64,000 nucleotides of DNA from Halostagnicola kamekurae (GCF_900116205.1 NZ_FOZS01000002.1:310001-374000); one strand, 5' to 3'; shown: positions 1 to 64,000, counted from the first letter of the stretch. Notes: generated by a model not told the origin, from the letters alone. Numbers and translations: made by a program.

Positions 1-292
1 GAACCTGCGTCAGATCGATCTCCATCTCCCAGGGCGGGCGCGACGCGTCTTCGAGTCGGCTCACGTCGCCGTTCACGCCGACGCCGCGGTAGTGGGTCGG
101 TACGCCCGCCCGCTCGAGCAGTTCGAAGTTGAACGCGCCCATCGTACAGAGCGTCGCTCCCTTCTGTGGGATCTGGTCCGGCATCTTGCCCCAATCGAAC
201 ACCGAGTAATCGTCGGTGAAGACGAACGCGCCGCGGCCGAGCGAGTCGGCCGTCGCCGGTTCCTCGATGCGAAACTCCTTGACGCTCGTCAT
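1..292 (-). CDS. purC: SAICAR synthetase PurC, N-terminal part (cut by window edge)
   Basis: Phosphoribosylaminoimidazole-succinocarboxamide synthase joins aspartate to CAIR in purine biosynthesis, in the cytoplasm. About 97 N-terminal residues are visible. They include the family start [12 protein letters not shown], the segment [20 protein letters not shown] and [13 protein letters not shown], all typical of the haloarchaeal enzyme as I remember it. The gene runs off the left edge. An in-frame ATG at 349 would add 19 residues, and an A/T-rich element at 371-378 lies a leaderless distance from it, so that longer start cannot be excluded. I chose 292 because the conserved family sequence begins there. 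Confidence 0.85.
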
Positions 293-522
293 TCGTGGCA
301 CCTCGCCGAGTGGCCCCCGCGGTTCATACTCAACGTGCCGTGTCCCCATGGTAAGAAGGTTTCAGTATTCGTCGCGGATCCGCTCGCTCGATGTACTTAC
401 AGCGGCTGCGGGCGGGAAGTGTTCGGTTCGAGACGATCCCTCCGGAAGCCGCGCTCGGAGATAGCGGCGACTTCAGCCGCGTTTCACCACGTTTTTGGCG
501 CTGTAACGGGTTCATTGCTACG

Positions 523-1896
523 ATGGAGCGACCGGTGACCGAGGCGGACCTCGAGTTCGAGCATGTTCCCGAGACCGATCAGTCGTTCGAGAACGCGCTC
601 GAGAAAGCACGGAACAAGAACCGACTCACAGTCGACGACGGGATCGAACTGTTGACGACGGGAACGGACGTCGACGGGATCGACCAGCGACGGAAAGAAC
701 GGGTCCTCGAGGCCGCGGACCGCCGGCGCGCGGACGTCGTCGGCGAGGAGGTCACCTTCATCGCGAACCTGAACAACAACGTCACGACGGCCTGTAACGT
801 CGGCTGTCTGTTCTGTAACTTCAAGGACGCCGCCCACACGTTCGAATCCGACGCCGAGATGGAGAGCCAGGGCTTTACCAAAACTCCCGCCGAGTCTCGA
901 GAGATCGTCAGCAACGCGGCCGACCGGGGTATCTACGAAGTCACCTCAGTTTCGGGGCTCCACCCCGCGTTCGCGCTGGACGACGAACACTTAGAGATCC
1001 TCGAGGCGACCGAAAACCGCAAGGAGGTCAACTTCAAGCCGCCAGAACGGTACGACACCGATCCCGGCACCTACGCCGAACAGATGGAGGCGATGAGCGT
1101 CGACGGCGTCCACGTCCACTCGATGACTCCCGAGGAAGCCTACCACGCTCGGCGTGGGACCGACTGGTCCTACGAGGATGTCTACAGCCGCCTTCGAGAC
1201 GCCGGCCTCGATACCGTCCCCGGCACCGCGGCCGAGATCCTCGTTGAGGAGGTCCGGGAGGTGATCTGCCCCGGCAAGATCAGCACCGACGGTTGGCTCG
1301 AGGCGATGGAAGCCGCGGCCGACGCCGGCCACGGGCTCACCTCGACGATCATGTACGGCCACGTCGAAAACGAGGCTCACCGAGTGATGCACTTAAAACG
1401 CATCCGCGACCTCCAAGAGCGCGTCGACGGCGCGATCGCCGAGTTCGTTCCCCTCTCGTTCATCCACCAGAACACACCGCTGTACGAACACGATGTCGTC
1501 TCCAGCGGCGCGAGCACCGACGAGGACGAACTGCTGATCGCCGTCTCGAGGCTCTTCCTCGACAACATCGATCACATCCAGTCCTCGTGGGTGAAATACG
1601 GCGACCAGCAGGGCCTGAAGATGCTTTCCTGTGGCGCAGACGACTTCATGGGAACGATCCTCTCCGAGGAGATCACCAAACGGGCCGGCGGCGAGTACGG
1701 CGAGTTCCGCTCGGTCGAGGACTACGTCGACCTCATCACCTCGATCGGACGCGTCCCCGTCGAGCGCTCGACGGACTACGAAAAACGCCGCGTCGTCGAC
1801 CCCGACGATCCGCCGTTCGGACCGCAACTCGGGCCGAAAGCCGACGGCACGCCGTTGCTGGCTCGAGGCGACGATACCGTTCCCGCCGACGACTGA
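523..1896 (+). CDS. cofH: FO synthase subunit CofH (radical SAM)
   Basis: CofH condenses 5-amino-6-(D-ribitylamino)uracil with a tyrosine-derived 4-hydroxybenzyl unit. This is the first radical-SAM step toward the deazaflavin FO of coenzyme F420. The 457-residue protein has the radical-SAM cluster C91-x3-C95-x2-C98, followed by NFKDAAHTF and later FTPG-type and LSFIHQNTP segments typical of CofH. The reading frame is open back to 391, but the ATG at 523 (MERPVTEADLEFEH) starts the conserved part and has a T-rich element about 28 bases upstream. The partner subunit CofG is encoded at 7919-9067 on the other strand, so the FO synthase genes are not one operon here. A T5 run follows the stop. Confidence 0.93.
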   Translation: MERPVTEADLEFEHVPETDQSFENALEKARNKNRLTVDDGIELLTTGTDVDGIDQRRKERVLEAADRRRADVVGEEVTFIANLNNNVTTACNVGCLFCNFKDAAHTFESDAEMESQGFTKTPAESREIVSNAADRGIYEVTSVSGLHPAFALDDEHLEILEATENRKEVNFKPPERYDTDPGTYAEQMEAMSVDGVHVHSMTPEEAYHARRGTDWSYEDVYSRLRDAGLDTVPGTAAEILVEEVREVICPGKISTDGWLEAMEAAADAGHGLTSTIMYGHVENEAHRVMHLKRIRDLQERVDGAIAEFVPLSFIHQNTPLYEHDVVSSGASTDEDELLIAVSRLFLDNIDHIQSSWVKYGDQQGLKMLSCGADDFMGTILSEEITKRAGGEYGEFRSVEDYVDLITSIGRVPVERSTDYEKRRVVDPDDPPFGPQLGPKADGTPLLARGDDTVPADD

Positions 1897-1900
1897 CGCC

Positions 1901-1907
1901 GTTTTTG
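1901..1907 (+). terminator. T-run after cofH
   Basis: The run GTTTTTG lies a few bases after the cofH stop codon. Oligo-T runs are the usual archaeal transcription termination signal. No hairpin is needed or seen. Confidence 0.35.
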
Positions 1908-2018
1908 CCTCGCAGTCGCGTTCGCGGACTAATCCGAAACCGCTCTCCGTACGCCGTGATCCGTCCGTGTACCACCTGAGACGATGCTTTTTACTCTTCC
2001 ATCGGTGAATTGTAAGTA

Positions 2019-2333
2019 ATGCAGTCGACGGACCAGATATCTCTCGGTACCGTTGCTCTGGCGCTCCTGATATTCGTCGTCGGAGTGTCGCGCCCGCACG
2101 ACACTGTCTGGGTCGTGTCGTTCGTCTCGATCAGTGCGATTTTGTTGGGTAGCGAACTGTTCGATATCCGCGAATGGGTCCTCGCCGGCGTGGCCAGCAG
2201 TGTCGTCGCCATTATCGGCCTCTACTGGCTTTCTATTGGCGACATCCTGCTCGGTCTGGTGCTCATCGGTGGCGCCATTCTGGATTTCGCCACGTGGTAC
2301 CGTCGTCTCACCACTGGCACTGCTTCCACGTGA
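2019..2333 (+). CDS. Small multi-pass membrane protein, unknown function
   Basis: The 104-residue protein is almost entirely hydrophobic. Segments near residues 8-25, 30-47, 53-70 and 73-90 could each cross the membrane, and a short polar tail WYRRLTTGTAST follows. The charged loop LFDIREW between helices 2 and 3 is the only strongly polar internal part. It stands alone, downstream of cofH and convergent with the DUF192 lipoprotein gene. It is less G/C-rich at third positions than its neighbours. I do not recognise a family. Confidence 0.6.
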   Translation: MQSTDQISLGTVALALLIFVVGVSRPHDTVWVVSFVSISAILLGSELFDIREWVLAGVASSVVAIIGLYWLSIGDILLGLVLIGGAILDFATWYRRLTTGTAST

Positions 2334-2393
2334 GTGCAGTTATCTCGAGAAGTGAGCCGTGATATCCGTTCGCTGTCCTTGAGGGCATCCCGC

Positions 2394-2993
2394 TCACCCC
2401 GAACCCGAATAGGAAAACTCGAGCACGTCGCCCTCTTCGATGCCCCGTTCTGTCGTCCACTCGTAGTTGACCTCGAGGACGAACTGGCCGTAGCCCGGAT
2501 ACACCTGTTCGGAGCCGTCCTCGTTCGGGCCGGGCTCTGGCGCGTGGTGAATCCCCGTGATGACGCCCTCGCTGTCGGCGTAGATGATGTCGATACCGAA
2601 GGACATATCCCGCATGACGAATCGCAGGTCCTGCTCGGACCTGTTGATGAAGATCATGCCTCGATCCTCGGGCAACTCCTCGGTGTCGCTGAGCCCGAGA
2701 TTCTGCAGTTCGGACGTGACGGCGACCGCCGCCGTCACCTCCCCGAGTTCCTCGCCGTCGAGAGTCATCACGCTGACCTCGGTCTTGTCGTAGCTTGCGT
2801 GTATCTCCGAGGAGTCGTCGCTCGAGTTCGTCTCCTCGCCACTCTCGTCGTCGCCGCTCGCGCTCGTGTTTCCGCTCGTCGGGTCGCTATCCTCGGATTC
2901 GGTACACCCGGCGAGGCCGAGAACGCCGACGCTGGCGGCGAGGCCGGTTAGTACGGTTCTGCGATCCGAGGTCGGTGGCCGAGGTGGGGTCAT
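2394..2993 (-). CDS. DUF192-family lipoprotein with Tat signal
   Basis: The 199-residue precursor begins with a Tat lipoprotein signal: twin arginine DRRTVLTG, a hydrophobic stretch and a lipobox LAGC with Cys30. It is therefore probably exported folded and lipid-anchored on the outer face. A Ser/Asp/Glu-rich linker (about residues 31-60) is typical of haloarchaeal lipoproteins. The C-terminal two thirds match DUF192: ADTEELPEDRGMIFI-like region, FVMRDMSFGIDIIYAD and VLEVNYEW. The function of DUF192 is not established. An A/T-rich box lies at 3022-3030. Confidence 0.85.
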   Translation of the reverse strand: MTPPRPPTSDRRTVLTGLAASVGVLGLAGCTESEDSDPTSGNTSASGDDESGEETNSSDDSSEIHASYDKTEVSVMTLDGEELGEVTAAVAVTSELQNLGLSDTEELPEDRGMIFINRSEQDLRFVMRDMSFGIDIIYADSEGVITGIHHAPEPGPNEDGSEQVYPGYGQFVLEVNYEWTTERGIEEGDVLEFSYSGSG

Positions 2994-3021
2994 CTATCCG
3001 TTTCTGACCACGAAGCCACTG

Positions 3022-3030
3022 ATAAATATT
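3022..3030 (-). promoter_or_regulatory. TATA-like element of the DUF192 gene
   Basis: On the minus strand the sequence reads AATATTTAT, about 33 bases before the ATG at 2993. That predicts a very short 5' leader. Confidence 0.45.
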
Positions 3031-3106
3031 TGTCAACGGTCACGTGTACGTGTACGTTTCCCTCGAGCGCGCCGCTTTTGTTTCGGCCGCTCCGCTAACT
3101 CGGTGA

Positions 3107-4108
3107 TTAGTTTTCGGCGCTGTGTTGATCGACACGCTCGGTATCGTCGGCACGTTCCTCGAGGTCGAACTCGATCCCGGTCAACTCCTCGGAGACGTCC
3201 CAGAGCTTTCGGGCCGTCTCGCGGTCGTAGGACTGCTCGGCCGAGCGCTGGCGTTCCGGCGCGCCGCGCATGTTCATGAAGCCGCCGGGGCCGTAGTACT
3301 CCCCTCCCTGGACGTCGCTCGCGGTCGCCGCGTACAGCGTTGGCAGCGCGCCCTTTGCCGCCGACTGGGCGAGCACGGCGTTCGCGGCGTCCATCAGGAG
3401 CTTGCGGGTGACCGAGCCGTCCATCTCGGGCGCTCGAGCCTGCAGCGACGTGTCGGCGTAGCCGGGGTGGACGCCCGCGCTCAGTGCGTTCGGCGAGACC
3501 GAGTCGAGTCGCCGGTCGAGTTCGTAGGCGAAGAGCAGGTTCGCCAGCTTCGACTGGGCGTAGGCTCCCTGCCTGCTGTAGTCGCCCTCGCCCTGCAGGT
3601 CGTCGAAGTCGATCTCCCCGCGCTCGTGGAGGCCGCTCGAGACGGTGACGACGCGGACGTCGCTCGCGAGGCGATCGAACAGGACGGCGGTGAGCCCGAA
3701 GTGTCCGAGGTGATTGACACCGAACTGCATCTCGAACCCCTGGGCCGTCTCGCGGCGCGGAATCGCCATCACGCCCGCGTTGTTCACCAACACGTCGATT
3801 TCGGTTTCCGAGGAGTCGCCGTCGCGGTTGACCGCCTCGTCGAACCGCTCGGGGAACGATCGGACCGACTCGAGGTCGGCGAGGTCGAGTTCCGCGACGA
3901 CGAGTTCGCCCTCGAGGTCGGGTCCGTTCTCGGTCCGGATCTCCTCGGCGGCCGACTCGCCGCGGTCGACGCTGCGACAGGCCATGACGACCGTCGCGCC
4001 GCGGTCTGCGAGCACTCGCGTCGCTTCGAAGCCGATGCCGCTGTTCGCGCCGGTGACGACGACTGTGCGCCCCGACTGGTCAGGAACGTCGGCCGCGGTC
4101 CAGCTCAT
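3107..4108 (-). CDS. Short-chain dehydrogenase/reductase (SDR)
   Basis: A 333-residue NAD(P)-dependent oxidoreductase of the SDR family. It has the Rossmann glycine motif TGANSGIG near residue 18, the structural NNAG motif, the catalytic Ser in VTVSSG and the YAQSK catalytic Tyr/Lys pair. The C-terminal part (GGEYYGPGGFMNMRG) resembles the retinol-dehydrogenase/protochlorophyllide-reductase-like branch often annotated in haloarchaea; the substrate cannot be read from sequence. The frame opens at 4126, but the internal ATG at 4108 (MSWTAADVPDQ) matches the usual family start. The C-terminal tail after the fold is acidic. Confidence 0.88.
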   Translation of the reverse strand: MSWTAADVPDQSGRTVVVTGANSGIGFEATRVLADRGATVVMACRSVDRGESAAEEIRTENGPDLEGELVVAELDLADLESVRSFPERFDEAVNRDGDSSETEIDVLVNNAGVMAIPRRETAQGFEMQFGVNHLGHFGLTAVLFDRLASDVRVVTVSSGLHERGEIDFDDLQGEGDYSRQGAYAQSKLANLLFAYELDRRLDSVSPNALSAGVHPGYADTSLQARAPEMDGSVTRKLLMDAANAVLAQSAAKGALPTLYAATASDVQGGEYYGPGGFMNMRGAPERQRSAEQSYDRETARKLWDVSEELTGIEFDLEERADDTERVDQHSAEN

Positions 4109-4210
4109 ACCCCTGATACGGGCCACAGCCGTTTGATAGCTCGGGTCGCGGGCGCTGGCGTCGACTTTTGAGCCGCCAACCGCGTTCAGGCTGCGAGACA
4201 GACGGTGCTC

Positions 4211-5482
4211 TCAGGCCTCGAGGTGTTCGATCCGTGCGTACCGACCGGCCCGCCAGCCGGCGACGAGAGCGACGATAGTGCCGACGAGAGCGGCGAGGAC
4301 GAACCCGACGACGTACACCTCGAGGGGCGTCCGCAGGAGCCGTTCGAAGCCGATGACGTCGGTCACGATTCGGTTGAGTCCCGCCGCCAGCGCCGGCGTG
4401 GCGAGGAGACCGGCGACCCCGCCGAGCAGTCCGATGACGAGTCCCTGCGCGCCAATCGTGCCGGCGAGGACCCACCTCGAGAGGCCGATCGCCCGCAGGG
4501 CTGCCAGTTCCTCGCGCTGCTGGGAGGCGACGAGCGCGAACAGGTTCACGGTGAGGACGACGCCGCCGACGACGGCGAGGCCGACCAGCGTCAGGCCGCT
4601 GGCGAGGACGAGCGGCCGCTTCTCGGCCATCGCGCCGATCTGCTCGTCGCTCGCTCGAACGTCGTATTCCGGGTACGCGGCGTCGATGTCGGCCGCGACC
4701 GCCCGCGGGTCTTCCCCCGGTGCGGCGTCCGCGGTGACGAACGTCGACCGGTCGGTTCCGGACGTGCCGGCGACGGCCAGCAGATCGGGCAGCGGAACGG
4801 CCGACGCTTTCGAGCCGAGGTACTGCGAGTAGTACCCGGAGGTGCCGACCACGGTGAATTCGTACTCCGGCGCAGATTGCCGGCTGGTACCGAGATAGAC
4901 GGTATCGCCCGGCGACGCGTCGAGCCGATCGGCCGTCGCCGGATCGAGGACGACCTCCTCGGTCGTCGGTTCGCCCTCGGTCATGGCTTCCTCGGCCGCC
5001 TCCTCTTCGATTTCGAACCCGCCGCCAGCCTGAAAGTCGAACCCAGAGTGGGTCTGCGGGACGCCGACCGCGGACGTCCGTTCTAACTCCCCGGGATTCG
5101 TTCCGACGTAGACCTCGTACATCGCGATCGGGGAGGCGGAACTCACGTCCTCGCGCGCCTCGAGATCGGCGGTCACCTTGTGTGCGCCGCCAATCGGATT
5201 TTCGGTCCCGCTGGCGGCCGGATCGATCGGATCGCTCGAGAGCCAGATGTCCCGGTTGGCGTTCTCGAGGCCGTCCTCGCCGATGGCGACGACGCCGACG
5301 CCGAGGCTCGCGAGCAGCGTCACCGAGAGGACGACCAGCGCGACCGCGAGCACGGCGAGGACGGTTCGCCTGGGGGCGCGGCGGATCTGGGCGAACGCGA
5401 CGCCGACGACGCCGCTCGCTCGAGCGCTCCGGCGTCGGAGTCCGACCGCCGCGCGCAGTCTCGCCGCGACTCGCCCGATCAT
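4211..5482 (-). CDS. ABC transporter permease, MacB/FtsX-like (second permease)
   Basis: A 423-residue permease with one N-terminal membrane helix (about residues 30-50), a large extracellular domain and three C-terminal helices (near residues 290-315, 340-370 and 380-405). This is the MacB/FtsX-type layout used for export or lipoprotein release rather than import. Its ATG overlaps the stop of the upstream permease as ATGA (5479-5482), so translation is probably coupled. Upstream extensions of the frame to 5695 lie inside the neighbour gene, are Arg-rich and are not credible. Cargo unknown. Confidence 0.85.
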   Translation of the reverse strand: MIGRVAARLRAAVGLRRRSARASGVVGVAFAQIRRAPRRTVLAVLAVALVVLSVTLLASLGVGVVAIGEDGLENANRDIWLSSDPIDPAASGTENPIGGAHKVTADLEAREDVSSASPIAMYEVYVGTNPGELERTSAVGVPQTHSGFDFQAGGGFEIEEEAAEEAMTEGEPTTEEVVLDPATADRLDASPGDTVYLGTSRQSAPEYEFTVVGTSGYYSQYLGSKASAVPLPDLLAVAGTSGTDRSTFVTADAAPGEDPRAVAADIDAAYPEYDVRASDEQIGAMAEKRPLVLASGLTLVGLAVVGGVVLTVNLFALVASQQREELAALRAIGLSRWVLAGTIGAQGLVIGLLGGVAGLLATPALAAGLNRIVTDVIGFERLLRTPLEVYVVGFVLAALVGTIVALVAGWRAGRYARIEHLEA

Positions 5483-6759
5483 CGTCCCACCTCGGACAGG
5501 ACGGAGGTTCTGACCGCGATCGCGAGCGGGTACGGAACCGCGAGCGCGCCGGCGACGAGCGCGACCGCGAGCGCGTACGGGACGAATATCGGATGGGCCA
5601 TCGCGACGGTCCCCGACGCCACGGTCGCGCCGGCGACGGCGTTGATCGCGGCGATTCCGAGGCCGCCCAGAACGATCCCGACGATTGCGCCGCACAGCGT
5701 TGCGACCATCGTCGCCACGGCGACGACGACGAGCCGGCCCGACAGCGGGATCCCGACCGTCTGCAAGACGGCGAGCGTTCGCCGGTCACGATCGACTGCC
5801 ATCCCCATCGTCGTCGCGACGAACGAGGCGCAGATCGTCACGCCGATGAGCACGGCGACGGCGCTCGTCGCGAACGCGAGCCCGTCGTCGAACAGCGCCA
5901 TCGGATCTCCCCCGCTCGCCGACTCGACGGTCGCGTCCGGATACGCCGCCGTCGCCGCCGACTCCGCGGCCGCGGGTTCGCCCCACACGAGGACTCGATC
6001 CGCGAGCTGGTCGTCGCTGCTGCCGGCGAACGTCTGCAGCTCGCTCAGGTGAACCAGCGCGATCGGCGCGTCGCTCTCGCCCGCCGCTCCGGCGTCGTCG
6101 ACTTCGGCGACGGTCAGCGACGGGATCGCAGCTTCGACGACGCCGCTCGAGACGGTCCGTTCGTCGCCTTCCGAGGCGTCGAGCCGATCCGCGGCGCTCG
6201 AGGAGAGCACGAGCTGTCGCTCCGTCGGACCCGCGTAGGAACCACCGTCGTAATGGGAGTCGCCAGGCTCGAGGGCCGCCGTCGAGAGGCCGGCAACGGT
6301 TCGTGAGGTGTCGTCCGGCACGACGCCGACGAGGAGTACCGTCCGGGTCTCGCCGCCCGGCGTCTCGAATTTCGTCGGCTCGACGAGCACCGGCGAGGCG
6401 TGTTCGACCCCCTCCGCCGATCGGATCTGCGCCGCTCGCTCGTTCGTGTCCCCGAGTCGCGCGCTCTCGACGCCGTCGACGGTCGAGAGCGAACCGCTCC
6501 CCTCCGGCGATATCGTCACGTCGGCGTCGTCCGTCTGCATCGCCCCACCGTCGGCGAGCGCCAGCGCGATGCCGCTGATACAAACCAGCAGGGCGATCGT
6601 GAGCGCGACGACGACGACCGCCATCCGAATCCGACTCGAATTGGTCCGGGTCTGGCGGTGCCAGAGCCTGACGGTCGAGACGCCGACGAGGCCGCGCCAG
6701 CGGTGGCGTCGCCCGGCTCCGGCGGTGTCGATCGCCGACCCCCGGGGCTCATCGCTCAT
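5479..6759 (-). CDS. ABC transporter permease, MacB/FtsX-like (first permease)
   Basis: A 426-residue permease with the same architecture as its downstream neighbour: a basic N-terminal segment, a helix near residues 45-68 (MAVVVVALTIALLVCISGIA), a long extracellular domain, and C-terminal helices in the last 140 residues. Its start lies inside the end of the ATPase gene (11-base overlap), so ATPase, permease 1 and permease 2 form one tightly coupled operon read leftward. The two permeases are similar in length and topology and probably form a heterodimer with two copies of the ATPase. Confidence 0.85.
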   Translation of the reverse strand: MSDEPRGSAIDTAGAGRRHRWRGLVGVSTVRLWHRQTRTNSSRIRMAVVVVALTIALLVCISGIALALADGGAMQTDDADVTISPEGSGSLSTVDGVESARLGDTNERAAQIRSAEGVEHASPVLVEPTKFETPGGETRTVLLVGVVPDDTSRTVAGLSTAALEPGDSHYDGGSYAGPTERQLVLSSSAADRLDASEGDERTVSSGVVEAAIPSLTVAEVDDAGAAGESDAPIALVHLSELQTFAGSSDDQLADRVLVWGEPAAAESAATAAYPDATVESASGGDPMALFDDGLAFATSAVAVLIGVTICASFVATTMGMAVDRDRRTLAVLQTVGIPLSGRLVVVAVATMVATLCGAIVGIVLGGLGIAAINAVAGATVASGTVAMAHPIFVPYALAVALVAGALAVPYPLAIAVRTSVLSEVGR

Positions 6760-7519
6760 CCTCGATCACCGTCCCGTCCCGGAGCGTCACCACCCGATCG
6801 GCGACGGCGAGCGTCGCGGCGTCGTGGGACGCCACGATCACGGCCCTGTCGCGACCCACGTCGGTCAGCAACTCGAGGACGTTCGCTCCGGTATCGGTGT
6901 CGAGTTCGCCCGTGGGCTCGTCGGCGACGAGGATGTCGGGGTCCGTCGACAGCGCCCGCGCGATCGCGACGCGCTGTCGCTCCCCGCCGCTGAGTTCGCC
7001 GGGCAGGTGCGTGACCCGATCCTCGAGGCCGACCTCCGAGAGCAGCGTCGTCGCACGCTCCCGTCGCGCCGACTTCGGAAGGCCGACCTGGACGAGCGGT
7101 AACGCGACGTTCGCCCGGGCCGAAAGCGACTGGAGCAGGTGAAAGCGCTGGAAGACGATCCCGACGTGGCGGCGACGGGTCCGCGTCCGTCCCCGGTCAG
7201 ATAACTCGGTGAGGTCGGTCCCCAGCACGGAGACGGCACCCGCCGTGGGAACCAGCAGTCCCGCGATCGCGTGGAGGATCGTCGACTTGCCGCTCCCGCT
7301 CGGGCCCTCGAGCCCGAGGACTTCGCCCCGTTCCACGTCGATGGAAACGTCGCGAAGCGCGGTCACCGCCTGCTCGGAGCGCGAGCGGAACCGGCCGGTC
7401 GTCGAGCCGTACTCGTGACGGACGTCCTCGAGGCGGACGGCGGGCCCCGTCTCGTCATCGACCGTCACCTCGGTGTCCGCCGAACTCGAGCGTCGGAGTG
7501 ATCGATTGGGTATCCTCAC
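6749..7519 (-). CDS. ABC transporter ATP-binding protein, LolD/MacB type
   Basis: A 256-residue ABC ATPase. The Walker A motif is GPSGSGKST, the Q-loop is in GIVFQRFHLL, the signature is LSGGERQR, Walker B is ILVADEPTGELD and the switch His is in ASHD. The sequence pattern (FHLLQSLSARANVALPL) fits the LolD/MacB subfamily that powers FtsX-like permeases, encoded immediately downstream. An N-terminal extension of about 28 residues precedes the usual start region (VRLEDVRHEYG), so the true start could be slightly downstream. It acts at the inner face of the membrane. Confidence 0.9.
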   Translation of the reverse strand: MRIPNRSLRRSSSADTEVTVDDETGPAVRLEDVRHEYGSTTGRFRSRSEQAVTALRDVSIDVERGEVLGLEGPSGSGKSTILHAIAGLLVPTAGAVSVLGTDLTELSDRGRTRTRRRHVGIVFQRFHLLQSLSARANVALPLVQVGLPKSARRERATTLLSEVGLEDRVTHLPGELSGGERQRVAIARALSTDPDILVADEPTGELDTDTGANVLELLTDVGRDRAVIVASHDAATLAVADRVVTLRDGTVIEDER

Positions 7520-7918
7520 GGCGTACTCCGGCGGACGGGCTACGGACCCATTGTTTCAGTCCGGCTTCCCGGAGACAGGCGGCGGTTTCGAATCAGCCGT
7601 ACGTCAGGAACGCCGACCGCCACTCGAGAACGCTGTGTCCCCTCGAGACGCCGATTCTCGCCGAGCGTTTCGGTTTCGAAACTCGCCCCGCGGTGCTCCG
7701 GTGAGCGGACTCCCGCCGGACTCGATCGCGCTCCTCGAACGTCGTTCCCGCGAGCCGTGTTCGATCACCCTTCGCGGGTGAAACGGACTCGTACAGCTCC
7801 GGCGGATCGGCGGAGTCGGACGATTCCGACGCGCCCTCACGCGTCGGTGTAAGTTTCGATTATACGGACCCCCTCGAGAGGTGACCGAGTTACGCGTTCC
7901 GAACAGGACCGGGGTCGA
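7520..7918. other. Intergenic stretch without a supported gene
   Basis: About 400 bases lie between the start of the ABC operon and the end of cofG, both on the minus strand. Short open frames exist in both directions but are Arg/Ser-rich artefacts of the G/C-rich sequence, without family motifs. The promoter of the ABC operon must lie in the left part, but I could not identify a convincing TATA element. Confidence 0.5.
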
Positions 7919-9067
7919 TCACGGGGTTCCCTCGCGAAGCACCGACCGGTACCGCCTGCCCGCCTCGTCGTCGGCCTCGAGCGCCTCCCGGATCGACTGC
8001 GAGATCCAGCCCCCTTCGTCGGCACCCGCCGCGGGAACGCCATCGAAGTCGTTCGTTCGAAGCGACGGCTCGAAGAATCGCTCGTACACCGGGAGCCGTT
8101 CGCGGAGGGGAACGCCGGCTTCCGACGCGATGTCCTCGAGTTCGCGCAGGGCGGGCCATGCGTAGTCGGGGTTGATGTGATCGTCCGTGATCGGCGAGAC
8201 GCCGCCGAGATCGTCGACGCCGCAGTCGAGGAGCTCGCGGGCGGGCGCGAGGTTCGGCGGGACCTGCACGGAGATCTCCTCGGGGAGCGCGACCCGCGCC
8301 ATGGCGGTCACGCGTCGCATCGTCTCGAGGTCCGGCGTGTTGCCCGACCACCGCTCGTTTCGCGAGACCGGCTGGACGATCACCTCCTGGACGTGATCGT
8401 AGCGCTCGTGCATCTCGCGAATTGCAAGCAGGCTTTCGGCTCGATCCGACCACGACTCACCGATTCCGACGAGGATGCCGGTCGTAAACGCCACGTCGAG
8501 TTCGCCAGCCGTCCGGATCGTCCGCAGGCGCTGGCCCGGGCTCTTCTGGCGCGGGCCCGCGTGGGCGTCGACGTCGGCGGTCGTCTCGAGCATCACGCCC
8601 ATGCTCGCGTTCACGTCCGCGACGGCTTCCATCTGCTCGCGCGTCTGGTCGCCGGGGTTCGAGTGCGGGAGCAGCCCCTCCTCGAGGGCGACCTCGCAGG
8701 CCTCGCGAAGGTAGGTGTGAATCGAGTCGTGACCCCACTCTGCGAGCTGGTCGTGGATCTCGGTGTAGCGCTCGTCGGGGTCGTCGCCGAACGTGAAAAG
8801 CGCCTCCGTACAGCCGGCGTCGGCGCCGGTTCGGCAGATATCCCGGACCTCCTCGAGCGAGAGCAGCGAGGCGTTGCCGGGGCCGTCGAAGTAGGTGCAG
8901 TACGTGCAGGTGTAGCGACACGCCGTCGTCAGCGGGACGAACACGTTCCGGGCGAAGCTGAGTTCCGGCGCTGGCTCGACGTCCTCGGGGGTTACGGCAC
9001 ACAGCCGATCGATCGCCTCGTCGTCGATCGACAGCGAGACATCGTAGTCGCTCGCGCCGGGGATCAT
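7919..9067 (-). CDS. cofG: FO synthase subunit CofG (radical SAM)
   Basis: CofG carries out the second radical-SAM reaction, converting the CofH product to FO, the chromophore of coenzyme F420. The 382-residue protein has the cluster motif C50-x3-C54-x2-C57 (CRYTCTYC), then TYFDGP, and conserved LFTFGDDPD, LPHSNPGD, TGILVGIGE and VQPVSRN segments. The frame is open to 9097, but a TATA-like box at 9093-9100 lies inside that extension and is 30 bases from the ATG at 9067, which supports the shorter start. cofC follows the same orientation just upstream. Confidence 0.93.
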   Translation of the reverse strand: MIPGASDYDVSLSIDDEAIDRLCAVTPEDVEPAPELSFARNVFVPLTTACRYTCTYCTYFDGPGNASLLSLEEVRDICRTGADAGCTEALFTFGDDPDERYTEIHDQLAEWGHDSIHTYLREACEVALEEGLLPHSNPGDQTREQMEAVADVNASMGVMLETTADVDAHAGPRQKSPGQRLRTIRTAGELDVAFTTGILVGIGESWSDRAESLLAIREMHERYDHVQEVIVQPVSRNERWSGNTPDLETMRRVTAMARVALPEEISVQVPPNLAPARELLDCGVDDLGGVSPITDDHINPDYAWPALRELEDIASEAGVPLRERLPVYERFFEPSLRTNDFDGVPAAGADEGGWISQSIREALEADDEAGRRYRSVLREGTP

Positions 9068-9092
9068 TCTACTTCGGTCTGTCGTCGCTCGG

Positions 9093-9100
9093 CACATAAG
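9093..9100 (-). promoter_or_regulatory. TATA-like element of cofG
   Basis: Minus-strand CTTATGTG centred 30 bases before the ATG at 9067. This implies a leaderless or nearly leaderless mRNA and decides between the two possible cofG starts. Confidence 0.5.
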
Positions 9101-9169
9101 CGCTTCACTTCGAGCCGATTCCGGGGTGGATATCGTCGGTTCGAGCCCGCGATCGACGCGCTCTCGGAC

Positions 9170-9820
9170 TCACGGCTCGGCGGACCGAACGGCCTCGAGG
9201 CGCCCGTCCGTCGAATCGAGTTCGAATCCGAACTCGCGCAGACACGAGGGGGTTCGGCCAGTTCCGTGAACGAGCACTTCGACTAGATCGCCGGGTTCGT
9301 CGACGTCGGTCCCGAGCCGGAACGAATCGACCGTCTCGAGGGTCGCCCCGACGTCGTCTGCGATCCGCCGGTGATCGAGGTAGGAGCCGCCGTGGTAGTC
9401 GACCCGGAACTCGGGGTGGCGAACGACGAGCGCGTTCGTCCCGACGCCGCGACCCGGTGCGATGACGACGTCTGCGTCGGGGGCAAAGAGTCGCTCGAGC
9501 GCCTCGGGCGTCGTCAACGCGAGATCGGCCATGACGACGGCGACGCCCGTAGCGTCGCCCGATTTGGCCGCCGAGTTCCGCATCTGCGAGCGCACGACCG
9601 CGTTGACAGCCTCGGTCAGCGGTCGCCGGTCGACGGCGACCGGCGCGTCTACCTCGAGCGGTTCCGTCGAGAGCACCGTCGGCTCCCGACCCGTTTCTCG
9701 GACGGCCGCGAGCACGTCCTCGAGCATGACCCGGGCGAGCCTCGAGCGTTCCCGTTCGGACAGCACCGGCTCGAGACGGGTCTTTGGCGCGTCCGGCGCG
9801 TACGGAACGACGACGTGCAT
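9170..9820 (-). CDS. cofC: 2-phospho-L-lactate guanylyltransferase CofC
   Basis: CofC activates 2-phospho-L-lactate with GTP to give the diphospho-guanosine intermediate (LPPG) used to build F420 from FO. The 216-residue protein begins MHVVVPYAPDAPKTRLEPVLS, with the Lys-Thr-Arg-Leu signature of the family. MADLALTTPEAL (metal/nucleotide binding) and APGRGVGTNALVV follow. It lies about 100 bases upstream of cofG in the same direction and has its own TATA-like box. Start chosen at the first family residue. Confidence 0.92.
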   Translation of the reverse strand: MHVVVPYAPDAPKTRLEPVLSERERSRLARVMLEDVLAAVRETGREPTVLSTEPLEVDAPVAVDRRPLTEAVNAVVRSQMRNSAAKSGDATGVAVVMADLALTTPEALERLFAPDADVVIAPGRGVGTNALVVRHPEFRVDYHGGSYLDHRRIADDVGATLETVDSFRLGTDVDEPGDLVEVLVHGTGRTPSCLREFGFELDSTDGRLEAVRSAEP

Positions 9821-9844
9821 CTCCGGACGGTTGGTAGCACGCGC

Positions 9845-9853
9845 TCAAAAATA
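9845..9853 (-). promoter_or_regulatory. TATA-like element of cofC
   Basis: Minus-strand TATTTTTGA centred 29 bases upstream of the cofC ATG at 9820, the spacing expected for a leaderless transcript. Confidence 0.5.
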
Positions 9854-9961
9854 CGTCGAACCCACAGCACTAGTCGTTTCCGCGCGCCGGCGTGACCACC
9901 CACGATCACGTCGACGTGCATTCGACACGATAACGCGTACATACGCCAGTGCGTTCGATAC

Positions 9962-9997
9962 CGAGCGGCCACCGTCCCCCCGGGCGATGGCCGCTCG
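9962..9997. repeat. Inverted repeat downstream of cetZ (10-bp arms)
   Basis: CGAGCGGCCA at 9962-9971 is perfectly matched by TGGCCGCTCG at 9988-9997 across a 16-base loop. It lies beyond the stop of the leftward cetZ gene and could end or stabilise its mRNA. Confidence 0.45.
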
Positions 9998-10003
9998 AGA
10001 CGA

Positions 10004-10026
10004 CCGGCGCGGTGGGACCGCGCCGG
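10004..10026. repeat. Perfect hairpin downstream of cetZ
   Basis: CCGGCGCGGT (10004-10013) pairs with ACCGCGCCGG (10017-10026) around a 3-base GGG loop. It is a very stable hairpin 23 bases past the cetZ stop. There is no following T-run on the minus strand, so it looks more like an mRNA 3'-end structure than a classical terminator. Confidence 0.5.
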
Positions 10027-10048
10027 CGCGCCGTTCTCGGCACCGCGC

Positions 10049-11230
10049 CTAGAACAGCGGCTCGAGCTCGTCCTCGTCGTCTTCGACGAGTTCCTCGAGG
10101 TTTTCGTCGCTTTCTTCTTGAATGTCGTCCATGTTATCCTGGGCTTCGATCGCGACCTGCTGGAGGCGCTTGATCCGCGGCACGTTCGTCACGCCCGAGA
10201 GCAAGATCGCCGCGGAGACCTCCGGTTCGCCCCGCGGGAAGTCGCCGCCGCGTACCTCCATGCTGCCGGTCTCCTCCTCGAGCCACTTCCGGCCGCGTTC
10301 GATGCCCTTCCGGTTCAGGTACTTCGACGGACCGGAGAGGACGAGCAGCGCGCGCTCGGTGCCTTCGATCTCACACGGGAGCGTGAGCCGGCCGAGCGCC
10401 GCTTTTCGAACGAGGCTCGTGATGCGGTTGGTGGTGTTGGCCGCGTCGAGGCCGTCGTCGCCACCGCCGTCGCCGCCGGTGAATCTCGAGAGCAGGCCGC
10501 CGCTCGTGTTGAGTTCGACCTCCTCCGAGGCGTAGCCGACGGTCGAGACGCCGCCGCCCGAGAGCGTGTTGATGATCTCCGAGGAGTCGACGACGCTCTC
10601 TGCGACCTCTTGTCCCTCGCCGACCTCGCCGGCGCCGAAGAGGACGCCGAACCGCTTGACGATCTCTTCGTTGATCTTCTCGTAGCCGCCTTCGACCGAT
10701 TCGCCGGTCTGTCTCCACGAGTCGTTGTCGAAGACCAGCAGGTTGTCGACCTCGCGGACGAACGTCTGGAACGACCGTGCGGCGTTGAGGGTGTAGATGC
10801 CCCCTTCGTCGGTTCCCGGCAGGACGCCGAGCCCGTAGACCGGAATGGTGTAGATCCGCTTGAGGTGTTTCGCCAGGACCGGCGCGCCACCGGAACCGGT
10901 GCCGCCGCCCATACCCGAGACGACCAGAAACGCGTCGACCTCGTGGGTCGGAATCGAATCGATCGCGTTCTGGACCTCGTCGATGTCTTCCTCGGCGATT
11001 TCCGCGCCGAGCTCGTTGTCAGCACCCACGCCGTGGCCCTTCACCCGGGCCTGGCCGATGAGCACTCGATTCTCCTCTGGTATCCGGTCCAATCCGATAA
11101 GATCCGCTTTCGCGGAGTTCACAGCAATCGCCGCGCGGACGATCCCGCTGTTGGTTCGATCGTCGTATTCGAGGAATCGATCGACGATCTTGCCACCGGC
11201 CTGTCCGAATCCGATCATCGCCAGCTTCAT
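10049..11230 (-). CDS. cetZ: Tubulin/FtsZ-family protein CetZ
   Basis: A 393-residue tubulin-superfamily GTPase of the haloarchaeal CetZ group, which is involved in cell shape rather than the division ring. It starts MKLAMIGFGQAGGKIVDRFL (glycine-rich loop). It contains the tubulin signature GGGTGSGG near residues 108-115, VYGLGVLPGTDEGG and NDSWRQTGESV. The length and first residues agree with the CetZ1 type. The frame extends to 11275 but the ATG at 11230 begins the family sequence and has a good TATA box at 11272-11281. The C-terminal tail is very acidic. In Haloferax volcanii, as I recall, cetZ1 also sits near cofG and cofC. Confidence 0.93.
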   Translation of the reverse strand: MKLAMIGFGQAGGKIVDRFLEYDDRTNSGIVRAAIAVNSAKADLIGLDRIPEENRVLIGQARVKGHGVGADNELGAEIAEEDIDEVQNAIDSIPTHEVDAFLVVSGMGGGTGSGGAPVLAKHLKRIYTIPVYGLGVLPGTDEGGIYTLNAARSFQTFVREVDNLLVFDNDSWRQTGESVEGGYEKINEEIVKRFGVLFGAGEVGEGQEVAESVVDSSEIINTLSGGGVSTVGYASEEVELNTSGGLLSRFTGGDGGGDDGLDAANTTNRITSLVRKAALGRLTLPCEIEGTERALLVLSGPSKYLNRKGIERGRKWLEEETGSMEVRGGDFPRGEPEVSAAILLSGVTNVPRIKRLQQVAIEAQDNMDDIQEESDENLEELVEDDEDELEPLF

Positions 11231-11271
11231 AGTTGATAGGGGGCTCCGTGAATTGAAGTCAGAGCAATTAG

Positions 11272-11281
11272 CCATATAAAA
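11272..11281 (-). promoter_or_regulatory. TATA box of cetZ
   Basis: Minus-strand TTTTATATGG, the best TATA match in this part of the window, lies about 45 bases before the cetZ ATG. It predicts transcription starting near 11250 with a leader of about 20 bases. Confidence 0.6.
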
Positions 11282-11499
11282 CTTGTGTTGGTGTGACTTT
11301 CACGCGTTCGTGTAGGAAGACCAAACCGGCAGACTGCGCCAAGGTTCTGGAATGTGGTTACAGAGATAAAACAGGAATATTACCACGGCTTCCAAACATT
11401 TATATTAATCTTTGGGCCCTATACTATGTTAACAAATAACAGACTATGCCTTCGATCTCCCCTAACTCATTCGCGCTACAGTATCGGTCTGACAACCGA

Positions 11500-12417
11500 T
11501 TACGAGCCGGGTTCGTGAAACGCCGAATGATTCCCCTCGAGGCCGAGGTGTGCCGAAAGCGTCGTCAGGTCCGCGTCTTCGACGCCGAACGCCGAGATGT
11601 CGTTTTCCGCGACGGTGTTGTCGATCTCGAGCGACCGGGCCTGATCGGGGCCAAACGGGACGAACGGGACCGGGCCGACCGCCGAGAGGCCGACGTTCGC
11701 CAGCGCCGACGGGATCGGCAGGATCGTCACCGACTTGCCCTCGGCCTCGTAGGCGAGTTCGGTCACGTCCGCGAGGCTCAGTACCTCCGGGCCGCCGATT
11801 TCGTAGGTCTCCCCGACGTGTGCGTCGTCTTCGACCGCGTCGGCCAGCATCGGAGCGAGGTCGCCGACCCAGATCGGTTGGAACCGCGTTCGTCCGCCGT
11901 CCGGGAGCGCGGTCACGTGCGGCGTCGTCAGCGTCTTCGTGAACTCGACGAACTCACCGCCGTCGCCGAAGACTACCGAGGGGCGAACGATCGTCCACTC
12001 GAGCGACGACTCCTTGACGACGCCCTCGGCTCGCCCCTTCGCCCGCAGATAGGCCGTTTCCGCGTGGGGGTGGGCGCTCAGCGCGCTCATCTGGACGAAC
12101 CGCTGTGTGTCCCCCTCCTCCGCCGCGCGAACGAGGTTTCGCGTTCCCTCGAGGTGGACGCTCTCGTGGCTTTTGTCGCCGCTCGGCTGGAAGAGCGGCG
12201 AGAGCGCGACGAGGTTGACGACCGCGTCGTGGGCGGCGACGGTCCCCGCGATGGAATCGTACGCGCCGACGTCGCCGATCGCGACGTTGACGTCGTCGGG
12301 GAGGGAGTCGCCGTCCGGCGTTCTCGACAGCGCGGTGACTTCGTGGCCGCGGTCCGCCAGTTCCGCACACAGGACCGATCCGATAAAGCCGGTTCCGCCG
12401 GCGACGAGGACGTTCAT
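11500..12417 (-). CDS. NAD-dependent epimerase/NDUFA9-like protein
   Basis: A 305-residue atypical SDR. The dinucleotide-binding motif GGTGFIG starts at residue 7, and AELADRGHEVTALSRTP, NLVALSP, and the RFQPIWVGDLA/YEIGGPE segments match the NmrA/complex-I NDUFA9-like epimerase group common in haloarchaea. The classical YxxxK pair is not evident (AYLRAKG), so it may bind NAD(P) without being a typical dehydrogenase. The frame opens at 12600 but the ATG at 12417 starts the Rossmann fold, and a TATA-like element at 12440-12448 sits 26 bases upstream. Role unknown. Confidence 0.85.
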   Translation of the reverse strand: MNVLVAGGTGFIGSVLCAELADRGHEVTALSRTPDGDSLPDDVNVAIGDVGAYDSIAGTVAAHDAVVNLVALSPLFQPSGDKSHESVHLEGTRNLVRAAEEGDTQRFVQMSALSAHPHAETAYLRAKGRAEGVVKESSLEWTIVRPSVVFGDGGEFVEFTKTLTTPHVTALPDGGRTRFQPIWVGDLAPMLADAVEDDAHVGETYEIGGPEVLSLADVTELAYEAEGKSVTILPIPSALANVGLSAVGPVPFVPFGPDQARSLEIDNTVAENDISAFGVEDADLTTLSAHLGLEGNHSAFHEPGS

Positions 12418-12439
12418 ACGCGATATGTGGGCTCGAGTG

Positions 12440-12448
12440 AATAAAAAT
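12440..12448 (-). promoter_or_regulatory. TATA-like element of the epimerase gene
   Basis: Minus-strand ATTTTTATT centred about 27 bases before the ATG at 12417. Leaderless spacing; it rules out the longer reading frame start. Confidence 0.5.
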
Positions 12449-12589
12449 CGGTTGCCTACACGCGTCTGGTGGCAACATAGCGGTGGGTCTGTCACCGACA
12501 TAGCGGTGGGCTGCCGCCGAACTCGACGGGTCCGAACCCGCGAACGGCGACTCGACAGATTGTAGTACTCACCGCCGCGAACTCCGTGC

Positions 12590-13186
12590 ATGCTCGTCAC
12601 GCTCGAGGGACTGGACGGCAGCGGGAAAACGACCGTCTGGGAGGCCCTCCACGAGGTCTATCCCGGCGCGACGTTCACCCGCGAACCGACCTCGGGGCCG
12701 ACGGGGTCGTGGTACGGCGACGCCGTCTACCGCTCGATCGAGGACGACGACGCGGACTCGCTGGCGGAACTGTTTCTCTACACCGCAGACCACGCGGATC
12801 ACCTCTCTCGAGTGATCGAACCGGCCCTCGAGCGCGGCGACCTCGTGATCTCGGATCGCTACTCCGACTCCCGGTACGCCTACCAGGGGGCGACCCTCGA
12901 GGGCGAGATCGATCGCCCGCTCGAGTACATCGTAGACATCCACGAGCCGTTCTCGATCGATCCCGACCTGACGATCTATCTGGATCTCGACGCCGAGACC
13001 GCCGCCGCTCGCTCGGGGTCGACGAACAAGTTCGAGCGCGCCGAGTATCTCGAGTCGGTCCGGGAAAACTACGAGCGACTCCTCGAGCGGGACCCGGACC
13101 GATTCGTTCGCGTCGATGCAACCCAGCCGCCGGAGGTCGTTCTCGAGCAGGTCGAACGCGTTCTCGAGCAGGCGCTCGAAGAATAA
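12590..13186 (+). CDS. tmk: Thymidylate kinase
   Basis: dTMP kinase phosphorylates dTMP to dTDP for DNA synthesis. The 198-residue protein starts [15 protein letters not shown] with the P-loop at residues 7-15. It has the [10 protein letters not shown] substrate loop, the [19 protein letters not shown] motif and a LID-like region with [16 protein letters not shown]. Length is normal. The acidic C-terminal helix ([13 protein letters not shown]) is typical of halophilic versions. It is transcribed away from the epimerase gene across a 170-base gap. Confidence 0.93.
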
Positions 13187-13320
13187 GCTGAAACCGTGCT
13201 GTGGCCGGGAGTGCGACTCGAGGCACTCGAGAGTCGCACGACTCGGGGGAGGGCAGGCGGTTCACACCCGTTCGTACCGCGAGGCCGCGGAGCGGCCGAG
13301 CGGGTCGACGACCGACCCGG

Positions 13321-13411
13321 AGGGGAGGGAGGAGTGCTTTTCATCAAAGTTTTGCCGAGGGCGCGGCGAGCCGCGCCCGCAGCGCAAAAGTTTGGTGTAA
13401 AAGTTTGTTCT
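13321..13411. repeat. Structured intergenic element with strong hairpin
   Basis: The gap between tmk and the RAM-domain gene holds a purine-rich block, AAAGTTTTGCC, a perfect 9-bp stem (13359-13367 with 13370-13378, GGGCGCGGC/GCCGCGCCC) and then GCAAAAGTTT. I recall similar composite elements between genes in other haloarchaea, but no second copy is present in this window. It lies just after the stop of the leftward gene at 13412 and may serve as its 3' end. Confidence 0.45.
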
Positions 13412-13642
13412 TTAGTCCATCGCGATGTACGTCTGCGTGTCTTCGATGCCGCTGATTCCCTGTATCTGGGTCGCCGCGATCTCCTTGACCGCCGCGGGCG
13501 TCTCGACCCTGGCTTTGGCGATGATATCGACGTCGCCGGCGACGATGTGGGCCGACTCGACGCCCTCGAGTCCCTCGATGCTGTCTCGCAGTCGATCCGC
13601 CTCGCCCGTGTTCGCCTTGACCATGATATATGCTGTGACCAT
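13412..13642 (-). CDS. Stand-alone Lrp/AsnC ligand-binding (RAM) domain protein
   Basis: A 76-residue protein made only of the Lrp/AsnC effector-binding RAM domain: MVTAYIMVKANTGE, ESAHIVAGDVDIIAKARV and the C-terminal GIEDTQTYIAMD. It has no DNA-binding helix-turn-helix. Such domains bind small molecules such as amino acids and oligomerise. It overlaps the upstream TrkA-like gene by one base (TGATG), so the two are cotranslated, and it may act as a subunit or sensor for that protein. A paralogue of identical length is at 16116-16346. Confidence 0.88.
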   Translation of the reverse strand: MVTAYIMVKANTGEADRLRDSIEGLEGVESAHIVAGDVDIIAKARVETPAAVKEIAATQIQGISGIEDTQTYIAMD

Positions 13643-14376
13643 CAGTTGGCACCTCCAGTGTCGGCTTCGGTATCTTCGACCGTCGCTTCCGCTTCGATCT
13701 CCGCGCCGGTTCGGCCCGCCGTCTCACCGACGACGATCTGTCGCACGTCGCTGAGCACCGCAAAGTCCGCGAGAACGACCAGCCGGTCGCCCACCTCGAG
13801 CGATTCATCGGCCGTCGGGATCTCGAGGTCGCCGTCGATCTTCCCGAACGCGAGGACGGTCGCGTCCGCGGGGAGTTGCAGTTCGCTGATCGTGTAGCCG
13901 TTGATCGGCGCCTCGTCGGTGATCGTCAGTTCGACGACCTGCAGGTGCTGGGCGATATCGGCGATCGCGCGGATCGTCCCGCCCAACAGGGCGTTTTTCG
14001 CACCCATCGCGCCGAGGCGCTCGGGGTAGATCACCTCGTCGACGACGTCGGCGTACTTCCGGTAGATCTCCTCGCGGTACTCCTCGTCGATCCGCAGGAC
14101 GGTCCGACAGCCGTAGTGATCGGCGATCAGACACGCCGAGAAGTTCGTGTTCAGATCCCCTGTCAACGCGCCGACTGCGTCGGCGTCCTCGATGCCCGCC
14201 TGCTCGAGCAGCGTCTCCTGGGAGCCGTCGCCGTCGACGACCGTGAATCCCTGATTGCGCGCCCGTCTGGCGGTGGCCTCGTCTCGTTCGATCAGCGTCA
14301 CCTCGTGGCCCTCCTCGCGCAAGACGCGGGCGGTGCGCAAGCCGACCCGTCCAGCCCCGATTAGTACGAACCGCAT
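13642..14376 (-). CDS. TrkA-type NAD-binding potassium uptake regulator
   Basis: A 244-residue cytoplasmic regulator with a TrkA-N Rossmann domain (MRFVLIGAGRVGLRTARVL; EDADAVGALTGDLNTN) and a TrkA-C domain (QHLQVVELTITDEAPINGYTISEL ... DRLVVLADF) that would gate a potassium transporter by NAD(H) or nucleotides. No membrane subunit lies beside it. Instead it is coupled by a one-base overlap to a RAM-domain protein. The acidic tail after residue 220 is unstructured. A TATA-like box at 14402-14409 is 26-30 bases upstream of the ATG. Confidence 0.88.
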   Translation of the reverse strand: MRFVLIGAGRVGLRTARVLREEGHEVTLIERDEATARRARNQGFTVVDGDGSQETLLEQAGIEDADAVGALTGDLNTNFSACLIADHYGCRTVLRIDEEYREEIYRKYADVVDEVIYPERLGAMGAKNALLGGTIRAIADIAQHLQVVELTITDEAPINGYTISELQLPADATVLAFGKIDGDLEIPTADESLEVGDRLVVLADFAVLSDVRQIVVGETAGRTGAEIEAEATVEDTEADTGGAN

Positions 14377-14401
14377 GGAGTGGGGTACGCTCGCCCCCGT
14401 G

Positions 14402-14409
14402 AATAAGTT
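14402..14409 (-). promoter_or_regulatory. TATA-like element of the trkA-like operon
   Basis: Minus-strand AACTTATT about 29 bases upstream of the ATG at 14376; predicts a leaderless bicistronic mRNA with the RAM-domain gene. Confidence 0.5.
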
Positions 14410-14594
14410 TGCCCTGCGCTAGCGAATCACTTGGTGATCGAGCACTCGAGATAGTTCGCCCGTTTCAACAGTGTAGTAGTTGTCGTACGTCCGTTCGAGT
14501 CGTGCTATTGAGATGCGAAAATGGTAGTAAGCTGACCAGTATTCCGATGGGTGGTGATAGTGAGGGGGGAGTAGTCTGTCAGGGTAGCAACAGA

Positions 14595-14601
14595 CATATT
14601 A
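14595..14601 (+). promoter_or_regulatory. TATA-like element of the antitoxin gene
   Basis: CATATTA centred 27 bases before the ATG at 14625. This decides for the short start, because the frame is open back to 14409. Confidence 0.5.
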
Positions 14602-14608
14602 CAGTCGA

Positions 14609-14625
14609 TTACGTACTGTTACGTA
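14609..14625 (+). promoter_or_regulatory. Direct repeat TTACGTA at the antitoxin start, possible operator
   Basis: TTACGTA occurs at 14609-14615 and 14619-14625, exactly 10 bases apart, between the TATA-like element and the start codon. Each copy contains the palindrome TACGTA. A binding site there would block transcription, as expected for an autoregulated toxin-antitoxin locus. Inference only. Confidence 0.35.
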
Positions 14626-14999
14626 TGCCAGTCGACTTCGAGCAGTACCGCCCGACGGATCTTCCCGACGAGAATACGAACGGGCGGGCAATTCTCGAGT
14701 TCCTCGCCGAACGCCCCGAAACCGGCTATCGAGCCGGCGAGCTCGCGACGGAGCTCGACATCCCCCGCGGCAGCGTCGGAACGACCTTGAGCCGACTCGA
14801 GACCCGCGGACTCGTTCGACACAAGGGCGAGTACTGGGCTATCAATCCCGCGGCGTACGATGCACACACGGCGAGCGTCGTTGGTCTCCAAACCGTCGCC
14901 GACCAGTTCGAAGGCGATTACTACGACGACAACCCAGACTGGGATAGCGATCTCGAGGATCTAAACGAGCAGGCGAACGAATCCACCAGGGAGAAGTGA
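14625..14999 (+). CDS. Winged-helix (MarR-like) antitoxin of a MazF/PemK-type locus
   Basis: A 124-residue protein with a winged helix at residues 22-70: ILEFLAERPETGYRAGELATEL, IPRGSVGTTLSRLETRGLVRHKGEYW. The C-terminal acidic tail would cover a toxin. This arrangement, an HTH protein followed with a one-base overlap by a MazF/PemK-like gene, recurs in haloarchaea as I remember it. The downstream toxin gene is interrupted by a stop codon, so the protein may now be a solo regulator. Start chosen from the conserved MPVDFEQYRP and the upstream TATA-like element. Confidence 0.8.
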   Translation: MPVDFEQYRPTDLPDENTNGRAILEFLAERPETGYRAGELATELDIPRGSVGTTLSRLETRGLVRHKGEYWAINPAAYDAHTASVVGLQTVADQFEGDYYDDNPDWDSDLEDLNEQANESTREK

Positions 15000-15277
15000 T
15001 GCACGACCGTGGCGTCATCGTTGTCGCTTCGGATCCCTACGGAAACACACCGCGTCGACCCTATCTACTCGTCAGCGACGAAACCCATCCATTCGCCGGT
15101 CGCCAGTATATCGCACTCGGGATTACGACGTCCGAATACGCCGATACCCGATCCCTCGAGGGCGCATTCGAAGCTGGGACGCTCGAGTGAGATTCGTTCG
15201 TCTCACCTTGGCTATTGTCCCAAAATCGTTACATCTACCGAGTAGTCTCTCGGGTTCTCAAGGACTTCTTTCAAACT
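14999..15277 (+). pseudogene. Broken MazF/PemK-like toxin gene
   Basis: The frame begins MHDRGVIVVASDPYGNTPRRPYLLVSDE and continues to an in-frame TGA at 15188-15190, giving only 63 residues. The fold usually needs about 110. Directly after the stop the same frame goes on with DSFVSPWLLSQ and then RYIYRVVSRVLKDFFQT, which looks like the missing C-terminal half of the toxin. Beyond about 15277 the frame drifts into sequence without resemblance and overlaps a convergent gene. I infer a former toxin inactivated by a nonsense mutation. Haloarchaea are not known to use selenocysteine. An in-frame GTG at 14996 is an alternative start. Confidence 0.7.
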
Positions 15278-15336
15278 TACCGTGTATTGTTCTCAATCTT
15301 GATCGAATTCTCTAGCAACCAGTACATACCGTGCAT

Positions 15337-15957
15337 TCAGGCGGTAGTAGACTTTTTCCCACCGTTCTTGTTCACACTGTTTTGTTTGATGGTTCGTGCA
15401 AGGATGAGAAGCCAGACGCCCGCGAGAAAGAAGACAACCGCGTCGTTTCCTGTTAGGTATGGACTGGACAAGTTACTTACTTCGGTAGACAGGTAAAGCA
15501 ATGGTGCTGATAGACATATCACACCGAGTATCTGTGAGTGGCGGTAATTTATCAGCTCTTCTTTATCCTCAGTAGCTGCAAGGACGAGCATGATGCCTGC
15601 AGCTACTGCCATCATAACAAACATGGCAGTGATTCCTGCCAAAATCACGCCGCCGCCAAGTGTCATATCTGGCAACGCCGGTGTCGGCAGCAGAACAACG
15701 ATACTTGCGAACTGACCGACAGCCGCCCCGATAACAGTAGAGGCATACACCCGTTTGCGTCTCTGACTATCTCTCGCATGTTGCTCAGTCTCTTTGAACC
15801 CAAGGACGAAAGCGGTCCCCGCCGGGATCAACCAAAACAGCAGTGCCGCAACCAGGCCGCCCCGGTCATAGAACGGGACAAGCAGTTCAGCACCAGAATC
15901 GATGAACTGATAGAAAATAGTTGCCAGAAACACCGACACAGCGATTCTCCTAGCCAT
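15337..15957 (-). CDS. Multi-pass membrane protein, unknown function
   Basis: A 206-residue protein with about six hydrophobic segments (near residues 5-25, 35-55, 72-92, 100-127, 142-160 and 170-187) and a basic tail NKNGGKKS. The A/T content is clearly higher than in core genes, and I do not recognise a family. It converges on the broken toxin gene. The composition suggests acquired DNA. Confidence 0.6.
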   Translation of the reverse strand: MARRIAVSVFLATIFYQFIDSGAELLVPFYDRGGLVAALLFWLIPAGTAFVLGFKETEQHARDSQRRKRVYASTVIGAAVGQFASIVVLLPTPALPDMTLGGGVILAGITAMFVMMAVAAGIMLVLAATEDKEELINYRHSQILGVICLSAPLLYLSTEVSNLSSPYLTGNDAVVFFLAGVWLLILARTIKQNSVNKNGGKKSTTA

Positions 15958-16078
15958 GTGAAAAATTACAGCCTGATATCATATATACCTCCGGTAACTA
16001 TGATAGCACGCGTTCAATTCCGACGGTAGTGGATAGTATTGATCCGAACGAAGAGGGCCACGTTCGATTTCGGGAAAG

Positions 16079-16088
16079 GTTTTAGTCG
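16079..16088 (+). promoter_or_regulatory. TATA-like element of the second RAM gene
   Basis: GGTTTTAGTC preceded by the purine-rich CGGGAAA, about 32 bases before the ATG at 16116. It suggests a near-leaderless mRNA. Confidence 0.4.
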
Positions 16089-16115
16089 TGCCAGAGAGTA
16101 CCACACTATCGAGCA

Positions 16116-16346
16116 ATGGTCCACGCCTTCATCATGGTGAAGACGGCCGCCGGGAAATCCGAGCGCCTGCTCGAGGACATCAGAGCGCTCGAGCAGGTCG
16201 CGGAGGCCCACATCGTCGCCGGCACCTACGACATCATCGTCGAAGTCGACGTTCCCGACGTCTACGACGTGTTACAGACGGCCTCCTCGGACGTGCAGGG
16301 GCTCGAGGGCGTGGCCGACACGAAGACGTACATCGGGATGGACTAG
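16116..16346 (+). CDS. Stand-alone Lrp/AsnC ligand-binding (RAM) domain protein, second copy
   Basis: A 76-residue RAM-domain protein: MVHAFIMVKTAAGKSERLLEDI, AEAHIVAGTYDIIVEVDVP and GVADTKTYIGMD. It is collinear with the protein at 13412-13642 over its whole length, has no DNA-binding domain, and has no TrkA-like partner beside it. It may mix with its paralogue to form hetero-oligomers that sense a small molecule; this is inference. Confidence 0.88.
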   Translation: MVHAFIMVKTAAGKSERLLEDIRALEQVAEAHIVAGTYDIIVEVDVPDVYDVLQTASSDVQGLEGVADTKTYIGMD

Positions 16347-16505
16347 AGACGAACTTTTGTGCTGGAGTCCCGTTTTTCGTAGGTTATTCACCAGTGAGGC
16401 TTCCTATCCGGTAGTTGGGACTTTTCCGATTTATCGGGCGATACATGATAAATATAAACGATTGCCAGCTCATATACACGTTATAGTACGAGTGAGAATC
16501 TGGAT

Positions 16506-16868
16506 ATGGTTGTTGTCAGTACAATACAGACACGGAAGGATATCGCTTGGTGGATTTTTGCGGCAGGTTGTGCTGTAATTCTTGGAGTTTCCTCTTTATC
16601 TCTCTCGACTACTCTATCGTACAGTGTCATACGCATCTCTGGAGTGCTGTCTATTCTGTTTGGAATCGTATTAGGTACGGCAGCGCTATCAACTGATAAT
16701 GGCTTTCTAAGATCATTTATGGTTATTTCAGTTGTTATCTCTGTGAGCCTGGTTCGTCCAGCATACCCAGCTATTTCTGTCCCGATCTCATTTGCCACAA
16801 TCGGATTTGGGTTTGGAATTTTGATAGCTATATTACTAGCATATCGCACACAAACCTCCTATGAATAA
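16506..16868 (+). CDS. Small A/T-rich membrane protein, unknown function
   Basis: A 120-residue protein with four hydrophobic segments (near residues 13-32, 39-60, 67-85 and 91-112) and a short polar tail. The region is much richer in A/T than the rest of the window, and the opposite strand is also open over the same span, so the coding strand is not certain. The plus-strand version has a membrane-protein pattern and is preferred. Confidence 0.45.
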   Translation: MVVVSTIQTRKDIAWWIFAAGCAVILGVSSLSLSTTLSYSVIRISGVLSILFGIVLGTAALSTDNGFLRSFMVISVVISVSLVRPAYPAISVPISFATIGFGFGILIAILLAYRTQTSYE

Positions 16869-16933
16869 TATCAACTATCTATCGTGTGTTTGGCCGTGTG
16901 AAAAGTTGTAGCACTTCACTGGAATTCCCGACG

Positions 16934-17476
16934 TTACATCGGCATACCGCCACTGTTCCCGTCTCCCTCCGCGGCCTGCTGGCCTCGGCTCTGGGCGTTC
17001 TCGAGCAACGTTGCAGCCTCACCCTCGTACTCGTAGCCGGGGACGATGCCCTGAGCGTAGGTTCCCTCGACGTACTCGAGCAGCGTTTTGGCGTCCTCGA
17101 TTCCCTCCGCGGCGTCCCAGGCGACGTACTCGAGGATCACGCGGACTTCGTCGGAATCGCGCTCGAGCACGGGTTCGTCGTGGGTGCTCGTGTGAGCCAG
17201 CGAGAAGGTGTCCTCGAGCCGGCGTTCGAGGGTTTCGAACCAACCGTCTTCGACGACCTGCTCGACGGTGGGACCGGTGTCGGCGGTGGCAGCCGAAAGC
17301 GTCGGCAGCGTGATCGTGACGCGGAACTCGCCGTCCCGTTTCCCCTCCCCTTCGTCCGCGGTCACGGTCGTCTCGAAGACAGTCGTCTCGAGGTCGTAGC
17401 CTGTGTCATCCTCTCGCGGTGTGAACGCGTCGTGGGACTCGAGTTCGCGCTCGACTGCTGCGGGCTGGTCGGTCAT
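16934..17476 (-). CDS. Haloarchaeal DUF5813-like protein
   Basis: A 180-residue soluble acidic protein. From memory it resembles the haloarchaeal DUF5813 family: FETTVTADEGEGKRDGEFRVT, VEQVVEDGWFETLERRLEDTF, VILEYVAWDAAEGIEDAKTL and GTYAQGIVPGYEY. No catalytic motif or membrane segment is seen. The glycine/glutamine-rich end (GNSGGMPM) is probably disordered. Function unknown. Confidence 0.75.
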   Translation of the reverse strand: MTDQPAAVERELESHDAFTPREDDTGYDLETTVFETTVTADEGEGKRDGEFRVTITLPTLSAATADTGPTVEQVVEDGWFETLERRLEDTFSLAHTSTHDEPVLERDSDEVRVILEYVAWDAAEGIEDAKTLLEYVEGTYAQGIVPGYEYEGEAATLLENAQSRGQQAAEGDGNSGGMPM

Positions 17477-17674
17477 TACCCGGACAAGGGCCGGGTCGAA
17501 AAAGGGTGTTACGCTGGCGTCCCGGACGATGCCGACCGCGTCGAACGAACCGTCACACGATCCGAACTGTTCAGGCCCGTTTCGGACCGTTTGGACCGTT
17601 TCTGATCGAAAGGGCGCGTTTCTCAGCCCGAACGCGCTCCATAACTACAACCGACGTTGTCATCTGTCGGTGCC

Positions 17675-17833
17675 ATGAGTCTTGATAGGTCTGAAGCGGA
17701 ACGTCGTCGATTTGCACGGTTGCTCGGTATCGACGACGAAGCGGGCTCTGGACTACCAATCGGTTCGCGAGCCGAAAACGAGACGCAGGAAAGCGATACG
17801 TCCGTTTCGAAACCGAAACGAACCGCGGAGTAA
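17675..17833 (+). CDS. Small charged protein of 52 residues
   Basis: The frame runs from ATG at 17675 to TAA at 17833: MSLDRSEAERRRFARLLGID, then a polar, acidic region ending PKRTAE. The N-terminal half is a probable amphipathic helix rich in Arg and Glu. It ends one base before the stop of the convergent gene at 17835. The composition is acidic enough to be a real haloarchaeal small protein, but no family is recognised. Confidence 0.45.
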   Translation: MSLDRSEAERRRFARLLGIDDEAGSGLPIGSRAENETQESDTSVSKPKRTAE

Positions 17834-17834
17834 C

Positions 17835-18224
17835 TCAGTCGAGCGCCCGCTCCGCGAGGTACGTACGCAGCGCGGTCGCGACTTCTTCGAAGTCCTTGAC
17901 GGTGAGCCCGTCGGTGGTGACCAGCACGCCCTCGCGGTCGTTTGTCACCCTGATGAGAAAGCCGTTGTCGAAGACCCGAATCGTGTAATTGTAGTCGCCG
18001 AGTTCGGACCCGTCGTAGGCGGTCTGGGCGGTCGTGAAGCCGCGCCACTCGTGGCCGATGAACGTCGAGAGGTCCGCATCGCGCTCGAGGTCGTCGCGGA
18101 GGTAGAGCTGCTCGTAGTCGTCTCTCGTGAAGTAGGTGACCGAACGCAAGCTATCGCCGATGGCTGTCCGGGCGGTCGTGACGATCTGGTTCGACGTGTC
18201 GGACGTGAGTAGCCCTGTGGCCAT
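17835..18224 (-). CDS. Conserved haloarchaeal protein (DUF7522-like)
   Basis: A 129-residue protein with SLRSVTYFTRDDYEQLYLRDDL, FIGHEWRGFTTAQTAY and a C-terminal sensor-like alpha/beta segment NYTIRVFDNGFLIRVTNDREG. From memory this matches a widespread haloarchaeal family of unknown function. An upstream in-frame ATG at 18248 adds eight residues. I prefer MATGLLTSD at 18224. Confidence 0.7.
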   Translation of the reverse strand: MATGLLTSDTSNQIVTTARTAIGDSLRSVTYFTRDDYEQLYLRDDLERDADLSTFIGHEWRGFTTAQTAYDGSELGDYNYTIRVFDNGFLIRVTNDREGVLVTTDGLTVKDFEEVATALRTYLAERALD

Positions 18225-18329
18225 ATCAGGGGGGTAGGTCTCCGTCACCTTAATGACGGTGGCTTTCCGCGGCCAAGTGATCGATCCCGGTGGTTATTTC
18301 CGGTCGAATAGAACGCAGCTTCTCGCCAG

Positions 18330-19616
18330 TTAGGCCTGCTCGATCGCCTGATCGAGGTCCGCGATCACGTCCTCGACGTCTTCGATGCCGACCGAGAGCC
18401 GAACGAGGTCGTCGGTGACCCCGCCCGACAGTTTCTCCTCCTCGGTGAGCTGCTGGTGGGTCGTACTCGCCGGGTGGATGATCAGCGTCTTCGCGTCGCC
18501 GACGTTCGCCAGCAGACTCGTGAGATCGACCTCGTTACAGACCGTCTCGGCCGCGTCGTAGCCGCCTTCGACGCCGAACGTTATCATTCCGCCGTAGCCC
18601 CCATCGAGGTACTTCTCGGCGTTTTCGTGGGTCTCGTGGCTCTCGAGACCGGGGTAGTTGACCCACGAAATCTTGTCGTGATCCTCGAGGTACTCGGCGA
18701 CGATCTGGGCGTTCTCGGAGTGTTTCTCCATCCGCAGGGGCAGCGACTCGAGTTTCTGAAGCGTGACCCAGGCGTCGAACGGCGACTGCTGGTTGCCCAG
18801 ATCTCGCAGTCCGCGAGTGCGCGCGGCAATGGCGAACGCCTGCTCGCCGAACGTCTCGTGGAAGTTGATCCCGTGGTAGGCCGGGTTCGGTTCGGTGAGT
18901 TCGGGGTAGTCGCCCTCGTCCCAGGGGAAGCTGCCGCCGTCGACGAGGATACCGCCGACCGTCGAGCCGGAGCCGGTGAGCCACTTCGTCGTCGAGTTCC
19001 AGACCAGGTCCGCGCCGTGGTCTAAGGGCCGACAGAGGTGGGGCGTCGCGAAGGTGTTGTCGACGAACAGCGGTACGTCGTGTTCGTGGGCGATCTCCGC
19101 GACCCGTTCGATGTCGGGCGTGACCAGCGCCGGGTTCCCGATCGTCTCGAGGTGGACGAACGCGGTGTCGTCGTCGATGGCCTCCTCGTAGGCGTCGTAG
19201 TCGAGCGTATCGACGAACTTCGTCTCGATGCCGCGCTTTGCGACGGTGTGGGTGAGGTAGGTGTAGGTGCCGCCGTAGAGTGCCGACGCGGAGACGATGT
19301 TGTCGCCGACCTCGGCGAGGATGAACGTTGCGAGGTCGAAGGCGGCCATCCCGGACGCGGTCGCGAGCGCGCCGACGCCGCCCTCGAGCGTCGCGATGCG
19401 CTCTTCTAACATCGCGTTCGTCGGGTTCATGATCCGCGAGTAGATGTTGCCGAACTCCTCGAGTCCGAACAGGTTTGCGGCGTGTTCGGTGTCATCGAAG
19501 ACGTAGGACGTCGTTTGGTAGATCGGTGGTGCTCTGGCCCCCGTCGTCGGGTCCGGTTCCTGACCAGCGTGGACACTGTTCGTGGCGAAGCGGTGATTCG
19601 GTTGCTCGTCGCTCAT
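18330..19616 (-). CDS. metY: O-acetylhomoserine sulfhydrylase (PLP enzyme)
   Basis: A 428-residue Cys/Met-metabolism PLP enzyme that would convert O-acetylhomoserine plus sulfide to homocysteine, or use methanethiol to make methionine. It starts with the family pattern FATNSVHAGQEPDPTTGARA. It has YSRIMNPTNAMLEERIA and GMAAFDLA, and the PLP lysine is K211 in NSTTKWLTGSGSTVGG. SLLANVGDAKTLIIHPASTTH near the end is characteristic of the metY branch. The acetyltransferase gene metX that often accompanies it is not next to it here. Confidence 0.92.
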   Translation of the reverse strand: MSDEQPNHRFATNSVHAGQEPDPTTGARAPPIYQTTSYVFDDTEHAANLFGLEEFGNIYSRIMNPTNAMLEERIATLEGGVGALATASGMAAFDLATFILAEVGDNIVSASALYGGTYTYLTHTVAKRGIETKFVDTLDYDAYEEAIDDDTAFVHLETIGNPALVTPDIERVAEIAHEHDVPLFVDNTFATPHLCRPLDHGADLVWNSTTKWLTGSGSTVGGILVDGGSFPWDEGDYPELTEPNPAYHGINFHETFGEQAFAIAARTRGLRDLGNQQSPFDAWVTLQKLESLPLRMEKHSENAQIVAEYLEDHDKISWVNYPGLESHETHENAEKYLDGGYGGMITFGVEGGYDAAETVCNEVDLTSLLANVGDAKTLIIHPASTTHQQLTEEEKLSGGVTDDLVRLSVGIEDVEDVIADLDQAIEQA

Positions 19617-19656
19617 GTACGCGAACGGATGATCGGTACCGTAGTAAAAGTATCCG

Positions 19657-19869
19657 CTATCCGAGGATACAGAGATCGGCGAGGGTGGTCATCAGAACGC
19701 CGGCTTCCGAGAGTGGTGTGTCGCCGTTCAGAATGGCGCTGTCGCCGTTCCAAGTGATACTGCCGCCGCTTTTCGAGCGACGCCATCGATCGAACCGCGA
19801 GTCGACGGTCAGACGGTCGCTGTTCGAAAGCCAACTGCGGTCGTGGATCCGATCGACGCCTCCCTTCAC
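19657..19869 (-). CDS. Possible small protein coupled to the upstream membrane peptide
   Basis: A 70-residue frame starting at GTG 19869, whose first bases overlap the TGA of the 56-residue gene (GTGA). The sequence contains SGGSITWNGDSAILNGD, then LSEAGVLMTTLADLCILG. It has fairly high third-position G/C. The overlap is what coupled haloarchaeal genes show, but the frame is short and no family is recognised, so it may be chance. Confidence 0.35.
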   Translation of the reverse strand: MKGGVDRIHDRSWLSNSDRLTVDSRFDRWRRSKSGGSITWNGDSAILNGDTPLSEAGVLMTTLADLCILG

Positions 19870-20036
19870 AGCAGTCCCATCGCGACGAGGCCGGCGAGGG
19901 GTTCCCGAAGCAACAACAGGAGGACGCCTGCGGCCACGACGACGACGACCCAGCCGAACATGATGTACATCGCTTTGCGGACGAAGTCTTCGTCTTCGTC
20001 CACCATGAGTGAGCCCTGCGATTCCTGATTAGACAT
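19866..20036 (-). CDS. Single-pass membrane peptide of 56 residues
   Basis: The protein reads MSNQESQGSLMVDEDEDFVR, then one strong hydrophobic helix (about residues 22-42, with VVVVVAAGVLLLLL), and ends in a short basic and hydrophobic tail. The acidic N-terminus before a single anchor fits a small membrane subunit. The frame is open to 20150, but the upstream part lacks acidic bias. Function unknown. Confidence 0.6.
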   Translation of the reverse strand: MSNQESQGSLMVDEDEDFVRKAMYIMFGWVVVVVAAGVLLLLLREPLAGLVAMGLL

Positions 20037-20173
20037 GGCCGTGACTTTCGACTCGGCTACTATAATATTACGTGATCCGTCCTTCGCGCTACTCGTTCTC
20101 TTCGCCCGATTCGATCCGGCCCCGACGCGTTCGACCGGAGCGCCTTTCATCGTTCGGTGCCCGCCACTCGAGC

Positions 20174-20641
20174 ATGGAAACGACGCGCCACTTCACCGTG
20201 ACGCTCTACATCGTCAACGACGGGGCGACGGCGCTTCACGCGCACGACAAGCTCGGGAAACGAATCCCGCCCGGCGGCCACATCGACCGCGACGAACTGC
20301 CACACGAGGCGGCGATCCGGGAGTGTCGCGAGGAAACCGGCCTCGAGGCGTCGATCCCGCGAGTTCAGGACTCACTCGAGAGCGACGCGGGACGGAGCCT
20401 TCCACAACCTCGTCGGCAGATGCTCTACGACGTCGACGTCTACGACGGCGCCGTCGGTCACCAGCACATCGATCACGTCTACTTCGGCTCCGTGCCGAGC
20501 CGCGAAATCGATCCGGGTCCGGGCGAGGCCGGTGTCGACGCGTGGGCCTGGTACGCGCCCGACGAACTCCGGGCGAGCGACCTCGACGCCGACGTGATCG
20601 AACTCGGCTGTGCGGCGATCGACGCGGTTGCCCAGCGCTGA
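20174..20641 (+). CDS. NUDIX hydrolase
   Basis: A 155-residue protein with a complete NUDIX box: GGHIDRDELPHEAAIRECRE followed by ETGLEA, with the G-x5-E-x7-REUxEExGU spacing and its metal-binding glutamates. It would cleave a nucleoside diphosphate linked to another moiety; the substrate is unknown. The start METTRHFTVTLYIVND is the first beta strand. The longer frame from 20072 lacks coding character. C-terminal helices (YAPDELRASDLDADVIELG) complete the fold. Confidence 0.88.
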   Translation: METTRHFTVTLYIVNDGATALHAHDKLGKRIPPGGHIDRDELPHEAAIRECREETGLEASIPRVQDSLESDAGRSLPQPRRQMLYDVDVYDGAVGHQHIDHVYFGSVPSREIDPGPGEAGVDAWAWYAPDELRASDLDADVIELGCAAIDAVAQR

Positions 20642-20686
20642 GACGGACCGCCGCGCGCTCTCAGCGGCCCGGTTCGTCGGGGTGAA

Positions 20687-22204
20687 CTACTCGAGCAAGC
20701 TCTCGCCGGTCATCTCTGGGGGCTGCTCGATGCCGATCAACTCGAGCATCGTCGGGGCGATGTCCGCGAGAGTACCGCCGTCGCGGACCTGTCGGCCGCC
20801 GTCGGTGCCGTCGGAAGCAACGTACACGAACGGCACGAGGTTATACGTGTGCGCCGTGTGCGGGCGCTCTTCGGTTCCCATGTCGTCGGCGTTGCCGTGA
20901 TCGGCGGTGATGAGGACGTGGGCCCCGTGATCCTCGAGCGTGTCGACGAGCCGTCCGAGTTCGAAATCGACGGCTTCGACCGCTTCGACGGCGGCGCGGT
21001 AGTCGCCCGTGTGACCCACCATGTCCGGATTGGCGTAGTTGAGCACGAGCACGTCCGGATCTTCGCGTCGAATCGTCTCGATCGCGGTGTCGGTCACCTC
21101 GGGGGCGCTCATCTCCGGTTGCTGGTCGTAGGTCGGGACGTCCGGACTCTCGACGATCTCCCGGTGTTCGCCGTCGAACTCGACCTCGCGACCACCGTTC
21201 AGGAAGTAGGTGACGTGGGCGTACTTCTCGGACTCGGCCATGCGAAGCTGACTCATCCCCGCGTCAGCGAGCACCTCGCCCAGCACCTGTTCGGGCTGGT
21301 TCGGCGGGAACGCGATGGGCTGATCGAACGTCTCGTCGTACTCGGTCATCGTCACCAGTTCGATGTCCGGCGGACTCGTCTCGAACTCCCACTCGGGCCG
21401 AATATCGGCGAGCATCCGCGTAAGCTGTCTCGCCCGGTCGGATCGGAAGTTGAACCAGACGACCGAATCGCCGTCCTCAAGCGCCGGCTCACCCGAAATG
21501 ACCGTCGGCTCGACGAACTCGTCGGTCTCTCCGCGGTCGTAGGACGATTCGACGGCGTCGACCGCCGACTCGGCTTCGTATTCCGCCTCGCGGGAGACGA
21601 TGGCGTCGTAGGCGCGTTTCGTTCGGTCCCAGTTCTGGTCGCGATCCATCGCGTAGTACCGCCCCGAGACCGTCGCCACGTCGCCCGTCCCGTGGGTGTC
21701 GATGGCCTCCTCGAGCGCCGTCAGATACCCCTTGCCGCCGGTCGGAGACGTGTCCCGGCCGTCGGTGATCGCGTGGGTGACGGCCTCGACGTCACGGTCC
21801 GCGGCGAGTTCGATCAGCGCGTGGAGGTGCTCCTGATCGGAGTGGACCCCGCCGTCGCTGACGAGGCCGAGAAAGTGCACCCGGCCGTCGTTCTCGCGGG
21901 CGTGGTCGAACGCCGCGTTGATCGCGTCGTTCTCGCGGAACGAGCCGTCGTCGATGGCGTCCGAGATCCGGGTGTACTCCTGGTAGACGACCCGGCCCGC
22001 GCCGATGTTCAGGTGGCCGACCTCGCTGTTTCCCATCTGTCCGTCGGGCAGGCCGACGCGCCGGCCGGCGACCTCGAGGCTGCCCGACGCGCCCGTTCTC
22101 GAGAGCCGATCGAAGACCGGCGTGTGGGCTGCCTCGACTGCGTTTCGTCCGCCGTCGTCATCACCGAGTCCCCAACCGTCGAGGACGATCAGTGCCGCGT
22201 TCAT
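20687..22204 (-). CDS. gpmI: 2,3-bisphosphoglycerate-independent phosphoglycerate mutase
   Basis: A 505-residue GpmI that interconverts 3- and 2-phosphoglycerate in glycolysis and gluconeogenesis. It starts MNAALIVLDGWGLGDDD. It has the phosphorylated serine S60 in MGNSEVGHLNIG, DGRDTSPTGGKGYL, SGRYYAMDRDQNWDR, and the metal-site sequences NYANPDMVGHTGD and TADHGNADDM near the C-terminus. Length is normal for the bacterial-type enzyme, which haloarchaea use. ATG at 22204 is preferred over 22216, with a weak TATA-like element at 22229-22236. Confidence 0.95.
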   Translation of the reverse strand: MNAALIVLDGWGLGDDDGGRNAVEAAHTPVFDRLSRTGASGSLEVAGRRVGLPDGQMGNSEVGHLNIGAGRVVYQEYTRISDAIDDGSFRENDAINAAFDHARENDGRVHFLGLVSDGGVHSDQEHLHALIELAADRDVEAVTHAITDGRDTSPTGGKGYLTALEEAIDTHGTGDVATVSGRYYAMDRDQNWDRTKRAYDAIVSREAEYEAESAVDAVESSYDRGETDEFVEPTVISGEPALEDGDSVVWFNFRSDRARQLTRMLADIRPEWEFETSPPDIELVTMTEYDETFDQPIAFPPNQPEQVLGEVLADAGMSQLRMAESEKYAHVTYFLNGGREVEFDGEHREIVESPDVPTYDQQPEMSAPEVTDTAIETIRREDPDVLVLNYANPDMVGHTGDYRAAVEAVEAVDFELGRLVDTLEDHGAHVLITADHGNADDMGTEERPHTAHTYNLVPFVYVASDGTDGGRQVRDGGTLADIAPTMLELIGIEQPPEMTGESLLE

Positions 22205-22781
22205 GTGCGAGTCCAACGGGTCCCGCCGTATCTAGCTGTCGCTCACGTCGGGATGGGAGTCGCTCGAGCGCGACATTCGAGGATTTGTAACAATGTACCT
22301 CGATAGGATGTATTTACCAGAATTGCCTATGAAAACGCGATAAGTACAGCAACCTCTTTTGCCGGGGTCCTCCCTCGTTCGTTTCACTCACTCGGTCGAA
22401 CCCCGGCAAAACCCGTTGATGCCAAAAGGCCGCCGTCGCGGGATTTCACCCTGCTCCGGCGGGGAACCGCTCGCTTCGCTCGCGGATGCTCGGTATCTTT
22501 CCCAGCGTTCCATTTGCATCTGTAGTTGCCGTTCAGTATAGGAGATACAGGTACTGTTGTATTATGGAATTATTTTCCGTCTTTAATTAGGTACGGGAAA
22601 CAGAACTACGGTGCCGACGGCGCACATGCGAAAACTGCTAGGAGGAGTGGGAATATATCGAGCTCCCTCAGAAATTGTCTGTTCGGATATTCCATACTCA
22701 AACTTGAATCCCCTTGGTTGTTGGGGTACATTTTGCAGTATTGACACCTCTTTTTCCTCTGGGTGCAGAGGATATGAACGC
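22205..22781. other. Long A/T-richer intergenic stretch
   Basis: About 577 bases without a supported gene. The right half (22520-22780) is A/T-rich and full of stops. The middle has a 12-bp perfect inverted repeat (listed separately) and the palindromic block GCTCGCTTCGCTCGCGG. The reading frame of the next gene is open back to 22611, but that part has no halophilic codon or residue bias. It may be a decayed insertion site. Confidence 0.5.
22357..22411. repeat. Inverted repeat with 12-bp perfect arms
   Basis: TTTTGCCGGGGT (22357-22368) and ACCCCGGCAAAA (22400-22411) are exact reverse complements around a 31-base spacer that contains GTTTCACTCACTCGG. Similar CACTCACTCGG-containing elements occur between genes in haloarchaea as I remember. 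It is followed by a stretch rich in short palindromes. No transposase is adjacent. Confidence 0.6.
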
Positions 22782-23411
22782 ATGCAACAAATTAGTGAAG
22801 TCCACTTTACGACTCACGGCAAGACGGAAAACCGGCAACTCATCGACCGATACATCTTAGACGCAGTCGAGAGACTCCCGCAGCAGGGATTCTGCGATCA
22901 CGCGGCGTTCATTCCCTTGACACACGACGCGGTCGATGGCGGCAACGTCTGGATCACGGTTGCAGGCGACATGGAAACTCTCGTCGACCACGAGTCCGAG
23001 GACTGGGACGACCTCGTCAAGGAGGGGCTCGTGTCGGAATGGGACGTGACCGAGGTGACGGAGGACTGGTACGAGATTGCAGGGGAGCAGGGTGGAGAGT
23101 TACTATTCCAACTCCATCGCGTTGCGAATCAGGCGACTAAGGTCGCTTTCGAGGAATTCGAGACCCCACCAGCGCCAGTTGACTCCTATCCAGCAGAGGA
23201 TGCAAAACACCCGGTCGGGTGGTGGATGGTGCTTGACACTATAGCGGCGCACCAAGAGTACACCTTCGAAGAAAGAGTGGAGGCATTCTTGTATGGGATT
23301 CGGCACAAGTATGAGGATGTTTCTAAGTTGGAATCACCCGAGAAGGCGGCCCAGCAGATCGATGAGTGCATTCAATCACTCGAAACGTTCCGAAACGAGA
23401 TCCAAGACTGA
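22782..23411 (+). CDS. Unknown protein, possibly acquired
   Basis: A 209-residue soluble acidic protein (MQQISEVHFTTHGKTENRQL; LDAVERLPQQGFCDHAAFIP; DTIAAHQEYTFEERVEAFLYG; a helical C-terminus with EKAAQQIDECIQSLETF). Third-position G/C is lower than in core genes, and it sits after an A/T-rich gap. No recognised domain or motif. The start is chosen where the halophilic residue bias begins. Confidence 0.6.
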   Translation: MQQISEVHFTTHGKTENRQLIDRYILDAVERLPQQGFCDHAAFIPLTHDAVDGGNVWITVAGDMETLVDHESEDWDDLVKEGLVSEWDVTEVTEDWYEIAGEQGGELLFQLHRVANQATKVAFEEFETPPAPVDSYPAEDAKHPVGWWMVLDTIAAHQEYTFEERVEAFLYGIRHKYEDVSKLESPEKAAQQIDECIQSLETFRNEIQD

Positions 23412-23501
23412 CGAAATCATCGCGGTAACAACGGCATCTCGATGTACGTCCAGCTGATCGCCAATTCGCTCTTAGCGATCATCGATATATCAGATTTGAA
23501 G

Positions 23502-23756
23502 CTATTCGTGTTCGTACTCAGCGCCGCAGTCGCCACAGACGGTGCCGTGGCCCGGCTTGCTTCGCTGGGCGAACACCGCGCCGCAGTCGGGACAGATCAT
23601 AAAGAGTCGGTGTTCGGGCGGAACGCCCGCCTCGAACTCCATCCGGACCCACGCGTCGGGGTTTTCCTCGTCGCGGATGGTCACGCCGTTTTCCGTGCGG
23701 TGCCAGTTGATCGGTTGGGTCTCCGAATCGGCGGTCCGAATTCCTCGCTTGGACAT
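23502..23756 (-). CDS. Small zinc-ribbon protein (DUF7567-like)
   Basis: An 84-residue protein starting MSKRGIRTADSETQPINWH. It ends with a two-knuckle zinc ribbon: MICPDCGAVFAQRSKPGHG then TVCGDCGAEYEHE, which gives four cysteines as CPxC and CGxC. Before it, GVTIRDEENPDAWVRMEF is the conserved core. Small zinc proteins of this kind are frequent in haloarchaea and mostly uncharacterised. The frame is open to 23954; a start at 23786 (MIGRRLPEYP) is possible. Confidence 0.75.
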   Translation of the reverse strand: MSKRGIRTADSETQPINWHRTENGVTIRDEENPDAWVRMEFEAGVPPEHRLFMICPDCGAVFAQRSKPGHGTVCGDCGAEYEHE

Positions 23757-23922
23757 CGGGTATTCGGGTAGTCGACGCCCAATCATATACGTTTTCTGAT
23801 AATTATTTACCCGGTCTCGAGTGAACCGCTCGAGCGCGCCGTGAGTTTCGTGGGCGACTCGAGCCGACGGACGGGTCGGTCCGATCGCGGGATTTTTGCG
23901 GGTGGGGTCGGTGGAGTCGGTC

Positions 23923-25212
23923 ATGACGCTCGATCCGGTCCACTTCGACGGCATCGCGCGACTCGCGCGGCGGATCGACCACGGTGCCGACGAGCGGGAC
24001 CACCGGGAGTTCGCCGAGACGGTCTGGGAGTCGTTTCTGGATCCACTCGCCTACGACGGCCGGACGATTCTCGAGCCGATCGGCGAGCGGCGAAAGCGAC
24101 TCGTCGACTGCGAGGACGTCGCGCTCTGCGAGCGGCCGTTTCCGACCCAGCACGGCCTCGACGCCGGGACGATCAACCCGACGACGTTCAAAAACGGGCT
24201 GGTCATCGACATTGCACAGGCCGCGATGAGCACGACCCCGAGCGACCTCGACTTACACCGCTCGCGAACCGTCGTCGCGACGGTCCACTCGAACGACGAG
24301 ACTGCGCGGGTCGACGATCGATGGGACGCCTTCGACGAGGGGTACAGTCGCTCGCGAGCCGTGAAGGTGCCGCCGCTGCCCCGGTTCGCGGAGGGCGTCG
24401 TCCACGCGCTCGCGCTGTATCTCGCCGAGAGCGAACACGCCCGCGAACACGCCGACGACGTCTCCGATCTGCTCGTTCTGGACGGACCGCTCTACCCTCG
24501 CGGACTGCTTCGATGGGCCGACCAGCACCCCGATCTCGCCGATTTCCTGCTCGAGGATCCGCGCCCGGAGACGGTCCTCGAGAACTACGTTCGGCTGGTC
24601 GAGCGCTTCTGTGAGCGGGGCGTTCCCCTGATCGGGTTCGTCAAGAACCCCGCGACGCGCGTCATAACCCGGACGCTCAAACGAAAGAAGCGAACGGAAG
24701 GAGACGTGGGAATCGACGTTCCCTGGGCCGACGACTCCGCGATGTTCACCCGGATCTTAGAGCGCGGGGAGTACGTCGACGACGTCGACGGCGAGCGCTG
24801 GGAGCGAGACACCTCCGCGCTGACCTACACCAACTGGTTCCGGTCTCGAGGCGGCGTCGATCGGCCGCTGTCGGTCGAGGGCGACGCGCTCGGCGTCGAG
24901 CGAAAGCGAGACCTCGAGAGCTACGAGGTGACGTTTTTCGTCCTCTACGATCCGCGCGATGACCTGCTCTACCGAGTCGAAGCGCCCTACGCCTTCACCC
25001 GCGATCCGGACCTTCGCGAACGGCTGACGACGCACGTGCTCCAGAACGTGGCGATCGCCCACGGCCCGCCGACGATCATCGAGAAGGCGGACGAACTGGC
25101 CCGAATTAGCAATCCGGAGAAGCGCTCGCTCCGCGAGAGTTTAGAGGACAGTTTCGACACGACGCGGGACCGGACCTACGACAATCACCGGTGGGGCGAG
25201 GATCTGGTCTGA
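23923..25212 (+). CDS. nurA: NurA-domain 5'-3' nuclease
   Basis: A 429-residue protein resembling the haloarchaeal NurA nuclease, which with the HerA translocase resects DNA ends for recombination. It has the NurA-like FKNGLVIDIAQAAMS strand, VVATVHSN, the VLDGPLYPRGL acidic site and, later, LIGFVKNPATRVITRTLKR. The C-terminal half has PWADDSAMFTRIL, FFVLYDPRDD and VLQNVAIAHGPP. The acidic residues needed for Mn-dependent cleavage appear present (D in VIDIAQ and DGPLY). herA lies 2.3 kb downstream on the same strand, so the pair is split by three genes. ATG at 23923 fits the family start. Confidence 0.82.
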   Translation: MTLDPVHFDGIARLARRIDHGADERDHREFAETVWESFLDPLAYDGRTILEPIGERRKRLVDCEDVALCERPFPTQHGLDAGTINPTTFKNGLVIDIAQAAMSTTPSDLDLHRSRTVVATVHSNDETARVDDRWDAFDEGYSRSRAVKVPPLPRFAEGVVHALALYLAESEHAREHADDVSDLLVLDGPLYPRGLLRWADQHPDLADFLLEDPRPETVLENYVRLVERFCERGVPLIGFVKNPATRVITRTLKRKKRTEGDVGIDVPWADDSAMFTRILERGEYVDDVDGERWERDTSALTYTNWFRSRGGVDRPLSVEGDALGVERKRDLESYEVTFFVLYDPRDDLLYRVEAPYAFTRDPDLRERLTTHVLQNVAIAHGPPTIIEKADELARISNPEKRSLRESLEDSFDTTRDRTYDNHRWGEDLV

Positions 25213-25422
25213 CCGGCCGTCGCGAACGGCGCTCGCTCACCGTCCTCGAGACGCACCCTATCATCCAAACCTGTCAGGTATTCATCCCACAGTAAACGTC
25301 TCGAGACTCCCTCTCAAACCGCGGAGCGAAGACGACAAGACGACTGGCGTGTAACGAGTTAGTAGGATCGTCCGTCCGGTATTTACACTTGCGAACGGTG
25401 CCCGAAACCAATCTGACAGGAC

Positions 25423-26178
25423 ATGAGAGACGACCACACTCGAACCGATCACCTCCGACGTGTCGCGCTCACACTCGCGATCCTCCTCGCCGCGGCTGGC
25501 TTCGCCGTCGGCGCGGTCGCCGGAGCCGATCAACTCGCCGTGTTGACGCCGACGCCCCACAGCGTCGAGGCCGATCCCGGCGAGGAGTTCACCGTCGACG
25601 TCGCCATGGTAACCGACGGCGGCTACGGCGGCGAGGGCGTCGACTCCGTCGACTTCGTCGCCCAGTATCATCCGGAGTACCTCGAGATAACCTCGATCGA
25701 GCCCGGGCCGTGGCTCGAGCAGGGCGAGGAGACGACGGTTCGAAGCGACGAGACCCTCGCCCACGAGAACGGGACGGCCGTCCTCGAACAGTGGCGCGAT
25801 CCCGTCCAGGGCGGGGCGACCGGGAACGAGCGCCTCGTGACGTTCACGGTTGAAGTCGCCGAGGGCGCACCGCCCGGCGAGACCACTATCGACGTCACGG
25901 AAACGAGCGTCGGTCTCGAGCAGTCTTACCCGCTACAGGTCCACGGGCAGGACGTCTCCGTCTCGATTGACGGCGGGGACGAGTCGCTCGAGTCGTTCGA
26001 GCATCCGGACCCCGACGAACTCGCAGCGACGGGAGCAGGCGGTGGGGAAGAAAACGGTAGCGAGCAGCCGACAGACGAGTCCGACGCCTCACTGTTCGGT
26101 CCCGGCGCGTTCGTCCTGATTGCAACCGTCTTCGTCGGTCTCGTCGTCGTGTTTCTGTCGACTCGCGGCACTCGATGA
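25423..26178 (+). CDS. Secreted cohesin-like domain protein with C-terminal membrane anchor
   Basis: A 251-residue precursor. Residues 1-35 are a basic then hydrophobic signal sequence. Residues 38-185 look like a cohesin-type beta sandwich: VEADPGEEFTVDVAM, VDSVDFVAQYHPEYLEITSI, NERLVTFTVEVAEGAPPGETT. An acidic linker rich in Glu, Ser and Gly follows, and then one C-terminal helix (FGPGAFVLIATVFVGLVVVF) with a short positive tail. The protein should sit on the cell surface with its sandwich domain outward. It is read in the same direction as nurA. Two other cohesin-like proteins are at 58.5-61.9 kb. Confidence 0.7.
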   Translation: MRDDHTRTDHLRRVALTLAILLAAAGFAVGAVAGADQLAVLTPTPHSVEADPGEEFTVDVAMVTDGGYGGEGVDSVDFVAQYHPEYLEITSIEPGPWLEQGEETTVRSDETLAHENGTAVLEQWRDPVQGGATGNERLVTFTVEVAEGAPPGETTIDVTETSVGLEQSYPLQVHGQDVSVSIDGGDESLESFEHPDPDELAATGAGGGEENGSEQPTDESDASLFGPGAFVLIATVFVGLVVVFLSTRGTR

Positions 26179-26183
26179 CCGGT

Positions 26184-26528
26184 CTAGATCTCCGGTTCGG
26201 GCTCGCTCTTTTCGACCGCGAGTTCGACCTCGCTCTCGGGGACGCCGATGCGGGCGAACTGCGTCCGGACGTGTTCTTTGGCGGCCTCGAGGGCCTGTTC
26301 GCGCGTGTCGAAGCCCCGGGGCATCGGCGACTCGAAGGCGACGTTGACCTCCCGGTCGTTGACGAGCTGGGTCGTCCCGCCGCTGTCGACCTCGTAGAAC
26401 TCGTCACAGACCCAGACGTACGCGGCAGCTTCGTCGGGTGCGCCTCGAAACGACGGCGCCTGCTCGCCGCGCTCGTAGAGCGTTCCCGTCAGTTCGGTTC
26501 CGCCTGCGCGACCGCGTACCAGCAACAT
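26184..26528 (-). CDS. Conserved haloarchaeal protein (DUF7113-like)
   Basis: A 114-residue acidic soluble protein: MLLVRGRAGGTELTGTLYER, YVWVCDEFYEVDSGG, VNVAFESPMPRGFDTREQAL and an acidic C-terminus ending EPEPEI. From memory it fits a haloarchaea-only family of unknown function. It converges on the cohesin-like gene with a 5-base gap. The internal ATG at 26528 is preferred over 26555. Confidence 0.68.
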   Translation of the reverse strand: MLLVRGRAGGTELTGTLYERGEQAPSFRGAPDEAAAYVWVCDEFYEVDSGGTTQLVNDREVNVAFESPMPRGFDTREQALEAAKEHVRTQFARIGVPESEVELAVEKSEPEPEI

Positions 26529-26636
26529 GCACCGAGATACGGCCCGAAGATGCAAAAAGGCGTGGAGTGGCGAACTGCCACTCGAGTCGCCGTCGATCGG
26601 CTGTCAAGCGCCTACCCAAATCGTTTTGGAAACGGG

Positions 26637-26645
26637 CTTATACCC
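26637..26645 (+). promoter_or_regulatory. TATA-like element of the double-HTH regulator
   Basis: CTTATACCC preceded by GGAAACGGG (BRE-like purines), centred 27 bases before the ATG at 26668. It shows the leaderless start and rejects the longer frame from 26527. Confidence 0.55.
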
Positions 26646-26667
26646 GTCGGGCGGGTGTGTCGTCCTA

Positions 26668-27285
26668 ATGAGTTCGGATGCCCACTTCGGCGACGACAGC
26701 AGAGATTCGCTTGCCGAGATCCCGTCGGAGTGTTACGACGTTCTTCGGCACCCGCGACGCCTCCGCGTGCTCGAGGTCCTGGGGGGCTACGACCGGGCAG
26801 TACCGCTCGCCGAACTGGTCACGGAGGTTCGCCGTCGGAGCGCGTCTGCCGGTCAGGACCGGCCGACCGAACGCGAGATCCGAACGAGCCTCGTCCACGC
26901 GCACCTCCCCAAACTCGCCGGTTACGGCGTCATCGACTGGGACGGGGAGACCGCATCTGTCGGGTCGAACGCCCCGATCCCGCCGATGAACGTGGCGTCT
27001 CTCCTCGAGGCCTGCTCGAGCGCGGACGAGCGGGTCCTCGAGACGGTCGTACACCCCGTTCGCCTGCCGCTGCTCCGAACGCTCCAGGAACGCGGCCGAA
27101 CGTGTTCGATCGCCGTGCTCGCCTCCCAGTTGACGACGCTTCGAGCCAGTCCGATCTCGGACGCGGAGAGCGCGGCTATCGCGCTCCATCACTCGCATCT
27201 CCCCGCGCTCGCGGACGTCGGTGCGATCGAGTACGAAGACGGGTGGGTGCGGACGACGACCGAGTCGATCCCGACGATGCACTGA
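26668..27285 (+). CDS. Double winged-helix regulator (two DUF7344-like domains)
   Basis: A 205-residue protein containing two related winged-helix domains. The first (residues 15-95) has CYDVLRHPRRLRVLEVLGGY, VHAHLPKLAGYGVIDWD. The second (about 110-200) has ETVVHPVRLPLLRTLQERG, LHHSHLPALADVGAIEYED. The repeated H-x-HLP-x-LA-x-G-x-I pattern shows internal duplication. Such proteins are probable DNA-binding regulators in haloarchaea. It lies between nurA and herA on the same strand, but its target is unknown. Confidence 0.8.
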   Translation: MSSDAHFGDDSRDSLAEIPSECYDVLRHPRRLRVLEVLGGYDRAVPLAELVTEVRRRSASAGQDRPTEREIRTSLVHAHLPKLAGYGVIDWDGETASVGSNAPIPPMNVASLLEACSSADERVLETVVHPVRLPLLRTLQERGRTCSIAVLASQLTTLRASPISDAESAAIALHHSHLPALADVGAIEYEDGWVRTTTESIPTMH

Positions 27286-27522
27286 ATCCGACCGGCGGTT
27301 GAAGGTGTCTTCCGCTCGAGCGCCAGTGCAGGCCACTCCATCGTTCGAGTGCCGTCCGAGCCCCGTTTTTCGACTCGAGATCTCGTCGTCGCTCCGCTCG
27401 CTCCTCTTACACCGACGCTTTTCACATCGTTCGTTTCATCGCTCTCGAGTCACCGCCGTCCAGAACACAACTTCAACACGTGTCTCGGTATTTCTTTGAG
27501 GGACGAATCAGATATCGTGTAT

Positions 27523-29415
27523 ATGAGCGATCTGGGCGATTTCACCGATCACGCCGCCGACAGCGGCGACGACTCGAGCGGGACGGCGGATTCGGCCGAC
27601 AGTTCGGCCGGCGGCGGGACGGAAACGAACGCGGCGACCGCTGCCGACGAGTTCGAGGCCCCCGTGGTGGACCCGCAGGGCGAAGACGTCGGCATCGGCA
27701 CCATCTGCGTTTCCCAGGGGCTTCGGATCGCCGAGGACGAAGACGACACGACGCTTCGGGCCTACGTCACTCGGGGAAACCGCTCCGACATCAGGATCGG
27801 AACGTACCTGCTCGCGTCCTATCCCGAGGAGACGGGACAGGCCACGGGATCGACGACCGGCGGCAACGGCCCGGCCGGAGCGGCGAGTGACGAGACGCTG
27901 TTCTGTCGAATCACCGGCCTCGAGTACGCCCAGCAGTACCACGCCGACGACGCGACGGAGATCCACGCTCGGCGGGCGATGCGCCGGGACGGCATCGACG
28001 AAGCCGACTTCAAGTTCATCGCCTCGCTCGAGCCGGTCGCGGTGTTGTACGAAGACGATGGCGAGCTCAAGCGCCGGATGACCGATCGGGTGCCCAAACC
28101 CCAGACGGTGATCCGGACGGCCGACGACACTGAGGAGATCAAGACGGGGCTGAAGATCCCCGAGGACGGGGTCTTCCTCGGCCACCTCTCGGTCGGCGGT
28201 GAGAAGGTCCGGACGGCCGCCTCGCCGCCGACGATCGATTACCCGCTGAAAGACGACTACGAGGCGGGCGATCCGCTCGTCTTTCGACACTCGCTGGTCG
28301 CCGGCGGAACGGGGTCGGGGAAGACCCACGCCGCGAAGAACGTCCTCCGGCAGTACCTCGCCGAGGACCGGACCTATCCAATGGACGACGGCCGGGAGGT
28401 CCAGCCCGCGGTCGTCCAGTTCGACCCGCAGGACGAGTACGCCCAGATGCACGACGACAACCCCGAACTGGACGGCGAGTTCGCGCGGCGGCTCGAGCGC
28501 GAGGACATCGCCTACGGCGGCGTCGAGAAGACCACCGCGTTCGTGCCGAAAGTCGGGAACTCCTCGTACGCGGCGGGCCACCACCGCGCCGAGCAGGTCG
28601 AGTTCACGATTCCGTTCTCGATGGTCCACGAGAACCCGTGGCTGGTCGCCGGCAGCGGCCTCAACGACAACCAGTACGGCGCGCTCACGAGCGTCCTGCT
28701 CCCGCGCTTTCGAGATCAGTACGGCCCCGACGCCACCTACAGCGAGTTCACGACCTTCCTCGACGACCCGGCGCTGCGGGAGGAACTCGACGAGTCCGGT
28801 CGGGTCCACGAGGCGACTTTCGATGCCGTCCGCCGACGCGTGCTCGGCTTCGACCACGTCTTCGATCAGGACGCTCGGCCGATCACCGACCTGATCCACG
28901 AGTTCGTCCGCCCCGGCGGGCTCTCGGTGGTCCCGACCTACCACATCAACGACTCGAGGGCGACCGAAGCCGTCGTCCTCGCGCTCTCGAGTCTGCTCAT
29001 CGACCAGAAGCTCTCGAACGATCCGACCTACGACCGGATCAAGGAGACGCCACTAATTTTGGGGATGGACGAGGCGCACAACTTCCTGACCGACGCCGAC
29101 AGCGTGCAGGCGGGGAAGGTCATCCGCAAGTTTACCGAGGCGGCGAAGCAGGGCCGAAAGGAGCGACTCGGCCTCTTTCTCATCACGCAGGACCCACAGG
29201 ACATCGACGACGCGGTCTTCAAACAGATCAACACGACCGTCGTCCTCAACCTCGGCGACGAGGACGCCATCAAGAGCGTGAACATCCCGAGCAACCTCGA
29301 GTCGAAAGTGCCCTACATGGAGAAGGGCCAGATGGTCGTCTACTCCCCCGACAATTCGGAGCCGGTCGAACTGATCGGCCTCTCGAAGTGTCTCACCAGA
29401 CACGGACGGGATTGA
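27523..29415 (+). CDS. herA: HerA-type DNA translocase ATPase
   Basis: A 630-residue FtsK/HerA ATPase that moves along DNA as a hexamer and works with the NurA nuclease in end resection. An N-terminal Ser/Gly/Asp-rich tail of about 40 residues precedes a HAS-barrel-like domain (GIGTICVSQGLRIAEDED). Walker A is GGTGSGKTHAAK near residues 261-272, and Walker B is PLILGMDEAHNFL. LFLITQDPQDIDDAVFKQIN carries the sensor and arginine-type region. The C-terminus has VPYMEKGQMVVYSPDNSEPV. ATG at 27523 was chosen because the upstream frame lacks coding bias. The nurA gene is 2.3 kb upstream. Confidence 0.9.
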   Translation: MSDLGDFTDHAADSGDDSSGTADSADSSAGGGTETNAATAADEFEAPVVDPQGEDVGIGTICVSQGLRIAEDEDDTTLRAYVTRGNRSDIRIGTYLLASYPEETGQATGSTTGGNGPAGAASDETLFCRITGLEYAQQYHADDATEIHARRAMRRDGIDEADFKFIASLEPVAVLYEDDGELKRRMTDRVPKPQTVIRTADDTEEIKTGLKIPEDGVFLGHLSVGGEKVRTAASPPTIDYPLKDDYEAGDPLVFRHSLVAGGTGSGKTHAAKNVLRQYLAEDRTYPMDDGREVQPAVVQFDPQDEYAQMHDDNPELDGEFARRLEREDIAYGGVEKTTAFVPKVGNSSYAAGHHRAEQVEFTIPFSMVHENPWLVAGSGLNDNQYGALTSVLLPRFRDQYGPDATYSEFTTFLDDPALREELDESGRVHEATFDAVRRRVLGFDHVFDQDARPITDLIHEFVRPGGLSVVPTYHINDSRATEAVVLALSSLLIDQKLSNDPTYDRIKETPLILGMDEAHNFLTDADSVQAGKVIRKFTEAAKQGRKERLGLFLITQDPQDIDDAVFKQINTTVVLNLGDEDAIKSVNIPSNLESKVPYMEKGQMVVYSPDNSEPVELIGLSKCLTRHGRD

Positions 29416-29489
29416 TCGTCACCTGTTCGCGACGGCTGTTCGAACCCGGTACCGGAACGGGAGGACGAAACGGGCTCGAGAACGTCCGT

Positions 29490-30089
29490 TCAGCAGAAGT
29501 TCTGCGTGGCGAACACCTGATCGGTATCAGTGACGTGAATGCCGATTCCCTGATTCTCCCAGTGGTCGGCGAGGAGGTTCTCCTTGTGACCCGGTGAATT
29601 CATCCATTGTTCGGCGATACCGTAGCCGAGTTCTCGCTCGTCTTCGTAGTGTACGATGGTCCCGTCGCCCGTATTGACCGGCGTGTCGTACCACGTCTGT
29701 GCGATGTTCTCGCCGCCGGTGTACCCGTTCACGCTGCATTCGTATCCCGCATCCGCGTACCTGTCAGTGAACGCGTTTCCATCCGGGTCAACGTGGGAGA
29801 AGTAGCCGCGATCGGCCATGTCTTCGCTGTGTTCCTGTGCGACGTTTCGGAGTTCGCTGTCGAACTCGAGTTCGTCTGCGCCGTCTGCAGTGCGTTCCTC
29901 GTTCACCGCCTCGTGGACGTACTGCTCGACGGCAGTTATGTTGATATCACCGCTTTCGCTGCTATCGACTTCTCCCGTGTCGTTCGTGGCCGTACTCGAG
30001 GCGGGTACTGCGGCCGCGGTACCGATCAGACCCAGAACGAGCATCGCCGTGACTGCCGTGATAGCTACCGATCTTGTGAGTCGCTTCAT
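29490..30089 (-). CDS. Secreted CAP-domain (SCP/PR1) protein
   Basis: A 199-residue precursor with a Sec signal (MKRLTRSVAITAVTAMLVLG, cleavage near AAA-VPA) and a short Ser/Thr/Asp linker. The CAP domain follows: VNEERTADGADELEFDSELR, EHSEDMADRGYFSHVDPDG, GENIAQTWYDTP and AEQWMNSPGHKENLL. These contain the conserved His and Glu of the CAP cavity. Function of archaeal CAP proteins is unknown; roles in surface binding or proteolysis are suggested for the family. The end NFC carries one of two cysteines, the other being in YECSVNG, so a disulfide is possible. Confidence 0.88.
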   Translation of the reverse strand: MKRLTRSVAITAVTAMLVLGLIGTAAAVPASSTATNDTGEVDSSESGDINITAVEQYVHEAVNEERTADGADELEFDSELRNVAQEHSEDMADRGYFSHVDPDGNAFTDRYADAGYECSVNGYTGGENIAQTWYDTPVNTGDGTIVHYEDERELGYGIAEQWMNSPGHKENLLADHWENQGIGIHVTDTDQVFATQNFC

Positions 30090-30135
30090 TCACATCGTAA
30101 CTCGGTATTGATTGTAATAATAATAGCGGATGAAA

Positions 30136-30145
30136 ATTATAAAAA
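30136..30145 (-). promoter_or_regulatory. TATA box of the CAP-domain gene
   Basis: Minus-strand TTTTTATAAT about 52 bases upstream of the ATG at 30089, predicting a leader of about 25 bases. The surrounding stretch is unusually A/T-rich. Confidence 0.5.
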
Positions 30146-30260
30146 GACAATCACTATGTTTGATGAACAGTATCGGACCTGACATTCGAGTCGTCGTTTC
30201 TGTGCGGTTTCGAACGGCTGCTCGAGACGGCGACCTGCCGCGAGGTCGAACAGCGATCGG

Positions 30261-30884
30261 CTAGGTCGATTGCAGGAGTACTCGCTCGAAGAACTCCCCG
30301 ACCTCGCTCGCGATTTCGTCGTGTTTCCCGAGAAAGAAGTGATCGCCGGACAGCCCGACTGCCTCATCGCCGCGCTCGTTCGCGCGCTCGACGACCGGTT
30401 CCCAGTCGACGGTGGTATCTCGCTCACCGTACAGCACCTGAACGGGTAGTTGGGCTTTCTCGAGTCCCTTGAGTGCATCACGAGTATCCGAAAGTTGTGC
30501 GGTCGGAGCGAGAACCGAGACGCCGTCGCATTCGGCCTCGGAGGCCGTGATCAGCGCCAGCGTCGCCCCGAAGCTGTAGCCGAAGACGCCGACTCGCTCG
30601 TATCGTTCGTCCGCCCAGCGGACGGCGTTTCGCACGTCTTCGCGCTCGCCGTATCCCTCGTCCCAGGGACCGTAATCGAAGCGCAGACAGGCGATCCCGG
30701 CCTCGAGCAGCGCGTCGCTCACCGCGCGGAGGCGCTGGTCGCTCCGGGAGCCGCCCTGTTGGGGGTGGGGCGGGCAGGCGACGACGACCGCGTTCGGGGC
30801 GCGTTCGCCCGCTTGGTCGCTGAACGCGGGCTCCTCGAGCGTTCCGCGAACGTCGCGACCGCCGGGGATCAGCACGTCGCTCAT
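30261..30884 (-). CDS. Alpha/beta hydrolase (dienelactone-hydrolase-like)
   Basis: A 207-residue alpha/beta hydrolase. The nucleophile elbow is GYSFGA (Ser near residue 101), LPVQVLYGERDTTVDW carries the acidic residue, and LSGDHFFLGKHD carries the catalytic His. VVACPPHPQQGGSRSDQR forms the oxyanion-side loop. The pattern CPPHPQ-GG-D-R and LRFDYGPWDEG is typical of the small archaeal group of peptidase S9/DLH-like hydrolases. Substrate unknown. It lies just downstream of another hydrolase gene on the same strand. Confidence 0.85.
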   Translation of the reverse strand: MSDVLIPGGRDVRGTLEEPAFSDQAGERAPNAVVVACPPHPQQGGSRSDQRLRAVSDALLEAGIACLRFDYGPWDEGYGEREDVRNAVRWADERYERVGVFGYSFGATLALITASEAECDGVSVLAPTAQLSDTRDALKGLEKAQLPVQVLYGERDTTVDWEPVVERANERGDEAVGLSGDHFFLGKHDEIASEVGEFFERVLLQST

Positions 30885-30920
30885 ACCGGTCGATCGGTCC
30901 GATGGCTAATCAAAATCCCG

Positions 30921-31823
30921 TCATCGGTTCTCGAGGAACGCCCGCAGCGTCTCGAGCGCTCGATCGGGTCGATCCCGAAACACGCAGTGACCCGCGCCCT
31001 CGACGTGGACGAGTTTCCCGTCGGAGAGATGTTCCGCCGCCTCGCGATGGTGCTGGCGAGCAGCGTCGTCGGCGTCTGCCTTCAGAATCAGGGTCGGCGC
31101 GTCGATGTCGGCGAACACCTCGGCCGGGTCGCGACGGTCGGCTTCGAACACGCCGCCGACGGCCGGATCGACGTTCGCGTACGCGTCCGCGAGCAGTCTC
31201 GCGAGGTCGCCGCGGTCGTCTTTGACCAGCGCCCGCAACTCGGGGTCGGTCTCGAGGAGGGAGTCGGGGTCTAGCTCGTCGCGAATGCGCGTGACGATGG
31301 GTCCGAGGAGGTCGTCGTTCGACTCGCCCTCCGGCTCTTCGATGGGTTCGCCGGGGCCGGTTTCGTCAGAATCGGTTTCGTCGTGCTCGTCTCCGTCCTG
31401 GCGGTCGGCCAGCCCGAGTAGCAGTTCGGGGTCCTCGAGGACGACGCCACCGGGAAGCTCCGGCCGTTTGGCCGCCGCGACAGCGACGGTCGTTCCGCCC
31501 ATCGAGTGGCCGTACAGGATGGGTGATTCGTCCGAGATCTCGAGGGTATCGACGACGCCGAGGAGGTCGCCAGCCAACTCGTCGTAGTTGTAGCCTGTTT
31601 CGGGGGCCGAAGAACGCCCGTGCCCGCGAGCATCGTAGGCGATCACGTCGTACTCCGCCGCGAGCGGCTCGAACAGCGGAAGCCGCGAACGCCCGTCGGC
31701 CGTGATGCCGTGGGAAACGACCAGCGGTCGTCCCTCACCGCCGCTTCGGTAGTAGTGCAGTCGTACGTCCTCGGCCGTGAGGTCGTCTTCGATCCAGCCG
31801 TCCGGCACAGGTGCGTCGATCAT
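30921..31823 (-). CDS. Alpha/beta hydrolase with acidic insertion
   Basis: A 300-residue alpha/beta hydrolase: VVSHGITADGRSRLPLFEPL, YDARGHGRSSAPETGYNY, nucleophile elbow GHSMGGTT, PTLILKADADD (acid) and GAGHCVFRDRP (catalytic His). Between the sixth strand and the cap lies an insertion of about 35 residues that is almost entirely Asp, Glu, Gly and Pro (GDEHDETDSDETGPGEPIEE). It probably forms a flexible surface loop. Substrate unknown. It is 36 bases upstream of the 207-residue hydrolase on the same strand, so they may be cotranscribed. Confidence 0.85.
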   Translation of the reverse strand: MIDAPVPDGWIEDDLTAEDVRLHYYRSGGEGRPLVVSHGITADGRSRLPLFEPLAAEYDVIAYDARGHGRSSAPETGYNYDELAGDLLGVVDTLEISDESPILYGHSMGGTTVAVAAAKRPELPGGVVLEDPELLLGLADRQDGDEHDETDSDETGPGEPIEEPEGESNDDLLGPIVTRIRDELDPDSLLETDPELRALVKDDRGDLARLLADAYANVDPAVGGVFEADRRDPAEVFADIDAPTLILKADADDAARQHHREAAEHLSDGKLVHVEGAGHCVFRDRPDRALETLRAFLENR

Positions 31824-31973
31824 CGGTTCGGTTTGGACTCGTCGTCGGGTCCAGTAATCGGTGTCGCTACCCTGTCGTGTTGCCGGCGGCAGAGTGTCCC
31901 TGAACGGTGTCTGGGAGGACCCAGCGCCGTCGGTGACACGGATGGGTCGACTCGAGAGGCGGTACAGATCGAA

Positions 31974-33578
31974 TCAGGCGGCCGTGGGGGAAACGACGTC
32001 GTGGAACGACTCACGCAACCGTCGCCTATCGTACTCGCCGGCGGCGGCGTCGGCGAGGAACCCGAGCAGGAAGGCCGACGCACCGAGGGCTCGCGGGCCG
32101 AAACCGACCGCCGGATCGGCCAGGCCGTACCACGCCACGACCGCGCCAACCGCGGCGACGCCGACGGCGGTTCCACCCGTTTCGAGTCGATGCTCGAGTC
32201 TCGCGTCGGCGTCGTGCGCGGACCGGTCTGCGATTCCCGCGAGCGGAGCGGCCGCAGCGGCGACGCCGAGGAGTCCGGCGACGGTCAGCGGGGAGACGAA
32301 AATCGACGCGACGATCGTCGCCACACCGCCGACGCACGCCCCGAAGCCGACCCGTCCGAGTGCGACGCTCGCCGGACGACGGCGACTCGCTCCCGCCTTC
32401 ACGGCGTGGTCGCTGCGTCGCTCACCGATCCCGTGGCTGCCGGTTCGATCCGCGTCGGCGTCGTGGCCGACGTGGGCCACGCGCTGACCGGCGGTGAGGA
32501 AGGCTCGAGCGCGGTAGGTTCCGTCCGCCAAATCCCCGGGGAGCGCGACGTCGCGCGCACCGGCGTCGTTCCCGTCCGCGCCGAGGTGCGGTTCGGTGAT
32601 CGGCGCCTCGGCACCGGGCCACTCGAGGGCGACGTCGTCGAAGGCGATCGGCCGACTCGTCGCGAGCGCGAAATTCGGCTGATCCTGCAGTTGAAAGTGG
32701 AGGTGAGGTTCCGAGGAGTTCCCGGAGTGGCCACAGCGGCCGACCCGCTGGCCGCGCTCGACTCGCTCGCCGGGTTCGACCGTCACGCTCCCGGGAACGA
32801 GATGGGCCAGACAGCTGTACTCGTCGGGCGCGTGCTGGACCACGACGTAGTTCCCGCGGATGTCTCGCTTGAACGGGTGGGAGAACCCGCCGGCGCGGGA
32901 TGGCTCGAGGTCGCCGTCGAAGGTGTCGATCACGACCCCGTCGGCGGGCGCGAGAACCGGTTCGTCGTAGCAGTAGTAGTTTCCGACGCTCGCGGCCGCG
33001 CCGTCGGGGCGGGTGCGTCCCTCCGCGTCGGTGATAACGAAGTCGTAGGCGTAGCGCTGATTGAGCGGAAACCACGAGTGGGAGTAGTCCCGGCTGTGGC
33101 TACCGTTGACGACCGTCCACGCGCCGTCGAAGGGGAGCCGGTAGGAGACCTGTCGGTCGTCGTCTCCGGCCTCGGGAACGGAGCCGCGGTGGCGCGCGAG
33201 CGCGAGGAGGGTGCCGAGCCACTGTCGGAAGTCTTGGGCCAGGACGAAGGGGTTGAGAAACGTCAACGGAATCGAAAGCAGCCAGACGGCGTACTCGCTC
33301 CAGTGGCCCATGTCGATCCAGTCGGTCGGCTCGGTGGCCTCGTCCGCATCGGTCCCCCGTTGCAACACGGCCTCGAGCAGCGGCGCGACGAACGGCCAGA
33401 GGAAGGCGAGATAGAAGATCTCGAAGATTTCCAGAACAGCAAGCGAGTCGAAGACGTAACTCGGGATCGCGAGCAATCCCAGAAACGCCAGGTACAGCGG
33501 TTCGAACGATCGAAGCCGCTGTCGAAGCCGCGCGGCGAGTGGCGCGGTCGCAGACTTCGCGGTCGAATCCTCGGTCAT
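31974..33578 (-). CDS. Membrane protein with M23/LytM peptidase-like domain
   Basis: A 534-residue protein. N-terminal hydrophobic segments (about residues 28-55, 60-72 and 100-125) are followed by an M23-like beta-sheet domain. Its motifs are RYAYDFVITD, ADGVVIDTFDGDLEP, VVVQHAPDEYSCLAHLVPGS, GQRVGRCGHSGNSSEPHLHFQL. The HLH zinc motif and the Asp of the first motif are there, but the usual first-motif His four residues before that Asp is Arg (R-Y-A-Y-D), so catalysis is doubtful unless a different His serves. The C-terminal 140 residues hold four more hydrophobic segments. Archaea lack murein, so the target would be a surface protein or none. Confidence 0.78.
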   Translation of the reverse strand: MTEDSTAKSATAPLAARLRQRLRSFEPLYLAFLGLLAIPSYVFDSLAVLEIFEIFYLAFLWPFVAPLLEAVLQRGTDADEATEPTDWIDMGHWSEYAVWLLSIPLTFLNPFVLAQDFRQWLGTLLALARHRGSVPEAGDDDRQVSYRLPFDGAWTVVNGSHSRDYSHSWFPLNQRYAYDFVITDAEGRTRPDGAAASVGNYYCYDEPVLAPADGVVIDTFDGDLEPSRAGGFSHPFKRDIRGNYVVVQHAPDEYSCLAHLVPGSVTVEPGERVERGQRVGRCGHSGNSSEPHLHFQLQDQPNFALATSRPIAFDDVALEWPGAEAPITEPHLGADGNDAGARDVALPGDLADGTYRARAFLTAGQRVAHVGHDADADRTGSHGIGERRSDHAVKAGASRRRPASVALGRVGFGACVGGVATIVASIFVSPLTVAGLLGVAAAAAPLAGIADRSAHDADARLEHRLETGGTAVGVAAVGAVVAWYGLADPAVGFGPRALGASAFLLGFLADAAAGEYDRRRLRESFHDVVSPTAA

Positions 33579-33650
33579 CAGTTCGACGATGGATCGGAAG
33601 GAACGTAACGGCTTTGTGAACTGCGTTTCATACTGCGTCTTGACACGTCT

Positions 33651-33754
33651 GCCGGCTCCGCTCGAGCATTCGCCGGCCCGGTCGGGTGTTCGTCGGCTCC
33701 GCTCGAGCGATCGCCCGCCCTCTTTCGGTTTTCGCCAGTCCGGCTCGAGCGGTC
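33651..33754 (+). repeat. Degenerate 21-bp tandem repeat, about five units
   Basis: Units at 33651, 33672, 33692, 33713 and 33734 are 21, 20, 21, 21 and 21 bases long. They begin mostly with GCC or GTC and end with TTC, ATC or GTC. Units 1 and 3 share CGGCTCCGCTCGAGC exactly. The array ends one base before the ATG at 33756 of an HTH gene. A 21-bp period is two helical turns, so it could place operators on one face of DNA. Confidence 0.55.
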
Positions 33755-33755
33755 A

Positions 33756-34787
33756 ATGACCATCCTCGAGTCCAGAACGATCATTGCGGCCTCGGGCGAA
33801 CGAGCACTCATGGGGAGAGACGACGGGAGCGCAAACGGGGACGACGGGGACGTAAACCGGAACGAAGAAGGCGCGAACGGGGACGATCGAGACAGGGTTC
33901 GGGAGGCGTTCTCGCTGCTCGGACATGAGATCCGCCTCGACATCCTGCTGGCGCTGCTCGAGGACTGGCACGCCGTCTACACGGAGCCGAAGTCCTACGC
34001 CGAGTTGATGGCGGCGGTCGGACTGCGCGACAGCGGACAGTTCAACTACCACCTCGACAAGCTTCGGGGGGTCTACGTCAGGAAACTCGAGGACGGCTAC
34101 GTCCCGACGGCGAGCGTGACGGCGCTGTACCGGACCGTCCTCGCACACCGCCCGACCGAGCACCTCGAGTACGGGCCCGCCGCGATCGATTCGGCGTGTC
34201 CCCGTTGCGACCAAGCGCCGGTGGTGCGGTACGATCGTGGGTTCGCGACCGTCGATTGCGCGGCCTGCGAGTGGACCGGCTTCACTTACCCGTTTCCGAA
34301 GAACGGCCTCGAGGGACGGGACGCCGACGCGATCGCCGACGCGGTCACCCGCCGTGCCAGACGCGACATCGGCCTGGCGCGGGCCGGTCAGTGTCCGTTC
34401 TGCGCCGGGACGACGTCCGTCGACCTCCGCCTCGAGGCCCTCCGGGGCGAGGGCGACGACGGGGACGCCGACGGCGACTGGGCCGCCGCCAAAGTGGACG
34501 ATCACTGGGTCGAAATCGTCTGCGACGACTGTACGTTTCTCGTCGGCGTGGATCCGCTCGGGGCGCTGCTCGCCGACGGTCGCGTCGCGGGTCCGCTCGC
34601 CGACGCCGGCCTCGAGCCCGACCGGCACGACTGGGAGCAGCCGACGCCGACCGTGCGCGCCGAGTCTCGAGACCCGGCGCGACTCGCCCTCGAGATCGAA
34701 CTCGAGGACGAGGACGGAATCGTGCGGACGGCGACGATAGCGGTCGACGACGAGTTCGCGGTTCGCTCGCTGGCGATCGATCCGTAG
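33756..34787 (+). CDS. ArsR-like winged-helix regulator with zinc-ribbon domains (DUF7351-like)
   Basis: Up to 343 residues. After an acidic low-complexity N-terminus, a winged helix (AFSLLGHEIRLDILLALLED; SGQFNYHLDKLRGVYVRKLE) provides DNA binding. Two cysteine-rich parts follow: ACPRCDQAP with DCAACEWTG, and QCPFCAGTT with VCDDCTFLV, two likely zinc ribbons. The C-terminus is a beta-rich acidic domain. The family is common in haloarchaea as a putative regulator; ligand unknown. An internal ATG at 33810 would give 325 residues and is equally plausible. The 21-bp repeats lie directly upstream. Confidence 0.82.
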   Translation: MTILESRTIIAASGERALMGRDDGSANGDDGDVNRNEEGANGDDRDRVREAFSLLGHEIRLDILLALLEDWHAVYTEPKSYAELMAAVGLRDSGQFNYHLDKLRGVYVRKLEDGYVPTASVTALYRTVLAHRPTEHLEYGPAAIDSACPRCDQAPVVRYDRGFATVDCAACEWTGFTYPFPKNGLEGRDADAIADAVTRRARRDIGLARAGQCPFCAGTTSVDLRLEALRGEGDDGDADGDWAAAKVDDHWVEIVCDDCTFLVGVDPLGALLADGRVAGPLADAGLEPDRHDWEQPTPTVRAESRDPARLALEIELEDEDGIVRTATIAVDDEFAVRSLAIDP

Positions 34788-34910
34788 CCGTCGCTCGAAG
34801 CGGTCGATCCGCAGTCGTCGCTCGAGACGTTTGGGGGCGGGGACCGGCTCTCGAGCGGCGATAACCGGCTCGAACCGCCCGGAGTTGTCTCGGACTGTTA
34901 TCGAAGTGAT

Positions 34911-34919
34911 GTTTTTAAG
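34911..34919 (+). promoter_or_regulatory. TATA-like element of pspA
   Basis: GTTTTTAAG centred 29 bases before the ATG at 34944. Leaderless spacing. Confidence 0.5.
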
Positions 34920-34943
34920 GGTGACGAGCGATAGCTAGGGAGT

Positions 34944-35783
34944 ATGGGCATCCTCTCTCGGACCTCGTACGTCATCCGGTCGAAGATCAACTCGGTGCTC
35001 AACCGGACCGAGGACCCGACGCAGACGCTCGATTACTCCTACGAGCAGATGCGCGACCAGCTTCAGGACGTCAAACGCGGCATCGCCGATCTCACCACGC
35101 AGAAAAAGCGCCTCGAGATGCAAAAACGCCGGCTCGAGGACAACGTCGATAAGCACAACGAGCAGGCCCGAACCGCGGTCGAGCAGGACCGCGAAGACCT
35201 TGCTCGACGCGCCCTCGAGAAGAAAAAGACGAAGATGAACCAGATCGAGGATCTGGAGCGACAGGTCTCCGAGCTCCAGAGCCAGCAGGACCGGCTCATC
35301 GAGCAGAAAGACGAACTCCAGAGCCGGATCGAGGAGTTCCGAACCAAAAAGGAGACCATGAAAGCGCGCTACGAGGCCGCCGAAGCGAGCTCGACGGTCT
35401 CGGAGGCGATGACGGCAACTGGCGAGGAGTTCGAGGACGTCGGCCGCGCGATCGAACGCGCCGAAGAACAGACCGAGGACATGGAAGCGCGCTCTGCCGC
35501 CATGGACGAACTCCACGAGTCGGGTGCCTTCGACGACGTGCTCTCCGATAAGGACAACATCGACCGCGAACTCGAGGAGCTCTCGACCGACAGCGGCGTC
35601 GAGGCCGAACTCGAGACGCTCAAATCCGACGTCGGCGCCGACGAGTCCGAATCCGAACCGGTTCCCGAGACGGCAGCCGACGAGGACGAACTCGAGGATC
35701 TCGACACGGACGTTTCCGACGCGAACGTTTCCGACGAGGAAGTCGAGTCCGAACTCGCGGAGCTACAGGACGAGGAGAACTGA
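34944..35783 (+). CDS. pspA: PspA/IM30-family membrane-stress protein
   Basis: A 279-residue ESCRT-III-like PspA protein that coats damaged or stressed membranes. The N-terminal amphipathic helix is MGILSRTSYVIRSKINSVLN. A long coiled coil rich in Lys, Arg, Glu and Gln follows (about residues 30-190: QLQDVKRGIADLTTQKKRLE, ARYEAAEASSTVSEAM). The last 80 residues are a strongly acidic, probably disordered tail not seen in bacterial PspA. No pspF/pspBC-like genes are near. The regulator upstream at 33756 is read in the same direction, but a separate promoter is visible. Confidence 0.9.
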   Translation: MGILSRTSYVIRSKINSVLNRTEDPTQTLDYSYEQMRDQLQDVKRGIADLTTQKKRLEMQKRRLEDNVDKHNEQARTAVEQDREDLARRALEKKKTKMNQIEDLERQVSELQSQQDRLIEQKDELQSRIEEFRTKKETMKARYEAAEASSTVSEAMTATGEEFEDVGRAIERAEEQTEDMEARSAAMDELHESGAFDDVLSDKDNIDRELEELSTDSGVEAELETLKSDVGADESESEPVPETAADEDELEDLDTDVSDANVSDEEVESELAELQDEEN

Positions 35784-35827
35784 GAGCGGACTTTGTTGCC
35801 TCGAGATTCCGTCTCGAATCGCCTGCC

Positions 35828-36322
35828 CTACGCTGGCGTTCCGAGGACGGCGATATCGTAGTCTGCGATGTCCGCGGGCGACTCGAGGAGGATGACCTGG
35901 AACGCCCACGAGGTTCCACCGGCGAGGTCGCCGGTCGAATCGAAGTACTGATCGAGTTGGCTCCCGGTTTCGTCGTAGACCCGGACCCGGACTTCGACGA
36001 GTTCGATCCTGTTTGTCCCCTCGTTTTCGACGGTTCCCTGGACAGTCGAGCCGAGATAGCCGCTCTCGAAGACGAACTCGTGATCGACCATCTCGAGCGA
36101 GTCGACCGGCGTCACGCCGCTGGCGCGTTGTCCCTCCGCAGCGCTCTGGGCGGTCGCCATCTCCGCGTTCGTTCGCGCCTCGCCGTCGATGTCGCCGACC
36201 TCACCGTCTTCGTACTCGGGTTCGGTTCCGACGTCGACGCCGTTACAACCGGCGAGGCTCGCGGTGGTCACCCCGCCGATCGTCGCGAGGAGTTTCCGCC
36301 GACGTATCCGTTCCGTGGACAT
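35828..36322 (-). CDS. Tat lipoprotein with FxLYD-like domain
   Basis: A 164-residue precursor with a twin-arginine lipoprotein signal: IRRRKLLATIGGVTTASLAGC, with the lipid-modified Cys at about residue 26. An acidic, Ala-rich spacer follows, then an immunoglobulin-like FxLYD domain: EFVFESGYLGSTVQGTVENE, RIELVEVRVRVYDETGSQLD and GGTSWAFQVILL. It would be anchored outside the cell. Such domains occur in many haloarchaeal surface lipoproteins of unknown role. Confidence 0.82.
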   Translation of the reverse strand: MSTERIRRRKLLATIGGVTTASLAGCNGVDVGTEPEYEDGEVGDIDGEARTNAEMATAQSAAEGQRASGVTPVDSLEMVDHEFVFESGYLGSTVQGTVENEGTNRIELVEVRVRVYDETGSQLDQYFDSTGDLAGGTSWAFQVILLESPADIADYDIAVLGTPA

Positions 36323-36476
36323 CAGTACGCTCGACCTCGACCCCTGAACTGTCCTCGTTGTCTCGCATCTTCAGTTCTGCTCCATCGAAAGGCGAGAGGC
36401 CCTCGCGACCACCGATCGGCTCGAGCGCTCCGACGCTCGGACACTCCTCGAATCCGGCGAACTCGGCGACCGTCAT
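36243..36476 (-). CDS. Doubtful small ORF overlapping the lipoprotein gene
   Basis: A 77-residue frame (MTVAEFAGFEECPSVGALEP ...) whose first 50 codons show halophilic bias and lie in the 298-base gap, but whose tail runs through the start of the lipoprotein gene in another frame. No family is recognised. It may be a remnant or chance. Nothing else was seen in this gap. Confidence 0.25.
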   Translation of the reverse strand: MTVAEFAGFEECPSVGALEPIGGREGLSPFDGAELKMRDNEDSSGVEVERTDVHGTDTSAETPRDDRRGDHREPRRL

Positions 36477-36620
36477 CGATCATACTCCCACGCACGCGAC
36501 GGATCCATTTGAGTGTAGGGCCTGAACGAGTCGCGTACTCGGTTGAACTGGCGACCCAAACGGCGCTGTCACGGTTTGCAACGCCGACCATTATTGTCGC
36601 CGGGGGTGACCGTTCGTCGC

Positions 36621-37676
36621 ATGGGGTCTTCCGATCGAGACGATCCGCTCGAGTCCTCCAGAGGCGATACTGGCGATCGAACGGATCTCTCGACGCGGGT
36701 TCGCGAGTGGGTGCTGATCGAGGGGGATCGGCTGTTCATCACGATCTCGCTCACGCTCGCGACGTTCGTCCTGTTTTTCACGCTGAACGAACTCGGGGTC
36801 GTTTCGTTCGTCAACGAGGGTTCTGTCACGAGGGTCGCGAGCGGGCTGATCGCCGGGACGTTCTCGCTCGTCACGCTCGTCGTCTCGATCAACCAACTGA
36901 TCCTCTCACAGGAGTTCGCGACCGCGGGAGAGGTCCGCGCGGAACTCGAGGGTGTCACGGAGTTTCGACACGATCTCGAGGATCGAACGGACGTTCCGGC
37001 GAGTCCGGCAGCGCCGACGCGGATCCTCGAGGTGCTCGTCGAAGCGGTCCATCATCGCGCCGCCGATCTCGAAACGGCGATCGACGGGCACGGCGATGCC
37101 GCGCTCGAGGACCGAGTGGATCGGTACGTTGCGAGCGTCCAGACGAGCGCCGAACGGCTCGACGAGACGCTCGAGAGAACTTCGTTCGGAACGTTCAACG
37201 CCGTTTCCGCGCTGATCGAGTACGACAACGATCGGCAGGTGTACGCCGCGAGATATCTGCGGGGCCAGTACGCGCTTGATCTCTCGGATGAGCAACGGGG
37301 TGCGTTCGACGACTTGACCGAAACGCTCCGACTGTTCGACGTCGCACAGGAACACTTCAAGACGACTTACCTCCAGCGGGAGTTGACCCGGTTTTCGCAA
37401 CTGACGATCTACTCCGGCGTTCCCGCGATCCTCGCCGCGATAACTATCGGCTTGCTCTACGCGGATATCGGCGGTGCGAGCGTCGCAGTTCGGTCCCTCC
37501 CGCTTCTCGTCAGCGCGCTCATCGCCGTCGTCGTCTCGCCGCTCGCGCTTTTGGTCTCGTACATTCTCCGAACCGCGACCGTCACGCGGCGGACGGCGTC
37601 GGTCGGGCCAATGTTGCCCCAGAAAGATCCCGACGACAGACCGCTCGAGGTACAGTCCGACGAGCGTGATCGGTGA
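36621..37676 (+). CDS. Membrane protein, first of two tandem paralogues
   Basis: A 351-residue protein. Two hydrophobic segments lie near residues 40-60 and 68-90. A long soluble, mainly helical middle part follows (EFRHDLEDRTDVPASPAAPT; GTFNAVSALIEYDNDRQVY). Two more helices are near 270-290 and 295-320. Conserved with its neighbour are LVVSINQLILSQEF, SFGTFNAVSALIEY and the segment DVAQEHFKTTYLQRELTRFS. I do not recognise a named family; I recall similar proteins only from haloarchaea. The start at 36621 is supported by a TATTATTG-like element 27 bases upstream. Confidence 0.72.
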   Translation: MGSSDRDDPLESSRGDTGDRTDLSTRVREWVLIEGDRLFITISLTLATFVLFFTLNELGVVSFVNEGSVTRVASGLIAGTFSLVTLVVSINQLILSQEFATAGEVRAELEGVTEFRHDLEDRTDVPASPAAPTRILEVLVEAVHHRAADLETAIDGHGDAALEDRVDRYVASVQTSAERLDETLERTSFGTFNAVSALIEYDNDRQVYAARYLRGQYALDLSDEQRGAFDDLTETLRLFDVAQEHFKTTYLQRELTRFSQLTIYSGVPAILAAITIGLLYADIGGASVAVRSLPLLVSALIAVVVSPLALLVSYILRTATVTRRTASVGPMLPQKDPDDRPLEVQSDERDR

Positions 37677-37805
37677 CAGACGGCGCGGGCGGACCCCTGG
37701 GTTCGACGACCGTCGTATCTCGTCGTCGGACGAACGTTCCAATCGACGGAGGCTAGTCCGATCAATAGCTATTTCCACGCCGTCCTCGACTACTGGAGTA
37801 CACCG

Positions 37806-38843
37806 ATGAGCGACGACAGTTCGCAGCCGAGCGACACCATGGCCGAGCGAAGCGTCGACTCGACGTGGAAACACACGCTCCTGTTGAACGCGAACCGATG
37901 GCTCGTCACCGCCAGTCTCATGCTGTTCGTCTTTGTCGGACTGCTCGTCGTGAATCAACTCAATCCCGTTTCACTCAGGACGCTCATCGAGGCGTCTGAC
38001 CCCGTCGAGACGCTGTTTCAGGCGCTCGTTACCGCTTTGATCACCGGCGTCACGCTCGTCGTCTCGATCAACTCGCTGGTCCTCTCCCAGGAGCTCGGGG
38101 CCGTCGCAGACCAGCGCGAACGGCTCGAGGGATCGATGGAGTTTCGAAAGAACGTCGAGTCGTCGATCGATTCGCCGGTGAGTCCGCCCGAGCCGTCGTC
38201 GTTCCTTCAGGCGATCGTGACGGCCTCCTCGAAGCGTGCCGAGGAGTTTCGCGACGCCGTTTCGGACAGCCGCGACGAGGAACTCGTCGAGCGGGTCGAA
38301 AACTTCGTCGACAACCTGACGACGCACGCCGATTCCATCCGGGACGATCTCGAGGACGCGCAGTTCGGGACGTACAGCGTCGTGAAATCTGCACTCGATT
38401 ACAACTACTCGTGGAAGATCTTCCGCGCACGCCGGATCAAACAAACGCACGCCGATTCGTTCACCGACGACGCGAGCGACGCTTACGACGAGTTACTCGA
38501 GTCGCTGAAGCTGTTCGGCATCGCTCGCGAGCACTTCAAGACGCTTTACTTTCAGTGGGAGCTCATCAACCTTTCGCGGGCGATGATGTACGTCGCGGTG
38601 CCGGCGCTGCTGGTCACCACCTCCATGTTACTCTTTTTCGACGCGGGCACGGCTAGCGGAACCATTCTCGGTATCGACGTCCTCGTGTGGATCGTCACCG
38701 CGGCGACGACGATCGCCGTCACCCCGTTCTTGGTGTTGATCGCCTACATCCTCCGGATCGCGACGATGGCCAAACGTACGCTCGCCATCGGCCCGTTCAT
38801 CCTCCGGGAGTCCGGACGCGGCGAGGACATCGACTGGGAGTAA
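37806..38843 (+). CDS. Membrane protein, second of two tandem paralogues
   Basis: A 345-residue protein collinear with the previous gene product. It has two N-terminal helices (near residues 36-55 and 70-92), LVVSINSLVLSQELG, a helical soluble part with FGTYSVVKSALDYNYSWKI, IAREHFKTLYFQWELINLSR, then two C-terminal helices and a short cytoplasmic tail. The shared SIN-x-L-x-LSQE and EHFKT-x-Y motifs show gene duplication. The 130-base gap between the genes suggests separate or weakly coupled expression. Function unknown. Confidence 0.72.
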   Translation: MSDDSSQPSDTMAERSVDSTWKHTLLLNANRWLVTASLMLFVFVGLLVVNQLNPVSLRTLIEASDPVETLFQALVTALITGVTLVVSINSLVLSQELGAVADQRERLEGSMEFRKNVESSIDSPVSPPEPSSFLQAIVTASSKRAEEFRDAVSDSRDEELVERVENFVDNLTTHADSIRDDLEDAQFGTYSVVKSALDYNYSWKIFRARRIKQTHADSFTDDASDAYDELLESLKLFGIAREHFKTLYFQWELINLSRAMMYVAVPALLVTTSMLLFFDAGTASGTILGIDVLVWIVTAATTIAVTPFLVLIAYILRIATMAKRTLAIGPFILRESGRGEDIDWE

Positions 38844-38856
38844 CCTGAAATTTTGT

Positions 38857-39897
38857 TCACCTAACTGCGCCCGTCCCCGGCCGCTCGAGCCCCGCTAAAT
38901 CGATTTTTCCACCGGGCATCGGGACGCCGTCGTAGGGGTCCTCGGCGAGTAAGAGCGAGCCGTCGAGGTCGGCGTAGTCGAGCAACGGCGCGAAGTGGGC
39001 AGCCGGTGCGATGGAGGCGTTCGACTCCGTCATACAGCCGGCCATTACTTCGAGCCCGTGCGCTCGAGCGGCGTGGATGAGTCGGATCGCCTCGCAGAGT
39101 CCGCCGCACTTGGCGAGTTTCAGGTTCACGATGTCACAGCGGTCGGCGATCTTCGGGACGTCCGCGCTGACCAGACAGGACTCGTCGGCGGCGATCGGGA
39201 GTCTCGAACGTTCGTACACGTACTTCAGGCCCTCGGGGTTCTCAGCCGGAACCGGCTGTTCGACGAACTCGAGGCCGTACGGCGCGAGCAGATCGATCCG
39301 CTCGACGGCCTCTTTGGGCGTCCACCCCTCGTTGGCGTCGACGAACAGTCGCGCGTTCGGGGCCGCCTCGCGAACCGAGCGAACGATCTCCTCGTCCCTG
39401 TCGGTGCCGAGTTTGACTTTGAGCGTGCCGAACCCGCGCTCTCTGGCCGCCTCGGTCTTCTCGCGCATCGTCTGGGTGTCGTCGATACCGATGGTGTAGG
39501 AGCTCTCGAGGGTCTCCGTCGGGTCGAGTCCCCAGTACCGGTAGAGCGGAATCTCGAGGCGTTTGGTCGCGAGGTCGTGTAGCGCGATGCTCACCGCGGT
39601 TCGCGCCGCAGGATTCCGTCGGATGGACGCGCGCATTCGGCGCTCGATCCGCTCTAGCTGGTGGACATCGCCGACCTCCTCGACGATGTCGAGGAGATCC
39701 GGCAACACCGCCTCGACGGTCGCCGCCGTCTCGCCGTAGTGTCTGGTCGGGGCCGCGCCGCCGACGCCGCCGACCCCCTCGTCGTCCTCGATTCGAACGA
39801 AGACGACCTCGGTATCGGTGGTGGTCCCGCGGGCGATCGAGAAGGGCCGCTCGAGCGCGAGCGTCCGGCGCTCGATTTCGGTCGTAAATTCGCTCAT
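38857..39897 (-). CDS. Enolase-superfamily epimerase (dipeptide epimerase / DgcA-like)
   Basis: A 346-residue enzyme of the muconate-lactonizing/enolase superfamily. The catalytic lysine motif is LKVKLG (KxK), metal ligands are in FVDANEGW (D), EFVEQPVP (E) and AADESCL (D), and the second lysine is in NLKLAKCGG. SSYTIGIDDTQTM precedes the barrel. It is translationally coupled (ATGA) to the DUF1611 gene. This pairing matches the DgcN-DgcA arrangement described for D-glutamate use (N-acetyl-D-glutamate racemase), so that is a likely role; plain dipeptide epimerase is the alternative. Confidence 0.88.
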   Translation of the reverse strand: MSEFTTEIERRTLALERPFSIARGTTTDTEVVFVRIEDDEGVGGVGGAAPTRHYGETAATVEAVLPDLLDIVEEVGDVHQLERIERRMRASIRRNPAARTAVSIALHDLATKRLEIPLYRYWGLDPTETLESSYTIGIDDTQTMREKTEAARERGFGTLKVKLGTDRDEEIVRSVREAAPNARLFVDANEGWTPKEAVERIDLLAPYGLEFVEQPVPAENPEGLKYVYERSRLPIAADESCLVSADVPKIADRCDIVNLKLAKCGGLCEAIRLIHAARAHGLEVMAGCMTESNASIAPAAHFAPLLDYADLDGSLLLAEDPYDGVPMPGGKIDLAGLERPGTGAVR

Positions 39898-40910
39898 AGG
39901 ATCGCCTCGAGGATCGGCTCCGCGCCGAACCGGACGACGTCCGACGCGGGCACGCCGAGTTCGCCTTCGTAGGCCTCGAGTTCGCGGCGGGCGGTCGCTT
40001 CGTCGTCGATCCTCGCGGTGTTGAGCGCACCTGCGGCGACCGTCGTCTCGCGAACCGGCGACGCGAGGTCTTCGTAGAGATCGACGTAGGTCGGAATCGA
40101 CGGGAGGATGAACGACTCGTAGCCGTGGATTGCTTCCCTTCCGGCGTCGTGACAGAGCACGAGTCGGTCGGCCATCGCGCCGTGGAGGATGCCACAGGTC
40201 ACCGCGGAGTAGGCCGGGTGGACGATCGACCCCTGTCCCTCGACGAAGAGGTAGTCATGCTCGTCGCCCTTCTCGACGATCATCTCCTCGACGGCACCGG
40301 CGGCGAAGTCGCTGACGACGCGGTCGATCGGATTCCCCCAGCCTTCGATCATGATTCCGGTCTGTCCGGTCGGGATCACCGCGGCGTCGTGTCCCGCCTC
40401 GCGGGCCGCGCGGGCCAGTTCCATCGAAACCGTCATCTTGCCGACCGAGCAGTCGGTCCCGACCGTCAGGATCACGTCGGCGTCCACGTCGGCCGCAATC
40501 CCCTCGCTGACCGTTAGATCGGTCGGTGGCTTTCGAACGTCCCACAGTTCGCAGTCGTTCTCGGCCGCGAGCGCGGCGAATTCCGCGTCGTCGGCGAGGA
40601 AGTAGTGCAGTCCCGATATCACGTCGCAACCACGCTCGAGCGCGGTTCGAACGTCTTCGCGCCAGCTCTCGTCGAACCCGCCGCCGATGGGGGCGATACC
40701 GATAACCAGCGCGTCGACGGGTCCGTCGACGTCGCTCATCCGCGAGACGATCGGCGCGTCCTGTACGTCGCGAACGAAATCGGCGACTCGAGTCCCCGCG
40801 TCGTCGCGGTCGAGGACCGCGATGACCTCGTCGTCGCTGTACCGAAGGATTCCGAGCGCGGTTTTGGCGCGGTCGGGGAACTTCTCGTGGGCCAGAATCG
40901 CGATACGCAT
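39894..40910 (-). CDS. DUF1611-family P-loop protein (DgcN-like)
   Basis: A 338-residue protein with an N-terminal Rossmann-like domain (MRIAILAHEKFPDRAKTALG) and a C-terminal P-loop domain with VGTDCSVGKMTVSMELARAA, then VIPTGQTGIMIEGWG, DYLFVEGQGSIVHPAYSAVT and VLCHDAGREAIHGY. DUF1611 proteins have been named DgcN, D-glutamate N-acetyltransferase. The stop overlaps the start of the epimerase gene by four bases. The longer frame to 41156 is a G/C artefact. Start at ATG 40910. Confidence 0.86.
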   Translation of the reverse strand: MRIAILAHEKFPDRAKTALGILRYSDDEVIAVLDRDDAGTRVADFVRDVQDAPIVSRMSDVDGPVDALVIGIAPIGGGFDESWREDVRTALERGCDVISGLHYFLADDAEFAALAAENDCELWDVRKPPTDLTVSEGIAADVDADVILTVGTDCSVGKMTVSMELARAAREAGHDAAVIPTGQTGIMIEGWGNPIDRVVSDFAAGAVEEMIVEKGDEHDYLFVEGQGSIVHPAYSAVTCGILHGAMADRLVLCHDAGREAIHGYESFILPSIPTYVDLYEDLASPVRETTVAAGALNTARIDDEATARRELEAYEGELGVPASDVVRFGAEPILEAIL

Positions 40911-40989
40911 ACGGAGAGTATAGCCAGACGGCCACTTAACGGTGGAGTTCCCGGTGAGAGGGGCGGTTGAAGCGAGACGAGGTGACGGT

Positions 40990-41931
40990 TCAAAGCACGC
41001 CCAGTTCGGTCGTCCAGAACGACCGGTGGGCGTCCTCGAGTGCGGGTTTTGGGTCGCCGGTCGCGTCGACGGCGGCGCTGGCTCGCGGTTCGAACTCCCC
41101 CTCCTCGGCGAGCGTTTCGAGGACGCCGCGCTGGCCGACGAGGTAGAGCGGTTCAATGTCGAACTCGGCGAGCGCCCGGTGACAGCGCTCGAGGTGGTCG
41201 TCGATCTGGTCGTCGCGGATGCGTTCGAACCGGGCCTGGGAGAAGCCGCCTTTCGAGTGACTCCCTTTCACGTCGCTCTCGAACCCTTTGTAGTCGACTC
41301 GCTCGCCGTCCTCGTAGACGCCGACCGCAAACAGATCCGCACGGACCAGCGCGAGCGCGTAGGTCCCGGTCGGGAGGAACCACTCGCGATCGAGTTCGAA
41401 CCGATCGCTCCAGGTCGCCTCGAGGTCACGTTCCGGGCGGACGGGCGGCTTGAGGCGCACCGAAACGAGTCCGGCGTCGTCGACGCAGACGAGACAGGGA
41501 TCGCCGGTTCGGACGAGCGACGCTCGTTCGCCCAGCGTCTCGGAAAGCACCCGGTCGCGCTCTCCGTCGCTTCGCGTCTCTTCCTCGCGCTGTGGGTCGA
41601 GAAATACCGTACACGCGCCCTCCGGACCGGTCCGAACGGACGTGAGGCGGTCGAGAACCTCCTCGAGTCGCGCGCCGCGAAGTCGCTCTTTGCGGCGGAA
41701 CTCGACCCCGCCGTCGTCCCCTGTCCCGTCCACGCGCTCGAGTTCGCCCTCTAACTGCGCGATGCGGTCCTCGAGTCGGTTCTGGCGCTCTTCGGCCTCC
41801 TGTTTCGCGGTCACGGCGGCAGCTTTCCGCTCGGATTCGGCCTCGTAGCGCTCGCGAAGTCGCTCGGCTTCGTCCTCGAGTTCGTCGATTCGGTCTTTCA
41901 GCGACGCGCGACCGAGCAACTGGTCGATCAT
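40990..41931 (-). CDS. Vms1/Ankzf1-like peptidyl-tRNA hydrolase
   Basis: A 313-residue protein with an N-terminal coiled coil (SLKDRIDELEDEAERLRERY, about residues 8-70) and a release-factor-like domain. The key loop is GSHSKGGFSQARFERIRDD, where the Gln follows a GGFS sequence as in the Vms1/VLRF1 family that cuts nascent chains from tRNA on stalled ribosomes. LYLVGQRGVLETLAEEGEF is the conserved C-terminal strand pair. Archaeal members are little studied. Role in ribosome rescue is inferred from the family. It is the only translation-quality gene in its neighbourhood. Confidence 0.82.
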   Translation of the reverse strand: MIDQLLGRASLKDRIDELEDEAERLRERYEAESERKAAAVTAKQEAEERQNRLEDRIAQLEGELERVDGTGDDGGVEFRRKERLRGARLEEVLDRLTSVRTGPEGACTVFLDPQREEETRSDGERDRVLSETLGERASLVRTGDPCLVCVDDAGLVSVRLKPPVRPERDLEATWSDRFELDREWFLPTGTYALALVRADLFAVGVYEDGERVDYKGFESDVKGSHSKGGFSQARFERIRDDQIDDHLERCHRALAEFDIEPLYLVGQRGVLETLAEEGEFEPRASAAVDATGDPKPALEDAHRSFWTTELGVL

Positions 41932-41959
41932 CGAGAAAAAGCGCGAACCGGGGCCACTT

Positions 41960-42343
41960 TTAGGTTCCGGCGTCGGGGTACTCGTCTTCTGGCCCAGCGG
42001 GCGGCCACGCGCCAGCGAACTCGAGCAACTGCTGGGCGCGCTCGCGGCGGGCGAGGAACACCTCCTTCAGGGACGGCGGGTTCGTGATCTGCGTTCGCTC
42101 GAGGACGGATTCGGGGACCGCGAGCGTGTTTTCCGGTACGCCGTCGTCGCCGTGGACCGGAAAGTGCCCCGACTCGAGTTTCATCACGAGCGGTGCGTCG
42201 AGTCGTTCGATCCCTTCCCCAGATGTATACACCGCGTCGTTAATCCGCTCGTGCTGGTCGGTTTGCATGGACGCGTGCTCGTCGTCCGTCGGCGTCACGT
42301 ACAGTCGTCCGAGATAGTAGCTCCGCGAGAACACCTCAAACAT
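41960..42343 (-). CDS. Conserved haloarchaeal protein (DUF5802-like)
   Basis: A 127-residue soluble protein starting MFEVFSRSYYLGRLYVTP, with AVYTSGEGIERLDAPLVMKL, HFPVHGDDGVPENTLAVPES and NPPSLKEVFLARRERAQQLL. From memory these are hallmarks of DUF5802. Function unknown. It is directly upstream of the Vms1-like gene on the same strand, 28 bases apart, which may mean cotranscription. Confidence 0.78.
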   Translation of the reverse strand: MFEVFSRSYYLGRLYVTPTDDEHASMQTDQHERINDAVYTSGEGIERLDAPLVMKLESGHFPVHGDDGVPENTLAVPESVLERTQITNPPSLKEVFLARRERAQQLLEFAGAWPPAGPEDEYPDAGT

Positions 42344-42550
42344 GACACTTGGTACCAAGAACCGAAGAGTGATAACTATTCTGCAGGTACATTTATGCCG
42401 AGCGCTTTTCGAGTTGCCAGACGGATAGAACGGCCCGAATCGGCTTCACCACCGGCGTGGACAGAACGACCCGCCCAAAGCGGTTTTTGAACGCTCAAAC
42501 CGGATCTACGAGACGCATACATTCGGATAAAAGGTGAGAACGAAGGCGTC

Positions 42551-42560
42551 CTTTTTTACG
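42551..42560 (+). promoter_or_regulatory. TATA-like element of the sequon-rich protein gene
   Basis: CTTTTTTACG centred 28 bases before the ATG at 42584. Confidence 0.45.
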
Positions 42561-42583
42561 GAGGTCGTCCGGAAGGGTACCTA

Positions 42584-43615
42584 ATGAGTGGTTCCCGCGG
42601 CATCCTCATCGTGGTGCTGATCGCAGTCGTCGGTCTCGCGATCGCACCGCTCGCGACCGCGGGGTTCGCCGATCCGTTCGACGGTCCAACGAACGCCTTC
42701 GACGCCGGGATCGACGGTGGAACCGGCGACCACCCGGCCCCCTCCACGGACGGGAACGCGGCTCAGGCCGACACCCAGGCGGCCGAGAACGGCGACTCGC
42801 CGGGCACCAACGTCTCTACGTTCATGCAATCGACTGCCGTCGAGACGGAGACGGCGGTCGACATCGGCATCTTCAACGCGAGTTACGAGAACGCCGACGG
42901 CGACGCACGCGAGGCGATCGTCACGCAGCGTGTCGACACGCTCGAGGACCGAGTCGCGGAACTCGAGGCCGAGAGAGACCGTCTGCAATCGAACGAGGAC
43001 GAACTGCACCCGGTCGTTTACGACGCTAGGATGACGCGGTTGGCCGCCCAGATCTCCTCGCTCGAGGAATCGGTCGCGATCGCCGAACAGCGCACGATGG
43101 ATATCGACCTCGATTTACCTGTACTCGAGGACCTTCGCTCGAGTGTAACGTCCCTTCGGACGCCCGATATCACAGCGGCTGCGGACGGTCTGATTGGAGT
43201 CGATTTCTCCGATCCCGTCCCCGAGAACCTCAAAGAGCAGGTGAACGAATCGACGCCCGATATCGGTGACATCGATCCGGATAACGTCACCAACGAGTCG
43301 ACCGTTCTCAGCGTGGCCGAAAACGAGACGTCGCTCGCCGATAGTGCGGTAAACGCGACTGCTGTGACCGGTGGATCGACAAATGCGACCGATGGGACCA
43401 ACGTATCGGTGACCCCATCCAATATAACGATGAACGCGACCGACACGACTGGCGTTATCAGCGATTCGATGAACGCGACGGATTTGGGCGACGGGACGTT
43501 GAACGTAACTGACGGTACACTACCCGCTGGGAACGAGACCGGCGAAGAGAGTCGGCTCAATTGGACGACCAACGAAACGGTGGTCGTCGATTATCCGAGC
43601 AGCGAACTCGAGTAG
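42584..43615 (+). CDS. Secreted coiled-coil protein with 16 N-glycosylation sequons
   Basis: A 343-residue precursor: signal sequence MSGSRGILIVVLIAVVGLAI to about residue 26, an acidic linker, a coiled coil near residues 115-165 (DTLEDRVAELEAERDRLQSN), and a C-terminal 110 residues packed with N-x-S/T sequons (14 of the 16 in the protein). No C-terminal anchor is seen, so it may be released or bound to the surface layer. The next gene, an ArsR-type regulator, is 113 bases downstream on the same strand, a pairing I recall from other haloarchaea. Confidence 0.72.
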   Translation: MSGSRGILIVVLIAVVGLAIAPLATAGFADPFDGPTNAFDAGIDGGTGDHPAPSTDGNAAQADTQAAENGDSPGTNVSTFMQSTAVETETAVDIGIFNASYENADGDAREAIVTQRVDTLEDRVAELEAERDRLQSNEDELHPVVYDARMTRLAAQISSLEESVAIAEQRTMDIDLDLPVLEDLRSSVTSLRTPDITAAADGLIGVDFSDPVPENLKEQVNESTPDIGDIDPDNVTNESTVLSVAENETSLADSAVNATAVTGGSTNATDGTNVSVTPSNITMNATDTTGVISDSMNATDLGDGTLNVTDGTLPAGNETGEESRLNWTTNETVVVDYPSSELE

Positions 43616-43728
43616 CCTGTTCGATCCGGGAATCGCACCGATTCGTTTTGCTAGTCCCGGTCCGCCCGGACCGGCGTCCGTCGCCGAAGCAGACACGCTT
43701 TTCAGCGGTGGCCGTCTAGGCTCGCTCG

Positions 43729-44490
43729 ATGGACTCCGCCGCGTTGCTTGATTTGCTGGGGAACGAAAATCGGAGACGCATCCTCCGACTGCTGGCCCGC
43801 AAACCGTGTTACGTCACCGAGATCTCGGAGTACCTCGGAGTGAGTCCAAAGGCGGTCATCGAACACCTCCGGAAGTTAGACGAGGCCGGACTGGTCGAGA
43901 GCCGAGTCGACGATCAACGGCGGAAGTACTTCCACATCGCCAGAAACGTCCGCCTCGAGGTAAACGTCTCGCCGTACGGCTTCGCCAGCAAGAGCGCGTA
44001 CCCGGCGAACAACAGCGTCGATATCACCGCCTGCCGTCACCTCTCGGTCGACGTTGCCACAGAAGCGGGTGACGCTACCGCCGAGACAGCCGCTACCTCC
44101 GAGACGGACGACGGCACCTCGGAAACGGCTGACGCCCCCGCCGAGTCGGGCGACGCCACTCCGGAAGCAGGCGACGAACTCGAGGAGCTGCTCGGAACGC
44201 TCGAGCGCCTCGAAACCCTCGAGAACGAACTCTCGCTGGCCCAGCGCTGGGTTCAGGGCCAGCTCTGTGAGACGCTCGATCAGGTGTCGGCGGTCGTCGG
44301 CACCGGGCCAGAAAGCCGGATCTACGCCGACCTACTCGCGAGCGTTCGCGGAGACCCCAAATCGGTTACCGAACTCGCTGCGGATATCGACGCCCACCCG
44401 GAAATCGTCGCCGACCTACTCGAGAACATGGCCAACGAGGGCGTCGTCCGGCGGACCGAGCGGGGCTGGGAGCTTTCGACCGACAGCTAA
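43729..44490 (+). CDS. ArsR-family winged-helix regulator
   Basis: A 253-residue regulator. The N-terminal winged helix is complete: ALLDLLGNENRRRILRLLAR, CYVTEISEYLGVSPKAVIEH, LRKLDEAGLVESR. A second winged-helix-like segment lies at the C-terminus (YADLLASVRGDPKSVTELAA; VADLLENMANEGVVRRTERG). Between them is a long linker of Ala, Thr, Glu and Asp repeats such as GDATAETAATSETDDG, with a coiled-coil stretch after it. It probably controls the upstream secreted protein gene or itself. A T-rich element lies 28 bases upstream. Confidence 0.85.
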   Translation: MDSAALLDLLGNENRRRILRLLARKPCYVTEISEYLGVSPKAVIEHLRKLDEAGLVESRVDDQRRKYFHIARNVRLEVNVSPYGFASKSAYPANNSVDITACRHLSVDVATEAGDATAETAATSETDDGTSETADAPAESGDATPEAGDELEELLGTLERLETLENELSLAQRWVQGQLCETLDQVSAVVGTGPESRIYADLLASVRGDPKSVTELAADIDAHPEIVADLLENMANEGVVRRTERGWELSTDS

Positions 44491-44629
44491 TGGCGGCGCG
44501 TTCTCCGATACCAGCGGCTACGACGTGTCTCGTCTCTCATCTCCCTTAGTTCGATCTCTGCAGATCCGTCCACCGCATATCCGTTCATCGCCGATCCGTC
44601 CCCACCGATCAAACTCCGTCGACACCCGC

Positions 44630-45289
44630 TCACTCGATGTCCTTCGAGAGGCCGCTTTTCAGATCGCGCCCGAAGTAGTAGCCGACGAGGCAAGCGAGCG
44701 CTCCCGTCGTGGTTCCGACCGCGAGAACGCCCTGCGGAAAGCCAAGCGAGACAAGGATCGCGAAGTTGAACGTCGCCGCGACGATTCCGACGGAGGCGCC
44801 CGCCGCGCCCATCTCGAGGTACCTGCGTTTCGACGCGGCTAGTCCGACGAGAAACGCCGCGGCGAACATGCCGATCATCCGCCCGGCGAACGGGAGGACG
44901 GCGCTGCCGGCGATCATTCCGGCGCCGATGACCGCCACGAGTGCGAGATACGCCTTCGGCGAGAAGAAACTGGTCGGCGACAGCCGCGACAGCGAGAACA
45001 GCGACCGCACCGACGAGAGCCGGGAGCCGCTCGATTCGGAGTCCGACTCGGACTCCGAACCGGCGTCGCCGGAGCCGAACGACGACCAGCGCGAGCCGGA
45101 TTCGGCACCCTCGTCCGCGAGCGCGTCGCTGGATTCGATCCCGTCGGATCGCGTCGATCGGTCGTCGGCGCGAGCGCTCGAGTCCGACGAACCGGCAGAC
45201 CCCGAAAGCAGGTCGTCGGTCTCCTCTAAGAGTTCGTCGGTGGACTTCGGGTTTCGGCTCGTCGTCACCTCGTCCGAGCGGTCGCTCAT
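44630..45289 (-). CDS. Membrane protein with acidic cytoplasmic-type tail
   Basis: A 219-residue protein. Residues 1-110 are a low-complexity Ser/Asp/Glu-rich region. They are followed by four closely spaced hydrophobic segments (AYLALVAVIGAGMIAGSAVL, MIGMFAAAFLVGLAA, AGASVGIVAATFNFAILV, LAVGTTTGALACLVGYYFG) and a short polar end GLSKDIE. I do not recognise a family. The frame extends to 45850, but ATG at 45289 begins the acidic bias. Confidence 0.7.
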   Translation of the reverse strand: MSDRSDEVTTSRNPKSTDELLEETDDLLSGSAGSSDSSARADDRSTRSDGIESSDALADEGAESGSRWSSFGSGDAGSESESDSESSGSRLSSVRSLFSLSRLSPTSFFSPKAYLALVAVIGAGMIAGSAVLPFAGRMIGMFAAAFLVGLAASKRRYLEMGAAGASVGIVAATFNFAILVSLGFPQGVLAVGTTTGALACLVGYYFGRDLKSGLSKDIE

Positions 45290-45484
45290 GTGCGAGTACA
45301 GGCCGGCCGACACCATGGGCCTTTCCCTACACGGGGCCACTCCCCGTCTCTCCTCGGCCGCCGTCGGCCGATCAGGGGCGGCGAGTCGATCGAGCGCTTC
45401 CGGAAAATCGACCGCATCGTCCCCGCTGACGACGCGATTCTCGCTGGCGCGCTTTTTTGCCGCTCCGCGTGGTGTACTCGCTCG

Positions 45485-45682
45485 ATGGACGCGGATCTGA
45501 TCGGTCTCGGCATCCTCGCACTCGCGGGCGGGCTCGCGTTCGAGTTCGCCGCCCGATACGTCTATCCGCACCTCGACGCCCCGCGGGAATCGCTTTCCTC
45601 GCTGCGATTTCTCACTACCCTCATCGTCGGCATTCTCCTGGTACTCGGACTCGGACTCTTCCTCCTCGGCGTGTTTGGCTGA
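45485..45682 (+). CDS. Small two-helix membrane protein
   Basis: A 65-residue protein: MDADLIGLGILALAGGLAFE is the first helix, AARYVYPHLDAPRESLSSLR a polar loop, and FLTTLIVGILLVLGLGLFLL the second helix. It is divergent from the membrane protein at 44630 and lies 55 bases before gatD on the same strand. Function unknown. Confidence 0.6.
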   Translation: MDADLIGLGILALAGGLAFEFAARYVYPHLDAPRESLSSLRFLTTLIVGILLVLGLGLFLLGVFG

Positions 45683-45737
45683 CCGACGCCGCGCTCGAAA
45701 GCGTGGCTTCAAGTCCGCTCGCCCGCAACCACCGGGC

Positions 45738-46988
45738 ATGAATCCAGGCGATCGCGTCCGCGTCGATTCCGACGACCGAACGTACGAAGGCGTGTTGCTC
45801 CCCTCGAGCACCGACGACGACCTCGTCGTGAAACTCGAGGGCGGGTACAACGTCGGAATCGACCGCGAGGGATCCGAGATCGACGTTCTCGCAGAGGACG
45901 TCTACGAGATCGACGGCGCACAGGACGGCGACGAGGGCGAGGCCTCGACGGTCGAGTTCGACGACGACCTGCCGACGATCTCGCTCATCTCGACGGGCGG
46001 CACCATCGCCTCGACGGTCGACTACCGGACGGGCGCGGTGACGGCCCAGTTCGACGCCGAGGACGTCCTCCGGGCGGTGCCGGATCTGGCCGGCCGGGCC
46101 AACTATCGCGGGCGCGTCGTCGCGAACATCCTCTCGGAGAACATGGAACCGACGATCTGGCAGGACCTCGCGAGCGCAGTTTACGAGGAGATCGAGGCCG
46201 GAGCCGACGGCGTCGTCGTCATGCACGGCACCGACACGATGCAGTACTCCGCCTCGGCGCTCGCGTTCATGCTCGAGACGCCCGTCCCGATCGTCTTTAC
46301 GGGCAGCCAGCGCTCGGCCGACCGGCCGTCCTCGGACAACGTGATGAACGCGGTTTCGGCCGTCGAGGCAGCCAAGAGCGACTGCGCGGAGGTGCTCGTC
46401 TGCATGCACGCGAGCGATTCGGACACGACCTGCGCACTCCACCGCGGCACTCGCGTCCGCAAGAACCACACCTCGCGCAGAGACGCGTTCGAAACCGTCG
46501 GCGCGGAACCGCTCGGCACCGTCGACTACGAGAGCGAGGACGTAACCTTCCGCCGAGCGCACCGGGAACGCGACGCCGTCGACCTCGAGCTATCGCCCGA
46601 CCTCGAGACCGACGTGGAACTCGTGAAGTTCACGCCCGGCATGGATCCCGCGTTCCTCGAGATCGCCGAGGGCTCTGCGGGGTTGATCGTCGAAGGAACC
46701 GGTCTCGGACACGTTCACACCGACCTCATCCCGAAAATCGAGGAGCTGATCGAGGACGGCACGACGGTCGTCATGACCAGCCAGTGTCTCGAGGGCCGAG
46801 TCTGTGACCGCGTCTACGACACCGGCCGCGACCTGCTCGAGGCGGGCGTCCTCGAGGGCGAGGATACCCTGCCGGGCACCGCGAAGGTCAAGTTGATGTG
46901 GGCGCTCGAGAACAGCGAGGACGTCGACGAAGCGATGGGCACGTCGCTCGCGGGCGAGATTCAGGAGCGCTCTGTCCCCTGGGAGTAG
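45738..46988 (+). CDS. gatD: Glu-tRNA(Gln) amidotransferase subunit GatD
   Basis: GatD with GatE converts Glu-tRNA(Gln) to Gln-tRNA(Gln) in archaea. The 416-residue protein has an N-terminal SH3-like domain (MNPGDRVRVDSDDRTYEGVL) and a type-I asparaginase-like domain. The nucleophile motif is STGGTIAST, the second Thr site is VVMHGTDTMQYSASAL, and NHTSRRDAFE and SQCLEGRVCDRVYDTG follow. gatE is not in this window. Start at 45738 is the family start; the frame upstream is Arg-rich noise. Confidence 0.94.
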   Translation: MNPGDRVRVDSDDRTYEGVLLPSSTDDDLVVKLEGGYNVGIDREGSEIDVLAEDVYEIDGAQDGDEGEASTVEFDDDLPTISLISTGGTIASTVDYRTGAVTAQFDAEDVLRAVPDLAGRANYRGRVVANILSENMEPTIWQDLASAVYEEIEAGADGVVVMHGTDTMQYSASALAFMLETPVPIVFTGSQRSADRPSSDNVMNAVSAVEAAKSDCAEVLVCMHASDSDTTCALHRGTRVRKNHTSRRDAFETVGAEPLGTVDYESEDVTFRRAHRERDAVDLELSPDLETDVELVKFTPGMDPAFLEIAEGSAGLIVEGTGLGHVHTDLIPKIEELIEDGTTVVMTSQCLEGRVCDRVYDTGRDLLEAGVLEGEDTLPGTAKVKLMWALENSEDVDEAMGTSLAGEIQERSVPWE

Positions 46989-47038
46989 CGAGCCGCATCA
47001 CCGATTCTAAGGGGTATAGATCTGTCCGACGGCCTGTG

Positions 47039-47719
47039 TCAGGGACTCGGCTCGCGTAGCTGTACCTTTCGTCCGTACAGAAGCATCCAGAACCCGAGCA
47101 TGACTATCACAAAGCGTGTCATTGCCATGTAGGTCGTTTCCGTCGGCTGCTGGTGTGACATGGTGACCATCTGGTAGTACGAGCCCTCGTATTCGACGAT
47201 GCGATTGTCTTCCCAGATTTCGATCGGCTCGTCGGTCGTGACATGCCCCGATTCGATCGATTCGATGGCAGCCTCCGAGTGGTCGAACTGGTCCTCGTCC
47301 ACGACGCCCGCCTCGATAACTTCCGCCTCCGTTACCGGCTCGTGCGTGAGCGTTACCGTGCCGTTGCCGTCGTGGGTCGCTATTGGCCGCACGAACTCGT
47401 CTACACCTAGCATGTAGATCGTGTCGCTCTCTCGAGTACCCGCGTCAACCTCTCCATCGAACTCGTTCATATACGTTTCCGGCTCCTCGGCGGCGACCAC
47501 CTGCTCGAGCAGACATCCTCGGGCCGAAAAGTGCGTGACACATCGCGTGACGTTCGGTGCCTGATAGGCGACTTCCCAAGGTTGGTCCCCAGCGGTCGTC
47601 TCCTCGACTCCGTATTCGTAGGACGGCTCGGTGGTGATCGGGCCGTGGAGAATCGGGACGACGATAAGGAGGGAACCGACGACCATCAACAGGACGGCAT
47701 ACTGGAATCGGGAGGGCAT
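47039..47719 (-). CDS. Membrane protein with large extracellular domain
   Basis: A 226-residue protein with a helix near residues 7-25 (QYAVLLMVVGSLLIVVPILH), an extracellular acidic domain of about 165 residues (with CVTHFSARGCLLEQ, two cysteines that could pair, and VEYEGSYYQMVTMSHQQPTE), and a second helix near 200-220 (RFVIVMLGFWMLLYGRKVQL). Both ends would be inside. No family recognised. It converges on gatD. Confidence 0.65.
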   Translation of the reverse strand: MPSRFQYAVLLMVVGSLLIVVPILHGPITTEPSYEYGVEETTAGDQPWEVAYQAPNVTRCVTHFSARGCLLEQVVAAEEPETYMNEFDGEVDAGTRESDTIYMLGVDEFVRPIATHDGNGTVTLTHEPVTEAEVIEAGVVDEDQFDHSEAAIESIESGHVTTDEPIEIWEDNRIVEYEGSYYQMVTMSHQQPTETTYMAMTRFVIVMLGFWMLLYGRKVQLREPSP

Positions 47720-47864
47720 TGGCTGAACATGTGAACGGTACTGAATGTATCTTCTGATAGATCCCTCTCGCACGACCGGTGATCGGCTCTGCCTTCCGGG
47801 TCGCTCTGCGTCGTGCGAAGCGCTTTCATATCGCTCCAGCCAATTGCCTAGCGTTCGATCGACG

Positions 47865-48824
47865 ATGACAACAGGCTCAGACGCCGACACCGTGGAAATC
47901 CGCCGCGCGACTCACGACGATTACGAGGACGTGGCCGCGTTCACCGGTCAGATCTGGGCGGATCGCGGCGGTGACTACATCCCCGACGTCTACCACGACT
48001 GGCTCGAGGACGACGACGAGACGGGAAAGAAGACGTTTCTCGCCGAACTCGAGGGCGACGTGGCCGGCATCGTTCAGGGGGTCATGCTCTCGCCCGAGGA
48101 AGCCTGGTTCCAGGGCATGCGCGTCAACCCCGCTCACCAGCGTCGGGGCGTCAGCCAGCGGCTCAACGAGGCGTCCTTCGAGTGGGCTCGCCGGCAGGGC
48201 GCGACGCTCGGTCGCGTGATGGTCTTCTCGTGGAACTCCCCGTCGCTCGGGGCGGCCCGAAAGAGCGGCTTCGAGCCGATCACGGAGTTTCGCTTCGCCA
48301 CTCCCGAGCCCGATCCGGACGCGTCCGGGCCGCTGTCGGTTTCGAGCGATCCCGCCGACGCGTGGCGCTTCTGGCACGAAAGCGACGCCCGCGATTACCT
48401 CCGCGGGCTCGGGATGGCGCTCGAGCAGAGCTGGGCGCTCAGGGAACTCACGCGCGAGGACTTCTCGCGGTTCGCCGACGAGACGGCGCTGTTCGCGGTC
48501 GAGGGCGACGGACCCGCCGCTGGCCTGGCGACGCCCGAGCGCGGCGCTGTCCGCGCGATCGCCTATCGAACGCGAACCATGGAACGACCCGCCGACGGCG
48601 GGGAGACGACCCTCGCCGAGTACGGCGTCGGAGCCTGGGCGGATGTCGACGCGGCGCGGTCGCTGTTCGCGGCCATCGCTCGAGACGCCGCGTCGATCGG
48701 AGCCGACGAGACGCGCGTGCTGATCCCCGAAACCGTCGAATACGTCAGCGACGCCTCCTACGCGGGCGTCGATGTCGCGGACGAGCCGGATTTCGTTCTG
48801 GGGATCGATCTCACCGGCGCGTGA
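47865..48824 (+). CDS. GNAT-family N-acetyltransferase
   Basis: A 319-residue protein. The N-terminal GNAT domain (residues 10-140) has EIRRATHDDYEDVAAFTGQI, QGMRVNPAHQRRGVSQRLNE (acetyl-CoA pyrophosphate loop R/Q-x-x-G-V) and NSPSLGAARKSGFEP. The C-terminal half looks like a degenerate second GNAT fold (AYRTRTMERPADGGETTLAE; VLIPETVEYVSDASYAG). Substrate unknown. ATG at 47865 is preferred. Confidence 0.85.
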   Translation: MTTGSDADTVEIRRATHDDYEDVAAFTGQIWADRGGDYIPDVYHDWLEDDDETGKKTFLAELEGDVAGIVQGVMLSPEEAWFQGMRVNPAHQRRGVSQRLNEASFEWARRQGATLGRVMVFSWNSPSLGAARKSGFEPITEFRFATPEPDPDASGPLSVSSDPADAWRFWHESDARDYLRGLGMALEQSWALRELTREDFSRFADETALFAVEGDGPAAGLATPERGAVRAIAYRTRTMERPADGGETTLAEYGVGAWADVDAARSLFAAIARDAASIGADETRVLIPETVEYVSDASYAGVDVADEPDFVLGIDLTGA

Positions 48825-48883
48825 TCTTTCCACTACCAGTACGGATCGCGTTCACTCTACGACCGCCGTAGAACGGAACTCGC

Positions 48884-49159
48884 CTACCCGCCGCTGACCG
48901 GCGGGAACAGCGCCAGTTCGTCGCCCGCCTCGAGTTCCGTCTCGAGGCCCTCCTCTCGCGTCTGGACGTTCGTTCCGTTGCGGAGGACGTTGATCTGCGT
49001 GCGCAACTCACCGTCCTCGAGCACCCGCTCTTCGAGCGCCGGCCGGTCGGCGAGCAGCGCCTCGAGTGCGTCTTCGACCGTCGCGTCTCCGTCGACGTCG
49101 ACGGAGACGTGTTTGTCGCCCGCCAGTTCGGCGAGGTCGGCGAACAACTTCCAGTTCAT
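48884..49159 (-). CDS. samp1: Ubiquitin-like small modifier protein SAMP1
   Basis: A 91-residue beta-grasp protein of the MoaD/SAMP1 type: MNWKLFADLAELAGDKHVSV, ALLADRPALEERVLEDGELR, INVLRNG and the C-terminal LFPPVSGG. The diglycine end is needed for activation by the E1-like UbaA and for attachment to lysines of target proteins (sampylation), or for sulfur transfer to molybdopterin. The sequence closely follows what I remember of Haloferax volcanii SAMP1. UbaA is not in this window. Confidence 0.88.
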   Translation of the reverse strand: MNWKLFADLAELAGDKHVSVDVDGDATVEDALEALLADRPALEERVLEDGELRTQINVLRNGTNVQTREEGLETELEAGDELALFPPVSGG

Positions 49160-49326
49160 GTGGGGCCGTATCAGCGCCGCGGGCAAGTAGCTACCGCTCT
49201 CAGCAGCGTCTCAGTTGAGCCACTCTCGGCAGCGTACCGACCGCGTCCCCCTCGGCAACCTGTCGGCCCATTACTCGAGCGCATCGAACGAAGACGCTTA
49301 TTTGACCGCGTCTCCGACTCAGCCGT

Positions 49327-50508
49327 ATGGCCGACGAGCAGCGCCTCGAGTGGCTTCCGGACGACTGGAAGTGGCTGGTGACGACGCGGGTAGCCGTCAC
49401 ACTGGCCCTGCTCGTCGCGTTGCTGTCGGTGGTCACCGGCGTCATCCAGATCAGCCAGGAGACCGTCTCGAGGGGTCTCCTCGAAGGGGTAGTCCCCCTC
49501 GCCGTTCAGGAAACGGTCGGTTTCACCGGCGCGCTGACCGGCTTCCTGATGGTCGGAAGCGCCCTCGCGTTGCGCCGGGGCCTGCGCGTCGGTTGGTACG
49601 CGACGCTGATCTTGCTCCCGGTGACGGCGATTCAGGGGCTGTTGCAGGTCAGCGAATACTCCTACCCGCTCGTCGTTCTCTCCGTGCTCGCGATTCCGTT
49701 CCTGCTCGCCAGCCGCGACCGATTCGACAAGCGACTCTCGCTGACGACGACCCAGCTAGCCGCTGGGGCGGCGCTCGTCGGCGTCCAAGCCTACGGCACG
49801 TTCGGCTCTTACACCCTGCGAGAGAGCTTCGACGGTATCGACACCCTTCTCGACGCCTTCTACTTCACGCTCATCACCTCGAGCACCGTCGGCTACGGCG
49901 ACATCGGGCCGCAGACCCAGGAGGCGATCCTGTTTACGATGTCAGTCGTCGTCCTCGGTGTCGCTAGCTTCGGTATCGCGATCGGTGCCCTCGTCGGCCC
50001 CGCGATTCAGGCCCGCATCTCGAGAACCCTGGGAATCATGACCGACTCACAGATCGAACTCATCGACCGACACGTCCTCGTGCTCGGCTACGGCGAACTG
50101 ACGGAACCGATCGTCGACGAACTGACGACCAGCGGCGAATCGTTCGCCGTCGTCACGGACGACGAACGCGCGGCCGAGTGGCTTACAGAGCGCGAAGTCC
50201 CGGTCGTCGTCGCCAATCCCAGCGACGAGGAACCGCTCGAGCGGGCGAACATCGACGGCGCTCGAGCGATCCTCGTCGCGACGGACACGGACGCCGACGA
50301 CGCGCTGGCGATCCTGACGGCCCGCCAACTCGCGCCCGACACGCCGATCGTCTCCGCCGCGACCGATCGCGAGAACATCCCGAAACTCGAGCGCGCGGGG
50401 GCGGACACGGTCATCAGCCCGGCCGTCCTCGGCGGCCACCTGCTCGTCCGATCTGCGCTCGGCGACGACGAGTCGGCCTTGATCGACCGGCTCGTCGACG
50501 AGGAGTAG
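49327..50508 (+). CDS. Potassium channel with RCK (TrkA-N) domain
   Basis: A 393-residue ion-channel subunit. Several membrane helices cover residues 22-140. The pore helix and selectivity filter follow (YFTLITSSTVGYGDIGPQ, near residues 178-195), then the inner helix (ILFTMSVVVLGVASFGIAIG). The cytoplasmic RCK/TrkA-N domain is HVLVLGYGELTEPIVDELTT, RAILVATDTDADDALAILTA and ADTVISPAVLGGHLL. It should be a ligand-gated K+ channel. The TVGYGD filter is intact. Confidence 0.9.
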   Translation: MADEQRLEWLPDDWKWLVTTRVAVTLALLVALLSVVTGVIQISQETVSRGLLEGVVPLAVQETVGFTGALTGFLMVGSALALRRGLRVGWYATLILLPVTAIQGLLQVSEYSYPLVVLSVLAIPFLLASRDRFDKRLSLTTTQLAAGAALVGVQAYGTFGSYTLRESFDGIDTLLDAFYFTLITSSTVGYGDIGPQTQEAILFTMSVVVLGVASFGIAIGALVGPAIQARISRTLGIMTDSQIELIDRHVLVLGYGELTEPIVDELTTSGESFAVVTDDERAAEWLTEREVPVVVANPSDEEPLERANIDGARAILVATDTDADDALAILTARQLAPDTPIVSAATDRENIPKLERAGADTVISPAVLGGHLLVRSALGDDESALIDRLVDEE

Positions 50509-50540
50509 TCGGGACACGTTCGCGGCCGTTATCACGACCG

Positions 50541-51221
50541 CTACTCGGGAGCGCCCTCGAGGATCTCGACGCCACTCGAGGCCCCGATTCGCTCGGCGCC
50601 GGCCTCGAGCATGCGAATCGCGTCGTCGTAGCTCCCGACGCCGCCGCTGGCTTTGACGGGGAGGAACTCGCTCATGAGTTCGACGTCTTCGACGGTCGCG
50701 CCGCCGCTCACGGTTTCACCGTTCGCACGTTGTTTCTCCGAAACAACGCTCTCCGCGAACCCGGTCGAGGTTTTGACCATCGCCGCGTCCGCGTCGACGG
50801 CCGCCCGACAGGCGTCGCGCTTTTGCTCGTCGGTCAACAGCGCCGTTTCGATGATCACCTTCACCGGGATCGGCACGGCCGCGACGAGTTCCTCGAGTTC
50901 CGCGGCGACGGCTTCGAGCTGGCCCGCCTGCAGTCGACCGACGTTGATCACGACGTCGAGTTCGTCCGCGCCGGCCTTCCAGGCGAGCACGCCCTCCCGG
51001 CGCTTCGTGTCGTGATCGTTCTGCCCGTGTGGGAAGCCGATCACCGTGGCGAGCGTCACGTCGGGTGCGTACGCCGTCGCCTCCTCGAGGTAGTACGGCG
51101 GGATACAGGCGTTCATCCCGTAGGCCGCGGCGTCGTCGAGGACGGCCTCGATGTCCGCCGGCGTCGTTTCGGGGCCGAGAACGGTGTGGTCGATCAGGGG
51201 TGCGAGTTCGTGCCGGTCCAT
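50541..51221 (-). CDS. deoC: Deoxyribose-phosphate aldolase
   Basis: DeoC splits 2-deoxyribose 5-phosphate into glyceraldehyde 3-phosphate and acetaldehyde in deoxynucleoside breakdown. The 226-residue TIM barrel starts [20 protein letters not shown]. It has [10 protein letters not shown]-type and [12 protein letters not shown] strands, [10 protein letters not shown], the Schiff-base lysine in MVKTSTGF, and VKASGGV near the C-terminus. A nucleoside phosphorylase is encoded 2.8 kb away. Confidence 0.93.
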
Positions 51222-51383
51222 ACCACGACGAACGGTCGGAGGCTGAAAAATACGCCCGGTTCCGTCCGCGGCCGCCAGTCTCGGCCGAACGACTCCCTCT
51301 CGACCCGCGCTCGCGGCACGACCTCGAGGGCGCTGTCCGCGGATCGGAAGCGGTTAGTCGCTGGCACGTACCAGTTGCCGTAT

Positions 51384-52205
51384 ATGGTGCTCCCAGAGGG
51401 ATTCGCCGTCCCGCCGCTGGAACTTCTGGTGCCGCTTCTGTGCGCTTTCGCCGTCGCTCTCGCGCTGGTGTGGGTGACCGCCCCGCCGGTAACCGATCTG
51501 ACGGTGCTTTCGTTCACGCCCTGGATGATGCTCGGGTCGACGCTGTACGTCCTCTATCAGGTCGCCGCCATCCCCGACGCGATCGCGCCGCTTTTCGGCG
51601 CGCCGGTCGTCTACGTGACGACGGCGACGGTCGCGGGACTCGTCTGGGTCGCCGGTCGCGCACTCGAGCGGGCGAGGCCCGAACTGTCCGCCGAGGTCGT
51701 CCTCGGCGTCGTCGGTGCCGGCTGCTTCGTTGCCGCCGCGGGATACGCGCTCGAGACCGGCCGCGAAACCGGGACGCTCGAGGCGTTCTGGCCCGCCCTT
51801 TCGGTCGTCCTCGCCGCAGCCCTCACCGCGGCCGCCTGGCTCGGCACGCGGCGGTGGGCGAGCGAAACCGCCACACTGGTGGGCACGACGGGAGTCCTCG
51901 TCGTCTTCGGCCACGCGCTCGACGGCGTTTCGACCGCCGTCGGCTACAGCGTGCTCGAGGCGAGCGAGAACGTCCCCGCCTCGCGACTGATCCTCGCCGC
52001 CGGCGAGGCGCTGCCGACCGCCGAGTATATCGGCGCGAGCTGGCTGTTCGTCGCCGTCAAGGTCGCGCTCGCGCTGGCCGTCGTCGGCCTGTTCAGAGAG
52101 TACGTTCGCGACGCACCGCGGCAGGCGCGGCTCCTGCTCGCCTTTATCGCCGCCGTGGGACTCGGCCCCGGCGTCCACAACGTATTGCTCTTTACGATCG
52201 CGTGA
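51384..52205 (+). CDS. DUF63-family membrane protein
   Basis: A 273-residue protein with about seven transmembrane helices, starting MVLPEGFAVPPLELLVPLLC. Conserved parts are VLSFTPWMMLGSTLYVLYQV, VVFGHALDGVSTAVGYSVLE and LGPGVHNVLLFTIA. From memory these define archaeal DUF63. The frame is open far upstream, but only this part has the membrane pattern. Function unknown. Confidence 0.88.
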   Translation: MVLPEGFAVPPLELLVPLLCAFAVALALVWVTAPPVTDLTVLSFTPWMMLGSTLYVLYQVAAIPDAIAPLFGAPVVYVTTATVAGLVWVAGRALERARPELSAEVVLGVVGAGCFVAAAGYALETGRETGTLEAFWPALSVVLAAALTAAAWLGTRRWASETATLVGTTGVLVVFGHALDGVSTAVGYSVLEASENVPASRLILAAGEALPTAEYIGASWLFVAVKVALALAVVGLFREYVRDAPRQARLLLAFIAAVGLGPGVHNVLLFTIA

Positions 52206-52287
52206 TCTCCTGAACGCCGAACGCGGCTCCACGCCGATTCCTGAACGCAACCGTTTTTCTCCCGCGGTGCCGTGTTCCGAGTCGTGA

Positions 52288-53169
52288 ATGGTCACGGTGC
52301 TCATCGCCGGTCACGTCAACTGGGACGTGACCCTCCGCGTCGATCGGTTCCCGGAACCAGACGGTGAGGCGGCGATCCGATCCCGACACCAGTCCGGCGG
52401 CGGGAGCGCCGCCAACGTCGCCACTGCGCTCTCGAGACTCGATGTCGAGGCGGGAATCGTCGGGAGCGTCGGCGACGACGAGCACGGTCACATGGTCCGG
52501 CGCGAACTCGAGCGGGCTGACATTGCGCTCGAGGGGCTTCGGGTCGTCGAGGACGCCGCGACCTCGGTGAAGTACCTCCTCGTCACCGACTCGGGGGCGG
52601 TTTCGGTGCTCGGCAACGACGGCGTCAACGAGGCGATCGGGCCCGAAGACGTCGATCCGGAACCGATTCGCGCGGCGGAGCACGTCCATTTGACGAGTCA
52701 GCGACCCGAGACGGCCGCCGAAATCGCGCGGCTGGCGGCCCGAGCGGGGGCGACCGTGAGCTTCGATCCGGGCCGCCGACTCGGCGACCGCGAGTACGCC
52801 GACACGCTCGCGCTGGCCGACATAATCTTCGCGAACGGTCGGGAGCTCGAGACGATGGTCGACGGCGACGACCCCGTCGCGGCGTTCACCGAGGGAACGG
52901 TCGTCGCCAAACTCGGACGAGACGGCGGCGAAGTCCACACGCCGGACGGCTCGTTCGTCCACGACGGGTTCGAGGTCGACTCGGTCGATACGAGCGGCGC
53001 GGGCGACGCCTTCGCCGCGGGCTTTATCGCCGCGCACCGTCGAACGGGCGACCCCGAAACGGCACTCGCGTACGCGAACGCCTGCGGCGCGCTCACCGCG
53101 AGTCAAACCGGGTCACAGAGCGCGCCGACGATCGACGCCGTCGAGACCTTTCTCGAGTCTCGAGGGTGA
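52288..53169 (+). CDS. PfkB-family sugar or nucleoside kinase
   Basis: A 293-residue ribokinase-like kinase. The N-terminal signature is GHVNWDVTLRVDRFPEPDGE, substrate-side glycines are in QSGGGSAANVATALSRL, and the ATP site with the catalytic Asp is DTSGAGDAFAAGF near residues 233-245. Possible substrates are ribose 1-phosphate, a nucleoside or a sugar. The neighbourhood (nucleoside phosphorylase at 53996, deoC at 50541) makes a role in pentose or nucleoside breakdown attractive. A T-rich element is 32 bases upstream. Confidence 0.88.
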   Translation: MVTVLIAGHVNWDVTLRVDRFPEPDGEAAIRSRHQSGGGSAANVATALSRLDVEAGIVGSVGDDEHGHMVRRELERADIALEGLRVVEDAATSVKYLLVTDSGAVSVLGNDGVNEAIGPEDVDPEPIRAAEHVHLTSQRPETAAEIARLAARAGATVSFDPGRRLGDREYADTLALADIIFANGRELETMVDGDDPVAAFTEGTVVAKLGRDGGEVHTPDGSFVHDGFEVDSVDTSGAGDAFAAGFIAAHRRTGDPETALAYANACGALTASQTGSQSAPTIDAVETFLESRG

Positions 53170-53309
53170 CCGACACGGATATATGACCGGTCGTGAAAGG
53201 TTCGGACCCAGCGTCCTGTCCGTTCTCAATTAGTGTCGTCTGACGGTAGCTATATACCCGGTGGCGTTGGTCCTTCGACCAGGAAGTCACGATTCAGTGA
53301 CTGAGAGAC

Positions 53310-53612
53310 ATGATGAAAGGTATCCCCTGGGCGGCTGCACCTGGCGACAATCGCACGCACGTCCAATACGATAGACGCGACGACGAACCGCCGAGCGTCG
53401 CCGTCGCAACGGCGCTCGCGTCGTTTCACGGCGAAGACGTGACCGCTGGCAGCACCCAACTCTACCAGTACATCGACCCCGACGCGCTCGACGATCTCTT
53501 CGAGAGCACCCTTGGTGGCACCGAGCGGTCGACGGGAATGGTCCGGTTCGAGGCCGACGACGCAACTGTCGTCGTCCGTCCGGAGCGGATCCACGTCTAC
53601 GCAACTCGTTGA
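53310..53612 (+). CDS. HalOD1-like small output-domain protein
   Basis: A 100-residue protein matching the HalOD1 output-domain pattern: SVAVATALASFHGEDVTAGS, LYQYIDPDALDDLFES and GMVRFEADDATVVVRPERIH. HalOD1 proteins are abundant in haloarchaea and are thought to act in signalling or regulation, but their mechanism is unknown. It stands alone with no receiver or PAS domain. ATG at 53310 or the adjacent ATG at 53313. Confidence 0.78.
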   Translation: MMKGIPWAAAPGDNRTHVQYDRRDDEPPSVAVATALASFHGEDVTAGSTQLYQYIDPDALDDLFESTLGGTERSTGMVRFEADDATVVVRPERIHVYATR

Positions 53613-53995
53613 CCGAGGTCTCACAGACGACGCGTCCCGAACCGGTCGAACGTCGCACCGGTTACGGGTCTGTATCGCCCGATCCGCCGCACTGGTCGAT
53701 CCGCCCGCACCAGTCAAATGTTCCGCACCGGTCGGATGCCCCGAACCGGTCCCGACGGGTCGATGCGTTACGAACCGGTCGACGCGCCGCTCTGGTGGGC
53801 TCGAGCAGTCGTCTGTCTCTACTCGTTCTGTACTTTCATCGCTCGTCTCGGTCGTTTCGTCGATGGTTACTGTCGATGGGTATAACCCCTCTCTCGATCG
53901 TCGTGATCGGTGATCGCTGTCTCGGCGTTGGCCCCCTCGAGACGACCTGAACGGACTGGAGAAGGTTTTTCTCGCCGCCCGCGGAACCGGTGGGT
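53613..53995 (+). other. Gap containing degenerate 18-bp repeats
   Basis: About 383 bases with no credible gene. The left part (53641-53781) holds the repeated ACCGGTC-type core listed separately. The right part has a T-rich block (GAAGGTTTTTCTCGCC, 53961-53976) that fits the promoter of the nucleoside phosphorylase, 29 bases from its ATG. Confidence 0.5.
53641..53781 (+). repeat. Seven degenerate copies of an ACCGGTC core, 18-bp period in the centre
   Basis: Cores start at 53641 (ACCGGTC), 53657 (ACCGGTT), 53691 (ACTGGTC), 53709 (ACCAGTC), 53727 (ACCGGTC), 53745 (ACCGGTC) and 53775 (ACCGGTC). The four from 53691 to 53745 are exactly 18 bases apart, and three of them are preceded by CCGC and one by CCGA. 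The array lies after a HalOD1 gene and 215 bases before the phosphorylase. Confidence 0.6.
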
Positions 53996-54724
53996 ATGGC
54001 GACACAACCGCATTTACTCGTCGATGAGGGCGATCTGACGGACATCGCGTTGATCCCCGGCGATCCGGGGCGCGTCGACCGAATCGCGAGCCACTGCGAC
54101 GACGCCGAGACCATCGCACAGAACCGCGAGTACAAGGTCGTCAACGCGAGTTACGAGGGACGGGAGCTGACCATCTGCTCGACCGGAATCGGCTGTCCGT
54201 CGGCCGCGATCGCGATAGAGGAACTTGCCAACGTCGGGGTCGAGACGTTCGTTCGCGTCGGGACGACCGGCGCGCTCCAGTCCGACATCGAAATCGGCGA
54301 CATGATCGTCGCGACCGGCGCGGCGAAAAACGAGGGGACGAGCAAACGGTACGAGGCCGTCGAGTACCCCGCAGTGCCAGATTACGACGTGCTGTCGGCG
54401 CTGGTCGATTCCGCCGAAGCCAACGACGAGGACGTTCACGTCGGCCCCATCGCGAGCGACGACGCCTACTACGCCGAGACCGACGCGGCCGTCGACGACT
54501 GGGAGGCCGCCGGCCTACTCGCAGTCGAGATGGAAGCCGCCGCGGTCTTCTCGCTCGCCCGCCGGAAGGGACTGCGCGCGGGCGCGATCTGCACCGTCGA
54601 CGGCAACCTAGTCGAGGGAACCCAGAAGGGGACCGACACCGAAGACGACGAACTGCCCGAGAAGGCGAAGAACAACGTCGGTCGCGCGATCGATCTCTCG
54701 CTCGAGGCCGCGACGACCCTCTGA
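53996..54724 (+). CDS. Nucleoside phosphorylase (PNP/UDP family)
   Basis: A 242-residue phosphorolytic enzyme that splits a nucleoside with phosphate into base and ribose 1-phosphate. It has LIPGDPGRVDRIASHCDD (phosphate site), STGIGCPSAAIAIEELANVG, VRVGTTGALQ and the ribose/base site AVEMEAAAVFSLARRKGLRA. NLVEGTQKG near the end resembles uridine phosphorylases, but guanosine or other substrates are possible. ATG at 53996 is preferred over an in-frame GTG six bases upstream. Confidence 0.9.
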   Translation: MATQPHLLVDEGDLTDIALIPGDPGRVDRIASHCDDAETIAQNREYKVVNASYEGRELTICSTGIGCPSAAIAIEELANVGVETFVRVGTTGALQSDIEIGDMIVATGAAKNEGTSKRYEAVEYPAVPDYDVLSALVDSAEANDEDVHVGPIASDDAYYAETDAAVDDWEAAGLLAVEMEAAAVFSLARRKGLRAGAICTVDGNLVEGTQKGTDTEDDELPEKAKNNVGRAIDLSLEAATTL

Positions 54725-54763
54725 ACGCCAGCGATCGCGATTCTGTTTTCGACTCGTTCTCGA

Positions 54764-55876
54764 TCACAGTAGTTCGTCGTAGCGCGCCGCCAACTGCTCG
54801 AGGGAGTGCTCGACCGAGAGCATCGGCCGGCGTCGGCGACAGAGGTCAGACAGCCTGTCGCGCTCGGCCAGCGTTCGCTCGAGCGCCTCCCGAAAGTCCT
54901 CCAGATCCCCGCCCTCGTACCGGTATCCGGTCTCGCCCTGGATCACGGACTCGGTGAGCGCGCCCGCATCGACGGCGACGACGGGCGTTCCACACGCCGT
55001 CGCCTCGAGCGCGACGAGTCCCTGCGTCTCGACGGGGCTCGGGAAGACGAACGCGTCGAGCGCCGAGTAAAACGCCGGCAGTTCCCCGCGCTCGAGAAAG
55101 CCGAGAAAGCGAACGTCCGCGTCGGTCCTCGCCGCGTGCGCTTCGAGCGATTCGCGGGCGGGACCGTCACCGGCGACGACGGCCGTCACATCAGTTCCCG
55201 CGACGCCGTCGACGAGTTCCTCGAGGTTCTTCTCGAACCCGTGGCGGCCCGTGTACCCGACCATCGGTCCGTCGATTCTCGCGAGTCCGTGCGCCGTGCG
55301 AAACGGCGTCGGATCGACCGGTCGAAAGAACTCGGTGTCGATCCCGTTCGAAACGATGCGCACGTCGACGTCCGCCGCGACGCGCTCGAGTAAGTTCCGT
55401 CGAGCGAACGCGGTCGGCGCGATGACGCGGTCGGCGAGTTCGAAGACGGACCGCTCGTAGGCGCGGGTGAGTTGTTCCAGCCCGCCGACGAGCGCGTCCG
55501 GTACGTGCTGGCCCGCCCGGTCGTCGAGCAGCGTGTGATAGGAGGCGACGGTGGGAATCTCGTGCTTTCGCGCGTAGCGAATGCCGGCGATGCCGACCGT
55601 AAACGGGGTGTGGACGTGGACGACGTCCGGACGCTCGAGCCCGCTCGGAATCCGCGGCACGCCAAGTCGGTAGCGCGGATACAACGGCGCCTGAACGCTC
55701 GGGACCGCGTACTCCCCGGCGTCGGGGTCGTAGCCGTCCATCTTCGGAAAGACGACCGCCATCGAGTCTCGAACGCGCGGCCACCGGTCCCGCCAGAGCG
55801 AGACAGTGTAGGTGACGCCGTTGACCGTCGGGTGATAGAGGTCGGTAAACGCCGCGACGCGTTCGGCTCGCGTCAT
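54764..55876 (-). CDS. Glycosyltransferase family 4
   Basis: A 370-residue GT-B glycosyltransferase. The N-terminal domain begins MTRAERVAAFTDLYHPTVNG and has VVHVHTPFTVGIAGIRYARK and TVASYHTLLDD. The C-terminal nucleotide-sugar domain has IVSNGIDTEFFRP, MVGYTGRHGFEKNLEELVDG, and the E-x7-E segment SPVETQGLVALEATACGTPV. It probably makes glycolipids or decorates surface glycans. Its sugar donor is unknown. Confidence 0.9.
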   Translation of the reverse strand: MTRAERVAAFTDLYHPTVNGVTYTVSLWRDRWPRVRDSMAVVFPKMDGYDPDAGEYAVPSVQAPLYPRYRLGVPRIPSGLERPDVVHVHTPFTVGIAGIRYARKHEIPTVASYHTLLDDRAGQHVPDALVGGLEQLTRAYERSVFELADRVIAPTAFARRNLLERVAADVDVRIVSNGIDTEFFRPVDPTPFRTAHGLARIDGPMVGYTGRHGFEKNLEELVDGVAGTDVTAVVAGDGPARESLEAHAARTDADVRFLGFLERGELPAFYSALDAFVFPSPVETQGLVALEATACGTPVVAVDAGALTESVIQGETGYRYEGGDLEDFREALERTLAERDRLSDLCRRRRPMLSVEHSLEQLAARYDELL

Positions 55877-55951
55877 TGCCGGCGAGTCCACCCGCAGTCC
55901 CCAAAACTATGCTCTCGTTACGGCCCGCTCGAGACGGCAGCGAGTCGCCCC

Positions 55952-56353
55952 TCACTCGACGCTGAACGAGACGCCGTGGCGTCCAAGCAGTGCTCGCATT
56001 CGATCGACGCCCGATTTCGTGTCCCATCCCTCGCCGATGTAGTGTTTGTACGGGTGGCGCAGCCACGAGTACTCGCGGTGGGCGAATACCTCGAGCGACC
56101 GGTCGTCGTTGCGAAACAGCGCGACGTGGAGTTGCCACGTCGAGAGCGGCGACGGTCGTCGAACCCAGCTTCCGGCCGACAGCCGGCCGTCGCGGTGGAC
56201 CTTCAGCGAGGCGATCGGCTCCGGCGAAAACGACATCGCCTCGAGGTCGGTCCGGAACTCCTCGAGGCTGCGCTGGACCGTACCGACGTACTCCGCGGGG
56301 TGTTGGCGACACTGTGCGAACCCGCCCAGTGGCCGTTTGAGTCGGTGAAGCAT
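55952..56353 (-). CDS. Conserved haloarchaeal protein, unknown function
   Basis: A 133-residue protein starting MLHRLKRPLGGFAQCRQHPA. Tryptophan and histidine-rich motifs follow: WVRRPSPLSTWQLHVALF, VFAHREYSWLRHPYKHYIGE, GWDTKSGVDRMRALLGRHGV. The H-x-E-Y-SW-H-P-x-K-HY pattern looks conserved and could bind metal or nucleotide, but I do not know the family. A GTG start at 56431 could add 26 residues. It lies downstream in the same direction as the glycosyltransferase order, with a 75-base gap. Confidence 0.6.
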   Translation of the reverse strand: MLHRLKRPLGGFAQCRQHPAEYVGTVQRSLEEFRTDLEAMSFSPEPIASLKVHRDGRLSAGSWVRRPSPLSTWQLHVALFRNDDRSLEVFAHREYSWLRHPYKHYIGEGWDTKSGVDRMRALLGRHGVSFSVE

Positions 56354-56565
56354 CGGCAGAACGCGCCGTCGCGCTCGCGTTCGCAGCGGGAGTGGGGATC
56401 GAGCGCGGGACGGATCGTCGGTGCTCGTCACGAGTCGTTCGTAACGCGGCCCCCGAGCAAAGCTTTTCTGGAGCCCGCTCGCCCGCAAACCCCAGCGAGC
56501 GTGCGCCGCCCGGTCGAATCCCGTTACTCGAGCCCTTCATCGGGGTCCCATCATTCGAGCTCTCG

Positions 56566-57390
56566 TCACTCGAGCCAGATTCCCATCAGCACCTCGTCGG
56601 TGAACGAGTCGTCGATGCAGTACTGGCGCTCGCGCTCACCCTCCCGCTGCCAGCCCTGCTCCGTGAGGAACTCGATCGCCCGCTCGTTGGTCGCCGGCAG
56701 GTTCTGGGTGACCTTTCGGTAGTCGGCCTCGCCGGCCCACTCGAGGCCGTACTCGAGCAGCGTCGAGCCGATCCCCTCCCGTCGAACCTCCGGGCGAACG
56801 CCGACGGTCACCTCGGCGGTGTGGCGAAGCGACGGCAGTTCCGGCGCGTCGAGGTGGAGCCACCCGACGACGTCGGAGCGCGGTTCGGATTCCGTCTCGG
56901 GGTCCGGTTCGAACGTGGCGACGAAGAACACGCGGGAGCGATCCGCGTTGGCCCGGACGAGCGCGGACTCGCGCTCGAGTCGATCGGCCACGTTCTCGGC
57001 GACGATGTACTGCTCTTCACCCGCGACCTCCCGCATGGCGTCGACGAGGCCGTCGCGGTCGAATTCCCGAGCCGGTCGGATTCGAACGATCCCATCCTCG
57101 AGTTCCACGGTTCGCTCCGGCGCGGTCACGCTGATCCGCAGCCGACCGTCGGTCTCGAGGAGATAGCCGTCCGTTTTCAGTTCGTCGAGCGCGTCCTGTA
57201 GTCGGTCGCTCGAGGGCCGAACCTGCTGGCGGTACTCCGCCGACCGGGCCGGCTTCGACTGGGACCCGCCCGCGTCGACGCGGATCGCTCGAGCGAGTTC
57301 GTCGGGCGGGACGGCGCCGTTTCGCTCGACGTACTCGTACACCCGCTGCTGGAGGGGGTCGTCGAACGAGAACGTCGGATGGGTGCTCAT
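56566..57390 (-). CDS. Winged-helix plus GNAT acetyltransferase fusion
   Basis: A 274-residue protein. Residues 1-85 form a winged-helix-like region (QQRVYEYVERNGAVPPDELA; DRLQDALDELKTDGYLLETD). Residues 105-274 are a GNAT domain: VRIRPAREFDRDGLVDAMRE, EVTVGVRPEVRREGIGSTLL (acetyl-CoA loop R-R-E-G-I-G) and QNLPATNERAIEFLTEQGWQ. It could acetylate a protein under DNA- or ligand-dependent control. Substrate unknown. Confidence 0.85.
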   Translation of the reverse strand: MSTHPTFSFDDPLQQRVYEYVERNGAVPPDELARAIRVDAGGSQSKPARSAEYRQQVRPSSDRLQDALDELKTDGYLLETDGRLRISVTAPERTVELEDGIVRIRPAREFDRDGLVDAMREVAGEEQYIVAENVADRLERESALVRANADRSRVFFVATFEPDPETESEPRSDVVGWLHLDAPELPSLRHTAEVTVGVRPEVRREGIGSTLLEYGLEWAGEADYRKVTQNLPATNERAIEFLTEQGWQREGERERQYCIDDSFTDEVLMGIWLE

Positions 57391-58521
57391 AGTAACCGAA
57401 CCCGGCGACGGCGGACATAATTATGGCCATCGTACTGTTGGTCTCGCTCACTGGGGTCGCGAGAACGACCGATTTCTCGCTCGCGACGGCCGGTTTCGAA
57501 CGCTGAATCCCGATCGCAGTCTGCGCGCTCGAGTCGCCCGTCGCGTTGCGGTCGCGATTTCTCCTCTTCGTCACAGCTCGGCACATTTAATATCACATTA
57601 TACGGTTTATCATCTCCATTCGTGTCTCGAGTTCGTTTGTGCCAGCGAACGTCAGATAGCCGCGAAACTGTGTTTTCGATCTATCTTCTGCGGTCTGCGG
57701 ACGACTAGAGGATCTCGAGAGAGGTCCGCTTGCCAATTCGGGGCCCACCGTGGCTCCCGCCAGTGGTTCACTCGACGAATGACTGTCGACGATCGGCGTA
57801 ACTGATCGTTTGATAGTTTCGAATCCGAAGTTCGACTAGCGACGATTGACTACGCCATCATTTAGCGACGAATGCCGCCATCGCATCACTCGTATGCATG
57901 TCGGTCAACGATCGTCTGGAGGCCGCAGCCGATGTCCGAAATTCGGGCACCCGCTCACCGGACGAGTTATCCGGCGCGCCGACCTTCTCTACTGACATCG
58001 CAGCCAGTCTTTCATTACGGCTACCATACGAGTCGAACCCCGAATTGCGGGTTCGATTCCACGACGCATTAGTCGGCGTTTCAGTCCTCTCGAGACCGAT
58101 ACTGCGGTCGTTCGCGGTCGCTTCTCGTCGGATCGGACTACAAACCGCCGGTGGACCACGACTCGTGGCGGCGTCGACGTTTGGAGTCGTCTATCCCCGC
58201 TCGGATTCGCCACTCGCCGACCGTTCTGTTCGATCGTCGCGGGAACGCTCGAGTTAGGTTTCGTAGTCTTTCATCCCCGTTTCGAACGTTCCGTTTGGTG
58301 GTTCAACTGTCACAGATGGTTGCCATGCGAACCAATCATCCCTGTGGCTCTCGAGATGTCGTACCCAGGCGTTCACTGGACGTCTCAATCACAGCTGCCC
58401 CCTCAATAAATCATATACTGCAATACAGAATGTCGGCTCGATCGTCGGCGAACGTCTTCCGTTCGCCGAGGGTCGTTCAGTACCTCGGAAAAAGGACGCC
58501 TCGAGCGGCTCTCGCCGGTTG
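57391..58521. other. 1.1 kb region without an intact gene
   Basis: Open frames here lack halophilic bias. The longest plus-strand ones (57383-57805 and 57898-58257, the latter starting MSVNDRLEAAADVRNSG) have mixed third positions and no motifs. 57591-57680 and 58385-58440 are A/T-rich. The right end holds a gene remnant on the minus strand, listed separately. The region looks like the scar of a lost insertion. Confidence 0.5.
58258..58452 (-). pseudogene. Remnant of a coding sequence, interrupted by a stop
   Basis: Read leftward, one frame gives IEPTFCIAVYDLLRGQL, then a TGA, then LRRPVNAWVRHLESHRDDWF, AWQPSVTVEPPNGTFETGMK, DYET and a TAA at 58258. The second part in particular (tryptophan-containing, balanced residues) reads like the C-terminus of a real protein. 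No start and no upstream domain remain. The family is not recognised. Confidence 0.4.
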
Positions 58522-59274
58522 TTAGGGTCGCCGTGCGACCAGGATGGCCGCACTACTCACGATCGCGGCGACCGCGATTCCGGCCGCGAAGCCGGGGACC
58601 GAATCGCCGTCCGAGCCGTTATCGCCCTCGGATTCGTTCTGTGATGCCGGGTCCTCCCCGCCGTTGCCGACGGTGAGGGTGCCGGCCGCTAGAGCCGGAT
58701 CGATGGAGTCGCCGCCGTCGGCGTCGAGTTGGGCGTCCGAGACGCGCAGGTCCGTCGCACCGTGATCGACGCCAGTCACGTCAATCTCCGCCAGCGTGAC
58801 GTCCGTTTCGCCGGGCGTGACCCCATCGTCGAGGTCGATCGCTTCGACCGTGACAGTCTGCTCGTCGCTGGTCACGACGGGATCGCTCGAGAGAGCGAAC
58901 CGATCCGGATAGCTGGCGTTTTCGATGGTCGCGACGCCCTCGGTCTCGAGCGCGAGCGTGACCTCGAATCCCGCGAGCCCCTCCGGTGCGTCGGTCAACG
59001 CGATGCGATGTGTCGCGTTTGACTCGGTATCGACCGTCTCGTTGGAGACGACGAGCGTCGGGTCGGTTGCCGCGTCCTGACTCCCGACGGTCGCGCTGGG
59101 AGTCGATTCGGCTCCGGCAACTGCGACCGCTCCGATCGCGGCCGATCCGACCGCGACGAGGATCGCCATGGTGGCGGCGAGCGTCCGGATCGTTCGCCGT
59201 CGCTGTGGCGTTCGAACCGAAAACTGCGCGTCGGTGGTCGGTCCGCTCGAGTCGGTTCCGCCCATCAGGTTCAC
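58522..59274 (-). CDS. Cohesin-like surface protein with PGF-CTERM anchor
   Basis: A 250-residue precursor. A basic N-terminus and signal helix (TIRTLAATMAILVAVGSAAI) lead to one cohesin-like beta sandwich at about residues 68-200 (VVSNETVDTESNATHRIALT, APEGLAGFEVTLALETEG, VTPGETDVTLAEIDVTGVDH). Then come an acidic Ser/Asn/Gly linker and a C-terminal tripartite signal PGFAAGIAVAAIVSSAAILV with RRP, which fits PGF-CTERM processing by archaeosortase A. It starts with GTG overlapping the stop of the dockerin protein gene (GTGA), so the two are coupled. An ATG at 59265 is an alternative. Confidence 0.82.
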   Translation of the reverse strand: MNLMGGTDSSGPTTDAQFSVRTPQRRRTIRTLAATMAILVAVGSAAIGAVAVAGAESTPSATVGSQDAATDPTLVVSNETVDTESNATHRIALTDAPEGLAGFEVTLALETEGVATIENASYPDRFALSSDPVVTSDEQTVTVEAIDLDDGVTPGETDVTLAEIDVTGVDHGATDLRVSDAQLDADGGDSIDPALAAGTLTVGNGGEDPASQNESEGDNGSDGDSVPGFAAGIAVAAIVSSAAILVARRP

Positions 59275-61874
59275 AGTTCGTCGGCGAGCGAGACGATGTC
59301 TTCGTAATCGATGCGGCCGTTCTCGTTGAAGTCGAACGCGTCATCGTTCAGTCGGACGGAATCGCCCTCGATGTTCTCGAACAAGACGACGACGTCGTCG
59401 TAGTCGAGTCGACCGTTGCCGTTGACATCCTCGAACGTCCCGTCACCGTCGGGATCGGTCGGGGGACTGCCGCCGGGTCCGCCACCGCCGAGCGACGGCG
59501 GGCCGGTGACGATGACGCCGGGTCGAGGCTGGGGATCGATGGCCATCCCCGAATCGTCGTCCATCGCGTGGACCGCGAGTGTGAGGTCGGTCGTCCCCGC
59601 CCCGACGCCCTCGAGTTCGATCGACGCCAGCGTGACGTTTCGCTCGCCGGATTCGATCTCGTTTCCGATATCCGCGAACCGGAACTCGATGGTCGAGCCG
59701 TCGTCGCTGACGGTCGGGTCGCTGGTGAGTTCGATTCCGTCGCCGTAGTTCGCGCCCGTAATCTCGGCGACGTCCGTGTGTTCGACGGACGCGGTGATGC
59801 GCCCGCCTGCGAGTCCGTCGGGAACCGACGAGAGCGTCAGATCGACCTCGCCGGTCGCCTCCTGGCTGACTCCGAGGGAGTCGACGTGAAGCGTCGCCGG
59901 CGGTTCGTAGACCCACATGGTGTCGTTGGAATACGACCGGCCGAACCCGCCTTTGTCCTCACAGAGCAGCACTCGGCCGTCGTCCATCACCATCACGTTG
60001 TCGACGTTGATCAGCGAAACGTCTTTCAGGGACTGGGAGTCGCTCGCGTTCGGGCCGACGATGACCGGCTCGAGCGTGGAGACGTCGTATCCGGACTCGA
60101 GTTCCGCGCGGTAGACGACGCCACTGTCGACCTCGTCGAACCGGAGTTCTCCTTCCTCGTCGGTCATGTATCCGCCGAGCGAGGAGATGCCGAAGTAGAT
60201 GAAGTCGCCGGGCTGGGCGTCGTCGTGAGAGTCGATCCCTTCGGCCTTGTTAAATTCGATGCTGGCACCGATCTCCTTGGCGGCGGCCCGCGTCTCGAGG
60301 AACGGGACTCGGCGCAGATTCTCGTCGACCTCGTCGGGACCGTCTTCCTCGTACTGTCGGGCCCACTTGACCACCTCCTCGTCGGTGATGTAGTCTTGGT
60401 TGCCGTTGATGGCGACTTCCTCATCGGCCTCGACGAGGGCGGTCTCGAGGTCGTCCTCCCAGTCAGTCTCGGCGTGGGTCTCGAGGTAGTCGACCTGCGT
60501 CACGTCGTCGTAGTCCGTGATCCAGGACTCGACTTCGGCGTTGCTCGCGCTGCCCAGCTCGAGCCACTCGACCTCGAGGTCCGTCTCGGCGACCGGTCCG
60601 TCGCCGACTTCGGTCGCTTTTATCGCGAAGAGCGTGCCGCTTACGTCCATTCGGCTCTCGTACTCGGGGATCGGCTCGTCGGCGACGAACTTGTAGATCC
60701 CCTTCGCGCCGCCGTCGGAGGCCAAGTAGACGGTCCTCTCGTCGGGGAGTACTTCCGGGCACTCCCACGCGGCGCGACCGAAGACGTGGTGCTTGACGGG
60801 GGTGGGTTCCTCGGCGGTCGGGTCGGCGATTTCGACGATGTGCCCGTACCGGTAGCGGTTCGGGAAGTCGCCGTCGATGGGCGTGTACGTCTCGTCGTCG
60901 TCCGATCGGTCCGGGACGTCGGCGCCGAGATACTTGGCCAGCCGCTCCATGCTCCAGGTCGAGCTGAGCCCCATCGGATACCAGCTCTCGGCGCCGAATA
61001 TCTCGTCGAGATCGTCCGTGAGGGTGTCGAGGTTAGGCCGGTTCCAGAACTCACAGCCCCCCCGGATACCGACGCCGCTGCCTTCCTCGACGATGTCGCT
61101 GACCGTCGCCAGACCGCCGACGCGGGGGTGGTCGTACTCCTCTTCGGCCGAGAGGGGCGTCTCCCACGGGCTCAGGTCGCCGTAACAGTTGATCTTCGTC
61201 CCGCCGAGTTCGCGAAAGGAGTCGTGGTTCTCGATCTCGTCGGCGTTCTCGAGGTCGACCTCCCAGCTCCCCTCCTCGGTTCGGCTGATCGGCGTTCGCG
61301 AGATCGACCCGGGCGTGTTCTCGTTGTTCGTGAAGAGATAACCCTCGGTGCCGTCCTCGTTCGTCGAGACGAAGAAGTTCATGTCCATGTTGTCGCCGGT
61401 CGGGATGTTCTCCCCGTCGGGGGTCTTGGGGATTCCCCAGTTCTCCGTCCCGCCGTTGATCTCGTCACCGTACTGCGCGAGGAGGCGATACTGTCCACCC
61501 GCCGACTGCACCTGACCTTGCTCCCCGTTGGTTCGCGGCGGTGCCAGCTCCTCGAAGTCGTCGTTGTCTCCGTCGAACGTAAACCGGAAGTCGTCGATGA
61601 CGCCGACGCCGCCCCGATCGAACGGCGCCGGGTTGTCTTCGCTCGGGTGCTGTAGGCTGTAGAGCAACTCGCCCGTCTCGAAGACGAACGGTCCCGTCAC
61701 CTCGGCACCGCGTGCAGTCGTCGAGAACCGTTTGAGCTTCCCGTTGACGTACGGCGCTGTCAGCGTGTCGTGTTCGTCCGGTCGATCCGCTGCGCCGGCC
61801 ACGCCGACCACGCCGGCACCGACTGCCGCTGCCATCGACGACGCCATCAGGTTCCGCCTGGTAAATTTGGGCAT
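59271..61874 (-). CDS. Tat-exported DUF839/PhoX-like protein with cohesin and dockerin modules
   Basis: An 867-residue precursor. The Tat signal is MPKFTRRNLMASSMAAAVGA. Residues 40-640 resemble DUF839/PhoX phosphatases: VFETGELLYSLQHPSEDNPA, GGTKINCYGDLSPWETPLSA, HHVFGRAAWECPEVLPDERT, VYLASDGGAKGIYKFVADEP and DNVMVMDDGRVLLCEDKGG. A cohesin-like module follows (VPDGLAGGRITASVEHTDVA; SGERNVTLASIELEGVGAG). The end is a type-I dockerin with two calcium loops, DVNGNGRLDYDDVVVLFENI and DFNENGRIDYEDIVSLADEL. It would act outside the cell and could dock on cohesin proteins such as the coupled downstream one. The reading frame upstream of 61874 is not used, given a TATA-like box at 61908-61915. Confidence 0.85.
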   Translation of the reverse strand: MPKFTRRNLMASSMAAAVGAGVVGVAGAADRPDEHDTLTAPYVNGKLKRFSTTARGAEVTGPFVFETGELLYSLQHPSEDNPAPFDRGGVGVIDDFRFTFDGDNDDFEELAPPRTNGEQGQVQSAGGQYRLLAQYGDEINGGTENWGIPKTPDGENIPTGDNMDMNFFVSTNEDGTEGYLFTNNENTPGSISRTPISRTEEGSWEVDLENADEIENHDSFRELGGTKINCYGDLSPWETPLSAEEEYDHPRVGGLATVSDIVEEGSGVGIRGGCEFWNRPNLDTLTDDLDEIFGAESWYPMGLSSTWSMERLAKYLGADVPDRSDDDETYTPIDGDFPNRYRYGHIVEIADPTAEEPTPVKHHVFGRAAWECPEVLPDERTVYLASDGGAKGIYKFVADEPIPEYESRMDVSGTLFAIKATEVGDGPVAETDLEVEWLELGSASNAEVESWITDYDDVTQVDYLETHAETDWEDDLETALVEADEEVAINGNQDYITDEEVVKWARQYEEDGPDEVDENLRRVPFLETRAAAKEIGASIEFNKAEGIDSHDDAQPGDFIYFGISSLGGYMTDEEGELRFDEVDSGVVYRAELESGYDVSTLEPVIVGPNASDSQSLKDVSLINVDNVMVMDDGRVLLCEDKGGFGRSYSNDTMWVYEPPATLHVDSLGVSQEATGEVDLTLSSVPDGLAGGRITASVEHTDVAEITGANYGDGIELTSDPTVSDDGSTIEFRFADIGNEIESGERNVTLASIELEGVGAGTTDLTLAVHAMDDDSGMAIDPQPRPGVIVTGPPSLGGGGPGGSPPTDPDGDGTFEDVNGNGRLDYDDVVVLFENIEGDSVRLNDDAFDFNENGRIDYEDIVSLADEL

Positions 61875-62229
61875 GCAATTTGATGGCCGAACCATCAGTA
61901 AATAGAAGTTTATAATAGGTATAATAAATTCTATTTCTTACCTATTTTCTATATCTATCGCACTGTATTCTAACCGGGCCTCCCAAGGGATATTGACCGC
62001 TATGGAGCGCTCGAGACCGGTCATCACGTCGTGCAGTCGGCCGGTCGTCGAGTCGTGCGGTCGGTCGGATTGTCGCGGCGGAATAACCGAACGGTGGTCA
62101 GTTACACGCCTCGAAAGCGGTTCGACTCGCTATCGAAGCCGAACGCCGAACGATGAACTACGGGAACGGTGAAACTGCCGCCCGAGATGAAAAATCGAGC
62201 GCTGAAAACGGTCGTCGAGCGGAAAGCGA
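61875..62229. other. A/T-rich promoter region of the DUF839 operon
   Basis: The left 110 bases are very A/T-rich. On the minus strand TTATAAAC (61908-61915) lies 37 bases before the ATG. The plus strand has TATAATA twice (61911-61917 and 61920-61926). The right part repeats GTCGTGC and CGGTCGG units and holds no gene. Confidence 0.5.
61908..61915 (-). promoter_or_regulatory. TATA box of the DUF839-cohesin operon
   Basis: Minus-strand TTATAAAC about 37 bases upstream of the ATG at 61874, giving a leader of about 10 bases. It overlaps a TATAATA direct repeat that could be an operator. Confidence 0.5.
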
Positions 62230-62643
62230 CTACTCGAGGTCCTGCGCCGTCACTTCGGCTCGGATCTCCTCGGCCCGGTCGTGGACCCACGACCGATACC
62301 GATCGATATCGGTCGGCGTGACACCGTAGAACGACGCGACCCAGCTGGTGTCGGCCCAGGGAAGGGTTAGGAGGTACGCGGCGAGGGTGTCCTTGCCAGC
62401 CTGAATGATTTCGGGCGGTACGCCACGAGCGCCCGTATCCGCCTCGACGAACCCGTTGACGTCGAAGTAGACATCGGCGTACAAGCGGGCGTCCTCGAGA
62501 CTGTCGAAGGTAATCCCGACGTGGTCGGGCGCTTCGAACCGGTAGTCGTCGCCGGTCTCATCGGTTTCGACGATACGAACTCCCAGCACGTACTCCTCGA
62601 GTATCGAGCCGTCGGTGTCGGAAACGCTGTTGGACGTAGACAT
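62230..62643 (-). CDS. Unknown acidic protein
   Basis: A 137-residue soluble protein: VLGVRIVETDETGDDYRFEA, FDSLEDARLYADVYFDVNGF, GVPPEIIQAGKDTLAAYLLT, WVASFYGVTPTDIDRYRSWV. The C-terminal half has a helix-turn-helix-like pattern (AYLLTLPWADTSWVASFYGVT-x-DIDRYRSWV), similar to plasmid or replication-associated small proteins seen beside Orc1/Cdc6 genes, but I am not sure. It is divergent from the Orc1/Cdc6 gene. TTAAT-rich sequence at 62681-62699 supplies a promoter. Confidence 0.65.
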   Translation of the reverse strand: MSTSNSVSDTDGSILEEYVLGVRIVETDETGDDYRFEAPDHVGITFDSLEDARLYADVYFDVNGFVEADTGARGVPPEIIQAGKDTLAAYLLTLPWADTSWVASFYGVTPTDIDRYRSWVHDRAEEIRAEVTAQDLE

Positions 62644-62870
62644 GAGTTGGTATCCTCGAGTTCAGGCGCGTCTACCGTACCATTAAGAATTTATATGATT
62701 GCTATATTCTCATCGCGACTGAAACGTACCGTCACGAACCACTCCCGAGGGCGAGGACGATACGTCATCGAACGTCCGTGGGCCGATTCGACCCGAATCG
62801 ATCGTCGAATCAAAAATCAACCGTCACGACGACCGGTTCGATTTCGGAACTATCGGAACCGCCGCACCGT

Positions 62871-62880
62871 CGCTTAAGGG
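62871..62880 (+). promoter_or_regulatory. TATA-like element of the Orc1/Cdc6 gene
   Basis: CGCTTAAGGG centred 28 bases before GTG 62903 but only 7 before GTG 62882. The spacing decides for 62903. Confidence 0.4.
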
Positions 62881-62902
62881 GGTGGCACGCGAATCACGAG
62901 CC

Positions 62903-63910
62903 GTGATCGTCGACGACCGCGTCCTCCACGAGGATTTCGTCCCGAGCGAGGTGGTCCACCGCCACGAGGCGGTCAACCACCTCTCTGAGACCCTCGAGCC
63001 GCTGCTCTCCGACGCTCGGCCCGAGACCGCCTTCCTCTTCGGACCGACCGGCGTCGGCAAGACCTGCATCGCCCGATACACCGTCGACCAGCTTCGCGAA
63101 CAGCTCCCGAGCGTTCGGACCGCCTACGTCAACTGCTGGCAGGAGTACACCCGGTTTCGGGTGCTCTACAGCGTTCTCGAGGCCGTCGACCGGGCGTTCG
63201 ACGTCCATCGATCGACGCCGAAAGACGAGCTCTTCCGGCGGCTTTCGGACGCGAACGACCAGCCCATCGTCGCGATTTTGGACGAGGTGGACCAGCTCGA
63301 GGAGACCGAGGTGCTCTACGACCTCCATCGGCTGCCCCACGTCTCGCTCGTGTTGATCGCCAACCGCGAGGAGGAGCTGTTCGCGAGCTTCGACGACCGT
63401 GTTCGCTCGCGACTGCGCGCCGGGACTCGCGTCCAGTTCGACCGCTACGGAACGGACGAACTCGTCGCGATTCTCGAGGAACGAGCGGTACAGGGGCTCG
63501 AACCGGGCGTAGTCGACGAGCGCCACCTCCGGACCATCGCCGACGCAGCGGCGGGAGACGCTCGCGTCGGGATCGGCATCCTCCGCTCGGCGGTTCGTCG
63601 CGCGGAGCGCCGCGGCCTCGAGTCGGTCACCGACGACGTGCTCGAGGCGTCGATTCCGGACGCGCGGACGGCGATCCGTCGCAAGACCGTCGAGCAGTTG
63701 ATCGAACACCAGCGGGTGCTCTACGACCTCATCGCGGAGGCGGGCGAGATCGAACCCGGCGAACTCTACGCGGCCTACGAGGAGGCGGTCGAGGACCCGA
63801 AGACCAACCGGACGCTACGAAATTACCTGACGAAGATGGTCCACTACGACCTGATCGAGGCCGTCGGCGAGCGCCGGGGCCGGACCTACCGCCTCGTCGA
63901 CGACGAGTAA
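62903..63910 (+). CDS. Orc1/Cdc6-family AAA+ ATPase
   Basis: A 335-residue replication-initiator-like protein. It starts at GTG (MIVDDRVLHEDFVPSEVVHR) and has Walker A FGPTGVGKT, Walker B VAILDEVDQLEE, sensor-type LVLIANREEEL, the arginine region FDDRVRSRLRAGTRVQFDRY, and a C-terminal winged helix (LRNYLTKMVHYDLIEAVGER). It may bind an origin or have another role; most haloarchaea carry many such genes. No origin recognition boxes were seen beside it. An in-frame GTG at 62882 would add seven residues. Confidence 0.88.
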   Translation: MIVDDRVLHEDFVPSEVVHRHEAVNHLSETLEPLLSDARPETAFLFGPTGVGKTCIARYTVDQLREQLPSVRTAYVNCWQEYTRFRVLYSVLEAVDRAFDVHRSTPKDELFRRLSDANDQPIVAILDEVDQLEETEVLYDLHRLPHVSLVLIANREEELFASFDDRVRSRLRAGTRVQFDRYGTDELVAILEERAVQGLEPGVVDERHLRTIADAAAGDARVGIGILRSAVRRAERRGLESVTDDVLEASIPDARTAIRRKTVEQLIEHQRVLYDLIAEAGEIEPGELYAAYEEAVEDPKTNRTLRNYLTKMVHYDLIEAVGERRGRTYRLVDDE

Positions 63911-64000
63911 GGACGGTGCGTCTCCCATCGTTTCGAGGGCGGACGGTTCGACACACTGACCAGTCCGCGCGAGCGACCACCTGCAACCTACATCCCTGTC

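Follow-up and report, generated by a model that had tools for sequence, protein, structure and literature searches.

A conserved haloarchaeal cohesin-dockerin gene pair that very probably docks an exported PhoX-family enzyme at the cell surface

To our knowledge, nearly everything known about cohesin-dockerin assembly comes from anaerobic cellulose degraders. Archaeal copies are described in passages of PMC9012536 as being without clear function and, ANME archaea apart, without scaffoldins. A locus in a window of 64,000 nucleotides from Halostagnicola kamekurae (GCF_900116205.1, NZ_FOZS01000002.1:310001-374000) raises the question of what such modules may do in a haloarchaeon: a gene for a PhoX-family enzyme ending in a cohesin and a dockerin (ORF1) is followed by a gene for an anchored cohesin (ORF2). 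An earlier note on this DNA had proposed that the anchored cohesin holds the exported, calcium-binding enzyme at the cell surface. We consider it very probable that the pair is indeed such a minimal surface-docking unit. All features given below lie on the minus strand, and coordinates are those of the whole window.

ORF1 (59271–61874; open frame from 61895) opens with a predicted Tat signal region, MPKFTRRNLMASSMAAAVGAG... (TRRNLM...), read from the sequence at 61785–61874 with the Tat start at 61874. Its catalytic domain is followed by a cohesin (cohesin 1, 59496–59894) and a C-terminal dockerin (59274–59459; profile A2, E 6e-27), which is the architecture the earlier note had assigned to a Tat-exported DUF839/PhoX-like protein. 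ORF2 (58522–59274) is an open frame for a predicted signal peptide, one cohesin (cohesin 2, 58663–59058; family profile E 6.4e-46) and a C-terminal anchor, and the anchored-cohesin gene is conserved downstream of ORF1 homologues. The ORF1 stop and the GTG start of ORF2 overlap by GTGA (59271–59274). This overlap, already pointed out in the note, is literally present, though ORF2 may start at an alternative ATG at 59265; the codon at that site is ATA in a congener, which leaves GTG alone there and makes the GTG start plausible. The anchor (58528–58608) is best called PGF-CTERM-like. The window protein scores 19.5 bits against TIGR04126, under the cut-off of 24.5, but nine of 25 ORF2 orthologues match PGF_CTERM (best 3e-10) and the genome encodes archaeosortase A (321 bits).

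A characteristic of both cohesins is that the standard sequence profiles fail to detect them. Neither window protein was matched by Pfam PF00963, which matches one of 34 family modules (E 0.0012), and no cohesin was found when the cohesin family profile was run against PDB sequences; fold prediction was hence needed. An AF2 model of the window tail (50 aligned sequences; pLDDT 88, pTM 0.71) was compared with the PDB, and the cohesin 1 part (pLDDT 88) matched 1g1k best (Z 15.9, rmsd 2.0 over 129 aa), with 1ohz at Z 15.7, the archaeal 2xdh at Z 15.5 and only cohesins among the leading matches. For cohesin 2 the fold evidence is a model of the orthologous chain from Natrinema pallidum, 48% identical to the window module, for which the best match was 5nrm (Z 15.5), 2xdh scored 15.2 and all 50 of the 50 matches listed were cohesins. 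The two modules have the GLAG-x-x-x-T ... GE-x-x-VTLA-x-I pattern in common and are homologues (35% identity, E 1.6e-15), and hence paralogues. By modelled fold, both of these cohesin-like modules are cohesins; membership of another beta-sandwich family was looked for and rejected, since the models of cohesin 1 and of the Natrinema protein both align with solved cohesin structures (Z 15.9 and 15.5).

The dockerin family profile matched the CelS dockerin (2mte/1daq) at E 2e-5, and EF-hand proteins as well. Against PF00404 the window dockerin reached 18.6 bits, under the cut-off of 22.9, and some relatives scored above it. Calcium loop 1 (DVNGNGRLDYDD, 59394–59429) and loop 2 (DFNENGRIDYED, 59298–59333) are both complete, with the calcium ligands at positions 1, 3, 5 and 12 in the sequence and the helices present in the model, as expected of the type-I dockerin with two intact loops that had been described. 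It is worth recording that the dockerin and both cohesins had been picked out although the Pfam cohesin profile misses them and the dockerin profile stays just under its cut-off.

In bacterial type I dockerins, recognition is carried by residues 10 and 11 in each of the two loops. These residues are YD in loop 1 and YE in loop 2 of the window dockerin. Across the dockerins compared, they were alike in the two loops of each protein and different between systems: Y/F-D in phosphatase-type dockerins, T-T/V-T and T-S/T-S in those of Natronoglomus mannanivorans, F-N/F-N in one further genome (G018) and F-A/F-A in many Methanomicrobiales.

The earlier note had recommended looking for the gene pair in other haloarchaeal genomes, and the pair proved to be conserved as a unit across the order Halobacteriales. 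The collected loci comprise 111 distinct cohesin-dockerin proteins. For 82 of them a gene for an anchored cohesin lies no more than 700 bp downstream, a proportion on which chance adjacency was rejected; the other 29 tails have no adjacent partner, and some of these have one elsewhere in the genome. In the first 61 genomes searched, full-length PhoX-cohesin-dockerin genes are without exception followed by an ORF2 homologue, in tandems after the second copy, and in a named set of 80 loci the pair also occurs in Natrinema, Halopiger, Haloarcula, Halorubrum, Halorientalis and others. Of 342 Halobacteriales genomes, 132 have both modules, 24 only the dockerin, six only the cohesin and 180 neither, and the numbers of dockerins and cohesins per genome are correlated (Spearman 0.78). 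This co-occurrence is partly trivial because one protein bears both modules. Beside a single dockerin, the commonest cohesin count is exactly two (52 of 91 genomes).

Evidence for ORF2 as the partner comes from the recognition residues. Each of the 82 dockerins encoded beside a partner gene carries Y or F as residue 10 in the two loops alike, and the aromatic residue is also kept where the partner sits elsewhere in the genome, e.g. in upstream tandem copies. In all seven PhoX-type orphans, defined by a genome-wide check as dockerins whose genome has no other close cohesin, the aromatic residue at position 10 of loop 1 is missing (D, H, R, G, D, D and D) and the calcium ligands are intact. The orphans come from genome G290, Halocatena marina (same locus as G274), two Halegenticoccus species, genome G070, Halalkalicoccus paucihalophilus (G085) and genome G251. 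Of these, G251 does contain a pair of divergent cohesins at a separate locus; in H. tardaugens a second cohesin lies within a long ORF. A tree of 85 proteins, computed with the dockerin left out, requires three events for partner loss and likewise three for residue loss, located on the same branches, and well-supported branches force two of the three. A sign test would need more events than these. The pattern suggests that the dockerin's partner is ORF2, for which it is strong but not final evidence. Since the residue is kept with the partner cohesin and lost without it, docking of the exported enzyme by ORF2 is the best reading; since the orphans retain cohesin 1, the residue appears to be held in place by the anchored cohesin and not by cohesin 1.

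In the mechanism that we propose, ORF1 would be folded in the cytoplasm and then exported by the Tat route, calcium would fold its C-terminal dockerin, and the dockerin would plug into the single cohesin of ORF2, itself secreted and kept in the membrane or S-layer by its PGF-CTERM-type tail. The putative phosphatase would then be located at the cell surface, yet be detachable and exchangeable. A tethered dockerin-ORF2 model for Natrinema pallidum, where the two genes are in frame with one stop codon between them, gave a pTM of 0.53, about the level of unbound domains.

The enzyme's own cohesin calls for an explanation of its own. It may have ceased to bind dockerins and serve as a rigid prop for its neighbour, leaving ORF2 as the sole partner; we give this a little under an even chance. 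The X module, which supports neighbouring type II dockerins, offers an analogy, and the cohesin 1-dockerin tandem travels as one piece across PhoX, PhoD, 5'-nucleotidase, GDPD, SNase and other proteins, is retained as to its cohesin in the orphans, and has a modelled pTM (0.71) that suggests a partly fixed arrangement. Speaking against a mere prop are the true cohesin fold of the module and a PhoX relative (G266) whose match extends into cohesin 1 and ends before the dockerin. The full fold, the presence of one cohesin and one dockerin in every enzyme, a conservation equal to that of cohesin 2 and the co-divergence of cohesin 1 with the dockerin would also suit chains, in which, besides the docking on ORF2, cohesin 1 binds the dockerin of another ORF1 and the chain ends on the anchored cohesin. 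We think such chains unlikely: the seven orphans keep cohesin 1 yet lose the loop-1 recognition residue, so that cohesin 1 does not seem to select for it, and co-divergence is expected between parts of a single chain. Partial Mantel tests of the dockerin against cohesin 1 and against cohesin 2 were both positive, a result in which partner and shared ancestry are inseparable. The earlier interpretation thus stands as regards docking by ORF2, on the strength of the fold, the conserved pair and the residue kept or lost with the partner, and its chains are reduced to a possibility.

As to what is docked, the catalytic domain of ORF1 (59937–61229, residues 223–653) matches PF05787 with 98.2 bits against a cut-off of 24, and full-length homologues occur in many haloarchaea. 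The PhoX part alone, ending at residue 666–669, is likewise found in many haloarchaea, which indicates that the cohesin-dockerin tail is a separable addition. The same tail is borne by a PhoD phosphatase (356 bits), a 5'-nucleotidase (130 bits) and a GDPD (glycerophosphodiester phosphodiesterase, 124 bits), as well as by an SNase-type nuclease protein and a choice-of-anchor I protein; modules are thus exchanged among phosphoesterases, and the haloarchaeal cargo theme, judged from domain matches, is the release of phosphorus from organic phosphate. Farther afield, a subtilase with the tail precedes a cohesin gene at an ANME-2 locus (L090), as does a glycoside-hydrolase-like protein at a Methanophagales locus (L101). 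It is conceivable, if rather doubtful, that ORF1 is docked as proposed and its PhoX-like domain has another role in vivo, such as binding or another esterase activity: phosphatase activity is a prediction, and the family profile matched the solved PhoX 3zwu only partially and in several pieces (E 1e-11, 47 bits). Against this stand the PF05787 score, the other phosphoesterases with the same tail, and an NC motif that is invariant in the aligned PhoX family and aligns with chain positions 178–179 of 3zwu, Cys179 of which we take to be an iron ligand.

The same modules are deployed on a larger scale elsewhere in haloarchaea. In Natronoglomus mannanivorans, a 1755-aa Tat protein combines a GH5 domain with eight cohesins; a 258-aa anchored cohesin homologous to ORF2 comes next, and behind it lies a series of dockerin proteins that contain GH5, GH10 and PL14 domains. 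The protein lengths agree with loci 2716–2735 of the species paper (PMC10963439), in which the 1755-aa and 258-aa proteins are named 'GH5/CBM6 endoglucanase' and 'S-layer glycoprotein' and the word cohesin is absent. In Halovivax sp. KZCA124 the corresponding protein is 2096 aa long and contains ten cohesins, and proteins with three to five cohesins occur in other haloarchaea. A cellulosome is defined by a multi-cohesin scaffoldin together with dockerin-bearing glycoside hydrolases, and sequences for both were found in N. mannanivorans and in Halovivax sp. KZCA124. The multi-cohesin proteins are likely to be cellulosome-type scaffoldins of apparently unrecognised cellulose-degrading complexes. 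The window genome has one dockerin, two cohesins of the family and no scaffoldin, which for this genome bears out the term 'non-cellulolytic' in the earlier note. No report of a haloarchaeal cellulosome was found in the open-access literature, most subscription papers lying outside the reach of the search, and the main text of a 2023 comparative study of haloarchaeal cellulose metabolism (PMC10267330) is without dockerins or cohesins.

We lean towards regarding all of this as one haloarchaeal cohesin-dockerin toolkit used at two scales. On the small scale, anchored single cohesins would dock phosphoesterases (PhoX, PhoD, 5'-nucleotidase, GDPD, nuclease) and so serve phosphorus scavenging; on the large scale, polysaccharide degraders would have true cellulosomes whose scaffoldins hold 3 to 10 cohesins. 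That the dockerin is instead a calcium module for substrate binding or stabilisation, with ORF2 being a surface protein unrelated to it, as would follow from the part in substrate binding ascribed to haloarchaeal dockerins in PMC10963439 and again in 2026 (PMC13260240) and would fit the presence of such domains on many secreted haloarchaeal enzymes, is very improbable, as it predicts neither the conserved downstream cohesin gene nor its cohesin fold, nor the loss of the recognition residue alone where the partner is missing, nor the multi-cohesin scaffoldins. The likely scaffoldins bear on those dockerins now read as substrate-binding domains. The compact conserved unit provides archaeal cohesins with an evident cargo, phosphoesterases, and an evident anchor, together with a natural experiment on the identity of the partner, and it is a potential source of salt-tolerant docking parts.

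Among known systems, the non-cellulosomal cohesins and dockerins of Archaeoglobus fulgidus (2xdh) resemble the window unit in being archaeal, in having few modules and in the cohesin fold. Archaeal cohesin-dockerin pairs have been reported to bind, according to work cited in passages of PMC9012536, and the function of the A. fulgidus modules is called unclear (PMC11452385); the window unit, by comparison, has a well-defined enzyme, anchor and gene arrangement, all conserved throughout an order. ANME archaea have comparable sets, including the same tail followed by a cohesin gene at the ANME-2 and Methanophagales loci, and the passages of PMC9012536 concerned give them scaffoldin-like proteins of up to five cohesins, where earlier work had archaea without scaffoldins. 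Their cargo includes transporter binding proteins, as far as those passages go, and the ANME-2 subtilase, with no phosphoesterase theme. The N. mannanivorans GH5/GH10 cluster (PMC10963439) shares the ORF2 homologue and the dockerin-bearing enzymes, and differs in being a multi-enzyme set built on the eight-cohesin GH5 scaffoldin (1755 aa) beside the 258-aa anchored cohesin. With the bacterial type I cellulosome (1ohz, 1g1k) and the single-cohesin anchor OlpA (3ul4), the window unit has in common the cohesin fold, the duplicated calcium loops, recognition positions 10 and 11 and an anchored single cohesin. Unlike them, it has neither scaffoldin nor glycoside hydrolase, its predicted cargo is a phosphatase, its anchor is PGF-CTERM-like rather than SLH, export is by Tat and the proteins are acidic, as in haloarchaea. 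What is new relative to the known cohesin-dockerin kind is the phosphatase cargo, the archaeosortase-type anchor and the order-wide conservation.

The window encodes a second cohesin protein of 251 aa (25423-26178, forward strand; PF00963, 33 bits), which carries a signal and a membrane segment at its C-terminus and whose gene is flanked by those for NurA (23896-25212) and a HerA-like ATPase (27349-29415). The H. kamekurae genome lacks a second dockerin that could serve this cohesin. It does contain a further PF00963 cohesin (locus L001, G000:C1:22761-23135), which likewise bears a membrane segment at the C-terminus and adjoins an ORF that resembles a Tat lipoprotein.

At G192:C2:787466-787863, the anchored cohesin beside a PhoX pair is broken across two frames, reflecting either a frameshift or a sequencing error; the recognition residues of the dockerins at this locus are still intact. 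At G266:C35:225301-227643, a PhoX protein in a frame of 796 aa has a match that extends into cohesin 1 and ends ahead of the dockerin. The Thermoproteaceae archaeon Bin S10 MAG (L093, L096) has cohesin-dockerin tails whose Y-D loops resemble those of haloarchaea, with cohesin matches downstream; transfer or a binning error is a possible source.

Catalytic scaffoldins are encoded in Natronoglomus mannanivorans NODE_3 (GH5 plus eight cohesins; L051:5075-11434 and L052) and in Halovivax sp. KZCA124 (GH5 plus 10 cohesins; L230:680-8015). Downstream of them come an anchored cohesin of the ORF2 type and GH5/GH10/PL14 enzymes that bear dockerins. More multi-cohesin proteins, neighboured by dockerin proteins, occur at loci L231, L232, L234, L235 and L236, among which are architectures of five cohesins and a dockerin (1032 aa), three cohesins and a dockerin (about 540 aa), and three cohesins with fn3, CBM5/12 and PKD (about 811-815 aa). 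A cellulosome reading of the N. mannanivorans genes is absent from the paper on that organism (PMC10963439); judged by sequence, the scaffoldin, anchored cohesin and dockerin-bearing enzymes likely constitute a haloarchaeal cellulosome.
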